From positions 222,259 through 286,258 of the forward strand of contig MU001672.1 of NCBI GenBank assembly GCA_010093515.1: 64,000 nucleotides of DNA, read 5' to 3'. A program made the position numbers and the translations under genes. Source of the DNA: Lineolata rhizophorae. Its lineage: Eukaryota; Ascomycota; Dothideomycetes; Lineolatales; Lineolataceae. Positions 1 to 64,000 of the stretch are shown in pieces. The notes beneath the pieces were generated by a model. That model did not search any database. It worked only from the letters and a program-made list of their open reading frames with translations, and was not told where the DNA came from. The stretch's first letter is position 1, and every line of letters begins with the position of its first letter.

Positions 1-3000
1 AATGCCTATATGTAGTTCAAAGGCGGTACGAAGCTAGCTGCATTCAAGCCCAGACCGAGTTGGGTAGGGCACGTGGGTTCCGTTTGCGGTCAAGGGAGAG
101 AGCGCAGCGAGAATGGAAGGTAAGGAGAGGACGGAAGGTTCCAAGATTAAGAACGAAGGTTTAAAAAGCGGCTCAGCCAGGAGGGACAAAGAATAAAAAT
201 AGTGCAGTGGTCAAGGCAAGGAGTTACCAGACCAACCCACGTTCCGGTTGCGCGTAGCTTGAAAAAATAAGCCCGGAATACGACCTGCGGAGGGAGAGAG
301 GAAGGCTTGAATGCGGCGGGAAAAGGGACGACAGGGTCAAGCGCAATTCCACAGCACACGCACAGAGAGAAAGAAGCAGCCCAGCTCAGCTGGCTGAAAA
401 GAGAGCTGGGACCCGGCTTATATGAAAACGAAAATGCCAGGAGAGGAGAGAGTTCAGGTCAAAACAGCCCTGGGCCGGGGGGGGGGGGGGGGGGGGGGGG
501 GGAGGGGGAGTGGGAGGGGCAGGGGTGGAAGGGAGAAACCTAAAATGGCCCAGGTCATAATGTCCACACAACGCGGCGAAAAAAGGCTGCCTCAAGACAC
601 ACATGGACGCACCCCCGCAACGCAGGGTCAGGACCAGAAACCAGGCCCTTGCCCAGGCACGCAAAGCGTAGTCGGCCGCGGTCGCCGCGGCCGCGGCGGC
701 GTGCGGAGCGGGGGGGCGTCAGGGCGAACTCGGTAGAGGAACTAAGGTGCCTGGCCAGCCCCTCCGCCGACGGGCATAACCCAAGCCGACGATGGCATAG
801 CTCCCCCTTCTTCTCTGCCTTGGCCCTGACAGCCGTCGTACCCGCAGCCTGCTCCGGCCCCCGTCCCGGTCCCCCTCCCCGCGGCGATCGCCCGCACGAA
901 ACTGGCGAGACAGCCGAGACCGCCCGGCCGCTAAGGGTTGCACGCAGCAAGAGACGCGCGGGCACACAGGCCGGGGGAGCAGCAGCAGCAGCAGACAGGT
1001 GTTACAGGCCGGGACCCTGGCGGGCCGAGATTCGATTGTGATGCGCGCGACCCGGCGGCGCGCCACTCCCGCGCGCTGGGCGGGCGTCATGCCCTCTGCC
1101 GCAAGCGGCGAGAGCCAGCCGCGCAAACAGCCTTCGCTCTGTCGGGTGCTGCGGGGGGCTGTAACGCGCAGTGCGCCACGCCCCGTCAGGGCCATTTCTT
1201 GCTTGGCGGCGTCCCCCCCCCTCCTCCCTCCACAAAAATTGAGACTCGGCGGAGTGTGTTCGGGCTGGATAAGCTTCTTTGTTCTTCGCCTCGCCGTTAT
1301 TGGTGCCGGCTTCGACGATAAAGGCGATCGTTCTTCTTTTCCCGTTCCCCACGTTTTTTTTTCTCACACACGCTCGACCCGCTTTATTCTTTTTGCCCCT
1401 GCTGCTGTTGCTGCTAATCAGGGGGGCTTGGTGCTCGACCCGTTTCGCGGCCGTCCGTCACCGCGCCGCCGCCCACAAATGCTTCTCCTGCGTTTCTCGT
1501 CGGGCCCCTTCTGCCGGGAAGATGGTCTCCTCCAATCCGTCCGCTGCGACGTCAGTCCGGCCGAGGGTCGCTCGCCGTAGGAATGCACGATCGAATCCCG
1601 ACGCTTTTGCCGGCTGCATGCCGGACGAAGGAAAAGCGGACAGTCTCACCTCCTACCTTGCTTGCCTGCGTTCAGCAAGAATTTCGTGTTTCTTTTTTTT
1701 TTTCTCCCTGCCTTTTTGCTCCTCCTGTTCTGTCCACACCACGGACTTCCGCAAACCGTAGCAGATTCCCCAATCGCGCGTGGTCCGCGGTCGCAGCGTG
1801 CGACGCCCGGGGCCGATCGATCAGCCAGCTCTCTGCCTCAAACCGCCTCGGGGGGCTTGTCGTTGTTTCGACTTGCCCCCTCGAGTGGTTGGGCTGGCGA
1901 GCCGTCGCAGCTCCGGCCAGGCGAGCCAGTCCCGTCGTCGCACGATGTTTCCGACACGAGACGGGCAGCGCTCCTCGACGACCCATCCAAATCTCGCCTA
2001 GCCCTGGTGGGGAATCGCGTCCCTCTGCGTACATATGTATGCACCCCTGGGGCCTGCGCCAGGCTCGTCTATGTAAAAGGTGTGTATGTACGGAGTAGTA
2101 TGTGCTAGAGAATTAAAATCTTCGCGCTACTGTCAGGAACCGCGATAGACGCACGCAAGAAGTAGCCCGATTCGGACTAGCGCCCGGGGCTCGCAGACGT
2201 GACGTTAACCTCCTCCATTCAAGAGGGCAAGGCGGTGCTGTGATGAAAACGTCCGGCACTGCTTGCCTGAAAGTTCCCACAAAATAATAGGGGAGAAGAG
2301 GTTTTTGTTGCAGCGCGTTATCAGGCACCTGCGTCTGCTACTCCACAGTAGGTAGGCAGGAAACCAGTTCACACCGACTCGCTGCTTGAAGTCGGGGGGA
2401 GCAAGTTGACATCGACTCCCGGCCCCAAAGCGTCTGCCCATTGGAACGAGCACCACCGCCATGCGCGGAGTTCCGCACCTCCGCGACCACAGCGGCTCTA
2501 GGGCGGAGAGACGAGGGCATCACTTCCAACCCCATCCCCTCCTTCGCACATGCGCGCCCCAAGGGACCGAAGCAAAACGGAAGCGCCAGAACACGCACCG
2601 CAGGAGCCGACCAGAAGCGCGCGCGCCACACATGCGGCGGCCCGAAAGGGGAGCCAGCATGGCCGGAACGGGCAGGGGCGAAAGAGCCAAAGTCGACAAG
2701 GCAGGAACCGTCCTGCGTCCCTGCCGCGCCAGCCCCTCACACCGCCCGCCTTCCGCTCTCCTGTTGCGCATCGTCGCCCCACCACGCCACTCCGCACGCG
2801 GGCTCCGAGCCGGCGCGAGCGCGGAGCGGCCAGACCTCCCGCCCGGACCTATCGCGGCCTCTCGGAACGCCTCAGCGCAGCCCAAACGCTCCTCGGCCCA
2901 GGACGAACGCGACCACCCCCTTTGGTTCGGATCCACACCACTCAGCATCGTGGGCCGGGCTACCAGAAAAGGCCTTGCGGTGTGCTTTCGTCGGCGAAAC

Positions 3001-3485
3001 CGAACAAGGGGGGGGAGTTGCCGACCGCATGCATCAGCGTCGCTGCACCTTTAGCTTAGCATTAACGTGAATATTTTCTCTGTTCTCTTCCCCGTCATCG
3101 GCGCCCGCCACTATCATCGTCCCCGCATACAACGAATGCTTCCTGGGTATTGTACGAACGCGAACTGCACACTGCGGGTCCTAACTGCGTCGCCTCTATC
3201 CGCCTGACACACTCCGCGCATTTGTCTCGTGATTACAAAAGAAAGAATAGGGCCCAGAAATAAAAAAATACAAAAAGTTAAAAAGGAGATGCATCGCGAT
3301 GAATCCGTCCGACTCCCCGCCCATAAGGCCGACCAAAAAAAAAATAAAGGCAGGCAATAAAAGCACCTCAAAAGAGCCCCAGAAAAGAAAACAAGCAGCC
3401 AACGCGCAACCCGAATCAAATCCACCACTCCCAAGCCCAAGCCCAAGCCAAAGCCAGCCCTCCCCCCTCGATCAACCCCATCACA
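1..3485. other. GC-rich low-complexity flank, no gene recognised
   Basis: All three plus-strand frames stay open over long overlapping stretches (for example 2441-3070), which is what GC-rich non-coding DNA does. None of the translations shows a recognisable domain; they are rich in Arg, Pro, Ala and Gly. The stretch holds a 26-base G run (477-502), a short CAG run near 979-992 and pyrimidine tracts around 1340-1400 and 1685-1720. It may be 3' flank of CCH1 plus promoter or UTR of a gene off the left edge, but no feature fixes this. Confidence 0.5.
477..502 (+). repeat. poly-G tract (26 G)
   Basis: An uninterrupted run of 26 guanines is followed by A and further G-runs up to about 520, so G-quadruplex formation is possible on the plus strand. 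A second run of about 20 G lies at 49017-49036. Such tracts are also prone to length errors in assembly. Confidence 0.9.
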
Positions 3486-6400
3486 CTACCCCCACCCCCC
3501 ACCCCCTCCACCCGCACCCGCACCCCCTCCCCCTCCCTGCCCCGGCGGCCGCCTCAGCGTGAAACTCCTCCTGATGCTCTCGCCCCACGCCGAGTTGTCG
3601 AACGCCTCGAGCACGTTCTGCGCCGACACGGCGCTGTTCTGCCTGCTGCGGCCGCGGTCGGGGCTGCGCTCGGGCGACGCGCCCGTGCCGACCATCGCGC
3701 CCGCCGACAGGCCCTCGAGCGGGCTGGGCGGCCGGCTGAAGTGCGGCTGCGGCACCCCTCCGCCGCTCCCGCCGCTGCCCGAGGCAAGCGCGCCCCAGTC
3801 CGCGGCGCTGACGTCGGAGCCCGCGTGCGCGTCGCGGTGGTGCTGGTAGCCGTGGCGAAGAGCGGCGGCGGCGGCGGCGGTCGACGAGGACGACGGGTGG
3901 CGGGCGGGCGACAGCTGCGGGGAGCGGTTCGTGGTCGGACTGGCCGAGGGCGTGTGCTGGATCGAGTTTGCGCGCGAGCGCCAGCCGGCCGAGCCGGGCG
4001 GCGACACGGAGCGCGCGTCGGCGAAGTCGTGGCCCGTCGAGTAGCCGCCGGCGGCGCGGTCGCCGCCGCTGCCGATGACGGCCGGTTCGCTGCCCTGCGC
4101 CGGCGGCGACGAGAGCGGGCTGGGGAACTGGCCGGTTGGGGACGGCGGGCCCGAGGCGCCGCTGCCGGCCCGGCGGTGCTGCTGGTAGCGACCGGCGGTG
4201 TAGTCGTCGTCGTCATCCTCGTCGTCCTCGCCCTCGTCGACGAAGATCTCGGGCACGGAGAACTGCGGGATGGCCGTGAGGCGGCCGGCCGACTTGGAGG
4301 CCACGGCGCGCCGGAACCGCCGCGACCAGTACACGGTGTCGAAGAAGCCGATGACGACGTTGCGACGCACGGCTTCCTCGACGCGCTGCAGGCGAGCCCT
4401 GCGACGGAGGAATTCCTCGAGTCTAAAGTTCCGAAACATCAATCGTCAGCCATTTTGTCTTGGTACAGCGTCGATCACGCTTCCAGTACCAGAACATTCT
4501 GGTAGTGCGACCGAAACCGTCGAGGAAAGGGCCGAGGGCCGGGCACTAGCACGGTGCCGCTCTAGATAGATGAATACATACCGCAGACTCTTATTGTCGT
4601 TTATGACCTTGTAATGAGCAAGGATCATGAGCAGCGCCGTGAAGTTGATACCGCGGTCCGGGTCTGCCGAAACCAGAACTTCTTCGTAGAAGACGTTCAT
4701 CCGGGTTCGTCTCCGCCTTATCTCTTCGACGGGAAGGTCTCTCAGACGTTCCCTAAGCTTCTTCAGGTCGACCTCCACTGGAGCTTTGGCGCCTTCTACA
4801 GGCAACTGGGACTCCCTCTGGCGGACACTACAGTCCTCCACGAGCCTGCGGACGGTGAAATCACCATCGTAAATTCGCATCTCGAAAATTCCCGAGAGTT
4901 CCTGAGATATGTCAGACTACTGGTTTTTTGCAAAGAAAAAAAAAAGGCACAGAAGACACTTACGCCAAGCAGCCTCGGGAACTGCTCCTTCGTGATAAAA
5001 CTCGTCCCGTTCGGATCAAACTCGGCCCACGCCTGCTTGAACCTACGGATCTCCTCTCTGCTGATGACCGAGAGTCCGCTGCTCCGCTGGTACACGTACG
5101 AGAAGCTCTCGTAGATGAGCGAGATGAACAAGTTGACGAAGATGTACATGCTCAGGATGTTCCAGGAGATGAAGAGGGCGCGGGCCCACTCGGGGCTGCC
5201 GCAGTCCGAGTCGAGGAACTTGTCCGACATGGTGCAGAAGGGCGGTTGCACCGTAGCGAAGTCCTCCATGAGCTCGTTCCAGCCCTCGCCGACGGAGGTG
5301 CGGAAGAGGAGAATGAGCGCCTTAGGCACGGTGCGGAAGTTTAGGTTGCCCGTCTCGTTGGTGTTGAACTTGGTTAGGCCGAAGGTTTGAGTGAGAGCAA
5401 TCGCGTACACGAGGAATAGGACGCCCCATGTAGCCAATAGATTTGCGATCTTCGTAAAACTAGCCGCGGCCGTCTTGAACAGTTGATCTAGCTGGTTATT
5501 TCGCGGGATGAGGAGCAGGGCGATCAAGACGAGGAACAGCTTGTGAGCTTGAATATAGATGCGTTGCTTGAAGTTCGAGAGAAGCAAGATGGTGGTGATG
5601 AAGGTCCCGGAGACGGCGAGAATTGAATAGACGTCCCATGAGCTCTTCCGGAAACGAGACCACGTGAGGCCGACGATGCGAATGCCGATGTTGACAATGT
5701 AGATGAGCGTGAACACGAGGAAGATGTAGTCTCTCGTGCGGTCCCACCAGAAGACGCTCGGATAGAACTCCAGGCAGAGCAAGATGAGGTGCAGGACAAG
5801 AACCAAAGTGATGAACCGCTGCCAACGGCCCCTCTTGCTCACCGCGCGGCGATAGCACCATTCTTCCCAAGTCTCTCGCTTCTTCGACGATGACGGCCGC
5901 TTCGATGGCGATATCTGCCGTAGCAGCTTCCTCAACTCCAGCCAAGAACGCTGGTCCGTAGTCAAAAAGGCGACGCCAGTCTGTTCAGTGTAGTTGCGCA
6001 TAAACACAGACACGAACAGCGTCAGGACGAAGACGGCGCCGAGCAAGTTGTAAACGACGAAGAAGACGGCGTTGCCCTCCGAAGCGAACGGCTGCGGTTG
6101 CCTGAAGACGCCCGTGATGCTCTCGGCCGCCCACATGACGTCGATCCAACCCTCCTGGGAGACGATCTGGAAGAGAATGAAGGCCGAGCCGCCAAAATTG
6201 TCAAAGTCAAAGTACGGATTAGAGGCCACACGTGGAGACAAAACATCCCAGTCATAAGGCTGGTTGAAGTACTCGCCGACACAGTCTCGGAGGTCGGAGA
6301 TGTTGGAGTTCCCGTCGTTGCACGCCTGCATCTTTCCATTGAAGAGGTTCAGACCGTATATGGCGAACGGAATGAGCAAACTAAGCGAGACGAATGCAGC

Positions 6401-9400
6401 TGAAAGAATTTTCCAGCCTCCGCGCACAATGATAGAATGGAAAGTATCTCGGGCGCTATCGCTCACGTTGAGAAGACGAAGTGCCCTGAGCGCCTTGAAT
6501 GCACCCACCACGCGCGACACTTCGCCCTCGTTTAATAGTGACGCACCGACGTTAATCCAGAGAGTAATGAGCACAATACCGTCTATAAATCCCCAAGATC
6601 CGCGGAAGTACGCGTTCGGGGTCCAGAAGAAACCGTCCGCAATGACCTTGATTATCGCCTCGACCGTGAATAGGATAGCGAAACCCATGTCAGTGAAGAC
6701 GAACCAATTTTTAACGCTGAATTCATTGGTCGTAAAGTATTCCTTCTGATAGAGAGGCGTTGTTACGCAGGCCAAGATAACCATCGCAACGATTGCCGCA
6801 TACAGAAACGCCGAAAAGGCGTACCACACGGGAACTGACGGCGCTACACCTTCGATGCGGTCACCGCCACGTCCCGGACCCACGATGCGCTGGCAGATCT
6901 TGCGAATGGGGTTATGAGGCTTGAAAATGAACAGCGAGACGTTATAATTCGGGTGTTTGCGGAGGTATTCTCTTTGTTCCAGTTTACGTTTTTCGGTAGC
7001 AGACACAACCTCTTTGGCCATTCGTCGGGGATCTAGGTCTTCGTAGGCGCGCGATATTTGGAGTCGGGAGTAGAATGGATTCGGTTCGGTGTGGCGAAAA
7101 ATTCTCATGAACTTCGTATAGAGAGTCGACATGATTCCAGAGGACACGATGGTCGTTGGAGCAGGTCCCAAAGCCGCGTTCGGATCGACTTCGGGATTTG
7201 GTCGCTCAGGAGACTGATCTCCCTGGTCATCTAGGAAATCGCGAACAACAGCGTCCTTCAGCAACATCTCGGTCGCAGCGGGTCCATAGTCGAGCGGATC
7301 TTTACGGCGCCCGGTTGCCTGACTGAGTTTGAATATTGTCGATAGCGAAAGGTTCCTGTATTTGTCAGTCCGACGATTTAGGAGGCAGAAATTACGACTG
7401 AAGCTTACCCATGAGACGAGCCGCCCATCTCCTTTTGCTGCAAGAACGCCTTAACTTGCTGCAAGCGTTTCTCATCCTCTGAGACATCAAAGTTCTCCTG
7501 GATGACAGCAATGAACATGTTCAAGACAATGACTGGTTTTGCACGTGAGCGTCTCATTTCGACCCTTCGGTGTAGGTCCGAACTTACAGTTTGCCAAAAT
7601 GAACCACATGATGAAGAACGCAGCGCCGATCCAAGCCTGGCCGTAGAATACCTCAATGGTCGTAATGCTGTACATGATTGACGTCCAATCCTCGCTAGAG
7701 AAAATTTGATACATTCCCAAAAAGGAATTATAAATGGTCTTGAACGTGACCGGGAGAGCCTCCTCGCCATCGTCCGGTGGGAGTTCGCCGCGAAATAATT
7801 GCGAGGCGAAGATGGCGGCGAGGAATGTCAGAAGTGCGACGAAGAGAATCAAGTTAAGGATACCGGATACGTTGCCGAGAACTACCATGATCAAGTCTCG
7901 TGTCAGAGGCACCGCCAGGACGACACGGTAGATTCGGATGATTTGAAAGATGGTGAGCCAAGCATACGGCTCTCCCGAGTTGTGAATCGGCGGTATCTGG
8001 ATGATAGTAGTAATGACCGCCAAGAACAGGTCGACAAGGTTCTGTTTGCCTTTGAAAAAGTTTCTCCAGTCGACAGCGATTCTTAACACAATCTCTACAT
8101 CTAACGCAAGGGTTACGGCAGTTTCGGATGCGTCTGTAACAGTTAGCTCGACCGGAAGTCACACTTATCAAGACAGTGCACTGACCGAGGAATTTCATTC
8201 GCCAGTCACTCATCTCAGCACTGCGGAGCGATTGGCACAAAAGACCGTAGCAAATGATTGTTATCCAAATCCAGCGAGTCTTGTTGAACAAGTACTTCAA
8301 CGTGTTCTTCGGCAATTTCTTAGTCTTCTCTTGATCTTCGTCCAAGAGGGTCTCTTTCTTCTCCTCTGCCGTGAACGCGCTTGCCTTGCTTTCATCTCGA
8401 ATGACGTTAAAGGACGAGGTAATGACAGCGATGAGCAGGGAGATAAGCCAGAGACTCATGATGATAATAGCGAGAGCGAAAACTATGCAAATAGTTAGCC
8501 GAATTCAATCACGAAAGGGAAAGGCTCGACAATGACTTACAGAGTGCTCCAGCGAGGTACTCGCTATCCATCAAATAATACATTATTTCGGAAAACGTAT
8601 TCGACGACATGATTACAAATACCTGCTGTAGCGATTGCAGAATGTTATCGTACGAGACGGTGCCATTATACGGGTTATCCCCTTCGATGCAACGCGACTC
8701 TGGCGGGCATAGAAAGCCTTTGGGCGAGGAAGTGCCCGCCGTGATACCGTCTGCTTTCAGCCAAGGCCTATGTTGGCCATCGGCGCCGATATAACCACCG
8801 CAAAACTGGAAGTCATTGACGAAGTCGTCCAAAACACCTTCGGGGTCACGCCAAACGCAGGTACGCCTCAGGCTCGACTTGAATGTCTGCACGCCCACGA
8901 CTGCGAAAAGGAGCCAGAAGAAGCCCAGTAGGAAGGCAACGTTGACAAGCAGCGGCGCAGCCTTCTTTAAGCTTCGCAGGATGACCGTCGTGCCGCTCGT
9001 CATGCTGAGCAGACGCAGGATCCGCAGGCAGCTAAGCATCCTGAAAATGTAGAGATGCTCTCTTGACTGGATGCCGAACACGGAAATCACGAAGCTAACC
9101 CAAAACGAAACCACGGCCACGAAATCAAGTCGATTGAACGAATGCCGAAGAAAGGCGCGATGGGCAAGCCGGACACGCTGCTGCTGGCGAGAACCGCCAG
9201 GCACCTTCTCTAGACCTGGGTGAGATGTAAAAGATCTCAGGATGGATGGCTGGACGTGTTGCTGGGTGGAAGCAGAACGCTTTAGCGAGGCGGCTCTCTG
9301 CGGAGCAAGGAACGTGTTGGCCTTGTCTATGATTGCTTGGCGCAACCCAATTTGGCGGTTGATCGTGCTGTACTCGATTGGATTGACTATAAAGCCGGAC

Positions 9401-10767
9401 ACGATGACTCGAACGATGATCTCAATGGTATAGATGACGAATAGTCCGAAGAGGCAGTAATCGATCCAACTTCCTCCAAACCGCTGGGGACGGGGATGCG
9501 TCGCCACATCTTGAGCCGAATCCACCGTTAATAATATTGTCTGAATGACAATCAGGACGAGGATGAGAGGTTCGGTGACTGGGTGAACCAGCAGATCGCA
9601 CAACCTGAGCCGAAGACGACTGTCGTAAGGGAAGATTCCTAGTGACTTGCCCCTAAAAGGATTGTTATGGATCTTCCAGTCCAGCATCGGAGGGGGGGGT
9701 GGAGGCGGAGTAGGGCCCTTCGGTGCGGTAGGCTTTTCGGGTGGCCGCGCAGTCGACGGCGCTCCGTCATGCGCGTAGTCGGACAGCGCGGGGAACGACG
9801 GCGGTTGCTCCAATCGCGATTGCTTGTGTGACGACTTCCTTTGTATACTTCGTTCCACAAGCTCTGGTTCGTTACTTAGGTTGACAACGCGCTGAGACAT
9901 GTTCCGCACGATAGTCCCCGCCCGCCTCAGCGGAGAGCTCCCGCCAGGCGACAGCGACCGCATGCGAGATCCGGACCGCTCCAATCCTCTCTCGTCAGAC
10001 GGCGAAAGAGACCCGATATTAGCTTCGACGGTCGGAAGATCGTCACCCAGGCGGGACGCTGCCGGTGACCTAGTCTCCGGGCTCAAAAACCGAACGGTTT
10101 GGAAGCTCGACCTGTCACCAGGCTGCAGGCCAGTGGGCGTCGTTGGCTCCGCCACTCCCATCGGTTGTAGATGTCCACGATCCGTCAAAGGCGCCGTGTC
10201 AGTATAGACTGGCGAAAAGTTGCTCCGATCCGGATCCTCCCAATCTTGAGTCGATTCGCTCTCGCTCCTCTGCAAGGGCGCCACGCCGGACACCATGCTT
10301 GCGCTCGTATACGACGGCTCCCGATGCAAGTCCGTTTCCGAGCTGCTCTCCCCCTGAAAACTCAAGCCCGCAAACCCGCCGATGGCCTGTTGGAACGCGC
10401 CCAAATCGTCCAGAGGCGAGATATCCGGGGCATCCTGGTGAGGTGCGCCGAATCCGCCCGTCTGGAGCCGAGGCGGGTGTTGCGCCTGCCCTGCCCCCGC
10501 GGACCGCTCAAATCCCGCCCGAGTCGGGCTCGGCGACGTCTCCGCGATCGGCGCATATCGAGTGCCGGGCCTGCCCGTTAGCGACTCTCGATTCCGCAGC
10601 AGATCGCGGCCGCGGTCGCTGAGGGTCCGACGGTGCAACGCCCCCCGCTGCTGCCAATGCGAGTCGGCGCTTTCGCCCTCATCCGGCGGGCTGTTCAGGT
10701 CCTGCAGCGGTATTCCCTGCGGCGTCGAGCGGTCGCGCCGGTGCGAATACGGGTCGTCGGAATCCAT
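3486..10767 (-). CDS. cch1: Voltage-gated calcium channel alpha subunit Cch1
   Basis: Pore subunit of the fungal high-affinity Ca2+ influx system, acting in the plasma membrane, normally with Mid1. Exons on the minus strand: 10767-8541, 8482-8186, 8133-7588, 7532-7409, 7355-4964, 4901-4582, 4422-3486. All phases agree and give 2280 residues. About 390 residues at the N terminus are Ser/Pro-rich and disordered, then come four six-helix ion-channel repeats (roughly 390-760, 840-1030, 1240-1530, 1575-1810). Pore motifs by repeat are SSNTFSE, SSEDWTS, SQEGWID and VGEGWNE, so the selectivity ring reads N-E-E-E. An EF-hand-like stretch (FDPNGTSFITKEQF) follows repeat IV near residue 1845. The C-terminal tail is acidic, then Ser/Gly-rich, ending in a glycine run before a TAG. 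Introns are 52-62 bp except the last (159 bp). Length and order fit the Cch1 family; confidence is high. Confidence 0.95.
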
Positions 10768-12281
10768 TGGGAGAATCGACCTCCCGGCCGCCGGCGGTGA
10801 TGCTCCTCCGTCGCACCCGACTGCTCCTCCTCATTTGCCTTCTGAGGCCGCTGCTACTGCTCTTTCAGCAGGGCAGGGCGTGCCAGTCTCGTAAATGCCG
10901 TCGCTCGTTTATCGGAGAGATGCCGGGACGGCCAGTTCGGTGGAGTTGCGAAGTGTCGAGCTGGGAGTGGTAGCAACACGTCAGGTCGATCGCGTCGTCA
11001 GCACGGGTGCGTTATCCGGATTGGTCGATGCGCAAGCGTGAGATTGGGGCGTAAACTAAGTCGATGGGGGCGCTGCCGCTGAAAAGGTTCAAAATAAAAT
11101 CCAAACGATCGTTGAGGGTCGGAGGTGGATGCAGCGATGCTTTGTTGTTGGAGAAAACAGGGACTGGTGCGGCGAGCGTTGCGCGGGAGCTGGAAGAGTT
11201 TCATGCCGCATGGGATAATCGCGTTTGGTATCGCGACCGTTCTCCACCGCACTATCTCGCTTTCAGCAAAACGGCAGCCCGCAACGTCAGCCACAGGAGG
11301 CCAGGGTCGGCTCCTCCTATTAATAGGAAAGCCCGCCACACTCTATCGCCGTGCAGTCCCGATAAGTTTTCTTTAATTTTTCAAGGCTCTGGCTACCTAT
11401 TGGCCTCTTGCAGCTTGCCAGCACAAATTCATGCGGCCTTGAATGTTGCGCCCATTATAGGTGCTTCAACCGTGGATCCCCCCCTTTTGCGATGTCACCG
11501 CAGCACCATGGGATCCGTACCATGGTTCACCATCCTTCAGACTCGGGGAAATGGGAAGGAGCAGGGTCCCAGTGACAGTGACATAAGCATTGTTTCTGTA
11601 TCAAACTCTCACCGAGAATTTTTACCAATGCCGTGGTCAGCTTTGTGCTGTGAAATGGGATCTGAAATTGCAGTGCTGATGCACGACTTCAAAAATCACC
11701 AAAATAAAAATGCAAGCGCGCGCAGCCCACATGCAGACCGGGATGGCTGGCGCAGCGGTTCACCGTGCCGGCCAAACCAGCGGCGCCCCTTCCGCTCCTG
11801 TCAAGCGGCGCCAGGAAGCGGTTCCGCGGCCCTGAGTCCTGCGCTATACCCGTTCGAGCAAGGCCTGCGTGGGCATCTGCTGCCGAGATCTCGCTCTGTC
11901 ATCCCCTTCGCGCCAAAAAGTCACTGCACCCTAACACCACACGTCCATGCTACGGCCGTTCTTGGCCCGCCGCGACATTTCTTCCTCATTCCTTGCACCT
12001 CTCACCGCACGGCGGCCTCTATCGACCGTTTGCACTCTCCTTCGCGCCGCGACCTTTCGGCAAACTTATTTTGCCACCAGACTCCGCGTTTGGTCGTGTG
12101 CCCCAGACGCGCGCCGCGCCTTTGTTCGTGTCCGCACGACTTGCCTCGCGGTCCGTGGCACGTCACGCCCGCCAAAACGCGTCCTCGTCCGCCGCCGTGT
12201 CTCTCCGCCCCGCCCACGCGCCCAGAAAGCGCGTAGCTTGGCCGCCACCCGCGCAACCGACGACCACCGTCGCCTGTTGCC
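10768..12281. promoter_or_regulatory. Divergent intergenic region between cch1 and the PHD gene
   Basis: About 1.5 kb separates two genes that point away from each other, so it should hold both promoters and 5' UTRs. A plus-strand frame stays open for 390 codons (11064-12236). It shows no domain and its composition shifts along its length, so I treat it as chance or leader sequence. No specific binding site is claimed. Confidence 0.5.
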
Positions 12282-15200
12282 ATGCCGTCGAGAAAGCGGA
12301 CGCGCGACGAGACGGAGTCGGAGGACGCGACGATGCCGCCGGAGCCCAGCTTGCTGGACCGGCTGCGCAACATGTGGGAGTTTGCGAGCTTGATGCAGTA
12401 TATCTTCATCTTCGGCAAGGTGGTCAAGATCGACGAGGATTTCGATATTGAAGTATGGATCCACCAAGACATCCACGTTGCGCACGCGGCGTATGCTGAT
12501 GCGACTTCATCGAGCAGGATTTGGAGACCGAGTGTTTGAGGCCAGGGCCGTCGGAGAAGTTGGCGGAGATTGGCTTAGCTCTACTCAAGTTCGTTTCGTC
12601 GCACAGAGGCTTGACGTAAGTCGTATATAGTAGCAGGCTATGAAATTTTATGGTCGAGGCTAACGATCGTCCAGCCTAGAGCTCTTCGACGAATACACGC
12701 GCCGTCAGTACGTAGCTAAGGCACCGCAGCGTAACCCTTTTGGGGAGGAAGAGGAGCCCAAAAAGTTCGCCGACTTCGACGTGTCCACCAAAATCCGCGT
12801 CCTACACCAGCTCTCAACTTGGACTTTGTGGAACCCCGACCGGATTCGCGAGCGCATGCCTGAGCAGCGCGACGTCGATCAGACACAATGGCGTATCGAA
12901 CAATTCGGTTGGGATGACGAGGACCGATCGTACTTCCTCCTTGACGATGACCGGCTCTACCGTCGCACCGATCCTCCACTTCCGAAACCGACTCCAAAGT
13001 CGAAGTCGAAGGCAAAATCGAAGTCAAAAGCGCGCACACGAACGGCTGCCAGAGCAGCCAAACGGCGCAAGGTCATTACTGACAGTGAGGCGGACGAGGA
13101 TCATGAAGAAGGCGCAGATGGGGAGGATGAAAACAAAGACCAACCTCAGGACGATGGCCTCGGAGGCATGAAGTGGGAGTGCATTTGTGTGACGATGGAT
13201 GACTATACGGCGTTCATGGGATCCATCCGCCGTAGCAAAGATCCAAACGAGAAGTCTATGTACAAGCGTCTCCAGGAAGAGGTCATACCGGTGCTGGAGA
13301 AGAGGGCCGAAGAGCAGCGTAAAAAGATGATAAGGAGGCAGAAGGAGCTGGAGAACCTGCAGAAAATGGCCACGGCAAAGCGCTCGAGTCGCATTGCAGA
13401 CAAAATCGGGAAACAGCGTGAGCGGGAGGCTGCTGAAGAAGCAGAGCGAAAGAAAAAGGCTGAATTGGCTAAGGCCAGGAAGGAACAGGAGAAATTGAAG
13501 AAGATGGAAGAGGTACGTTTTTGCAGTTGCTATGGGTATTGGGATTTGCTAACGTTGCGCTCTCTAGGCACGCATGTCACGTGTTCAGACTCGAGAGCAA
13601 CGCGTCAAGGAGCGTGAGATGAAGCGCGTGCTCCACGAGCAGGAGCTTGAGAAGTTGAAAGAGGATAGCGAGAAAGTTGGAGTGGACACGTCCGATTCGC
13701 GTTTATCAGAACGCCACCTAAAGGCGGAAATGAAGAAGCGCCAGATGGAATTGGAGAAGATCGCTCAAGAAGACGATGAGTGGATATTTGATTGCGCTGG
13801 ATGTGGCGTTCATGGCCAGAACGTGGTGAGTTATTATGATACTTCTGTGCGGGCAAACTTTGGCTGACTGGCCCCCAAGGATGATGGTTCTCACAGCATT
13901 GCCTGTGAACGTTGCAACGTTTGGCAGCATAGTGCTTGCAATGGTATTTCAAAGAAGGAAGCTGAATGCGAGGATTTCCACTTCGTGTGCGGAGACTGCA
14001 AGCGCCGTGAGGAAGAAGCTAATCGCCCGAAGATTCCACCACTCAAAATCAGGCTTGGCTCGTCTTCCTCGCCTCAGAATGGCGAAACGTCGATCAAGGA
14101 CACCGCTGACGATGCTGCTGCGTTTCAAATGAGTCCGTCGCAGCTTTCTCAGCACGGAACACCTTCCGGATCCTTCCAACAGCCGTTCCTACCTCCGAGT
14201 GGGTCGCCGTACTACAATAGCCCCGCTCAGAAGTCGCCTGTAAAGCAGGCCCAACCCGTGATTGAGGTCTACAGGAGCGTGCAATCGTCGCCTTCAGCTC
14301 AAGGGACATCAGCGGGGATGAACGGTTTTCTCTCACGACCACAGCCGAACGGCACGAGTGCATCAAACGGCACCGGGGCCCTGACAACCTCTCCGGATCG
14401 TCCGTCATCATCTTGCACCAATGCGAATGGTGCAAATGGGCAAGGGTCCGCATCCGACCCTACAAAAGGAGAATTTCAATGGCCAAAGCCATCCGCTTCA
14501 CTCCAGCAGTTCCAGACGTCGGTCCAATCGAAAGCGTCTGAGCCACGTCCTCCCCCGTTTCAATCCCCTAGTCAACCGCAACAATCGCAGCCGCCGATGG
14601 CGTGGCCTTTCCAAAACAACGTTCCCTCAACCACGCCCGGCTCGCACATCCCTCCGACAACCCCCAACACCTCTTTCTCTACGGGCCGCGGTCGCACCCC
14701 ATCTTCATCATTTTCCCTCCAAAACAGCCCGCCGCTCCACCCGCCTCAACTACCCCCTCAACATCCATCACACGCGCCCACCACAGGCACCACTTCGCCC
14801 GCCCCCGGGATCCCCGCGTCGACGCCCGGCTTCTCCCCCACGAAGCACAGCCCGCCGCGCCCGGCGAGCCAGGGCAACTCGAGCAGCGCCGCGGCAAGCT
14901 TCTCGGGCCTGGCCACGTCGCGCCGCGGCTCGGCCGCCGGCTTAGGCGTCGCCGGCGCCGAGGGCCACCACGCGACGGTGCTACCGCCGGCGCCACACCT
15001 CCAGCCGAGCAGCGACTTGATGCAGGAGAACAGGGGCGTACCGGTGAAGCGGACGCCGGAGCGGCCGCAGCAGCCGCCAATGCCGTCGGCAGCGATGCAG
15101 CGGGAGCATGTTGATCCGGCGAAGGTGAAGCCGGGCGAGATTGAAGCTCAGGCTGGGGTCGGGGAGAGGATGCACTTGGACATGCCGGTGCCGGGGAAAG

Positions 15201-15283
15201 GGGCGGAGATGCCGGAGCCGATGGAGGTGGATGGCAGCGCGAAGGAGGTGGATGTGGGGATGGATGTGAATGGAACGGGTTGA
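12282..15283 (+). CDS. PHD-finger chromatin protein with DDT/WHIM-like N-terminal region
   Basis: Probably a nuclear chromatin reader. Exons: 12282-12452, 12518-12615, 12675-13512, 13568-13825, 13880-15283; phases agree and give 922 residues. The N-terminal 150 residues form a helical region ending in a WHIM-like stretch (LSTWTLWNPDRIRERM, then QWRIEQFGWDDEDRSYFLLDDDRLYRR). Residues about 160-190 are Lys/Arg-rich (SKSKAKSKSKARTR), resembling a nuclear localisation signal, and are followed by acidic residues. A long charged coiled coil occupies about 250-430. A PHD zinc finger spans roughly 441-500: FDCAGCG, then CERCNVWQHSAC, then FVCGDC, so all the Cys/His ligands are visible. Intron 4 (54 bp) splits the finger. 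The last 420 residues are Pro/Ser/Gln-rich and disordered. The layout resembles Rsf1-like and other DDT-PHD proteins, but I do not assign a named orthologue. Confidence 0.85.
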
Positions 15284-18200
15284 TGGGATGGGAGTGGACG
15301 GTGGACGGTGGATCGATCGATGGATCGATGGATTGCTGGGCCGGCTGGGGGTTTGAACTGAGCGACGAACAGCTCGCTCTTAAAGCAAGGAACTGCCCTT
15401 AGACATGCAGGGTCCATTCTGGATCACCCGGCATTTTGTTGCGCATGTAGTAATAGGGGCCTGTTTGGTCTACTTCCTTCTATGTTTTCCTACCTTTCCC
15501 TTTTCTGGAGCTTTGCGTCGGTTGGATGGAGCCCACCAGGACTTTGAGTGTGGAACAGCGGTGGACGCGTAGTAGATGGCGTACACGGGCAAGTCAGCGG
15601 TTGAAGAGCTGGCGCCTGTTTGAGGTTGTCATGCATGCATCTTCACGGAGGATAGAAAACTTTCCTAGACTAGCATAATTAGACATAGGCTGAGAGCAAT
15701 AGCAATTGACCTGACTAATATGTTAATAGGTGGTGGATTTAGAGCACCTTGGATTCTCAACGTGGAAAAATAAATGCAAACAGACAACAAACAAATATAC
15801 AATTCAAGACGCATACGATGGAGCCTCCATAAATCACGTGCAGTACGCGGCACACTCCCGGGCATTCCACAATCGCAACCATCTATCGCTAGACTGGGCT
15901 ACACGATAAATGTGGACTAAAATACGTGGAAGTAGAGATAACAAAATGCCTGCCAAGTTCAGCAAAATATCCTGCAGAAAAAGCTGTCCACTTCGCAGTA
16001 TCCACCGTTTAAGCAGGGATAAGTATTTCTTGGTGATACAGATGGAAAGTGTCGTCGCTTTACCTTAGCTACATGTCATCTCTCGCAGTACATTTTTAGT
16101 CACCATGGAAATCCCTACGTTCTTAGTTGCACTAAGATATCCTTCTTTTCTTGATCTGCTGCGATGAGTATGGTTGTAACAACGTTTGGTCACTTATCTA
16201 TTAATGGTTTTACGATTGGTATTTTCTCTCGGACTCCGGCTTTCCAAAGGCACACGAATTACTAGGGAAACCGTGTGCATCTTGTCTTATTCTTTTTTTT
16301 TTTTTGCCCCCTTTTCTTCATAGTTTTCATTGACTCTTGGAAATTTTGTGCCAGCTTCGACTGATACACCGTATGAAATATTCTTATCTCAAGCCATTCG
16401 CACCTGAGGAGTGTACTATGTCCAGGACAAATATTTTGTTGCGCTTTAGATAACCCTGAGAAAATTTTGCAACTGTTAATTGGATTTTTTTGTTACTGCA
16501 GGATGGATTCATAATTGTCTATCTGGATATAATGACTCGAAAGAGCTCTACTAACCAAAGTAGTCATTCATTGACACTTTGAAACTCGCTTGCTTGCTAA
16601 ATGAATGTGAATTTTGCTAGAGTCTTTTGTAGTGTTAAGTATTACGATTTAGCACTAAATTGAAAAGGGATAAACAAAAGAACCTAACCTATATACTAGA
16701 GCGAACTCCTTCTACTGTAGAGAGAATAAACTGTATGTCTATATCATTCTATTTGCGTGGGATAACAGTTTAAAATAGCAGTAACTTTTACGAGACACAG
16801 AAATGTTATTTCGGCATTCCAATTGCCTAATGGATGAATGCGCCCAGAACGCACATGGATCTGGATCGCATTGAAGTGTCGTATGTTAGCGTGGATGACT
16901 TCCGATCGCGAGAGCACCTGGAAAACCACCGTGAACTCAACAATCATTATTTCGGTCCAGCCGTCGTGTTGGATATCTCATTTTGTTCGCATTTTATATC
17001 CACCACAATAGTCATGGATCTATGTGACTATCTTAAGACAGCATGCCTGCCATCATTTAAGATGGCCTACACTCGCCATCTGGAACCAGTGGCCTCTAAA
17101 CGCTCTCCACCGAGCGGGAAAAGCATTTGGCGCTGGAGCACCGATTCTGATTCCCCATTCTTCTCGAAATAAGACCTCTAGATCACGATAAATTACGCAC
17201 TTTGAGCCGCTCTCCAAAAATGTCTGCGAAGGCGAAGAATAACGAACGAACAGGAGTTGCCGAAGTAAGCTGCCCACAGACTCATGCTCTTAATCGGCGT
17301 TGACGCGCTCTATCTAGCGGAGTAACGAAGACGGTAGCGGGGTCTCCCAGGGCGGGCCATGCCAAGACGAGGGACCGGCCGCAGTTGATATGAAGGCCAA
17401 GGAGAAATGGGAAGGCATCCCACGTGTATGGGCAACCGAGAACCGGGACAACAGAATCGGCGCTGTGGCCAATGAAAGCACCGCTTCTGAGAGGATACAC
17501 AGTTGGCTGTCAGAAAGTCAGAAAGATCAATACTGGCACGGGCTAGGCTACATTCGCGCATTTGACAATCTGTCAAAGACGATAACGGGAAGGCAACCGA
17601 ATGAAGGCACCTAGGATAAGGCAACCTGGCCGAGGTAAACAAAAGAGTGCAGCTGAGAAGGCAACTTGGATGGAGGCTTCCCCCTGATCTCGGGGGGCAC
17701 CATGGACTGTGCATGTGTCAGGGGCTATTACTTGTCGCTAGGAAGAATAGTGTCCAATCAATTACATCTAGCATCATATCAGTTCGCTTCACTCCTATTT
17801 TGCCCCATGGCAGGTGATGGCGTCCACAGCTGCATAAGCGCGACCGGTCACCGGAGTACCGAAGTTGTCTAGTGTCCGCTGAGGGACCGCCTTGTGTTCT
17901 TTACGCGGGCATCGCTGTTTTCAAGTTCCGGTTTGAAACTCGCGCGAGCCACAGAAACGACTGGATCACAGGATCCTCTGACGTTGTAACCTGCCCTCAA
18001 AAATTATATTGGATGAAATATGCGCGAAGTGGCTGAGTTGCTTGTAAACGTATGGTTCAAGGCAGACTCAAGGCGTTTCTCAATTAGAAAGGGTGAGAAT
18101 GTCCGACTGTAAGGCTATATAAGAGAGCTTTTGGCCCTCCAAAACGCTTTTTGAATAGAAATCGAACTTCTTGTCCGTTGCTCTTCAACAAATACGCATT

Positions 18201-19052
18201 TCTACTGCCATCTGACTTCTCAAGGAGTACCAAGACGGTCCTTAGACTTGCTCACCTGCTTGCATCCAACCGTCAAGGATCTCGCGACCATACCCGGAAA
18301 TTTAAATGCCGCCGAGGCTTACATGAGAGGTGGATTCTGTTTGTTAAAGTTATGGATAAAAGTGGGATGCGAGCAACGCGCGGAAGTCCTTCGCTTTTCC
18401 ATTTGTGACCCATAGTCAATTTGTCGCCTCGTCGCCTAACTTTTGAGGATGTCTAGCCGCTTCCGATTGGGGTGGATCTGCCGCCGGCCAAGTTGCGCAA
18501 TTTTTTTCTTGTTTTCTTAGCGCGATACTTTGTTTAGCACGCTTGCAGACACTCAAATTGACTATAAAACTGGTTTAGCTGGTTTCAGAATGCCCCCTGC
18601 AGTTCTACCAAAGTGAAATAGCTACAGTAGCTCGTTGGTGCCTGGAACCTCAAATGGGAGGAGGGAAGGGTTGTCAGCATATGGATTGCAACTCGTAGCC
18701 GGCCATGGCTCGACAAGCCTGTTCAAATCGACCTCAACACATTCGAACGTCGTTACACCTAGCCACTCATGGACCATGGATACTGGTAGCCTTTTGCATA
18801 TGGATGACCGCATGGATAGCGCGCGAGGGACTGCTTGCCTTCTTATCTAGCATTTGTGATTTTGCGATGGTCGCCGACGCCGACGCACTCCATGCCGACT
18901 GCTTTCTGGATTTCTTGGGTTGCTCTTTAAAAGGGCCATCCATACTGTAGTTATGGCTTGAACTGCTAGAGCGGGGCATTCTTCAATATAAATCGTGCAA
19001 AAATCACAACTTTTTGGGTCTCCTGAAATCAGAACTGCTTGGAAATATCAAG
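15284..19052. other. AT-rich gene-poor stretch
   Basis: About 3.8 kb without a recognisable gene. ORFs such as 16834-17172 (112 codons) and 17390-17614 (74 codons) are short, have no recognisable domain, and long frames also lie on the opposite strand. Base composition drops sharply compared with the flanking exons. A poly-T run lies near 16291-16305. No repeat family or RNA gene is evident. Confidence 0.5.
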
Positions 19053-20840
19053 ATGAGTAAATTTACTCTCTTCGAGTCCGTGTGTCCAGGCCTAACTTAC
19101 CTTGTCAGACTTTAACACGCTGCAGGATCAACAGCTACCGCCAGTGTCAGCAGTGTCATAGTTGCACGATTTGGTACAGTCGAGAAGCAGGACCTGCCAC
19201 CCTCAGTCCTCCTCCATACTCTGGCGCCGATCCGCATAGCAGCAGCTTCTCCAGTACCTCCAAGCGTTCCTGGAAGGTACACATCGCCGCCAGGAACCCC
19301 CCAGCACCAGGGATTCAGCCTCGACCTGCCACTGCAACGGCATCTTCAAAAGGTCATCACTCACTCCAAAGCTCGTTGCCCGAGTCAGCCTCTGCTGCAA
19401 AAGGAAGAAGGCATTCTCTAAGGAAGAAGTTCAAGAAGGCCATGAAGTTCGTTTTGCCAGCCCTACCGAAGGTGGATGAGTTTGAAAAGCAGGTCATAGG
19501 TCCGGCCTGCCAAACATACAACACCGACGACCTCTTAGACGGGCAAGCCACCTCGATGATTCTGCCCTCTTCGGCGTACACCACCGACAACATGTTTCCG
19601 GGGCAGATGTTTGAAATGGGGGATTCTCGCGAACCCGAAGAGCTTGATGCAAGTCGTCTTCCAGCCGAATTGGAAGCAGGAGAGGTCGAACCACGTGCGG
19701 TTGCTGCGCCGACTTTTGCCCGCCCACTTACACAGGGTATCGATGGTAGTCTGTCGGAGCCTATTGGCAGCCCGGGATCATCTTTGGATCAGTCTGCCCA
19801 AGCTTGGTCCTCAATATCCAGCAGCCCTCGCGACGGATGCGAGTATGGAGCATCGTTTCCGTTTCAATCAGGTAGACAGGATCAAGGCAATAACGTCCTC
19901 GAGGGTATCGGTGAGCCTCGTTGCCTCCCAGATTCTTGGCCCCATCCATTCTCTCCCGCCGAAGGCACCACGACACCCGACGACTTTTCTCCTATATCTC
20001 AACTCGACCATCGTGCTTCTCGCCCAATCCCATCCGCCTATAGCGAGGACTCACTCTTGCGTCTTGGAAATGACAGCTCGTATCAACCTTGGGGCCCTTC
20101 TAAAGGCAGCATGTATCAGACCCCGGCATCGGACGAGGGCGGGTATGCTCCCACTCGTGATTTCCAAGAAGTCTGTTTGCCCAATTCTGCCAACTCGGCC
20201 CCCTGGGTGGGAACTTTTGATGCGCAGGAAACACGGCACTACAATGGTCAGTACGTGACCAACAGCGAACCACCGGATCCCGCCAATAGGAACGCAACGA
20301 TGGAATCTGTAGTTGGTACCAAGGCTCCTCAATTTGGAATGGCCAGGCAGGTTCAGGTCACCCCTGTAGCGTTCTGTGGAGGAAAGGACAGGTCAGCACC
20401 ACTGAGACATAGACTGTTTCCCAAACAGGCGTAAGTACTCACTAGTACACTCTGTGCTTATGCCTGTCTGACGACTTCGCAAAATACGAAGCAAGACGCA
20501 TCTAAGCAAAAGTGGCAATACAGCCAGAGATGCATACCACGACCCAGATCCATCAAGTCAGTTGTTAGGCATGCAATCTTGCCCTGACTGGTCTTTGGCG
20601 TGCGAATACTGTGACGCGAAGTTCACTGGGCAACTGAACTATGCCCATCAAAACAAGAAGCGACATTACGACCATACGTGTCCGGCATGCCCGCGGAAAG
20701 CTGGCGATAGAGAGAAGCGAACTTGCCGGATCTGTGGAAAGCTTCTCTCCAGGTCAGACGCTCGCCAGAAACACGAGAAAGACATGCACCGCGACGTGTA
20801 TTCGTCTCTGCCTCCTTTCAAGCGGGCTAGGCGACAATGA
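19053..20840 (+). CDS. C2H2-type zinc-finger protein, probable DNA-binding factor
   Basis: The C-terminal exon is clear. Intron 20431-20491 (GTAAGT ... GAAG) joins 19151-20430 to 20492-20840 in phase. The last 100 residues carry two finger-like units: CEYCDAKF followed by H-x5-H, then CRICGKLLSRSDARQKH with H-x4-H, a canonical C2H2 finger. The tail ends in a basic KRARRQ. Upstream, about 400 residues are Ser/Pro/Gly-rich, with a basic patch (GRRHSLRKKFKKAMKF) that could be nuclear targeting. The 5' end is uncertain: no ATG opens the long frame, so I propose a 27-base first exon at 19053-19079 (ATG in good context) spliced with a GTGTGT donor to 19151, giving about 551 residues. An alternative is a start further upstream. 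Isolated in a gene-poor region; function not assignable beyond the fingers. Confidence 0.6.
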
Positions 20841-21819
20841 TTTATCCGATTTTGCAGGCCTGGAAGGTCACGTCAGAAGCACGGCACGGGCTTGCCAGGT
20901 TGGCTTGTGAAACGGCGTTCTGGAGTGGAAAGTTAAGAGGAGGAGCTGTTGGACAGCTACAAACCCTATGCAATAGGGACTGTGCCCGGGAACGTCTCGA
21001 AGGTATCAAGCCATCCCTTAATAACCGGAGTTGAACTTCGACGACACTTGGATCGAATACCTCGGTTTCCTAAAGCGGGCCTTTACTGTTAGCTTATGGA
21101 ATGTGACGCGGCTACCTGTAGCTCGCGACTGGCAGTGCCAGAGCGTTGAGCCTGTTACAATTTCCCATAGTTTCTCCTTACAGAGAGCATTAATAACAAC
21201 CGGATTTCTCCATATTAGCTCCTATTCCCACCTGCCTCGAATTGTAGTACTACTATCCAGAGCATGAGGATTGAAGGGTTGGTGGCGGTATGTGTCGTAA
21301 TTTGACTTGTGGAATGACTTGCAAGGCACCAAGAGCGTAGACACGAAGTTATCGAGTATAACAACAGGCAATCAATGTAGGAGATAATAATTCGCAAAGG
21401 GTGAGTGCTCAATGCTTTGTGCAAGGGAGGACGGGACGAAGAAGAACTGGGAGGCTCTTCGAATTAAGGGGCTAGGTCGGAAAGCGCGGCATCTACGGAG
21501 CTTTGCGGTCGCAACGACGGAGTGCGCTTCTGCCTCGTCGCAGAGGCGGGATATGTTACCCCAACTTTTCTCAGCTGCAGAAGCCACAGCGCATGATAGC
21601 TCGTCCCTCCCACCAACATTTCTCGCGGCTGGCCAATTGTTCAGGGTGAGATACGTTCGTCCAAGAGAACGCGCGGGTCTGATGGGGTCTGGATCGGCAA
21701 GTCGGCTCGTTTTCGTTTCATTGTGGTGGTCACTTCTGCACGCGGTATTGAGTGGCGCACCGCAGCTGAACAACCCTTGCAGCGTTTGGCGAGAGCCATG
21801 ACTTCATTAAACACGGCTG

Positions 21820-22021
21820 ATGGCTGGAATGTGCGTCAAGCTCACAGCCATCAAGGACTATCTTGAGGCGGAGGAAATGAAAGTAAGTGATAGCCTTGTA
21901 ACGTCAATATTATTGTGTTGATACAAAATTTTACTCGATAATTCCACAGTTGGTCCAGAAACTCGCCCCCAGTCTACGTCTTGTCAACAGATATGCTCTT
22001 CTCAAATATCTTCCTAGGTAG
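21820..22021 (+). CDS. Possible small spliced ORF (44 aa), function unknown
   Basis: ATG GCT GGA ATG... at 21820-21882 is followed by a GTAAGT donor. A CACAG acceptor ends at 21949, and exon 2 (21950-22021) continues in phase to a TAG. The product is a short Leu/Lys-rich, helix-like peptide (AIKDYLEAEEMK, then LVQKLAPSLRLVNRYALL). The frame stays open for about 37 more codons after the TAG, including a Cys-rich part (CNICSHYSKC), so this could be the remnant of a longer gene rather than a functional one. No homologue recognised. Confidence 0.25.
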
Positions 22022-22879
22022 CCTGACGCCAATGAGGCTATTCCCTTGAATTTTTCCACGTGCAATATCTGTTCCCATTATTCTAAATGCTCCACGCCAA
22101 GTTCTCAGCCTCGTCGTCTACAGAACAAAACTAGTTAGCCCGAGGCTGAGAACTCATCGGAGAAATGCTGGAAACCAGGCGCTCTCCCGGTTGTCTCAAC
22201 TGCTCAGCCACCTTGAGGCGGAATCCGAACGAAACTCTGCCTTGACGAAGGTGCGACTGAGATATTCGAACTGGTCGCATCGGAGGCAAACGACTCAGCC
22301 GCCAGTGCTCCTATGCCGACGGGACTGAAAGCCGCGCAAGATTTGAAATCTTAGGAATTCCGCTCCTGAGCCCTGCGTCGTTACGTGGAAGTATCTCTGA
22401 GGCCAAGTTCCCATGTGCAGGTCACTTATTATCAAGCCTTCCTTAACAGCGCAGCATGAACGATTCTCATTCGATCATCATTGTTTCCCTTCTTCCCTTC
22501 GTGTATTGCGTAAATACGGGTTAGAAATTCGATACCATTTGGTCTTGTTTAACGCCTCTGGAGACAGTGTGCCTGATGAATTGCGGCCTTTACCGAATAA
22601 GAGGGCGCCATGATGGATCGTCGAAACGAGGATGATACTGTAATTGAGCTGCTCACATACCGAGACTTAAGTACAACCATAGTTGAGACATTGCACGCCT
22701 CTACGTTCCTCGAAATGCCGACTCTTGTCTTCTCCATCACTTAATCCGAAGTACTACACTCTAACTCTAGCCTGTTCAGCCCCTCAATGTAGAACATATC
22801 CGTCACGCACCGCACTCTCTGGGAACCTAACCTGCCTCCGCACTCCCAACACAACGCACTCCGACTTTTTCCTCCCCTC

Positions 22880-23610
22880 TCCCCACCCAGGACAACCAAT
22901 ACGCGCTCTACTACGCCGTATCCAAAGATCCCCTAGACAAGCCGCCAAGTTCCCTCGCAAACCAGACCGCCACCGACGTATTGTCGAGCCTCCGCACCTC
23001 AATCGGCGCCTCCGCACGCCCCCGCCGTCACCCGGCACAGCACGACGAGTCTCCCAACCGGCACGAGCGCCCCGGAGGACTCGAGCAATGTCAGCATCCC
23101 TAACCTCTGTGCAGCTGCCGTCGCCACCGCAGGCCCGCGTGGGTTTCCCCACCGAGACGCGCATCGTGCCCGAAGGGAGCGGGCGGCGCCTTCACGCCGG
23201 ATGCCTCCGCGCCTCCGGGCCCCTCGACCGCGCCGCATGGCGCAGAATAGCCGAGTGAGGCCGACGGGCCGGGCGTCGCACCTCGCGGACGGCGTGCCGG
23301 GGCGATTGGCTGGCGTGCTAGAGCCGTTGGCTAACGAGACGGGGCCGGCGAAAGTCCCCGCCGCGCTTCGTCGCCCGCCTCGTCGCTGTCGTGAGCCCGC
23401 GTTCCGTCGTTGTCGGCGGCGGCGGAGCTCCGCCCGGACGCACACCTGGACCGCAGACGTCGCCAGTGATGCAGACTGCCGCTCGGCCGCCGAGCTCCTC
23501 CTCGCCGGGCTCGTCGCCGGCTTCGCGTCCCATTCCAGTCGTGACTCTCGACAGCATTACGCTTGCCTTGACCTCGGTCGATGCCTCGGCTGTCACGCCG
23601 GGCTAGACGG
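22880..23610 (+). pseudogene. Possible decayed Ser/Thr/Pro-rich gene
   Basis: An isolated GC-rich island in AT-rich surroundings gives protein-like translation that hops frames. One frame reads a plausible segment (NQYALYYAVSKDPLDK, then NQTATDVLSSLRTSIGAS). The next segment (TSLPTGTSAPEDSSNVSIPN) is in a different frame, and a third (PSSSSPGSSPASRPIPVVTL) near 23500 in yet another. This pattern suggests a formerly coding Ser/Thr/Pro-rich, perhaps surface protein broken by indels and stops. It could also be chance in GC-rich DNA. Confidence 0.25.
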
Positions 23611-26600
23611 TAGCCGTATGCGATACACTGATGATTGATGCGACGTCAGGCTCCATGAGGCTAGTGCTTGTTGCCGAAAGTGGTAGCGCAGGCCGCTTAT
23701 ACTGCGTCGTCGGCTCGTAGCACGGTGGCGGCAGAGGAGTCGAGCGTTGATGTAGGGGATATATTGGCAGCGGATTGAGTAAGGGCTTAAGTCGTCAGCA
23801 GAACGTTTACTAAACCTGCGAGTGTAGCGGAGTTTATGAGAAGTTCAAAGAAGGCTAACAGAAGGGGATAGGAGGTATTGAAAGTGATAATATTAGGTCT
23901 AGATATAATATTAGTTGCATACAATAGGCCACGTAATATTTAATTGAACTATAACAATAAGAATAACGCAATAGCTTAAACGTATGGCTACGTCTCTTCT
24001 GTATCATGATATCCCTACCATTGCCCTCAAGATGCTTGAATAATGATATAAAGTTGCATGTAGGCTTATTGGTTGTTCTGAGTCCCTCTAGAGTCCGTGT
24101 AGGCCTCTGCGAATAGCGGTTCTCCCTTGAAATCACACGCCCTTTCTCTAGATAGTCACGAATTTGATCTACTACCGGTCTTTGGTGTGTACCTCACTCA
24201 CAGTTTGTGTACAAAGCTATGGACTTTAAGAAAGCCTAGAATGTTTCCTTTAGAGCGCGTCTTGTATACGCTAACCTCGCGAGAGTACAGAAACGAGGGC
24301 CTCCTAGCGTGCTGTAGTAGAGTGTCAAGTCCTAGTACATAAATTGGGCTCGTTCATGGTTTCTTTCTCTCCCTTAGTTTTCCTCAACTATTATAGTTTC
24401 CACTTTGCAACTTTCAACTTCTGCATTTTAGCACAACTTCAGTTCAATATGTTCCTTAAATAGGAAATTCACTTGCTTTTGTTGTTTATCATTGCCCATC
24501 CCTCCTACTATTCAATAGTACTGTACTAGGAAATGAGTAATTAGTGCAGCGACCTTGTGACTTAATAGCGACGTCTCTCGCGCGCCGTCTCTGCAAGGCG
24601 ATCTTTCAATGGACCTATCCTTTTCCACGAACCGTGCTTTTCCTATGCTGCATACCTTTCGCTATGCGGTATACGCGCTATGCACGTACTCTTCGCATGG
24701 TTGTACGATCTCCCTAACTCACCTCCAGAAGATTGAGTGAAGCGAGATCGAGTGTAACGAGCAAAATGAGCGTAGTTCTTGTAGAAGAGTGCATTTAGGG
24801 ACTTTTAAACCAATCAAATGCTGAGAATAGAGTGAAAACAAGAGTTGGAAGCTCTAGACGATAGTACAAAGACGGTTCAGGTTCGCTAATGCACTCATTT
24901 TCTCTCCTCGACTTCTGTAATTTTTTTTCTCTCTTTTATCTGGTCACTAAGCTAAGGGGCTAGAATATTTCGGTAATTCTGTCATGTGAGATGGCGTCCT
25001 AAACCATAATACCTCTGCACCGGCCCATGCGCATGTGGGACATTGTTCACAGCCGTTAGGGGAGCGGCCGGTCTAGTTCCTTTTCTTTTTCAACATTAGG
25101 GGAATTACCTCAATTCCTTTAGCAACGGATATTCACGTGCGCTAGACTATAAAGAAAAAAACTTCCTATACGGTAGAGGGCACCACTGCACTTGCTCTTC
25201 TTCCTCCCATAGCTAAAGAAAAAGCTATCCTCGCACGTGGGTCGGTGGTCGAATCAAAGTATTAGGCCTTAACCCAATCAGCACCTAGTGCGTTCCGCTC
25301 GGCAGCTGCGCGTTGCCGTCCCACTATGCGACCACACGACGCAGCGCCGCCCCGAGGCAGACAGCTCGACGCAGGTAAGAGCTCTCTCAGCTGACAGAGT
25401 GAAACAAACAAAACGCAGACTTTAGTGCAAACGCCTAGCTGAAAGGCTAGAACCACGTCTCGGACTTTGATTCAGTGGATATTTTTGTCCGATTGCCGAT
25501 TTGAAAAGAAGAGAGTGCTAGTAGAATGAAGGGCGGAGCGCTGCGGATTGACCACGCGTTTTTGTAGGCCGCTTAATAGACTTGTTTTCCGCAGAACATG
25601 GTGCTTTTCGTCCCGGAGTCTTCCAGCCCCAGGCAGCCAGAAAGGAAAAAGCATCTAGGGCTGCATCAACGAACGTCGCAACGGCAACGCCCAACCATCG
25701 CACTCACCGTGCTGTGGCCGCACCGAGTCGACTCCAGCCCCGCGTACGCGCCTCCCACATCAGTGTTTCAAGTTTCCAGCCGACCCAGCAACCACCAACA
25801 GCGCAACACCGCACGACCAACCACGTTCGACGGCGCCTAAGACAGTCGCAATCGCGAGCGCACTCGGAAACGAAGAATATGCGGTGGTAAGTAGAGTTGT
25901 CAGGCCTTGCAGAAGCTGAAACGCACGCGCGGTCGCTAGCGGGGTGGTTGGGTGGTTGGCCTACCTGCACGTGCGCGCGTGCCCCGCCGCCTGTTCGGCA
26001 GAGCAGTCAGCCCACCGGCGGGCGAACGAGAAAGACCGCGGCATGGCATCAGCGCCTGATGTGGTACGGAGTACAGCAAGGCTTGACGGATATCAAATAA
26101 TTCATGGCCTGGACCTTCCCTGGTGCACACAAAAATCCAAGCTCTGGTGAAAGCGAAGGAGTTCCTTGGTTTCTACGTAGCTGGTGAAGGTCTCGGGCCA
26201 GACCACCTTTCAGCCACGCGCGGAGGCTGATTCCAGGCAAAGCCTTCTGGAAACTCGGCGGACTCGCTCGCTTCCGCGATATTGATGCGGCGGCTCGAGC
26301 GACTCTCGACGATCGCAGGAGGGCCCGAGCTGGCACGGCTGCACTGCACCAGCCTCGAGCACGTTGCTCCAGCAGCAGCGACGGGAGGAGAGAGTCGGAC
26401 CAGCCCGGTCCGCCATCCAATGAAATTCTGTCCCGAGTCGCCATCGAAGCTTTGCGGTGACGGGAGAAGAAAAAGAGAGGCAAGGTAAACACGGCGACCG
26501 GTCTGCCCCGTGCGCAAAAAATAGCAGCCACCGGCCCCGGGCCTTATCCGCAAGCGGCTAGGCGAGCTGCGGACCGCCGGGGTGCCCCGCCCGTTGCTGC

Positions 26601-26843
26601 GGGCGCAGCGTGGCGCAGGGGACAACAGTGTGCCCGATGCGGACTAGCGCGAGTTGCACCGGGGGCTGGCCGGGGCGCCAGGGGGGGCCGGAAAAGGGGA
26701 AGGGCTGGGCTCTTCGTGGTCGGTGGTCGGAAGGGGTGGTGGCTTGCGCGTTGCCCCAGGGGACGATTGGGGGAGGCTGATATGGATCCGGGTGGTAAAT
26801 ATAAGAAGTGCGCGGCTGTGTCCAGAGTCAGCTCTCAGCTTTC

Positions 26844-26905
26844 TTCATCCATCCGTCCGTCCATCCATCCATCCATCCATCCATCCATCCATCCATCTAT
26901 CCATC
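26844..26905 (+). repeat. (CCAT)n microsatellite
   Basis: Roughly fourteen CCAT units, slightly interrupted by CCGT and CTAT variants, lie about 250 bp upstream of the ATG at 27154, in what is probably promoter or 5' UTR of the cell-wall protein gene. Length variation here could affect that gene. Confidence 0.9.
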
Positions 26906-27153
26906 AAACGAACCATTCCACGTACCTTCTTCTGTTCATCAAACACATCTCCAATTGATCGGACACCCGCGTGTGCAAAAGGGAAAAAGATTTCCACTTT
27001 GCTCTTGCGAGACAGTCGATCCTCCGCATAGTTTGTTCGAACAGCGCTTATCTCAACGCGCCACCCTCGCCTCCTCCGACAGGCCACGCGTCTTCGGTCC
27101 AAACCACCACCACTACCGACTCCATCATCGTCATCATCACCACCACCACCAAA

Positions 27154-27705
27154 ATGCGCGCCTTCACCTCCATCACCAGCGCCCTCACCCTCCTCCTCGT
27201 CCTCCTCGCCCCAACCACCACCCTCGCCCAATCCACCAACGACACCGACACCGACACCGAAACCGGCGCCGCCGCCGCGACATCCAGCTACGAGAACCCC
27301 TTCACGACCTTCCTCACCATGACCAACTCGCTCGGGGTGGTGACGGGGCAGCCGTCGGTGGTGACGACGCAGCCGACGGCGGTGACGACGCAACCGACGC
27401 TAGCCACGCTTCCGGCCGGGCTCTCCGAGGGCATCACGACGCTGCCCATGGAGAGCACCACGGTGGTGGCGTCGGTGGGCGAGAGCACCACCGCCGTGCT
27501 CGAGCCCAGCTCCGACGACACGCCCAGCCCGACCCAGACGAGCGACGACGCCGAGGAGACGGGCGATGCTGATGACGACGAGGATGACGAGCCGACGCAG
27601 ACGGGCAGCGCTGCGAGCGAGTCGAGTAGTGGTGCCGCGGCTATTGCGAAGGTGGCGTCGGGCGCCCTGGTGGGTGCTGGGGCCGTCTTTGCTGTGTTCT
27701 TGTAG
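27154..27705 (+). CDS. Small GPI-anchor-type Ser/Thr-rich cell-wall protein
   Basis: Single exon, 183 residues. The ATG at 27154 opens a signal peptide: MRAF, then a hydrophobic core (LTLLLVLLAP), with likely cleavage after TTLA near residue 26. The mature part is rich in Thr and Ser with short TTQPT-like repeats around residues 65-90, suited to O-mannosylation. An acidic Asp/Glu stretch follows at about 130-150. The C terminus has the GPI signature: small residues (SESSSGAA), then a hydrophobic tail (VASGALVGAGAVFAVFL) ending at the stop. It probably sits on the plasma membrane or is transferred to the cell wall. The frame opens further upstream, but an upstream start would bury the signal peptide. 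No enzyme domain is visible. Confidence 0.72.
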   Translation: MRAFTSITSALTLLLVLLAPTTTLAQSTNDTDTDTETGAAAATSSYENPFTTFLTMTNSLGVVTGQPSVVTTQPTAVTTQPTLATLPAGLSEGITTLPMESTTVVASVGESTTAVLEPSSDDTPSPTQTSDDAEETGDADDDEDDEPTQTGSAASESSSGAAAIAKVASGALVGAGAVFAVFL

Positions 27706-28655
27706 GGGGAGCGTGATGGGAGAGGGGATTAAGGGAGGTTGAAGATGGGTCGTTCGATTCGTGCTGGAGTCCGTCGAGGGGCTTGGGCGCCGGTTTCACG
27801 CGTTTGGCTCCGTGGATTTTTGCCCTAATGCTTTGTTCCCTTCGGGATATTGTTTTCACTTCGGATGTAATTTTGCACATGTTGTGCTGGGACAGCGAGC
27901 GTCATTGTTTTCGGGGCGTCTTGTTTTTTTTTTCTTGGGAAAATCTTGTCGTCTGGGGCCTGGGGCTTTTTCGCGAAGGACCTGTTGGTTGTGCTTCTTG
28001 GGATAGAATATACCATTGGGAAGGAAAGCGGGTCTGAATGGCGAATGCCCTGCCTGGGACAGATAGATACCTGTATGTAGCAATTATCGAATCAAGAATT
28101 AAGGCATCAACAGAACCACGTTACTCTCTGCTCTTTGACTACCTATTAATTGAATTCCTGGGTTTCTACCACCAGATTCGTGACTGCTTACGAAGTCCGC
28201 CGCGTGCCGCACTGAGGCTGAAGTGCTCACGATGCTGTCCCGTTTTTCACCCAGCCCTCTCTATCCCCGAACCACAGAACAGCCGCCTGCTCATTCCCTT
28301 AAGGCCCCACTCGTAAGCAAACTTCATGTCTCGAACAGCGACCTACGATCGTCGCCAACCCAACGCAGTAAGGTCACAGGGCCAATCCCCGCGTCAGCGA
28401 CGCGTTTGGCGCCATTCCCGAAGCGGCAACGATGCGCGCTAACCTTGTGCGGGTGTCGAAATGACGTCTGCGATCGACTTTAGATGACCGCATTGCCGTT
28501 CAGGCACACCACTCAGCGTGGAGAATATATATAGACTCGACTTCATTTCTAGCATAGGGTATTCTACAGATACACAATACAAGAGGCATTCATTGAGCAA
28601 CACATCGACCTTTCGAGACCGCAAGACTCCCACTCCCACATACGTACATCTCAAC
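27706..28655. other. Intergenic, no gene seen
   Basis: Holds the 3' flank of the cell-wall gene and the promoter of the CsbD-like gene. A TATA-like stretch (GAATATATATAG near 28520-28531) lies about 130 bases before the ATG at 28656 and could be the core promoter. Otherwise nothing recognisable. Confidence 0.45.
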
Positions 28656-29019
28656 ATGTCTTCCGACGACCAAAACAACCAGCAGCAGCAGCAGCCTAGC
28701 CTCGTGTCCGGCCATGCCGAGTACGTCAAGGGCGCCGCAATGGCAAGTTCCACACTGCCCCTTCCACCCTATTCCCCTCAACGGCCCCTTCAAACGCGCC
28801 AACAACTAACAATCCCCAAACCAGGACACCATCGGCTCCGTGACGGGCAGCCACGCGTGGCAGACGTCAGGCCAGCAGGCCAAGGCGCACGCGACGCAGG
28901 AGATGAAGATGGCGGGCGAGGAGCGACAAGGCGCGGGGGCGGGCAAAGTGGAGGAGATGGCGGGGAAGGCGGTGGGGTGCGAGGGCATGGAGAAGGAAGG
29001 CGCGGCGACTCGGAAGTAG
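28656..29019 (+). CDS. CsbD-like stress-response protein
   Basis: Exon 1 is 28656-28742 and exon 2 is 28825-29019, giving 93 residues, the usual length of the fungal CsbD-like family (sometimes annotated as mismatched base pair and cruciform DNA recognition protein). The N terminus is polar with a Gln run. SGHAEYVKGAA is followed across the intron by TIGSVTGSHAW, then QQAKAHATQEM and a Gly/Glu/Lys-rich tail (GKAVGCEGMEKEGAATRK), all typical of the family. The intron has a GC donor (ATG|GCAAGT) and CCAG acceptor. No membrane or signal sequence; probably a small, largely disordered soluble protein induced by stress. That role is family knowledge, not something seen here. Confidence 0.9.
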
Positions 29020-29431
29020 CCTATCCAAAGATGGGAGTGGAAGCCTTAATGGAAGGAACCCGAGGTTGTGGGGAAGAAGCGGGGGGTACTAGGGTGCGGA
29101 CATGGTGAAACGGGAGAGGAAAGGTTGGAGGATGGAGGAAAAGAGAACAGATTCCTTTTCGGTATTAGCTACGTCTGTACTATAGCCTGACATCGCTATA
29201 AGGACGCGGCGTGACGCAGTCCTCGCCTCTATTCCAAAATGCGGTCCGCCCATTTGAAAAAGACATTCTTGCATCCCGCTCAAGTAGATAGGTGGCCTGC
29301 TCACATCCCCCGAAAACCTCGCTGCACGAAATCCACTCCCGACAGTTTCCAGGATACCGCCCTCCCCATCCACGCGCACCTACCCCGCCCGAGCAACCCA
29401 GAAACCACACCGCCTGCCCTCGCCCTCGCCA
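29020..29431. other. Convergent intergenic spacer
   Basis: The 412 bp between the stop codons of the CsbD-like gene (plus) and med16 (minus) should hold both 3' UTRs and polyadenylation regions. No terminator motif or additional gene stands out. Confidence 0.5.
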
Positions 29432-32400
29432 TCAAGCCTGCGCCCACATGTTGAAGCAGATGCAAGTCCGCTGCGCCTGCCACGCCCAATTCTGCAACGG
29501 CTGCCCGTGCTCCTGCCGCACATCCTCCATGAAGGAGCAGCACCTCGTGCACCTTCTCAACCTCGTCCCGGGGGGCACACTAACCTTCCTCAGCACGTCC
29601 ACGACCCTAGTCCTGGCCCTGCCCTCCGCATCCACCACATCCTCCTCGCCGCCACGCGCCGCGTTTCTGGCCCTCCGCCGGGGGCCCGACCGGTCCCCGT
29701 CCTCGTCCTCGCCTTCCTCGTACAGCCCCAGCCACCGCACCGGGTACACCAGCAGCGCCGCGAGATCGACCTCATCCTTGACCCGCTGCAGGCCGGGCCC
29801 GAGCAGCCACCTCACGACCGGCATCAGCACTTCGGGCAGCTCGCCGCCGACGAGCATGCCGCGCTCGGCGCGCGCCCGCTCCGCGTCGCCGACGCCGGCC
29901 CGCACGTACCGCTCGCGCACCTGCGCGTCCACCTCGGTCGCCAGCGCCTCGAAGGCGCGCAGCGGCAGCGGCGACGACTCGTACACGTTGGACAGCGTCA
30001 GGTACTGCTGGCGCTGGGCGAGGGACTGGGCCACGGGGTAGTGGTGTGGCGGCGGCTGCTGTTGCTGTTGGGCCTTGGATGGGTCGGAGGAGGCTGGATT
30101 TTGCACGGCCCGTCGCGAGATGTTCAGGCCGGCGCCGAGGGGCCGGATGAGCAGGCGGAAGAGACTGCGCGGGACCGAGGCGAGGAGGCAGATTAAGGCG
30201 GGGGAGTTGAGCTCGCGCACTAGGATAGGAAAAGAGATTAGATTGGGTTGTCTGGCTTGGTATAGTTGCGGGAAGGAGTAGGTATGTGCGTACTTTTGGC
30301 TTGCACGAGGTCGCGGTTGTCCTCGTTGCCGCGGACCGCGCGCGAGAGGTAGTACAGCTCGGCAACGACGTATACCATGACGTCGAGGGACCAGCTCGCC
30401 AGGCCTGCGAGGGAGTGCACCAGATCTGCAGCAAATCCACTTGTTAGCGCCACCATCCACGTACATGGTTTTTCAAAAAACCAAACCGAGCTAAGATAAT
30501 CCGCCGTCGAAAGCCTTCGAAAACGTACCAGCCCTGATATTCTCCGGCTTATTGAACCCTATGCTGATGTTAACCGTAACGGAGCGCAAATTGAGCACGA
30601 TCCAAGCGGCCTTGGCCTGCAACGTGTGGCGGCCCCCCCCGCTGCCACCGACCCGCGGCGCGCCGGAGCTACCCAGCACGAATTGCGTGCTTAGGCTCTT
30701 GTACAGCAGCGGCATGCGCAGCAACTGCGCGACCTGTTTCTGCTGCTCGGGCGTCACGTAGTCGAGGCTGAAGCCGAACGCCTGATACACCTGCGTTGTG
30801 AAGAGGCGCTTCAGCGTCGGGTGCACCGCTGCCGTGGCGGGCCCGCTGCTGCCGCCGCTGCCACCGCCGGCGAGGACCATCAGCACGTCGTCGGCCGTGC
30901 GATACGTTGTCAGGGCCGAGTAGTGCTGTAGGGCGAGGGCCACCATGGCGGCAGCCAGCTTGGGGTCGTCGGCCGGATCTCCGCCGACGCCTGTGTCGCC
31001 GTGGCCGTTGCCGTTGGCGTCGCCACGGCCATTCAGGGGCGCGAGCGTGTAGCCGATGGGCTTGGTGGAGACGGAGCCGTCGGGGGCTAAGGGCGCGGCG
31101 ACGCAAGAGGATGGAGAGACGGCGACGTGGAGAGCGGCGGCGCCGTCGAGGTTCGGGAAAGCGAAGCCCGCCTGGGCGAGCGAGCTGACGTGGTCGAAGT
31201 TGTAGTCCGGGCCGATGCGCTCGGCGAGGTCGCGTGAGCGGAACTCGAGCGAGCCGTCCGAGTGTGACACGACGAAGCGCAAGTGCGAGATTGTCTCGGG
31301 AATCAGGTTCAGGATGACGCTGTGCGAGAGCACGTCCTCGAGAGGCTTGATGGAGAGGGACTGGCGCGCCGGCACGGAACTAGCGGGCTTGGTCTTGGAG
31401 CTGATGTGGTCGAAGCTGTAGTGGAGGGTCGTGGGGGTGGAGAAGTGGAGTTCCCAGCGGACGACGATGCTGTAGGCGTCTTGGAGAGGGTGTTGGTGGT
31501 TTAGAGTGTTGGGAAGATGGGGACTGTGGGTATAAACGGCGATGATTGTCGGGTAAGTCTTCTCATCTGGCGGGGAGTCCGGGGACACGGGGGCCACTGG
31601 GACTAAAGCAAGGTGGGTGAGTTGGGAAGGAATGGGAGTTTTGGTAGCCTCCGAAAGGTCTTCCATCCCCAAGGGGGTTTGGCGAGGTGTGCAGTTGTCT
31701 AGCACTTTTAGACATGATACCTCTAGGGATGGTGACTGAGGAGTCGGAGGGCGTTGACCTTGACGTTGTTGGATAACCGGAGGAACGTTCCAGTGGATTT
31801 TGATACGGAATAAATGGATCTGGCGAGCGAGATTATGCGCTGCTAGTAAAAGAGTGCTGTCTGGGAGACGAGTCAGAATTGCGCATACCGATTACCGTAA
31901 GAAATGGTAAGGGGCTACATGCCTGTGTCTGAAGCAAACGAAGCGTGAGTGAACGTGTCACCAGCGGATGATATGCTCTCGAGCTCAGCTGACGTGTCCA
32001 GCCAGCGGTTGTCTCCTCGCTGGTACAACAGCCGGATCGTCCCGTGTCTTGTCAAACAGACCATAGAACACTTTCCGTCGGCCGGGTTGTGCGGGCCAGG
32101 CAGATGTGGGTGGGTCAGACGATAAGCCCAGTCGTCTCCATTGCGCGTCGCTGACCACGCAATCGCGGTCTTTGCAGAGATGCCGTCAGGATCTAGGAGT
32201 CTAGATAATATAACAGTATAAGAAAAAAAAGGGGTGTAGGATTCACCTTTTGTAGGTGCGGGAACGTGGGCAACCAATGCAGCCCTACCAAGGCGCCCAT
32301 TTCGTCCTCGGCGTCCATGACGGCCGTGCGCGTCATGTTCATCTTGCCGAGCAGGACGCCGGAGAAGGAGAAGGTGAAGATGGTGACGCGGCCGGAGGAG

Positions 32401-32802
32401 TCGACGACGGCCAGGTCGTAGCCCAGATGACTCCACGACACGTGCACGAGCTGCAGCTCGTCCTGCAGCTGCGGCATCTCGAGCGGCGACTCGTCCGACA
32501 GCGCCCACCGGCCATCTTTGGGGCTGCGCTGGAAGACGCGCAGGTTGACGCCCTGGCCGTTGGGCGTGATGGACGCGACGCAGCCGGTGTTGGCCCAGGC
32601 GAGTTTCCTGGCAGTCACGGTCAGTCATGTGACGCTAAGGCAAAAATGTGGAAATTCCCTACTGGCAACAGGCGCTCTGCTGGAGTTCGTCCAGGCGTTC
32701 GGAAAGGCCCTTAATGGGCGGCGCGGGTGGCTGCACATGGACAGGCTCCGAGTCGCCGAACAAGTCGTCCATGTAGTGGTCGTCGTCCATGATCATGGGC
32801 AT
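29432..32802 (-). CDS. med16: Mediator complex subunit 16 (Med16/Sin4)
   Basis: Tail-module subunit of the Mediator coactivator, acting in the nucleus with RNA polymerase II. Exons on the minus strand: 32802-32663, 32607-32247, 32169-31923, 31860-30529, 30425-30294, 30219-29432; phases agree and give 999 residues, normal for fungal Med16. The start is the ATG opening MPMIMDDDHYMDDLFGD, an acidic Med16-like N terminus; another ATG two codons later is possible. The N-terminal half fits a beta-propeller (WANTGCVASITPNGQGVNL; YDLAVVDSSGRVTIF; GLHWLPTFPH). A helical middle follows, and the C terminus carries a Cys pattern (RRCTRCCSF, then RTCICFN) resembling the family's terminal zinc-binding motif. 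Intron 3 appears to use a GC donor (CAG|GCATGT). Intron 2's acceptor is at CAAAG before TAIAWSATR, chosen because closer AGs break the frame. Confidence 0.92.
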
Positions 32803-34170
32803 GCTAGAAATGCCTATCGCAAGGGGGCATAGGTATAAGACGGCATGATTTTGCTTCTAAGTCTATGGCAAGCAGGGCGCAAAGGAAAAGGGGAGTAAAA
32901 TAAATAGCGACGGCGGGAATAGAAAGTGAAAATGGGAGCTTGTGGCGCTCGGCAGGCCTGTGCCTGGGTGTGAAGGTCCGTCGGGAGGACTGCGGCGTGC
33001 TGGGCCGGGCTGTGAGACGGGTTCGCTCCGGTCCGTGGGGCATGCCGTGGCAGCGGTCGAGGGTGCCGCGGGACAATGGCCACTAGCGCGCTTGCGTGCA
33101 GGGCGTGCGTGGGTCGCCGCGAGATCCCCGGGATCGGCTTCCAGCCAATCGCCGCCCTCGCAGCCCGCGGCCGTCACCCAGTTCCCGTTCGCCTGTTCGC
33201 ATTTCCTCGCACAGCCGCCGCCGCGGCGCCCGCGCGCAAAAACAACCTACCACCTGCCGCCGCCAGCCCTCTGGGCGCGACATCACCAACCAAGTCACCA
33301 GCCGGCCTGAGGACACTCGCAATTCTCCTTTGTTGGGTGGCGCGAAGCATCCACATTAAAAAGAAAAAAAAATTCGCAACAGGTCGAAGTATGCAGGCAG
33401 CAGCCTTTATGCCGGCAGCGTGCTTTCCCCAAGGGGACGCGTGAAACGAAGCAGCCGAATGCCGGTTTGATTGCTGGCAATAACGCCAGGCGTGGGCGAT
33501 TGGGGAGCAACAACAATACACTTCTGCCGGGAGAAGCGGAGAAGGCGTGTGCGGGAAACTACAGGTACATACGAGGCTTGGCAACCGCAGGATTGCCGAG
33601 TGCGAAGCTTGGGGAACTCGCCAACAACGAAGACGAGCCGGGGACGTCCAGAAAAGACAGCCACCGCATGAGACTGACGGCGGTTGCCACATGGACTTAT
33701 GTGTTCTGACATTGCGAAATCCTTCCTTCTGGCGCTGACGCGCCTTTCGGCCGTTCGGCAAGCGGCGCGACGGAGCAGAAGAGGAGCAGGCACCACAACA
33801 TTGGCGCGGAATTACAGGGTAAACAAGACCTGCCTCGGGCCCGTTTGGGCCCCCTCGGAGCTCAGGTAGCGGGTGAGCCGCCTCGCCTAGCGCGCCGCTT
33901 CGACCTCACCTCCTCTTCCTTGGAACTTCACCTCGCCTCGCTCTTTCCACAACAACGCCCTTTTCACAGGTTCCCGTGGCCTGCCCCAGCCCCGGCCCGC
34001 CGCTTCCGCCGCCTACTTATGTCGCAACCTCGCGCGCTTGCCGCTCGGCCCTCCTCTTTCCACCCTCACCTCCACTGACGTGTTCCGCTGTCGCCGTCGC
34101 GCCGCTCTCGTGGCTTCCAACCCCGACCGACGACGGCCCGCGACAGCGAGAACACACGGCTCCGGCAACC
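32803..34170. promoter_or_regulatory. Divergent promoter region of med16 and the sirtuin gene
   Basis: About 1.4 kb between divergently transcribed genes. ORFs are open on both strands here but show no domain. An A-rich run lies near 33355-33371. The open frame in front of the sirtuin ATG runs back to 33976 without another in-frame methionine, so 34171 is taken as the start. Confidence 0.5.
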
Positions 34171-36537
34171 ATGGAGGCCGACGCTTGCTCCAACGTGAGC
34201 TCTGGGCTCAGCAGCCCGCCCACTCGCTCGCCCTCACCACCTCCAGACTACTACTACCGGGACCCCGACCGCCCGTACCCGTCACCATCGTCGCAGCAGT
34301 CCTCCGCGACCGCGACGCCTGCGCCAGAGAACGCCGGTCTGTCGGCTTCGCAGCGATCGACGGCGACGGCCATGGCTGACGATGCCAGCGCCACCAATGC
34401 CGGCGACAGCCAGCCGCCCAAGAAGCGGCGACGCGTCGCCGAGCCGAGGCCGCGCATCACCGAGTACCTCGACCTGTCCGCCGGCGAGGTCAAGCAGGAC
34501 CAGGAGCAGTCCTTGAATAGATTACTCAAGGTGCTCCATGGGAAGAAGAAAATCGTCGTGATCGCTGGCGCTGGTATTTCGGTCTCTGCTGGCAGTACGT
34601 ATTTTCGCTCCTTAACTTCCAGTTTGCGTTGCTATTGTTTGCCAAGACTTCCCCGTTTGTCACGTGCAACCGAACTACTCTAACCAATTATCGCTACCAA
34701 AAAAAAAGTCCCCGACTTTCGTTCTTCCAACGGGCTGTTCAACAACCTCAAACGTCAGCATAATTTAAAAGGCTCCGGCCAAGATCTCTTCAATGTCTCT
34801 GTCTACTCTAACGACAAGACCACCTCGACGTTCCACGCCATGGTGCGGGAACTGTCCGAATCGACCAAAAATGCAGAACCGACCGCATTTCATCGTCTTC
34901 TCGACACCCTTGCGTCGGAGAAGCGCCTTCTCCGTCTCTATTCCCAAAATGTCGACTGCATTGACACCAGGACTAAGAATCTCTCTACACGGGTCCCGCT
35001 AGGTAATAAAGGCCCCTGGCCAAACGTCGTCCAGCTCCACGGTGCCCTCTCACACTCCGTTTGCACAAAGTGTAAGAGGGTCGAAGACTTCCAACCCGAC
35101 ATTTTTGACGGCCCCAACCCCCCGGCGTGTCCGCACTGCGAAAAGGATGACCAGGTTCGCACCGAGTTTGCGGGCAAACGCTCACACGGCATCGGCCGTC
35201 TACGCCCACGTATGGTGCTTTACGACGAGTCGAGTCCCGACGACGAAGCTATTGGCAGCGTGACGCGTGCCGATCTGCGCGCTCGGCCGGACGCCTTTCT
35301 CGTCGTCGGCACCAGCCTCAAGATCCCGGGCGTCAAGCGCATCGCACGTGAGATGTGCAAGGTGGTGCGCGGCCGGCGTGATGGCGTCACAGTCTGGATC
35401 AATAACGACCCGGAGCCGGCCTCAATCAAGGACCTCGAATGGGACATAGTGGTGCGTGGGCCCTGCGACGAAGTCGCCAACCGCGCCGCCATGATCGATC
35501 CCGAAGTCATCAACTCGTGGTCGGAGAAAGAGTGGGAGAAGGAGAAGCTCCGCAGGCAAAAGGCGGCGGAGACGACGGCCGTCGAGGTTCCTATTGCGAC
35601 GCCTAAGAAGAGTAGAACCGTGGAGCGCGTCGCCGCAGGTATGCTCACGCCGTCGGCGAGCACGCCCGAGGGCAGCCCGCGCCTGCCGCCGCAGCTCCCT
35701 CTCGAGGTGGGCGAGTCGCGCGATGGAAATTCGGAGGGTCTCGATACCGCTTCGAACACGGATGGCGCTGCAAATGCGACGACGACCAAGGTGAAGCTCC
35801 AGGCCAGCAAAAAGAAGCGCAAGTCTGCGCCCGCGGACCTTAACGGCGCGACTAAGAGCACTGCCGGCCCAGCGCCCAAGCCCAAGCCGGCGCGCGCCAA
35901 TTCGCAGCGGAAAGCCTCGGCCAGGCCGAAGAAGGCCAACAACAAACCCACCACCGCAGCGGCGGCCGCAGCGGCTGCGGTGGCTGCGGCCGAATCCGGC
36001 ACTCCCGGCGGTAGCAAGATCACATCGTCGTTTCGCCAAGCCAAGCCGAAGCTGCCTTCGTCGTCCCTCGTCAAGGGCGAGTCCAAACCCGCCGATGGCA
36101 AGGAGGCGGCCTCGTCCAAGATGGCGGCGGGTGGCAACGGCAATAGCAACGACAACGGTGGTAAGCCTGCGCTGCTCCCGCCGCTGTCCAAGTCTGCGCA
36201 CGACTTTCGACACTGGTGTCCGCCGGGGCTGCCACAGGTACAGATGCCGTCGTCGACGCTCAAGCCTGTCCCGCCGCAGGAGGCGAGGAACAACGCGTCG
36301 CCGCTGCAGCCGGGCACAGAGGCGGCGATCGCGCTCACGGCCGAGGACGAGCTCGTGAAGATGAAGGCGGAGCTCCCGGCGTCGCCGACGGTGTCGGAGG
36401 CGTCGAGTCAGAGCGTGGAGGCGAGGCCTAGGAGCAGGGATCAGGCGACGGTGAGCCCGCCAAGGAGTAAAGTGCCAGTAAATATGCAGCGGTTGATGCA
36501 TTTTGAGGAGAGGCCGGGGACGGATATGGCAAGGTAG
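34171..36537 (+). CDS. Class I sirtuin, NAD-dependent histone deacetylase of the Hst3/Hst4 type
   Basis: Exons 34171-34594 and 34709-36537 give 750 residues. NAD-dependent protein deacetylase; Hst3/Hst4 relatives act in the nucleus on acetylated histone H3, notably K56. Motifs in order: GAGISVSAG then IPDFRSSNG (NAD pocket, about 132-150, split by the intron), SQNVDCID (about 220), QLHG with the catalytic histidine (about 252), zinc ligands CTKC and CPHC (about 260-285), RLRPRMVLYDE, and GTSLKIPGVKRIA. The first 130 residues are Ser/Pro-rich with a basic KKRRR nuclear signal. From about residue 440 the tail is Lys/Ala/Ser-rich and disordered, with an Ala run. The intron's 3' splice site follows nine A's rather than a pyrimidine tract. 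Divergent from med16. Choosing between Hst3 and Hst4 needs a phylogeny, so no symbol is given. Confidence 0.95.
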
Positions 36538-37550
36538 TGAGGACTGTGTTGGGGTTGGCAAGTTTTGCTTCTCTTGCTTTCTTACTTTCTTTTTTTTATA
36601 ATTACGCAGCAAGAGGTCTTTCTGCTTTTGGCTTTGACCGAAACAGTGGCGTGGGCGGGTGGCATAGTCTTTTGTTCTCTTCCGGATGATGGGCGGGGCG
36701 GGAGATGCCTGCGTTGTAGATTCGGCGGCGTAAACGGTGTTGCTCAGATGCTTGGATTGCATTTGCTCTTTCTCCCTTTCGAGTCTCTTCTTGTCCTTAT
36801 CTTTCAAGCTTCTTATGCCGCATAACGTTACTGGTAAGCTACGCCGAAGGCTGGCGCGCTTTCTTACACGATTTGATACCCCCCGAAAGAAGGCAACGTA
36901 CAACTACCTAGTGCCTGATGGGCGGACGGATAGGCAGACGGAGGGAGTTCTTTTCCCTTCCTTTTCCTTGCTATGGCATTGCATTGTTGAGGCAATTTTC
37001 CTTTTCCTTTAGTTGCGACCTCCGATGCCAGCGCCAGAGGGCGCCTGCGCCTACTGGGAGAGGAGGCGTGTTAGTGAGGTGCTGAGGATAATGCATGGAG
37101 TTGAGTCTCTTCATTGTAAGAAGTTCGTCTGTCACGTGATGTGAAGGTGTGAGGAGGATGCCCCTTCGTACTTGCAGCACTTCGGAACAAATGTGGTGAG
37201 ATATCCTAGGTCGACCCTCATGGCAATCTAAAGCACACCAGGCTAGGCTACTATACCATAGTCGAGCTAACTTTCATTTTGTTCAGAAGCGTCGGCGCTC
37301 AGGTGTCTTGGCTCGAAATATTTGAGCTCCATGCTCACCCCGTGCGACAGAATACCGAAGCCCGAAGATCATTCACTGTATCCCGAACGCGGTGCCCTCC
37401 CACACGTGTACCCATTGAAGCGCTGCTTGGATACACTGCTGCATGAGCAATACATGCTGCAATGATAGTCTGCAGCGATACTAGGTCAAAGGGATGTACT
37501 GTCTCAGTTCTCTCCGCCCTCTATGGAAAATGGCTCTGAGTAAAAAAAAG

Positions 37551-37626
37551 ATTAGCCCTACCACGATTCGAACCCGCGACCCCATGGTCATCAATCCATT
37601 TCCCATACCAATCGACCACGCCCAGG
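37551..37626 (-). other. tRNA-like relic
   Basis: On the minus strand there is an A-box-like TGGTCGATTGG, then about 28 bases later a B-box-like GGTTCGAATCG, then within about 15 bases a run of eight T's, the usual RNA polymerase III stop. The arms do not fold properly: the T stem has only about three of five pairs and the acceptor ends do not pair. I read this as a decayed tRNA or tRNA-derived fragment, not a working tRNA. Confidence 0.2.
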
Positions 37627-38613
37627 CGCCCACCAAAATATCCCCCTCGCACGGGCCACATGCCGCCGTCCAGAGGTACCATCCGCAACTTCAAGAAACC
37701 ACGTCCTCATTTCAACTGGCCACCACGGCCACAAAACAAAAGATTCGGTCTCAAAACCATGCTCAGATAAAGCTTCAAAAGCATCGGAAGCAAAAATGGC
37801 AAAAGAACCTAGTCTGCAGCCTAGTAAGAAAACCCCATCCCCGCTGGGACACCACCGCGAGTTCCGGGGGTTTTGCTTCAGCTACCATAGAAAGGTGTCC
37901 GGGAGAGTGGCCGAGCCTCTCAACTATGGTGCCGGGAGTTCAGAACAAAAAAATGAGTTATATACTTTAGGGGATGCAAAAAATAATTCTTCGAATTATT
38001 CATTTTTTCATTTTTGGGTTTTGCGGCCGGTGTTCCCGCGCTTCTGAGCACGCAGGCTTGCAGCGCACGCCTGACACCCGCACTTCTTGATGCCTTTGCC
38101 TGTTGCCCTCCACACGATGCTTGCTGTCATCACGACACTTTTCGTTGTTTTCTTGCAATTGCGTACAATTGATTCTTTTGGTGTTTCTGAGGGTGTTGGA
38201 AGCTATCTCGTGCACCATCACAACGTCTACCTATGCGCCCTTCAACGCCAGAAATCAAGTTGCCTTTCCTCCTCGTCGTACCAATACCGCGTTCGCAGTC
38301 GCTAGAGTTTACTTTCTACGCTGGCTGCGTTGGCGTCCAACGAGTTCGTGACAGCCCGGAGGTGTTGAAGCCGGCGGTGGACTAACCTGTCCTCTACCCT
38401 CCTCGCAACGGCTTAGATCTCTCTTCCTCGTCACCGTAACTATGCCGCGCTCACATTCGCCAGAGCTTATTACCTGTGCTAGCTGCCTGATCTTCCGATA
38501 AGTTCGTGATACCCACAGTGGTGTTGTAGTTGACGAGCCGAACTACCTTTCACCATCCTCTAAGCGATGCCGTCTTCAACCATCATTCTTCTACAGACAA
38601 GAAAGAAACCTAA

Positions 38614-39126
38614 ATGCCGCAAAAGATCTATACGCCCCGTTCCTATACATGCCATCCGTCCACCAACACCACACTCTTCGGCCAATCCAGCCACGCCCAC
38701 CAACTCGCGCATCACCAATACCTCATAACGCCGTCCTTCGGCCCGCCACGGCTTTCTTTTCCCGCCCCGTCTAACCCATTAACCCATTCCCCATTCCGCG
38801 GCTTCCTCCACCGCCGTATCCTCCATCGTTCTCGTCAGCCCTCCCGTCGTCGCTCTCATCTTTGTCTCAGTCCCTCTTCCCGTCGCTCTCCCCGAACAGC
38901 GCCGCTACGAGACCCCCGCTGTGCTCAGGTATGTTCCCAGGCCTCAACGGCAGGCGGTTTTCACGGACTCTAATCCCTTTCCCGCTCTCGCTAGCTGCGG
39001 TCCGATCGTACATACGCGCTTGCCAGCTCCAATAATATCAAGGTCACGTGCCTTGTGGATCTAAAGGGCGAATTTCGTCACGTCGCGGTTTCGAAGTTAT
39101 GGCCCAAACCAAAGGATAACAATTAA
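38614..39126 (+). CDS. Possible small two-exon gene, function unknown
   Basis: Exon 1 (38614-38928) starts at an ATG and ends at a GTATGT donor. The 66-bp intron has a CTAATC branch site, a pyrimidine tract and a CTAG acceptor ending at 38994. Exon 2 (38995-39126) continues in phase 0 to a TAA, giving 147 residues. Exon 1 translates to a His/Pro/Ser/Arg-rich sequence of low information. Exon 2 looks more protein-like (NNIKVTCLVDLKGEFRHVAV). The well-formed intron with matching phase is the main support. It could instead be a non-coding spliced transcript or chance. No family recognised. Confidence 0.3.
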
Positions 39127-41101
39127 GCAGGATCTAAAACAACCTCTACATAGCGGCCACAAAAAAAGCTCACGCATCAAATTACCGCGGAACCGCCAGC
39201 CATATAGGCCTTTCGATCCAGCCCGGCCACTCAGGTCCGAAGCAGAAGATTACCGATAGGAGCAGAGAACAGGCGGAAAAGAGAACCCAGCACGCAATCA
39301 GCTAGCTGGCCTCGGCGCAGCCGTCCATTCAGAGACCGTCGAAGCCCGACCAAACCGCCGCCGGCGGCGCCGCCAGCGGCACGAAGCAAAAAGCCAGCAG
39401 GCCCAGCCTCTTCGCGCGCGCGGCTAGGCGGAAGCCCCGCCACGGCTCGCTCGGCGCCGCCCGGGCTGCGCGCGCGCCGGTGTTCGGGGCGCTCTTTGCG
39501 GACGGGCGGCGGCGAGGTCGGTCGGTCGGGTGGGAGCGGTGCTTGCGCTGCGGTGGCGAGGTGCTTTATCGGGTTCGGGGACTGGCTGCCCGGGTAGGGC
39601 ACAGACTGAAATGGCTGCGACAGAGCGCATAACGGATTCGTGCGGGCCATGGCGCGGTGTAAGTCATGGCCGGAGAGCTCGGGTAGTAGGGAGGAGCTTT
39701 GGGCTGCTGTCGAGGCGGAGGTATGGAAGTGTGGTTGACGCTTCGCTAGTTGGCCCAGACGACGATAGGCCTCCTGAGACGCGCTTTCTTGCAGTTGATA
39801 TGTGGGGATGTGATTCTCAGGGTAGTATCCGCTATCAAGCCAGACGATCCCTTGGACATCGATTCCGTGTCAGTTTCTAGCCCATTGAGACTTGCTAACT
39901 GACGCCGGCCCTGTGCGAGGACTCACCTGCCCAGGGGCCATTGATCTTCTGCACGCAAATCGAAATGGATTGTTCTAGCGTGCTGCATGCGGCATCGTGG
40001 ACGTACGCCTGGCGTGTGATTGACTCCCCTGTCGCGGCGGTAGAGGCCACGCATCTAAGCCGCTTCGCGCATTCTTCTCTCGCTATAAAACGCCGCTGTC
40101 CCAGTTCGGGGGCTGGCTTGTCTTTGCACACCGCCGTAAATACCGGGATCCCTCCGTCCTTCCTCTACTCCGCTCCGCTGCGCTACATTTCACTTCAATA
40201 CAATATCCATACTCCTTGTCAAATATGATGGGAATGTCTGCCAGACTCTTTATCAGAGTCTTGATAGACTCGTAGAATAAATATGTCCATCTCTCCCATT
40301 CTTGTGCCAATGTATCCTAACGTTGGCATCAAGCTATATATCCTGCTAACCGCAGAACCGCTGTCTAGGCTAAAAGAACGATACTTTGTGGTTTGCTTTT
40401 CTCTTCGACCTTTTTATATATAAAAGTTTCGCATTACATTTCCTACATAGCTGCTAAAGGATTGCTTTCCAGGACATGACAGCCAGTAATGAGGGTATTG
40501 CCAATGGAAGCATCCAATAAGTTAGTAAGGAATACGAAACATAGAATAGGACGCGGTGGAAGTTAGGGAGTTGTGTGTTGAGATAGGAAGGTTTATATCA
40601 CTACATCAATGGGCGACCTGGGTAAGTGTCAGGGTATGTATTCTACTATAGATTCTCCAGGTAAGTCTTAACGTAGAGCGGAGGCGTGGGAAAAGAGCGT
40701 TATAAGACGAATGCAAGCAGGGAAATATACGGGGTCTACTGGATAGTATAGATAAGACGCTTATTACCGATGTGGGTTACCAGAAATGAGAATGGTAAAC
40801 TAAAGCATTACCTTTCATCTCTATTGAACTCTCTCGTCGCAACACGTACTTACAGAAGCACCCTATAAGCACTAGTTTACTGAGCGAACATATGCATTCC
40901 CTCTACTACTCAATTCCACGTTGCATTCTCCCACCTCGGCTGTACGGATACCAGAGCCGTTCAACGAATACCGATCTCTATTACAAATTAGAAGCGTCTC
41001 CCATCAACTCAGCCCTCAGGTACCCGCAGCCCGCAACACAAAACTTTTGGCAAAAGAAGGCCGTAACTGCCCAAGCCGAATCTAGGCGCGTATCCCCAGG
41101 C

Positions 41102-41120
41102 AAAAAAAAAAAAAAAAAAA
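41102..41120 (+). repeat. poly-A tract (A19)
   Basis: Homopolymer of about 19 A's, roughly 150 bp beyond the stop codon of the MFS transporter gene, which runs on the minus strand (where it reads poly-T). Probably just a 3'-flank low-complexity tract. Confidence 0.8.
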
Positions 41121-41270
41121 GCGCATAGCGTCCGAAACAGGAACGCCAGCCATAACAAGAACCCAAAACATAACAAGCCATCAAAAGCCCTTTCCCAAAC
41201 AACCACAGGCAATGCAAAACAAAAAAGGAAAAAAAAAAAAAGTCCCCGAAACAAACCGACACCATCCTCA

Positions 41271-43318
41271 TCACGACTGCCCCAGCATAGCCGGCGGCGT
41301 GGGCGCAAACGCGCTCCTCTCACGAATCCTCCTCCCCTTGAACAGAAACAGGACGGGGACGGGGACCAGCACGACGGCGACGCAGCCGAGCAAGGTGCCG
41401 GTCCAATTGACGCCGAGGCCATCGAACATGTACTGGGCGAAGAGCGGGAAGCCGGCGCCGCAGAGGGAGCGGCAGAAGGTGTTGGCGGCGATGGCGGAGG
41501 CGGCGAACATGAGGTAGGCGTCGACGAGGTAGTTGAGGCTCTGGAGGAAGATGGCCATGAGGCCGAAGCCGGTGCAGAGGCCCGAGAGCGTCGGCACCAC
41601 CCAGTGGATGTCGGCCCGGTAGCCCGTCCACCCGAACCAGAAGAGCCCCGCCGCGAAGGCGACGCCCCCCACCACGATCTCCGGCAGCCGCCACTCCGGC
41701 ACCGGCCAGTCGTTGTTCGCGGCCAGCTTGCGCTGGTACGACGGCTGCCGCAGCATGATGAAGATGCCCGCGATGAGTTGCCCGCAGATCATGCCGAAGT
41801 ACGGGAGGCCGCCGACGCCGGGGTTGAAGCCGTGGATGCGCTGGAAGACGATTGGGTAGGCGGTGAGGAAGAGGTAGAGGAGGCCTTTTTTTTTTTTTGG
41901 GCACGCGGCGTTCGCACGATTGTTAGCTTTGCCGGAAAGAGAGAGAGAAAAGAAAAAAAAATGGGGAATGCAAAACGAACCGTATATGAACGACATGTAA
42001 ATGCTAATCAGCAGCACGATGGGCTCCGTGACCAGCATGCGCAGCGGCCTGGAGAAGTTCTTCTCCGCCAGTTCGCGGAAGTCGACCTCGATCTCCTCCT
42101 GCTTGGCGTGGATGCCCCAGTTCTTGGTGCGGCGCCGGAGCTCGGCCGCCTTGTCCACCAGCACCACGGGCGGGTACGTCTCCTGCAAGAAGAGGAGCAC
42201 GAGCGCGAAGCCGAAGAAGCCCATGATGGCCACGAGGTACTCGGTCCAGCGCCAGCCGAGATAGGACATGTTGATGAAGCCGCCGATGAAGGGGGCGAGG
42301 AGCGGGCCCGTGAAGACGGTCATGGAGAAGACGGTGATCTAGATGCCAATTTAATTTTTTTTTCAATCAATTAGCTTTCCCTGCGCTTTTTCTTTTACTT
42401 TTTCTTTTTCTTCTTCCCATACACCGCCTAGGGGTAGAAATGGAAGAAACTTACGGCAATCCCCCTGGTCCGATTGTTAAACATGTCCGAAAACACGGCC
42501 GCCACAATCGTCAAGGGACACGCGCCGAAAAAGCCGGCCCAGAAGCGACATATCAAAATGGTCTGCAGATCCTTCCCCGTGGCGACGGCGACGTTGAAGA
42601 CGCCGAAGCCGAAGGAGGAGATGATCAAGGGCAGCCTCCTGCCCTTGAGCTCGGACAGCGGAGCCCAGAAGATGGGCCCGGTCGCGAAGCCGAGGACGTA
42701 CAAGCTGGTGCCCAGGATGCCGACCTCGGCGCTGACGCCGTAGATGGAGGCGACGGTGCGGGTGGCGGCGCTGAAGATGGAGCTGCCGAAGGCGGAGCAC
42801 AGCGTGACGTAGCCGAGGATGGCGCCGGTGTAGAGCTTCTTGGCGAGTGGCCAGTTCTGGGCGTGCAGCGGGTCGTCGGCGCCCGCGAACTCCACCACGT
42901 ACTCCTCCTTGGCCGGCAGCGGCTCCGGGTACGGCTTGCCGCCGCCGAAGGCCGGCAGCGGCCGGCGGCTCCGCCGCGACGACAGCGTCGCCCCCACCGT
43001 CATGCTGTGCTGCGACCGCGCCGTCTGGATCCGCGACAGCGCCGTCGGGTTGCGCTCCAGCGCCGGCGCGTCGTCGGGCTGCGTCGGCAGCCGCGACATG
43101 GTGGTCGCGCTGGTCGCGCGGGCGCGGGAGCCGGGCGGCGCGGTCGAGACCGACGACGACGACGAGCCCGAGGAGCTGGATGAGACGCTGGATTCGACCG
43201 TCATGGTGCGTTGGACGGGCTCGGTGGGGGATTGCGGTGGTGGGGAGTGCGTGGACGGGTCGAGGCGGGGGGACGCTTGGGTCTCGGCCTTTTCGAGGTC
43301 CTTGTCGACGATGTCCAT
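41271..43318 (-). CDS. MFS transporter, DHA1-like drug/polyamine H+ antiporter
   Basis: Plasma-membrane proton-coupled efflux carrier. Exons on the minus strand: 43318-42455, 42338-41981, 41884-41271, all in phase, giving 611 residues. A Ser-rich cytosolic N terminus of about 140 residues precedes the conserved entry region (DDPLHAQNWPLAKKLYTG). Twelve membrane helices fit. The loop 2-3 motif APLSELKGRRLPLI and the helix 4-5 region CRFWAGFFGACPLTIVAA are DHA1 hallmarks, as is FTGPLLAPFIGGF in helix 5. A basic loop separates the two halves (residues about 390-440), and the C-terminal half begins LLYLFLTAYPIVFQ. Intron 2 (41885-41980) ends in 13 consecutive A's before its AG. Substrate cannot be told from sequence; relatives include polyamine, fluconazole and cycloheximide exporters. 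It is not part of a visible secondary-metabolite cluster. Confidence 0.93.
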
Positions 43319-45513
43319 AGTTGCGGAGGAGAGGTGCGGGGATGGGCTGGGGTGGGAGTCGTGGAACGAAACGTGGTGGTGCGCTTTCGCTGGATTGGGA
43401 GCTTCGTTGGGACAGAGGTGGTGGAGAAGTCGCGTCCTTTTCTTCTATTCGCGAGTGGCGAGCTCAATCGAGCTCAATTGGATCGGGAAAAAAAAAGAGG
43501 GAAAAGTTTCTACCCAAAAAAATTCTAACGATGGAGAGGAAAGGATATTATTACTGTTTTTTTTTTTTTCTTTGGCCACCGACAGGCGCTAGAGACACGG
43601 TTCCCGTCCAAGCGATTGGAAAAGCGCAGAGACACGGTGAAAAAAGGAATCGAAAACAAATAATGGCGTCGGGGATTGTCGAAGCCAAGCACCTTGGCAA
43701 GATCGATGGAGGGAGGGAGGAAAGGGAGCAGACCCTGGCTCTGTGCGTTCAAGATGAGGCTGGTCGCGGCTGGCGACGGTTAACTCGGCAGCGGCGAGCC
43801 TCTGCCCGGACGTTGCTCCGTCGCGTGGCGGCAGGGTCGCGGCGTAGGGGCGGCGGCGGCTGCAGCCGGGCAATTGCGCAGAGCGGCTCCGGCGGGCGTC
43901 CAGGACGGGCGTTCGAGAAGACTTTGGGCGGGCGCCGGCGTCCTTTTTATCGGGCCGCGCGCTTGCTGGGGACGTGGAGCTTGGGCTGGCCGACGGATGG
44001 TTCGAACGGCGCCGGCGGGCGCAGCGTGTTCGGCCGCGTCTGTGCCATGACGTCGGCCATCCTCGGCCGACAGCTCGCTCGGCCGTCCGGCCTCGGGGTG
44101 CATACATACAGTACGTCGCAGCGCGGCCCGCTCCTCTCCGTTGATTATCGATGTCGGGTGTATCGGTCGCCGCTCGCCGTTCGCCGTCGTGCTTAATCAG
44201 GGCTCGCCGGTCCTCGACCTCGCATCCAGGAACCGCCGGCCGTACCTGCCGCGAGAAGGGAACAGGGCGCCGGGCCTTTTTCTTCTTTTATTTATTTATT
44301 TATTTATTTTTGCCAGTCCTCTAGGGAGAACGTGCCTGCTTGGACACACACGTAGTACGTGCGTACTGTATCTACAAACCCGATGCGCTCCATTGGCCGC
44401 TCCCCCCCGGGAGCATGTTCCTGATGGAGCCAAGCGATGGACGGCGCGCGCCGGCCGCAGGCTGCTCGGTCAGCAGCCCGCCGTGGTTACATGCATGCGT
44501 GCTACGTATGCAGCATGTAGGTGCTCGTGCAGGGATGGTGGCGGCCATCTGCGACTCTCCCGCATCCGCCGCGTTGCGAACATCGTAAGCCCCGAATCTA
44601 ATGCTCCGCGCCGCAATGTGTGTGCCGCGTGCAAAACAACGACGATGATGTCTGTTGCTGGGCTCGCCTGAGGCCACAGCGTGGACGTGGCTGATTGACC
44701 TGATGAGCGTGCTGAGCGCCGGTGGCTTCACGGCGGGAAGGTGCGCTACGTAAGAGCGCCGGGCCGGAGTCGGGCCGGACGGCAGAGCTGCGCCGACGAC
44801 AACAGCCGCGGCTTCACCCCATCGCGAACTGCTCCCGCCCCGCACCTGGTGGGGGCCGTGTTGGCTTGACGCCAAGCAGCCCAAGCTTCCTGCGCAGTCT
44901 CTCCCCAGATCTGAAGCCTGCAACATCATCAAGCCGTCACCACCTGATCGGTCTGCTGCAGGCTCGCCCTCACGCCATTCCGCAACTCATGCTTCATGCT
45001 TCACGCCCACGATCCACCGCCAACCATCCTATACGAGCGTTCAGGACAAAGGAGCAGGCGTAGATGGGTCCAATTTCAGTCTCAATTTCAGTTTCAATTT
45101 CAAAGGAAAGAAAAACCAAACCCATTCTAGTCTACTCGGCATCTTTCTCCCACCGTGATAAGTGGCCAGACGCCCCTTGACACCCGAGCCCGCTTCCCCC
45201 TTGGGTCTGCCGCTGCTCAACACAACGACAGCCGGGAGAGAGCGGGGCCCGAAGTGCCAGAGAGCGTCCGGCATGCTAGGTAGAAGAAGAGCCCGCAAAA
45301 ACCAAACCATGCAAAGCAGACTTTTTTTTTGGGTTTTTTCTTTTTCCCTCCTCCCTATCTCCTCCCTGTCGCCGCAAAATCAAACATGATACAATTCCAT
45401 CATGAACTTTTCACTCCGAACACTCCCCCAGTCTCTCTCCTCTCTTCCTCCCTCATCTCCCTACCTCCTCCCCCCCCCCTTCACCCCATCCAATTTTCGA
45501 CGGGAGGGACGAT
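43319..45513. other. Intergenic, promoter of the MFS gene
   Basis: About 2.2 kb between the MFS start (minus) and the stop of the 1143-residue gene (minus). ORFs on both strands in the GC-rich part (43600-44950) show no domain. A (TTTA)n microsatellite lies at 44286-44311 and a poly-T run near 45321-45330. No gene is supported. Confidence 0.5.
44286..44311 (+). repeat. (TTTA)n microsatellite
   Basis: About six TTTA units followed by a T run; simple-sequence repeat in an intergenic region. Confidence 0.85.
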
Positions 45514-48500
45514 CTAGGCGCCCCGGCCACTCCGCTTAGCGCCGCCGCGGCCACGGCTCGTGCCACGGCCACCACGACCACCGCGGCTACCGCGGCCGCG
45601 AGCACGACCGCCGCGCGGCCGGCGAGCGGAGGGCACAGCCGGGCCCTCGTCGCGATCGTCGTCTTCGCTGTCCTCCTCGTCTCCGTCGTCGTCCTCCCCT
45701 CCCCCGGCCTTCTTCTCCCCCTTCCCCTTGACCCCAATCTTCCTCCCCACCTCCTCTCCCCTCCGCTCCTCCTCCTCCAGGAGCACCATCTCCTCGACGT
45801 CCTCCTCCCCCTCCTCCAACCTATCAACAGCCCTCCTCCCCACCCTCCTGAACCCCTCCGCCTCCCCAAGCACCACCCTCTCCCCGCTCCGGAAATCCAA
45901 CACCTCCCTCCGCACCCTCGTCACCAGCACCTTCCCCTCTCCCATCATCTCCGCCCCGCTCCCCCGCCGCACAACGTGCTCCACCCCCCACTCTTCCCAC
46001 GCCGCCCCTTCCCCCCCGTACCCGCACGGCATCCTCTTTCCCGGCCACTCCAGGGCGCTGCCGTCCCCCAGCCGCAACCGCCGCTTCGCCGGCGGCTCCG
46101 GCGGCGCCGCCACGAACTTGCCCGGGATCGGCGTCCAGGTCCCCGGCGAGCCCGGCCGCCGCGGCGGCACGTACAGCCGCGCCTGGAGGTAGCCGCGCGG
46201 CGGCGCGGGCAGCGCTTGCGCTTCGGTGGCGGCGGCAGCGCCGTTGCCACTGGAGGGCGGGCTTGACGGCGGCCCCGTGCGACCGCCGGGCCCCGGCCGG
46301 TCGGAGGCCAGAGGCGACGCGGGCCGCTTGGCGGGCACCAGGGGGCGCGTCTCCCCGGTGCCGGGCTCGTCCGCCATGCGCGCCTTGCCCTTGTCGTTGC
46401 GGCGGCCGGGGGCGCGGGCGTCGCCGCCGTCTGAGGAGGGGGCGGACGCGGACGCGGACGAGGACGAGGACGAGGAGGAGGCGTCCTGGGCGTTGTCGTC
46501 GCCCTGGCCGTCCACGTCCATGGCGTTTGCGGCGCTCCCCGCGGACGACAAGGGGGAGGAGGCCGCCGAGGTGGTGCGCGCGTCGCCCGCGCCGGCCGCG
46601 GGCCCGTCTGCGCCGGGCCCGTCGTTCGTGTTCGGCGCCCCGCTAGGGGCCCCCGGTGCCGCCTGCGAGGTCTGCGCGGCCCGGGCCCGGCGCGTGGTCG
46701 AGGGCATCGCGGCGTTGGCGCGGCCTACCGCGTCTGAGTTGGCGGGCGCGGCAGGCGGGGCGACGGCCGCGTTGTCGGCGTCGTTGTCGTCGGCGGCCAC
46801 GGCCCGGCGAGAAGGAGATGCGGAGCCGGGCGCGGATCCCGGGCCGCCGGAGGAAGGCGAGGAGGAGGAGGGCGAGGAGGGGCGACGGCGAGCGCGAGGC
46901 CTCGCCGGGGAGCTCGGGGACGACGACGACGCGTCCGAGCTGTCGTGGCCCGGGTCGTCGGGGCCGGGGCCGCTCGCGCTCGCGCCCCGGTTGGCTGCCT
47001 GGTCGCGGCGGTGACGACCGGGCTGATGACCCGGGGAGCTCGTCGGCGTCGCGGCCGCTTCTTCGCCGCCCGTTGTTGGCGCGGCGCCCGTGGTGGCCGT
47101 GGCGGGGCCCGCCGAGGTGGCGCTCCCCGCGGGAGCGTCTTGCGCACCGCCGCGCGCGGTGGGCAGGCGGAGCCGGATGCGCAGGCGGCCCGCGGATGGG
47201 GCGAAGATGGGCGCGGTGGGTTCGGGCGCCGCGCGGTTGGCCGCGGCGATGTAGCGCTCCCGGGCGCTGGAGTCGGAGGCGGATGGGTAGAGGTATGGGA
47301 GTTGTGGAGGTTCGTTGTCGTGGTGGTTGTGGTGGTTGTGGTTGTGGTGGAGTGAGGATGGATGGAGGTGGTGCGGAAGGGACTGTTGCGAGCGGACGGC
47401 TTGTTCTTGTACCTGTTGGGGCCGCGTTGCTTCGCTTTGGTGACGGGGCCGGTGATCTTTGGGCTGGTTACGGTGCGGTTGATCTTGAGCTTGGTTACGG
47501 TGCGGTTGATCTTCGATTTGGTTACCGTGCCGTGCTGCCGTTTCACCGCGCGCGGCGTGTGCTGGAGCTAAAGCCGATGGGCCGGGAACGGGCGCAGGCG
47601 GTTGGATCACCCGCTGCTGCTCTTGAGCTCGGTGACGGTGACGGGTTGCGCCTTCATCGCGCTCTATACGCGCTGGAGCCGGGGCCTCTGAGCCGAGAGA
47701 GGACGCGTGGGGTTGGACAAGCCGCTGATCTCCAGTTTGGTGACGGTGCTGTTGGGCCCCTTCTCCACGAGTGCTATGTGCCGCAGCCGAGCCCTCTTCG
47801 CCGAGTCGACCAGCATGAGCCTCGTCGTCGTTGTCGGCGTCGGCACGGTCCGAACCGTGAGCCTTCTCAGGAAACTCTGCCTCGATGTAGGCCTCTTCAA
47901 CAGCTAGCTCATGATTCAAGTCGTCAACGTTAACCCCGGCAGGTGCCCGCGCTTCCAGAATACCCCTCACCGCAGGTCGGGCAAGAGCATCTACCTGGCG
48001 GCGAAGATGGACACTAAGGGCATTGTAACCCGCGAGGACCCTCCAACGCTCGGCCTGGCCAATCATGCCGAATCGACGCCTAACCATACGTTCCGACAGC
48101 GCCAATGTCGCCTCTGCGTGGCGCAGCCGGAAGAAGAGACGGGGCTGCTCGTTCAAATTCAGGCTTTCGCGCTCGGCGGCGGTTGCGAGGAAGTTGAAGT
48201 AGCGCCGGACCTCTTCGCAGGCGTCGGCGTACGACCGCAGGGTCTGGATCGTGGCATTCAGCGACTCCATGTTCAGGTAAGGAGGCGTGCGCGGGTTCCA
48301 GGCGGAGAAATGTGGCCTACGCGGTGGATCGGTCCGCACTTCGACAAGCCAGCCATTGCGCAGCGCAAGTCCGTGGTCTATCGCAGTCCGAGGGCCGTGG
48401 GTATAATCCACGCCGAGGTCAGCCATTGGGGCGGCCTCAGCGTACACGCCGCCATACGGTACGTCTAGGGCGGGCGCCGGCAGCTCGGGACGGCGGTACT

Positions 48501-48945
48501 GACGGCGAGACCGCTCAGGGTGGCCGTCATTCCGGATCGCATAGTCTCTACCGCGCCAGGGAAAGCCGGTCTGCAGGGCGGAGAGCGTCCGGTCGTAGCC
48601 GTCGCGCTCGTACATGAGCTGCGACACCAGAATGTACTGAGTGTCGGAGCCGACCATGCCGTGGAAAGCCCGGACCCACTGGAGCCAGAAGGCGATGGCG
48701 TCGAGCTCCTCGCGGCTGTACGGCTGCCTGCTTCGGCGCGGAAAGGCCCGGAAGTCGTACCGGATCAGCAGCGCGTCGACCGACTCGGTCCCGCGCGGGT
48801 CCGGCATCGGCAGGTCCAGGTTCAGCCGGTACCGCGTCACCCGCCGTAGAAGAGGCCCCGGCCCAGGCCCGACCTGGTGTCCTCCCGGCGGAGCCGGTCC
48901 GCCAGGCGGCGGCGGAGGCGGCGGTGCCCCGGCAGCGGCGGCCAT
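45514..48945 (-). CDS. Large disordered RGG-tailed protein of unknown function
   Basis: Single exon of 1143 residues, starting at the ATG at 48945. An open frame continues 20 codons further upstream but without another ATG. Residues 1-40 are Pro/Gly-rich. About 40-330 look ordered and charged (RYRLNLDLPMPDPRG; AIAFWLQWVRAFHGMVG; RRYFNFLATAAERESLN). Around 390-540 there are imperfect tandem repeats of roughly 43 residues rich in His, Gln and Arg, ending in DQPHRNQ-type short repeats. About 560-930 is Ser/Ala/Pro/Asp low complexity. A second ordered stretch, about 950-1080, includes GKFVAAPPEPPAKRRLRLG and KVLVTRVRREVLDFRSGERV. The tail is acidic and then an RGG/RGR-rich run, as in RNA-binding or phase-separating proteins. 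I recognise no family. Several long frames on the opposite strand are GC shadows. Confidence 0.75.
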   Translation of the reverse strand: MAAAAGAPPPPPPPGGPAPPGGHQVGPGPGPLLRRVTRYRLNLDLPMPDPRGTESVDALLIRYDFRAFPRRSRQPYSREELDAIAFWLQWVRAFHGMVGSDTQYILVSQLMYERDGYDRTLSALQTGFPWRGRDYAIRNDGHPERSRRQYRRPELPAPALDVPYGGVYAEAAPMADLGVDYTHGPRTAIDHGLALRNGWLVEVRTDPPRRPHFSAWNPRTPPYLNMESLNATIQTLRSYADACEEVRRYFNFLATAAERESLNLNEQPRLFFRLRHAEATLALSERMVRRRFGMIGQAERWRVLAGYNALSVHLRRQVDALARPAVRGILEARAPAGVNVDDLNHELAVEEAYIEAEFPEKAHGSDRADADNDDEAHAGRLGEEGSAAAHSTRGEGAQQHRHQTGDQRLVQPHASSLGSEAPAPARIERDEGATRHRHRAQEQQRVIQPPAPVPGPSALAPAHAARGETAARHGNQIEDQPHRNQAQDQPHRNQPKDHRPRHQSEATRPQQVQEQAVRSQQSLPHHLHPSSLHHNHNHHNHHDNEPPQLPYLYPSASDSSARERYIAAANRAAPEPTAPIFAPSAGRLRIRLRLPTARGGAQDAPAGSATSAGPATATTGAAPTTGGEEAAATPTSSPGHQPGRHRRDQAANRGASASGPGPDDPGHDSSDASSSSPSSPARPRARRRPSSPSSSSPSSGGPGSAPGSASPSRRAVAADDNDADNAAVAPPAAPANSDAVGRANAAMPSTTRRARAAQTSQAAPGAPSGAPNTNDGPGADGPAAGAGDARTTSAASSPLSSAGSAANAMDVDGQGDDNAQDASSSSSSSSASASAPSSDGGDARAPGRRNDKGKARMADEPGTGETRPLVPAKRPASPLASDRPGPGGRTGPPSSPPSSGNGAAAATEAQALPAPPRGYLQARLYVPPRRPGSPGTWTPIPGKFVAAPPEPPAKRRLRLGDGSALEWPGKRMPCGYGGEGAAWEEWGVEHVVRRGSGAEMMGEGKVLVTRVRREVLDFRSGERVVLGEAEGFRRVGRRAVDRLEEGEEDVEEMVLLEEEERRGEEVGRKIGVKGKGEKKAGGGEDDDGDEEDSEDDDRDEGPAVPSARRPRGGRARGRGSRGGRGGRGTSRGRGGAKRSGRGA

Positions 48946-50986
48946 GGCGATGGTTGTTCGGAGGCGGCAGCGGTAGCAAAGAGCTTCTCTGTGCGTGCAG
49001 AGCACGGGTGAGGGTTGGGGGGGGGGGGGGGGGGGGCAAACGAAAAGCTGTTTGGGCCTCGCGGCGAGCTGTCCGGTGCGAGACGCGGGCGTACGCGCTG
49101 CGCGGTCGACGAGCTATGACGATGCCTTGAAGGCCGGCTGGCAGCGAACAGGCGGGCTTTGGCAAAGATGTGGATGAGCTTTGGGGCCTGCTTGGTGCTT
49201 GGGCGACGAGCTGTGGTGGTGCTGATGATGCTCCGCTTGGATGGGGAAGAAGTTTGGTGGGAAGGAAGAAGAGGTGGAAGAGGGGGGAGAGGGGGACGGT
49301 TTTGAAGGAGAGGGGAAAGAATTTTTTTCGCCGGCGGCAAAGGCATCGTGGGAAGGATGACATCGTGAGCGGGTCACGGCGACATCGTGGGCGGGGCCCG
49401 CTCACAAAGTTGTCGGTTGAAGTGAACGGGAAACGTGTTCATGTGATGGCGTTCTATGGACGAGGGGCTATGGACTTGACGCCGAGGATAAGGTGAGGAG
49501 CACTGCCGCCGTGCTAAAGGAGTGCGGTTTGGGCGGCAAACAGCTGTTGCAGACAACTACTGAGTCTGGGCCCGCTTGTGATGTCTTTGGTGGGAGTGAA
49601 CAGTTAGGGACGCTGTTCTAAACAGGTAGGAAGGCATCACCACAGGGAAAGCGGAGGAGCACGGTGGCGGTACGCGGCGTGAAAGGAAAGCCACTTTTGA
49701 AGACAATGTTGATTGACTATGGACATGTATATAGCGGTGCAGGCGTGAGTATATAGGGTCTAGGACAACGAGCTCTAGAGTAGACAAGCTAGCGTAGTAT
49801 AAGACGGGGTATAGCCGTGGCACATGGTGCGAAAGCGGCAACCACTTTCGTAAATAACTTTGAGCGCCGACTTGCTTACGATGTCGCTGGCGGGAGCAAC
49901 TAGGGCGGCACGCTGGCGTGAACGGGAAATCATTCTTGCAGAGAGGTATTGAGTGCGGGCCCGCTAAATGCACTGCCGGCAGCAATGGACGGGCGAGAGT
50001 AGTGGATATCACTACAGACGCAAGACGACACGGCGGGGATGCGTTGGGACACATCTAAAGGGGAGTTCTGTTAGAAAGTGACCGCAGAAACAGGCGAGTA
50101 GGGGCACAAACTGTGGAGTGAACGTTGGACGGAACGGGTCTCGTGGCTGTCATGGCATACACGCGGATACCACAGCAGAGTGAACGTGAGGATCAGGCAG
50201 ATACAGCGGTGGGGTAGGTATGGACTGGAACACCTCGCGGGAGTGAATGCAAGAATAGGTGAATAAGAGGTGGAGGATGGAGCGAGTGTCGATCTAAATG
50301 AGCTGTTGATATAGGCATCGTGCTAGGGCGAGACGCCGGGAACTGGCCTATGGGAAGGCAGCAAAACGGCTTCTAGCTCCGGATATCGGAAGTCTGGCTC
50401 GTCGTTGCAACTATTTAGCAGGGTGGTAATTTAATTGCGCTCTCTGGCGGCTGTCTCGATGCTGGCCAGCATGGTATTAGTCAACCAACCCACTTCCACT
50501 TCTAGCACATGCGATGCTTACACGTATATTGATTCGAGAGAAGACCGGACAAATGACTCGCAGCTGGGTGTGACTCCGTAGGACGTTGCTAGTTATGTAA
50601 CAGTAGTAGTGGCGCCAGGGTAGTCACTGTTAGCATTCTGCTCCCATTTCTTAATCTAGGCAAAGAGCAAGTTGAGACAATTCTGAGCCCATTCTTCATT
50701 TCAATCCAAGAGCGACCGTTCTCGTTTGCGTCGGGTACGTCAACTGATAAGCTCCTTAGATGGAAACGAGCTGCGAAAGACGTGACGTCGAGTGAATGGC
50801 TTCAAAAATATCGGCAGCAGAGCAGAGTAGAGCATAATCAAGCGCCATTCTACATAGCGATTAGACGAAAACGCTTTGCTTCTAAGGCTTGGGCGGAAAC
50901 AAGGTTATTTGCTCAAATGAAAATCTAAAACATCACGCTTGGCGCTAGCAATATCCGAAAAACTCCGAACCTAGGGTTCAGTCCCT
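48946..50986. other. Intergenic, no gene seen
   Basis: About 2 kb between the start of the 1143-residue gene and the stop of the PI-PLC-like gene. A run of about 20 G's lies at 49017-49036, about 70 bases upstream of the ATG on the minus strand. The rest is of mixed composition with frequent stops; the ORF at 49557-50054 (minus) has no recognisable domain. Confidence 0.5.
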
Positions 50987-52471
50987 CTAGTGGCGCTCAT
51001 GTCGCTGCTTCTCCTTCAATTCCAACCGCGCGTTCATACCGACAATGCACCGGACGAGATCCCAATCGCCGTCGTTGCCGACCCAGTCGCAAACGACGAT
51101 TCCGGTCGCGCCGTCGCCGTCGCCCTCGTGGTGCTTCATGCACAGGAACTCAACGACGGCCGGGTTGAGCTTTGCCGCGATCTTCTCGGGCCAGCAGCCC
51201 ACCTTCCAAAAGTTCGACGCCGAGAGGAAGTTCAGGAAGAGAGGCTGCTTCTTCCCGTGCTCCTCGTGCTCGCCGTCGCGGTGATGGTGGTCGGCGACGC
51301 CAGGCACGCGGCACACGCTCTTGCCCGCGCGCTCGAGGTGCTCCTGCGAATACCGGATCTTCTTGTCGATGTTCTCCGTCTCGAGGACCTCGCAGAAGTC
51401 CTGGACGCAGACGTCGCCGTGGGTGTCGTTGGGCGTGTTGTAGGCCCAGTTCTCGGCGTTGATGCCCCAGCCGGCGCCGCCGTGCTCGCGCTTAAGCGAG
51501 TCGTCGAGCGCGAAGCGCCGCATGAGCACGATCTTGCCCCGGGCCTCGCCCAGCGACGGGATCCGCGGCGCCGTGTACCACCGGTCGCCGTGCGCGTAGT
51601 GCTTGGCGAGGATGAGGCTGAGCTGCTCGTCCGTGTGCTGGCCGGCGCCTTCGCGCTTCAGGCTCATGACGACCGTCTCGGACCGGTTCTCCCTCAGGAA
51701 CTCGAGCGTGTCGTCCACCAGCCCCCGCAGGTACCTGTTGCCCGTCAGGCTGATGGGGAAGACGCCGTGCACGAGCGCGAGGCCGTCCTTGGACAGGTCG
51801 CCGGGGGCCTCGGGCTGCACGCGCACGTCGAAGAAGCGCACGCCGTGCTCGAGCTGCGCCTTGGGCGCCACCGCCTGGCACCGCACGCTCGGCAGCGCGC
51901 GGTGGCACGTTGGGCTGTTGTGCGTGCCGGGTATGCTGAGCGCGGCCAGGTCGGTCGCGTCGCCGAGCTCGCGCATCCACCGGTGCAGCGCCGCCGACGA
52001 GTACACCGACAGGTGCGCGGCATCCTTGAGGAACACGCCCGTGTACTCGTGCTTCGGGTTCTGCGCCAGCGGCGTGAAGGGGTGCGAGTAGTGCTTGGGC
52101 GGCGGCGTGTCGACGCGGTACCGCTGGCCGTCGCAGGAAAACGTCAGGCGCAGAACCTCCCCTGGGCCGCGCTCCGCGGCCGGGATGTCGGTCTTCTTGG
52201 TGTCAAAGGGCTCGAGGTGGATGGAGACATCCTTGTGCGAAAAGGACTTGGCGTTGTCGGCGAGTTGAGGGGCCGACGGACTGGTCGGCGACGACGTTGT
52301 CGCGCTGGTCACGAACGTGGTGAGGTTGCTGGTCAGAGCAGTCAGGTTGCCGATCGGGTCGTAGCCGAGGCTGCCTTTTCTGCTGCTGCTAGGTGCTTCA
52401 TAGCGCTCGACGACTTTGAGCTCGAGGGGCGTGGCCGTCAGGTTGCGGATGGTGAGACGAGGGCCCGTCAT
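50987..52471 (-). CDS. PI-PLC X-domain-like phosphodiesterase
   Basis: Single exon, 494 residues, opening at MTGPRLTIRNLTATPLELK. Residues about 1-165 form an N-terminal domain seen in fungal members of this group. The catalytic barrel begins near residue 170 with ALSIPGTHNSPTCH (first catalytic histidine in GTHNS), then GVRFFDVRV and LALVHGVFPI (second histidine), then ETVVMSLKREGAG, the order expected of the bacterial-type PI-PLC/PLC-like phosphodiesterase fold. Near the C terminus NFLSASNFWK and VVCDWVGNDGDWDLVRCIVGMN close the barrel. There is no Y domain, C2 domain or calcium-binding loop, so it is not a eukaryotic delta-type PLC. No signal peptide is apparent, suggesting an intracellular enzyme. 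The substrate (phosphatidylinositol or another phosphodiester lipid) is inferred only from the fold. A 513-codon frame on the opposite strand is a shadow. Confidence 0.88.
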   Translation of the reverse strand: MTGPRLTIRNLTATPLELKVVERYEAPSSSRKGSLGYDPIGNLTALTSNLTTFVTSATTSSPTSPSAPQLADNAKSFSHKDVSIHLEPFDTKKTDIPAAERGPGEVLRLTFSCDGQRYRVDTPPPKHYSHPFTPLAQNPKHEYTGVFLKDAAHLSVYSSAALHRWMRELGDATDLAALSIPGTHNSPTCHRALPSVRCQAVAPKAQLEHGVRFFDVRVQPEAPGDLSKDGLALVHGVFPISLTGNRYLRGLVDDTLEFLRENRSETVVMSLKREGAGQHTDEQLSLILAKHYAHGDRWYTAPRIPSLGEARGKIVLMRRFALDDSLKREHGGAGWGINAENWAYNTPNDTHGDVCVQDFCEVLETENIDKKIRYSQEHLERAGKSVCRVPGVADHHHRDGEHEEHGKKQPLFLNFLSASNFWKVGCWPEKIAAKLNPAVVEFLCMKHHEGDGDGATGIVVCDWVGNDGDWDLVRCIVGMNARLELKEKQRHERH

Positions 52472-53806
52472 GGTGGTTGGCCGAACGAGGGGCAGTGGAT
52501 GCGCGACGCGGTGATTGTTCGGGGCACTTGACTACGGTAGGTGCTGCAGAGGAGTGAGCGCGCGATAGGTGCACGAGGGATGCCGACGTGTATAAATATG
52601 GGCGGCCGTGGCTCCGGTAGAGCTGGCAGGAGTGGTCTAGACCCCGAACCTGAGAAGCAGCTGAAGTCTTTCCTCAAAAGCAACTCCCCTTTCCGTTGGT
52701 GGTGGCTGGGTTGACCTTTTAGCGCCCGCACTCCGGGGACGCGTAACCTTTTCCTTCATTCAGGCCGACACAGCGCTGATGCAGCTAAAACCGCCGACCG
52801 GGCTGCGCGAATACGAAACATGGCCAATTCCTTCGGTGGTGTAGCCTGTGGAGGCAACGACTTTCAAACGTAGAGATGCTGGTTAGAGATGTGCGACAAT
52901 AGCGCATACAGTACATAGCTTGCTACATAGCAGCGTGCCTAAGGGTGAGTAGCAGGCGATAAGTTGTAGCGCCTTCAGATGCACCATTGAATTTGTATCT
53001 CATGCGGATTTCTTTGACCTGCATTTGGTGCTAAGCCACGTCACCGGGAAGTTGCTAATTGAATTGCTTTTTAGAGGAAAAAAAAAAAAAAACCAAACTC
53101 GAACATCCGAATCTACAATATCGCCTACAATCTTGCCCGCCTCTTTTGGGCATAACAATCAGCATAACTCAAAGGCGGAGAATTTCGGTATAAAATATAC
53201 TGCTATACATGTTGTAAGCATAACTATGTCCTCTTACCATTCGATGTGTTTCCTCATAAACCATATTGGGTTGGCTTAGGCGCCTCCATTTCTGGGGGGG
53301 TTTGCCTCCGAAAATGGAGGCCTCTAAGCCAGCGATTTCGGGAGCCCGGAAAATCTTAGATCCGCAGTCCTTCCGTGTTCATTACTTAATCCTGTAAGCA
53401 GCCCAGCGAACGTCAGCTATAAAAGGCTTCCCGCGTCCCGGTTTTATTTCAGTCTGAACCTCAACCTACCACCCTCATTTCTGCCTACTTCCCGTGCCCA
53501 GTAGATCCGTGCCCGCTACCCTGCTGCGCTATTCCTCATCCTCATCCTCAGCGCGAAGAGTAAGTGCACCCGCATAACGCTCCCAGCCTATACGCTCTCC
53601 ATCCTAACGAGCACTTCAATAGATCTCATTTACGTTACTATCTCAGATGGATTAATATTTTATTTCGTCGCTCCTTCGCACGTTCAACGCTAGTATTGGC
53701 ATTTCAACGGCCTCTAGAATTCGCCGAAGCTCAATACCTCTGCGTCCTCACCCTCGCGCTCGATGACACGAGGCCACGTTACACACGGATACCGTTTAGC
53801 ACTCCA
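52472..53806. other. Intergenic, promoter of the PI-PLC-like gene and start of the repeat-rich block
   Basis: The first 300 bp or so (52472-52760) is probably the minus-strand promoter, with a possible TATA-like sequence around 52590-52596. The rest is AT-richer and without genes. It contains an A15 run at 53078-53092 and an imperfect inverted repeat at 53273-53328, listed separately. Confidence 0.45.
53273..53328. repeat. Imperfect inverted repeat (hairpin)
   Basis: Arms GGCTTAGGCGCCTCCATTT and AAATGGAGGCCTCTAAGCC pair at about 17 of 19 positions around a loop of about 17 bases containing a G7 run. It may be a transposon end, a small foldback relic or a regulatory hairpin; nothing nearby decides. 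Confidence 0.6.
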
Positions 53807-54448
53807 CTCGGACCGATAGATAGCACGATCGATTGCATCCTTCAGCTCAACAAGGGCTCGTCGGAGATTGAGACCCCATGCGACCCACATCGCCACCGCA
53901 GCAAGGACGCCTCGCCAGCCCACCGCATGAGCCGGCTTCGAAGCCGCACGTCGTATCACATCAAAACCGATTCAATCAGTAAAATGCCTCACTATGGCCG
54001 ATGCCGGGGCTTCCTTACTGCTGCGCCTCGACGAACCACGGCATCACCGAGTGCTATCTCGCATCTACCAGCTGCGCCCCCATCCAGCTCTAACCGCCGG
54101 CCCAAATCCTCCCCCAACTCTGCTCGGACCGACGGATGGCACGATCGATTGCATTCTTCAGCTCAACAAGGGCTCGTCAGAGATCGAGACTTCATGCGAC
54201 CCACATCGCCGCCGCAGCGAGGACGCCTCGCCAGCCCACCGCATAAACTGGCTTCGAAACCGCACGTCGTATCATATCAAACCCGATTGAATTAGTAAAA
54301 TGCCTCACTATAGCTGACGCCGGGGCTTCCTTGCTGTGCCTTGCTGCGCCTCGACGAACCACGGCATCACCGAGTGCTACCTCGCACCTACGTCCGACTG
54401 CGCCCCGTCCCAACTCTAGACGCTGGCCTAAATCCTACCCCAACTCTA
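53807..54448 (+). repeat. Head-to-tail tandem duplication (about 320 bp unit, two copies)
   Basis: Copy 1 is about 53807-54122 and copy 2 about 54123-54448, each beginning CTCGGACCGA and ending near CCCAACTCT. The differences I can see between them are mostly C/T and G/A transitions, plus a short CTTGCTGTGC-type insertion in copy 2. Frames through it are open (for example 53564-54295) but low in information and interrupted differently in the two copies, so I do not call a gene. Confidence 0.85.
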
Positions 54449-56779
54449 GGTTCAACCCCTCTTCGGGTCACTCACATCCTAGGCGTATCGGATACGCTTC
54501 AACGACACTGGATATGCAACGTTCGGACAAAGGATGGCGGTTCCGGAGCGATGCCAATCAGCTAGCACGGCCATTCGCGCCGGCTCGGGCAGGATGCGGA
54601 TGCGACGGTAAGAGCTCTACCCGCTGCACTGATATGACGCAACAGGGTAACGGCGGGGGCGTCTAGTCTTGATGGAGGCTAGAAGGCATGGATGGCTGCG
54701 ACGCATCCAATTATCAAAATGCCTCATCTCCGCAGCTCCTGTTTCTGCCGCGCCGCGCCGCGCCGCGCCACACAACCCGCTCTGGCTTCGCCTACCGCTA
54801 CGTCGTTCGTTGATTCGGTCGCCACTACAGAGCCAATGAGTACCAGTCGAGAAGCTGAGCTCTCCACATCCATGCCATGAGACCAAGCAATATCCGCTGC
54901 ACCCGCCATCCCGCGAATCGCCGAAGACACTAGCACGGTACGAGGATACTCTGAGCGAAGTAGCGGGCTTGGAAGGTGCCAGTTCGGGGCCTGTCTTCCC
55001 AGGAACTGAGTCCTAAGGGCCTCGACGCTTGAGCGTCCCCTCAAGCGCCCTAGATGTCTAGGAAACGGAGTCCGATGCATCCGTAACCCTTTGCCGCCAA
55101 TAATCGTCACGCATTGCGCAGCGACGGCGATCGACTGCTTCGCCTGCCGCTGCGTCCTGACATCCCACCAATCCTTCGCTCAGAACATCCCCGGGGACGG
55201 CCGGCAGCTGTTGGGGCAAAAAACGGCATAAGGGGACTAGCAGGATTCACCTCTCAGCTTAGGATTTCGGGGCTGGTTCGGTCGCGCGAGGTGGTCAGCA
55301 GGACACCTGCGACCTGGGACGGCGCTGATGCGACCTTGGCGCCAGCGCCGACTCGCAGCGACTCGCGCCGACTCTAGGAAGGTCCTAGGACACGGCTGGC
55401 GGGCCTCGAGCGAAGGAAGTCCTGGGACACCCGCTGCGACATGGGGCCTCGCGCTGACCCGGAAGGGACACGGCTGCGACAAGGGGCCTCACGCGGAGGA
55501 ATCCTAGGACGGCTGCGCCGACGCGGGTCCTGGGACATGGCCGACACCGGGCCTCGCGCTTCCAGGAAGGAAGTCCTAGGACGGCTGCGCCTCGCTCGAC
55601 CCGGAAGTCCTGGGACACGGCGGCCGGCCTCGCGCCGCAACGACCCAGGAAGGATGTCCCAGGACGCCGACGCCCAGGTGCCCCTCCGGATGGTCCTGGG
55701 ACTGACGCCAGTAAGACCGCCCCACGACCCCAGGTTCATAGGAATGATGTCCTAGGACCCGACGCCCACTTTAGGGCCCGACACGGCCCCCTTTGGGTGG
55801 TCCTAGGACTTCCTTCAAAGCCCCAGCCGCCACCGGAGGTCCTGGGGACGACATAGGCCCCGCTACGCCCAGTCTTAGGTCTCCGTTCCTAGGTCTAGGT
55901 GCCCACTTGGCCTGTCGCCGAGCCCTGGAACGTAGGCCCGCCTTCGCGCGTGTTGGGCCTGAGACTTCGTTAGCGCCTGCCGAATTTCGAGTCCTAGGAC
56001 GAGGCTACGCTGCACCGCTGAGGGTGCACAGTGCGGAGTGGCTTCGCCATCCTGGGACGCGCGCTCTGGAAATTCCAGCGCGCACCGCGACGACCGTGCT
56101 CCGTCGTCCAAAAGAGGCGCCCATGCCCCTCCGGCGACATGAGCGCTGAGAGCGCGCAGCCGGCGCGTTACCGAAGCGGGGAAATGGCAAGGGCGACATG
56201 CTGCGGCGCTATGCAGAGTCCTAGGATTCTCCTCCCGTCTATCGACCGCCTCCTGGGGACTAGCGCATTGCAGACTGTCCTAGACTCTCTGGTCAAGCAA
56301 CCGGACCTACAGGCACCTGCTTTAATTTCTCCACGCATGCTCTTTCCTGTCGGGCCGGAATGCGCTGGACACGCGGCGTGGGCGATATGCGAAGAGGTTC
56401 AAAGCGCGAGCCTGCGCCCTCGCGAGTTTCCCAGCTCACACACCTCGTTTTCCCAGGCGGGGCACTGCTGCAAACTACTGCGGCAACGGATGCTAAGGGG
56501 GGAGCGTGCCTCGTGGAGGACCATTGGAGTCATCGGATTAGGGAAGGCTTGCCACCTTTCATGCATACAGGTCATGCGAGCGCCGAACCCCCGTTACTTC
56601 TAGGGGGCGAGACAGGGGCATCGAGTCTATCCTGTACGGCGATGACGCGGAAGGGGAGCCCGGATTAGCGAAGTGCTATGCTCGGGCACCCCAAGACTGA
56701 GGCGTGATGAGAGCGGCGCAGTCCAATGCGCAGACCCTGCCCGACCGAACAGTATAACCTGTGGGGATGCCTTGCACTG
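54449..56779. other. Repeat-rich intergenic stretch
   Basis: Contains a short GCGCC repeat near 54755-54775 and the degenerate GTCCTRGGAC array (55382-56228, listed separately). ORFs such as 56031-56603 (190 codons) run through the array and are not convincing. No gene is supported. Confidence 0.5.
55382..56228. repeat. Degenerate array of GTCCTRGGAC palindromes
   Basis: At least twelve copies of GTCCTAGGAC or close variants (GTCCTGGGAC, ATCCTAGGAC, GTCCCAGGAC) occur irregularly every 35-60 bp at first, then sparser: for example 55382, 55419, 55501, 55527, 55573, 55607, 55648, 55693, 55750, 55799. The spacers share words such as GGCTGCG and GGCCTCGCGC. The core is a perfect palindrome with CCTAGG in the centre. 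Confidence 0.75.
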
Positions 56780-57880
56780 ATGAGCGTGCAGGTGTCACTC
56801 ACTTCCTCACGTCGACCGCCACCCTTAAATCGACACGCTCCAGCTACAACACAAGCAGAAGCGTTTCAGGACATTCATAACATGGATCCTGAGCACAGAG
56901 GCAGGTGCTGCATTGCTAAGGAAGGCTCATCTTGCTAATATGATCTGTAGACCCTAAAGTATTGTTTGTCGACTTGACCCGTAACGTCGATGTCTGCTCT
57001 ATCTGCGAGAAAGAGCTTGGTCATATTGGTATCTTCTTATTGCGTTGTCAATGCGTATGGGATATACTATCTACTACGACCAGGCCCTAACTAACCCTAG
57101 CAGGTTTCCTGTCTTGATTATGCGTCACAGCAGGTGAACATTGACGATATACGAGAAATTGCGCGTAGAGAGTCTGAAGCACGCTTATGCTCGTCCGATT
57201 ACAGACCTCTTATCCGGGATAGACTGCTGCCTCCAAGGCCCTACCTTCGCTGCAGAGTGCACCCACAGGATCCAGCTACGTTGGTGTTGATTCTTCATCC
57301 CTCGGAGTATGCTATCTGCGAGCCAGACGGCAAAGAGGAAGACCCCGTTCCGGATCGCGTCACTCTAACATGCGGTGGGTTTCCTCACTCTTTCAGGCAA
57401 CATTTTCTAATCTTTTAGGCCATACATTCTGCAAGGCGTGCATATCCACGTGGATCGACTATCAAACGACCGAGGAGGGTTGCGCCACATGCCCAAAGTG
57501 CCGAATGTATCATGATCGTTGCAGCCGTGGTCACCCCAAGCATATGCGGCTTCTGCCCTACAAGCCCGTTCGGAAGCCCGGCACATTAATGGACACGATA
57601 CCAAAGTCGCCGAGACGAAAGAAAGTTACACAAGTGCCGGGAACGCGGCACCGAGTCCAGGTATGTTCCGGCTAGAAGCCTTTGAATTGATGGCTGCTCT
57701 GACCTTTAATCTTTGCACCAGAAATCCCGTTCGAAGCGCAAAACTGCAAGCACCGCGGTAGTCACCTTGTCCAAAACATGGGAGCTCGTGCAAGATGAAT
57801 GGGTACAGCTCTGTGCAGAGCTAGACGACTTACCGATGGATGCTGCAGCCGCCGGCGCTTTCGACACCTTAGAACGCTAA
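56780..57880 (+). CDS. RING-type zinc-finger protein with an expanded finger
   Basis: Probable E3 ubiquitin ligase-like protein. Well-supported exons: 56951-57054, 57104-57374, 57419-57660, 57722-57880, with introns of 44-61 bp, all in phase to a TAA. The finger opens with VCSICEKEL, then RCQCVSC, and closes with LTCGHTFCKACISTW and TCPKCRM, matching the C-x2-C ... C-x-H-x2-C-x2-C ... C-x2-C order of a RING. About 105 residues separate the second and third ligand positions, far more than the usual upper limit of about 39. The C terminus is basic (PKSPRRKKVTQ, KSRSKRKT), then helical and acidic. The 5' end is uncertain: a phase-consistent model adds 56780-56791 and 56844-56904, but these exons are weakly supported. 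Lies about 1.3 kb from the stop of the NLR gene, pointing towards it. Confidence 0.65.
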
Positions 57881-58765
57881 TGGAATTGGAACGCCAATTA
57901 CAATAGGAGGGTAGCCAGATGACCTTTGGATTTTCCACGCTCGTAAATGGAGCATGGGAACAATTCGAACGAGCCAGCGGCGGGTTTGGGCGTGTGCAGA
58001 AAAGCCACAGACGACTGTCTACACTGCTGCGTACCCTCGTACCTGCGCAGTCATTTCGTCAAGTAGAGGAGTATGGGAGCTAAGAGTGCTGCAAGAGGGA
58101 AAGCTTAACAATAGGTGATGAAGGCGTTTTGGCGATGACTGCTCGCTAGGAACTCGGTAGTTCAATTTAGGCTTGTAGATCCTCCATGTTTGACTGCATT
58201 TGCCCGTGCCCTCCGGCGAGATAAGCGGCCTGCGTACGACGAGCCGTCGTGGAGTTATCATTTCCTAGACACGCTTTGGCAAAATATCCATTCGCGAGAC
58301 ACGTCTTGCGTCCTTCCTTGGAGCCAACGGCAATTTTTAGAGGGAAAGAAGATTTAGTACTGCTAGAATCCGGAGGCCTAGAGCTGAAGTCTTCAGGCAG
58401 GTGAGACAGCGGTTCGGGAACGTTGCCATAATCGTATCGCATTTGGCTGCGACGAAGGGCCCAAAGAACGGCGGTCGAATCCCGCGTTTCCAGCCGTGCC
58501 GGCTTGGCCGAAGGAGATCGCTGATGCTAGTCTCGAATGGCGCAGGATTTGGAGCCGCTCCCTGCAGGGTTCCGTTGCGATCTGATTCAGCAACGGGTTC
58601 CCTATACCTAGGCCGCCTCTGTACCTGAGCACTCTTACCCGAGCACCGGGACCTGGGTAAAGTGACCTGGGTAGCCGTCGTATCTGAGTAATACTACTAT
58701 GAGGAAGTGAGCACTCCGAGCACCGGGACCCGGGTAAAGTGACCTGGGTAGCCGTCGTACCTGAG
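57881..58765. other. Spacer between the RING gene and the left inverted repeat
   Basis: A minus-strand frame at 58167-58442 (91 codons, Ser/Pro/Lys-rich) is open from an ATG but has no recognisable domain. A direct repeat of about 47 bp lies at 58637-58764 (listed separately). Nothing else seen. Confidence 0.4.
58637..58764 (+). repeat. Direct repeat, two copies of about 47 bp
   Basis: GAGCACCGGGACCTGGGTAA... at about 58638-58685 recurs as GAGCACCGGGACCCGGGTAA... at about 58718-58764. The copies continue alike through GTGACCTGGGTAGCCGTCGT and differ at only two or three positions. It abuts the outer edge of the left inverted-repeat arm. Confidence 0.8.
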
Positions 58766-59032
58766 GCACCTCTGGTCGGACGATTACCTATTCTGGCTAG
58801 CATAGAATTGCCACCAACTTAATCTGACGGGCTACTAGCCGCAAAGCGGGATTGTGGCTGTCACGCCTGTGGCTGTGCAAAGCCTTCGGGCCGACGTATG
58901 CCCCGCAGCCTTGCGATCGAACTTACTCCCCGTCAACCAGCTCACCTCTTGTAGATTCGCCACCTTACAAGGTCTGTGTCGGTGCGGGTCGGCCGTCCTC
59001 CCTGCTAGCGTAAGTAAGGCGTTCATCCTCTT
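58766..59032 (+). repeat. Left arm of the inverted repeat flanking the NLR gene
   Basis: This arm matches, in inverted orientation, 63566-63830. Shared landmarks include ATTACCTATTCTGGCTAGCA, GCTACTAGCCGCAAAGCGG, TGTGGCTGTGCAAAGCCTTC, CTCACCTCTTGTAGATTCGC and GGTCGGCCGTCCTCCCTGCT. The arms look roughly 80-90% identical by eye, with substitutions and a few small indels. Chance ORFs run through the arm. Confidence 0.88.
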
Positions 59033-59157
59033 GACGGTGCTTAAGTGGCGAATCTTCACTATAACTAGAAGATGCTCAAAGCTTCGCTGTGGCAAATTGG
59101 CAAGCTATGTAGCTGCGTTGATCCCCAGAACGCTCTAAGGCCTAAAGATATGTTAAC

Positions 59158-62100
59158 CTAGACATTGCACATCCACACTCTTCCACTTCCAACACCAACA
59201 CCAATCGTCTTCCCTGACACCGCTGAGCATACTGGTCGATACTCTGAGGGTAGCCACACTAGGTTCTCTGAGCTATATGTTATCCATACACCGTCTGCGC
59301 TCAAAGCTAAGCCTTGATACTGAGGATTCTGGGGTTCTGTATTAGAAGGAAGTGGACTTGGAAGACCTGGTGGAACACAAATCTTGATGTTGCCAATATC
59401 AGTATGCAGGTATGGGGCGGTGATGTCAAATGAGATGCGGCGAAGTGTCTTCCCTATACTAAGTATTTGGAGGCACTCGCCGCTGTTTGCATCCCAGAGC
59501 TTGACTGTGCAGTCGTACGACGCCGATGCGAGCCATGCTGAGTCGTGGGAGAAGGCGACCGAACTGCTATGCCCCTCTAGCGTCTGGAGGCACTCGCCGC
59601 TGTTCGTATCCCAGATCTTGACCGTGCTATCGGTCGACGTCATTGCGAGCCGTGCCGAGTCGTGAGAGAAGGTGACGAAGTGGACCATATCGCTATGCCC
59701 CTCGAGTGTCGACAGGCACTCGCCGCTATTCGTATCCCAGATCTTAACCGTGCTATCGGTCGATGTTGATGCGAGCTGTACTGCGTCGTAGGAGAAGGCG
59801 ATAGATAGGACCGTATAGCTATGCCCTATAAGCGTCTGGAGGCACTCGCCACTGTTCGTATCCCAGAGCTTAACCGTCTTATCCCCTGACGCCGATGCGA
59901 GCCGTGCTGAGTTGTAGGAGAAGGCGACAGAGGAGACCCAATCGCTATGCTCTATAAGCGTCTGGAGGCACTCGCCGCTGTTTATATCCCAGAGCTTAAC
60001 CGTCTTGTCCCCTAACACCGATGTGAGCTGTGCTGAGTTGTAGGAGAAGGCGACGGACTGGACCGAATTGCTATGCCCCTCTAGCGTCTGGAGGCACTCG
60101 CCGCTATTCGTATCCCAGATCTTGACCGTGCTATCAGTCGACATCGATGCGAGCCGTGCCGAGTCGTGGGAGAAGGCGACGAAGTGGACTGTATCGCTAT
60201 GCTGTTTGCGCGTCTGGAGGCACTCGCCGCTGTTCGTATCCCAGAGCTTGACCGTCTTATCGGACGACGCTGATGCAAGCCGCGCTGAGTCGTGGGAGAA
60301 GGCGATAGACTTGGCCCAATGGCTATGCCCTTTGAGCGTATAGAGGCACTCGCCGCTGTTCGCATCCCAGAGCTTGACCGTGTAGTCGGACGACGCCGAT
60401 GCGAGCCGTGCTAAGTTATGGGTAAAGGCGACTGAGTTAACCCAATCGCTATGCCCTTTGAGCGTCTGGAGGCACTCGCCGCTGTTCGCATCCCAGAGCT
60501 TGATCGTCTTGTCGAACGACGCCGATGCGAGCCGTGCTGAGTCATGGGAGAATGCGACAGACATGACCGAATCGCTATGCCCTTCCAGCGTCTGGAGGCA
60601 GGCACTCCATTGATCTCCTATACTCGGCTTTATCGTGATCCACTGTAGCTCTTCGTCCTTGAAATGTTCCCTTATTAGGCTGCCGGTTGGACTGAACAAC
60701 AGCGCGGACGCGTATGCTTGCAGGGGATTGTTCTCTATTGCCCACTTATGCGTCATAATGAATCGACGTGCATCTCGAACTAGCTCAACTAATGCAGCCG
60801 CTTTAGCTCTTCCCTACGCTATGTTAGCACGCACAATACATGAGTAGCCTTGCGGGTTGAAGCGTTACATTACTTAACGTCTCAAGTTTCGCTATTGAGA
60901 CTACTCCTTTCGACATGCTTTTGCACAGGCTTAGAGCCTCAAGCCAGTAAAGGTATTTCTTCCTTACGAATTCGTGAACAGCGCCTCCGTCTTGCAGGGC
61001 AACCGAGAAATCTGCAGAAGCGCTGAGGCTCCAGTCACAGAGGTGATCAATCCAGTAGATACAGGAGTAGCGCAGCGCTGCTAGTGGATTCGAATTTGGC
61101 TGTATGATCTGATCAGCAGGATAGCCCAGCTTACCTAAGCTATACATGTCACGATGCAATGTGGACATGGCTTGGAGGGACCTCGAAAGTATAACGTAGT
61201 GGGCATCTTCTATCCCAGAAGGAAAGATGTCGTGGGATGCCTTAGTGGATAAAAAGTCCTTTGCCGACTGATGCACAAAGTAGATAGTGTCTTTCCGTAG
61301 GGTGAGAAACGAACCGCAGAGACCGATAATCTCCCGTATTGACTTAGGATCGTCAGCCACGTCCTCGAGCTGCTCAACAAGAGTAGGTAACTCTTCTAGT
61401 GTGGTTGGCTGGTATGCAATCGTGGCCAAAGCTAGTATCTGCTTGCAAAGGCTAGCATCGTCTGAGTTGCTTATCTGTTGCATCATCCGTCCGTACAGTG
61501 AGTCAAGGCCAGGCGGAAAGGCGTTCAGTTTCTTTATGACGTTCCGTCTCGGGACTCCGCCGAGGGATTGGCATACCAACGCTACCCAAAGAAAAGTGTC
61601 GTTTGCATTAGAGAATAGATGGTCAAGCACGGTATCTCGTGTTTTGTCGTCGTACGTTTTCAACCCCGCTAGTTGCAACACCTTATGCCGGATGAATACG
61701 GTAACAGCCGAAGAGACAGACTGTGCGTTGAGTTCGAGGCTTAGCTTCACCTTGTGCCGCACCTTGTCTAGCCGTTCCTCGATGTCCTGCCAGTTACGGC
61801 TCGAGACAATCCATTTGACACAAGAGAATGTAGACGACTGTTGCGCGACAAACTCTAGCAGTTTCGGCAAGTCTGTGATGCACTCATCGAGCGCGTCCAC
61901 GACCAAGTACGTGCACTTCAAACTAGGATCCTGCAGGATGCTTGTAAAGATCTCTGTCAAAGCGACCCATGCATTCGCATCCTCAAACAGGGTTTTGCCT
62001 GCGTGATCGTATTTTCTGCGAACGTGCGAGATAAGCGACGGCTGTTGACTGACAAGCAAGTACAACAGCCCTCTCAGCACGGCCACGGCGCTTCTGATGC

Positions 62101-63404
62101 GCGAGTCGGTTGCCTGGCAGAAGAAGTAAGACAGAAGGTCTGTTGCGTCCATCGAGTACTGCAGTTCGTCGATGATCCCACACAGCAGCATTGTCTTGCC
62201 CTTGCCAGGGTTAGCCTTGACCCACAACAACTGGTTCTGCGGGTTATCGCGCCACTGTCGGAAGTCCGCGTTATCGAGAATCCAGCGGTATGCGTCCTTC
62301 AGTAGTCCGCCTTTGGTCTCCTCAATACGCTTCTTGTCGTCGCGAGGGTCTGTAAGATGCAGGTCCTTCAGGCATTTGTTGTCTGCGCTTATCTCGTGCA
62401 TCCTCTCCTGCTGCTTGGTCTGCTCTCGAATGGCTGAGCTGATGCTGTCCAGCTTAGCATTCTGAGACTTGGCCGTCTCAGCAATCGCGCCGAGCTGAGT
62501 CCGGATCGAGAGCGTATTGTACTGCGCCGAGTCCGCCTGCACCGCCGCCTCGGCTGCTTGTATGTCGCTCAGCTCGCCATCCCAGTTATCCAGCTTAATC
62601 AGGTCTCGTGCGAACACCGAAAGCCGTCCGCGGTGGTAGTAGCACACGCTCTTCATCTGGTACAGCAGCAGCTTCGCGTAGAGCTGGGCGACGACCTTCT
62701 CGAGCTCATCACGCAGGCCTGGTGAATGCGCCTCCTTTATATTCTCGTCTAGCAACAGGCTCGAAAGGTTCCAGTACCAGTCCGTCCTCGACACAACGTA
62801 GGCGATGCCTTGCCGGTTGGAGCTCGCCTGGGTGAGTGGGTTCATCAGAATCTTGACCATGCACGTCAGCGCCAGATAGTTGTCTCAGTGGCAGCAGTAC
62901 AAACCTCGAGCGCAAAGCAGACACCGACCCAGGCAACAGCCGCTTCGGGCGACGCCTGGATCGCTTTGTCCACAACGTCTTTCACCGCCATGGCAGCCTG
63001 GATGCCGTCTTCCATCCCCTGCTTCACCTTGGCGTCTTTTTCCGTTCTGCGAAGCCCTTTTGAACGAGCTGCTGCATCTGCATCCGCCGTTTATCTGCGT
63101 CCTGTGCGATCTCGTTCTGCTGCGACGCGAGGTCCGCAGAGTGTGGGGGGTTGGAAGCGTCTGCATCTTGTTGGCTCAGCCGAGCAGACAAGATCTTTTC
63201 GTACTCATCAACGGTGCTTGAATCGCTTGTCTTCGCCTGATCGTATGCTTGATTCCAGAGGCGTGCTGGTAAACCGGGCGGAAACGTGGCAGGATCGGGA
63301 GCGGTCCGTGCGTGTGGGGTAGTGGAGGTAGGCAAGGCCTCAACACGCGGGGATGTTGGCGGATCCTTTTTGCCGAATTTGGCTTTGAGACGTTTGAAAG
63401 GCAT
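59158..63404 (-). pseudogene. NACHT-WD40 NLR (STAND) protein gene, interrupted by one apparent frame break
   Basis: NLR-like signalling NTPase of the fungal NWD class, whose relatives include HET-D/E-type incompatibility proteins. Exons on the minus strand: 63404-62905, 62851-60869, 60813-59158, with introns 53 and 55 bp. The N terminus (MPFKRLKAKFGKK, then a helical region ending in VAWVGVCFALE) fits the NACHT-NTPase N-terminal domain, not a HET domain. The NACHT follows: P-loop ANPGKGKT near residue 384 (usual G replaced by A at its first position), Walker B YLVVDALDE, then a helical region with HQSAKDFL. Exon 3 holds nine 42-residue WD40 repeats and a degenerate end blade. Near 63045-63050 the frame shifts by one base beside an A5 run; one more base there would give about 1379 uninterrupted residues. 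This may be a sequence error, a recent pseudogene or a frameshift site. Everything downstream is intact, so loss must be recent if real. Confidence 0.85.
59470..60594 (-). repeat. Nine tandem WD40 repeats with high internal identity
   Basis: Nine units of 126 bp (the ninth is 9 bp shorter, lacking three residues in the HSDxVxSVAF part) encode WD40 blades of the form QTLEGHSDSVMSVAFSHDS followed by a D-x-T-V-K-L/I-W-D strand and the linker NSGECL. Most positions are invariant. Variation concentrates at a few sites: the residue after HSD, the loop before D-x-T (F, S, S, T, G, G, T, T, Y) and the residue in D-x-T (K, Y, K, S, K, K, S, S, C). This is the pattern of fungal NLR WD repeats that evolve in concert under diversifying selection. 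Confidence 0.92.
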
Positions 63405-63565
63405 AATAATCGTAAGAGGCGGCAAATAGTGGTTGTGGGAGGGATGAACTAGTGGATTTATAGGAAAGGTGGGGGGGCTGACTGGACAGCCCATGTGGCG
63501 AGGTAAGTAAGGCTAAGGTGCATCAAGTAGACTTTAGCAAAGGCGAATTTGCAAGTGACTAAACG
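63405..63565. promoter_or_regulatory. Probable promoter and leader of the NLR gene
   Basis: Only about 160 bp separate the NLR start codon from the right inverted-repeat arm, so the promoter of the gene must lie here or within the arm. An in-frame upstream start at 63494 would add 30 residues; the ATG at 63404 is preferred because MPFKRLKAKF resembles family N termini. Confidence 0.45.
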
Positions 63566-63830
63566 AAGGACGAACCTCTCAATCACGCTAGCAGGGAGGA
63601 CGGCCGACCCGCACCGGCCATAACCTTGTAAAGTGGCGAATCTACAAGAGGTGAGGGGGAGTAAGTTCAATCGCAAGGCTGCGAGGCATATTTCGACCCG
63701 AAGGCTTTGCACAGCCACATGCGTGACAGCCGCTTTGCGGCTAGTAGCCACCCGCCGTCAGATTACGTTACGATTATGTGGCAATTCTGTGCTAGCCAGA
63801 ATAGGTAATCGTCCCGATCAGAGGTACTAA
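63566..63830 (-). repeat. Right arm of the inverted repeat flanking the NLR gene
   Basis: Inverted counterpart of 58766-59032. Read on the minus strand, it follows the same order of shared words from ATTACCTATTCTGGCTAGCA at the outer edge to GGTCGGCCGTCCTCCCTGCT on the inner side. It lacks a short stretch present in the left arm (GTCAACCAG between CTTACTCCCC and CTCACCTC). Confidence 0.88.
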
Positions 63831-64000
63831 CTTGGATGGCGGCCCTGCATGAATCGAGCGAGACCACTTCTCGGCGGACGGCCAGGTACCGATTGCCGTG
63901 GCGACCCTGCATGAAAGGTTCGACCGCGGAAGAAAAATACACGGTTGTCGAGCGTCACAGAGTGTATTCGAGAAAAAGACACCCCATTTTTGCGTGGAGG
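63831..64000. other. Right edge, no gene seen
   Basis: Contains two similar words, GCGGCCCTGCATGAA (about 63840) and GCGACCCTGCATGAA (about 63901), suggesting another short direct repeat outside the inverted-repeat arm. The window ends before any further feature can be judged. Confidence 0.4.

Follow-up and report, generated by a model that had tools for sequence, protein, structure and literature searches.

Introduction

In Dothideomycetes, hAT transposons with a captured histone H3 gene have been described (PMC6710886, as far as the portion of that report used here goes), and in Gaeumannomyces a sesA-NACHT-WD40 NLR lies within a Starship (PMC12134995, likewise in the portion used). If the locus studied here is a transposon-like unit, it would resemble the former, also from this fungal class, in having a host gene between the TIRs of a DNA transposon (PMC6710886), and the latter in having a NACHT-WD40 receptor as the cargo of a transposon (PMC12134995). 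The NWD/HNWD genes of Podospora share with it the combination of NACHT and WD repeat domains, and one of them, a pseudogene, is immediately preceded by the relic of a transposable element, according to the sections of the paper to which we refer (PMC1805685).

The locus lies in a stretch of 64,000 nucleotides (C3:222,259-286,258), which we call the window, and consists of an NLR gene enclosed by long inverted arms. A recurring segment in the inner part of these arms suggests, although it does not prove, an old transposon-like unit carrying immune genes. By what routes the NLR repertoires of fungi expand and reach other chromosomes is, to our knowledge, an open question.

Results

An NLR gene enclosed by inverted arms

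ORFs and Pfam matches together define one minus-strand NACHT_N-NACHT-WD40 gene enclosed by arms in inverted orientation, with its ATG at 63,404 and its TAG stop at 59,158-59,160. The features are as follows.

58768..59029, plus strand: left arm (arm A), on the 3' side of the NLR gene (sequence comparison)
59158..60813, minus strand: WD40 frame, with nine WD40 stretches, a 126-bp tandem repeat and a C-terminal tail (Pfam)
60824..62884, minus strand: NACHT frame, with the rest of NACHT_N and NPHP3_N/NACHT, and a winged helix under its cut-off (ORFs, Pfam)
63024..63404, minus strand: NLR frame 1, with the start of NACHT_N (ORFs, Pfam)
63567..63825, minus strand: right arm (arm B), on the 5' side of the NLR gene (sequence comparison)

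The distance from gene to arm is about 162 bp on the ATG (5') side and about 128 bp on the stop (3') side, in good agreement with the earlier note, in which the gene was placed wholly between the arms with about 125 and 160 bp to spare. Pfam finds NACHT_N, NPHP3_N/NACHT and nine WD40 stretches, that is, a NACHT domain together with the C-terminal repeats of an NLR. In the first exon the reading frame changes near 63,040, through either a lesion or a sequencing error, and a GT-AG stretch of 53 bases (62,904-62,852) resembles an intron. As the frame change between the NACHT and WD40 parts is common to a paralogue on C18 it is probably an intron, with ends that cannot be cleanly placed. The WD40 repeats of 126 bp (59468-60600) are about 80% alike across the array, and this fits the concerted evolution described for Podospora NLRs in the part of that report used here (PMC1805685).

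Besides the three NLR frames, the unit contains two ORFs of at least 150 aa (240 and 189 aa), both antisense to the NLR gene and both with no Pfam match at E 0.1, so that no transposase is seen inside the unit. The earlier note had likewise seen no transposase in the unit. No recombinase is seen among the scanned ORFs either, the only domains found being those of the NLR.

Aligned in inverted orientation, arms A and B are 80.7% identical over 276 columns (E 1.9e-71 in this small comparison), which bears out the claim of arms of about 265 bp in opposite orientation and gives the locus terminal inverted repeats of the kind that bound a non-autonomous TIR DNA transposon. Among inverted pairs of at least 35 nt situated no more than 15 kb apart, the window contains 13; three are pieces of this arm pair (87-97% identity) and the other ten are 36-47 nt long with 70-75% identity. 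A tandem duplication of 63 bp (89%; 58626-58688 and 58708-58765) ends two bases before the left arm. Substitutions between the arms comprise 14 transitions and 8 transversions, with 4 of the 14 transitions in CpA/TpG context, a pattern that does not point to RIP. The RIP indices lean toward RIP at 58,001-59,000 (TpA/ApT 1.21 and second index 0.98; the window as a whole has 0.75 and 1.14, respectively).

The inner end of the arms recurs elsewhere in the genome

The genome searched comprises 30.97 Mb in 48 contigs, and because the DNA search skips common words and parts of the genome read N, all match counts are lower bounds. Arm A has four matches at E 0.001 or better and arm B four at E 10 or better; these are both arms themselves and short pieces on contigs C47, C13 and C31, all of which fall on the inner end of the arm. 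The full arm pair is found once. Thus the genome-wide arm search that the earlier note proposed reveals recurrence of the inner end at three other places, but no second pair. At the centre of the recurring segment is a core, present in each arm.

58986..59008, minus strand: core CTAGCAGGGAGGACGGCCGACCC, arm A copy (sequence comparison)
63588..63610, plus strand: core, arm B copy (sequence comparison)

Written as a 24-place pattern, the 24-base core occurs with no more than one mismatch at six places in the genome, namely the two arms and one place each on C11, C13, C31 and C47; there are four more matches with three mismatches, and the reversed control gives two in all. The copy at C11:1,077,237 scores 50 against a maximum of 31 in 60 shuffles. 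A second site on C11 (1,073,988) scores 30 against a shuffle maximum of 31 in 60, and we regard it as chance. C31 and C11 have one core each, with no partner core on the same contig, and no second copy with both ends was found, the gene side at C13 and C47 soon reading N.

The core sits in non-coding DNA. An LAGRxADP frame is present at several copies; however, third positions of codons show the same degree of conservation as first and second positions, the copies shift frame (judged by eye), and we reject a coding role. The reading of the core as a known RNA is likewise rejected: a scan of 58,500-64,000 gave no Rfam match with an E value of 1 or lower, and the folding z-scores of five core pieces range from -1.75 to +0.80. 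Nor is it the end of a Fot1-like element: at C13 such an element lies on the gene side and ends at L016:7466, leaving 205 bp between it and the core, and the sequence on that side then reads N, and a C16 locus (L042) with a 99% identical transposase piece has no core. The N-terminal transposase piece of this Fot1/pogo-like element (L016:7130-7466 and L042) has 102 genome matches at E 0.01.

Of the 15 NACHT places listed, 14 are on contigs without any core, which argues that the core is not a general NLR signal. None of 14 other NACHT loci has a flanking inverted repeat, although this is a weak control with pieces that reach only about 1.5 kb beyond the match.

Flank similarity stops at the core

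We compared the 15 pairs formed by the six core copies on each side of the core. Outside it the arms A and B form the only similar pair, with a score of 257; p is 0.08 or more for each of the 14 remaining pairs. Inside it, the pairs A-C47 and B-C13 score above all 300 shuffles; A-C31 (p 0.017) and B-C11 (p 0.05) are marginal and are not relied on, and the other 11 pairs have p >0.05. For either of the two inner matches, none of 2000 random genomic pieces, taken from five loci, scores as high. A plain DNA search recovers the A-C47 match (E 2.4e-4); the B-C13 match is weak, and a plain search of C13 finds the core stretch only. Similarity in the flanks comes in islands. The segments concerned are listed below.

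58768..58967, plus strand: outer part of arm A, matches arm B only (genome search, pairwise comparison)
58968..59029, plus strand: proposed terminal inverted repeat, right type, begins CAAGG (C47, C13 and C11 similarity stops near its outer edge)
58985..59155, minus strand: NLR 3' flank, homologous to the DNA behind the C47 WD40 C-terminus (pairwise and random-piece test)
63452..63612, plus strand: NLR 5' flank, homologous to C13:535507-535697 (random-piece test)
63567..63628, minus strand: proposed terminal inverted repeat, left type (similarity to C13, C31)
63629..63825, minus strand: outer part of arm B, matches arm A only (genome search, pairwise comparison)

The homology to C47 in the 3' flank and that to C13 in the 5' flank both stop at the outer edge of the core, and arm A and C47 diverge abruptly after ...ACCTTG. 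The ends of the proposed unit read CAA...GGTCGGCC. For the outer 200 bp of each arm, the readable genome offers no match other than the opposite arm. Flank homologies that end at an inverted element are what a transposon-bounded unit would predict; a plain old duplication would predict the same stop only if the core were the outermost constrained site on both sides.

Between the two arms, the outer parts are identical at 172 of 183 ungapped positions (with 31 further gapped columns), the terminal-repeat part at 39 of 44 and the inner stretch at 12 of 18. Mismatches are not significantly different between the outer and terminal-repeat parts (11/183 and 5/44; p 0.20), and the inner stretch does differ significantly in identity from the arms (p 0.002). 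The longest identical run is 32 bp. Mismatches cluster at 58,972-58,980 and set A and B apart; A is identical to C47 there and B is similar to C31, which makes both end types look older than the present likeness of the arms.

In the window there are six instances of the motif AWTYGCCAC, of which four are in the arms and two in the inner 3' flank of the NLR gene. Its ATTYGCCAC form occurs twice in 57,571 other bases, most of them from core-selected loci, and both occurrences are in the C47 3' flank. This distribution is ill suited to a purely late addition of the outer arms, and the shared motif ties them to the inner flank, whether the outer parts are later additions or belong to a long TIR. 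As a genome-wide signature AGATTYGCCACYT was rejected: it has nine matches against four for the reversed control, three of the nine in the unit, and elsewhere it is near chance.

Insertion traces and transposase genes

The earlier note had proposed looking for a target-site duplication, and no convincing one was found: neither the outer arm ends nor the core edges (58,968/63,628) have a direct repeat of 4-12 bases lying within 3 bases of them, nor is there an 8-bp match of the hAT kind, allowing one mismatch, within 3 bases of either. Of 500 random end pairs, 127 have such a direct repeat of 4-12 bases, so chance alone often yields one. The core edges have TA on both sides; this is a weak sign, as the flanks are inverted copies and TA is self-complementary, so that TA/TA amounts to a single 1-in-16 event. 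A search of the organism's own genome for an empty site found that the joined flanks match only themselves and a dispersed repeat on the right side, the left flank being found at its own place only. This dispersed repeat begins at 63,884 (63884-64000), 59 bp outside the right arm, and pieces of it with 82-100% identity are present on C27 (contig start), C35, C1, C42 (near the contig end) and C37. Immediately beyond the window the contig has a run of about 16.5 kb of N.

No autonomous partner was seen in a search that covered the core pattern in the readable genome, which gave no further core, and the 21 DDE_1 loci, none of which has the core above the shuffle maximum.

Neighbours of the other four cores

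At C47, a WD40 C-terminus that is 53% identical to the C3 NLR over 56 residues ends in a stop codon 229 bp before the core. A Lineolata rhizophorae protein that is probably the product of this gene combines HET, NACHT and WD40 domains and shows 70% identity to the NACHT query across 74% of its length; the C47 receptor is thus probably of HET-NACHT-WD40 type. Some 550 bp outside this core there is a 161-bp inverted pair (L020:6522-6682 and 7147-7307), 99% identical and about 460 bp apart. At C11, VVKAAAGN-type repeats are broken by stops, the last of which is 43 bp before the core. We take these repeats to be receptor-type from their type, tblastn with the C3 NLR having given no match there. 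On this assumption two of the four other cores (C47 and C11) lie just downstream of a receptor-type repeat gene. At C31, tblastn with the C3 NLR gave nothing at E 0.1 in 18 kb. A dispersed repeat of about 155 bp, MITE-like by size and with 39 other genome matches, is situated about 190 bp outside the C31 core (L018:8620-8780); we considered it as kin of the arm ends and rejected it, there being no likeness above chance (B vs C31, p 0.63).

Discussion

We propose that the NLR gene lies as cargo in an old, non-autonomous, transposase-less TIR-bounded mobile unit, a reading to which we give a probability of just under one half. The shared unit would have its limits at about 58,968 and about 63,628 and be bounded by terminal repeats of about 60 bp that contain the conserved core; its left and right ends would differ in subterminal sequence, each type recurring at another locus. 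A transposase acting in trans may once have recognised the core, and the receptor gene would have moved or been duplicated together with the ends and flanks. The outer 200 bp could then have arisen by later inverted copying of one flank to the other side or, alternatively, represent the faster-changing outer part of a long TIR. The unit would later have become immobile, and it does look dead, as no autonomous partner is seen, the ends have diverged and a Fot1-like element lies beside the C13 core. Of the mobile or formerly mobile unit suggested in the earlier note, what stands is an end segment at four other places, with a receptor-type gene at two of them and homology that stops at the ends; what does not stand is the placing of the ends, which would be inside the arms at the core, and no clear target-site duplication, second full copy or empty site accompanies them.

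A serious rival is ordinary NLR paralogy with conserved flanks, which we consider a real possibility though one that falls clearly short of even odds. Here C3, C47 and perhaps C13 would derive from old duplications, the core and the GATTCGCCAC motifs would be regulatory sites conserved on both the 5' and the 3' side of the gene, and the arms would reflect a single local event in which one flank was duplicated in inverted orientation. In favour of this, the receptors of C3 and C47 look related, in the last 56 residues as in the NACHT region of the probable C47 protein, and island-like similarity in the flanks is to be expected of constrained sites. Against this, the homology stops at an inverted core on both sides, C31 has the core in 18 kb where no NLR match is found, and nearly all of the listed NACHT places are on contigs that lack it. 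It is also conceivable, although in our view improbable, that a single element has the entire arm of about 260 bp as its TIR, the other four cores being decayed relatives that have kept mainly a recognition core. The lack of a significant difference in mismatches between the outer and terminal-repeat parts agrees with this, as does the motif shared between the arms and the inner 3' flank; however, all four other copies lose similarity to the arm near the same point, and the end types at 58,972-58,980 look older than the likeness of the arms.

The earlier note also raised inversion by recombination between the arms, such that the gene is flipped as a switch. The arrangement itself is what such a switch would have, but the arms are only 81% identical with a longest identical run of 32 bp, no recombinase is seen in the unit, and as the 5' flank of the gene lies inside the arms a flip would hardly alter expression; we find this reading unsupported and very unlikely. 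Chance or an assembly artefact we hold to be just as implausible: the only feature in its favour is the N stretch directly after the window, and chance is excluded by the arm match (E ~1e-71) and the recurrence of the core.

If the TIR-bounded unit with NLR cargo is the correct reading, the sequences at hand would allow a wider one, which we find doubtful, that a family of such small units has regularly carried varied receptors (NACHT_N-NACHT-WD40 at C3, probably HET-NACHT-WD40 at C47 and perhaps VVKAAAGN repeats at C11) and, by transposing them along with their 5' and 3' flanks, has contributed to the spread and reshuffling of the NLR repertoire. A compact unit with a receptor as its sole cargo would be a direct route for NLR spread, and the core sequence makes possible a test by a single search in related Dothideomycetes.

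In the literature searched, which was largely without subscription journals and seen in part, we found no fungal NLR enclosed by TIRs. The NWD/HNWD genes of Podospora differ from the present locus in that no inverted-repeat-bounded unit is described for them in the sections referred to, the word 'inverted' being absent from the main text (PMC1805685). Fot1/pogo elements are TIR elements abundant in the same genome (21 DDE_1 matches); 11 of these 21 loci have long inverted ends, most of which start with TAACG, TAACC or TTAAG within two bases, and the ends of the NLR unit are unlike those of the DDE_1 elements at these 11 loci with readable ends. The hAT-histone H3 elements, in the portion of the report used, have a 20-bp TIR, an 8-bp TSD, a hAT domain and hundreds of copies (PMC6710886), whereas the NLR unit, with a TIR of about 60 or 260 bp, is known from one two-ended copy and shows neither a clear TSD nor a transposase. 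Starships, finally, are giant, up to about 700 kb according to the part of that paper used here (PMC12134995), and the NLR unit, which measures 4.7-5.1 kb, has long inverted ends and contains no recognisable gene besides the NLR, is set apart from them by both its size and its build.
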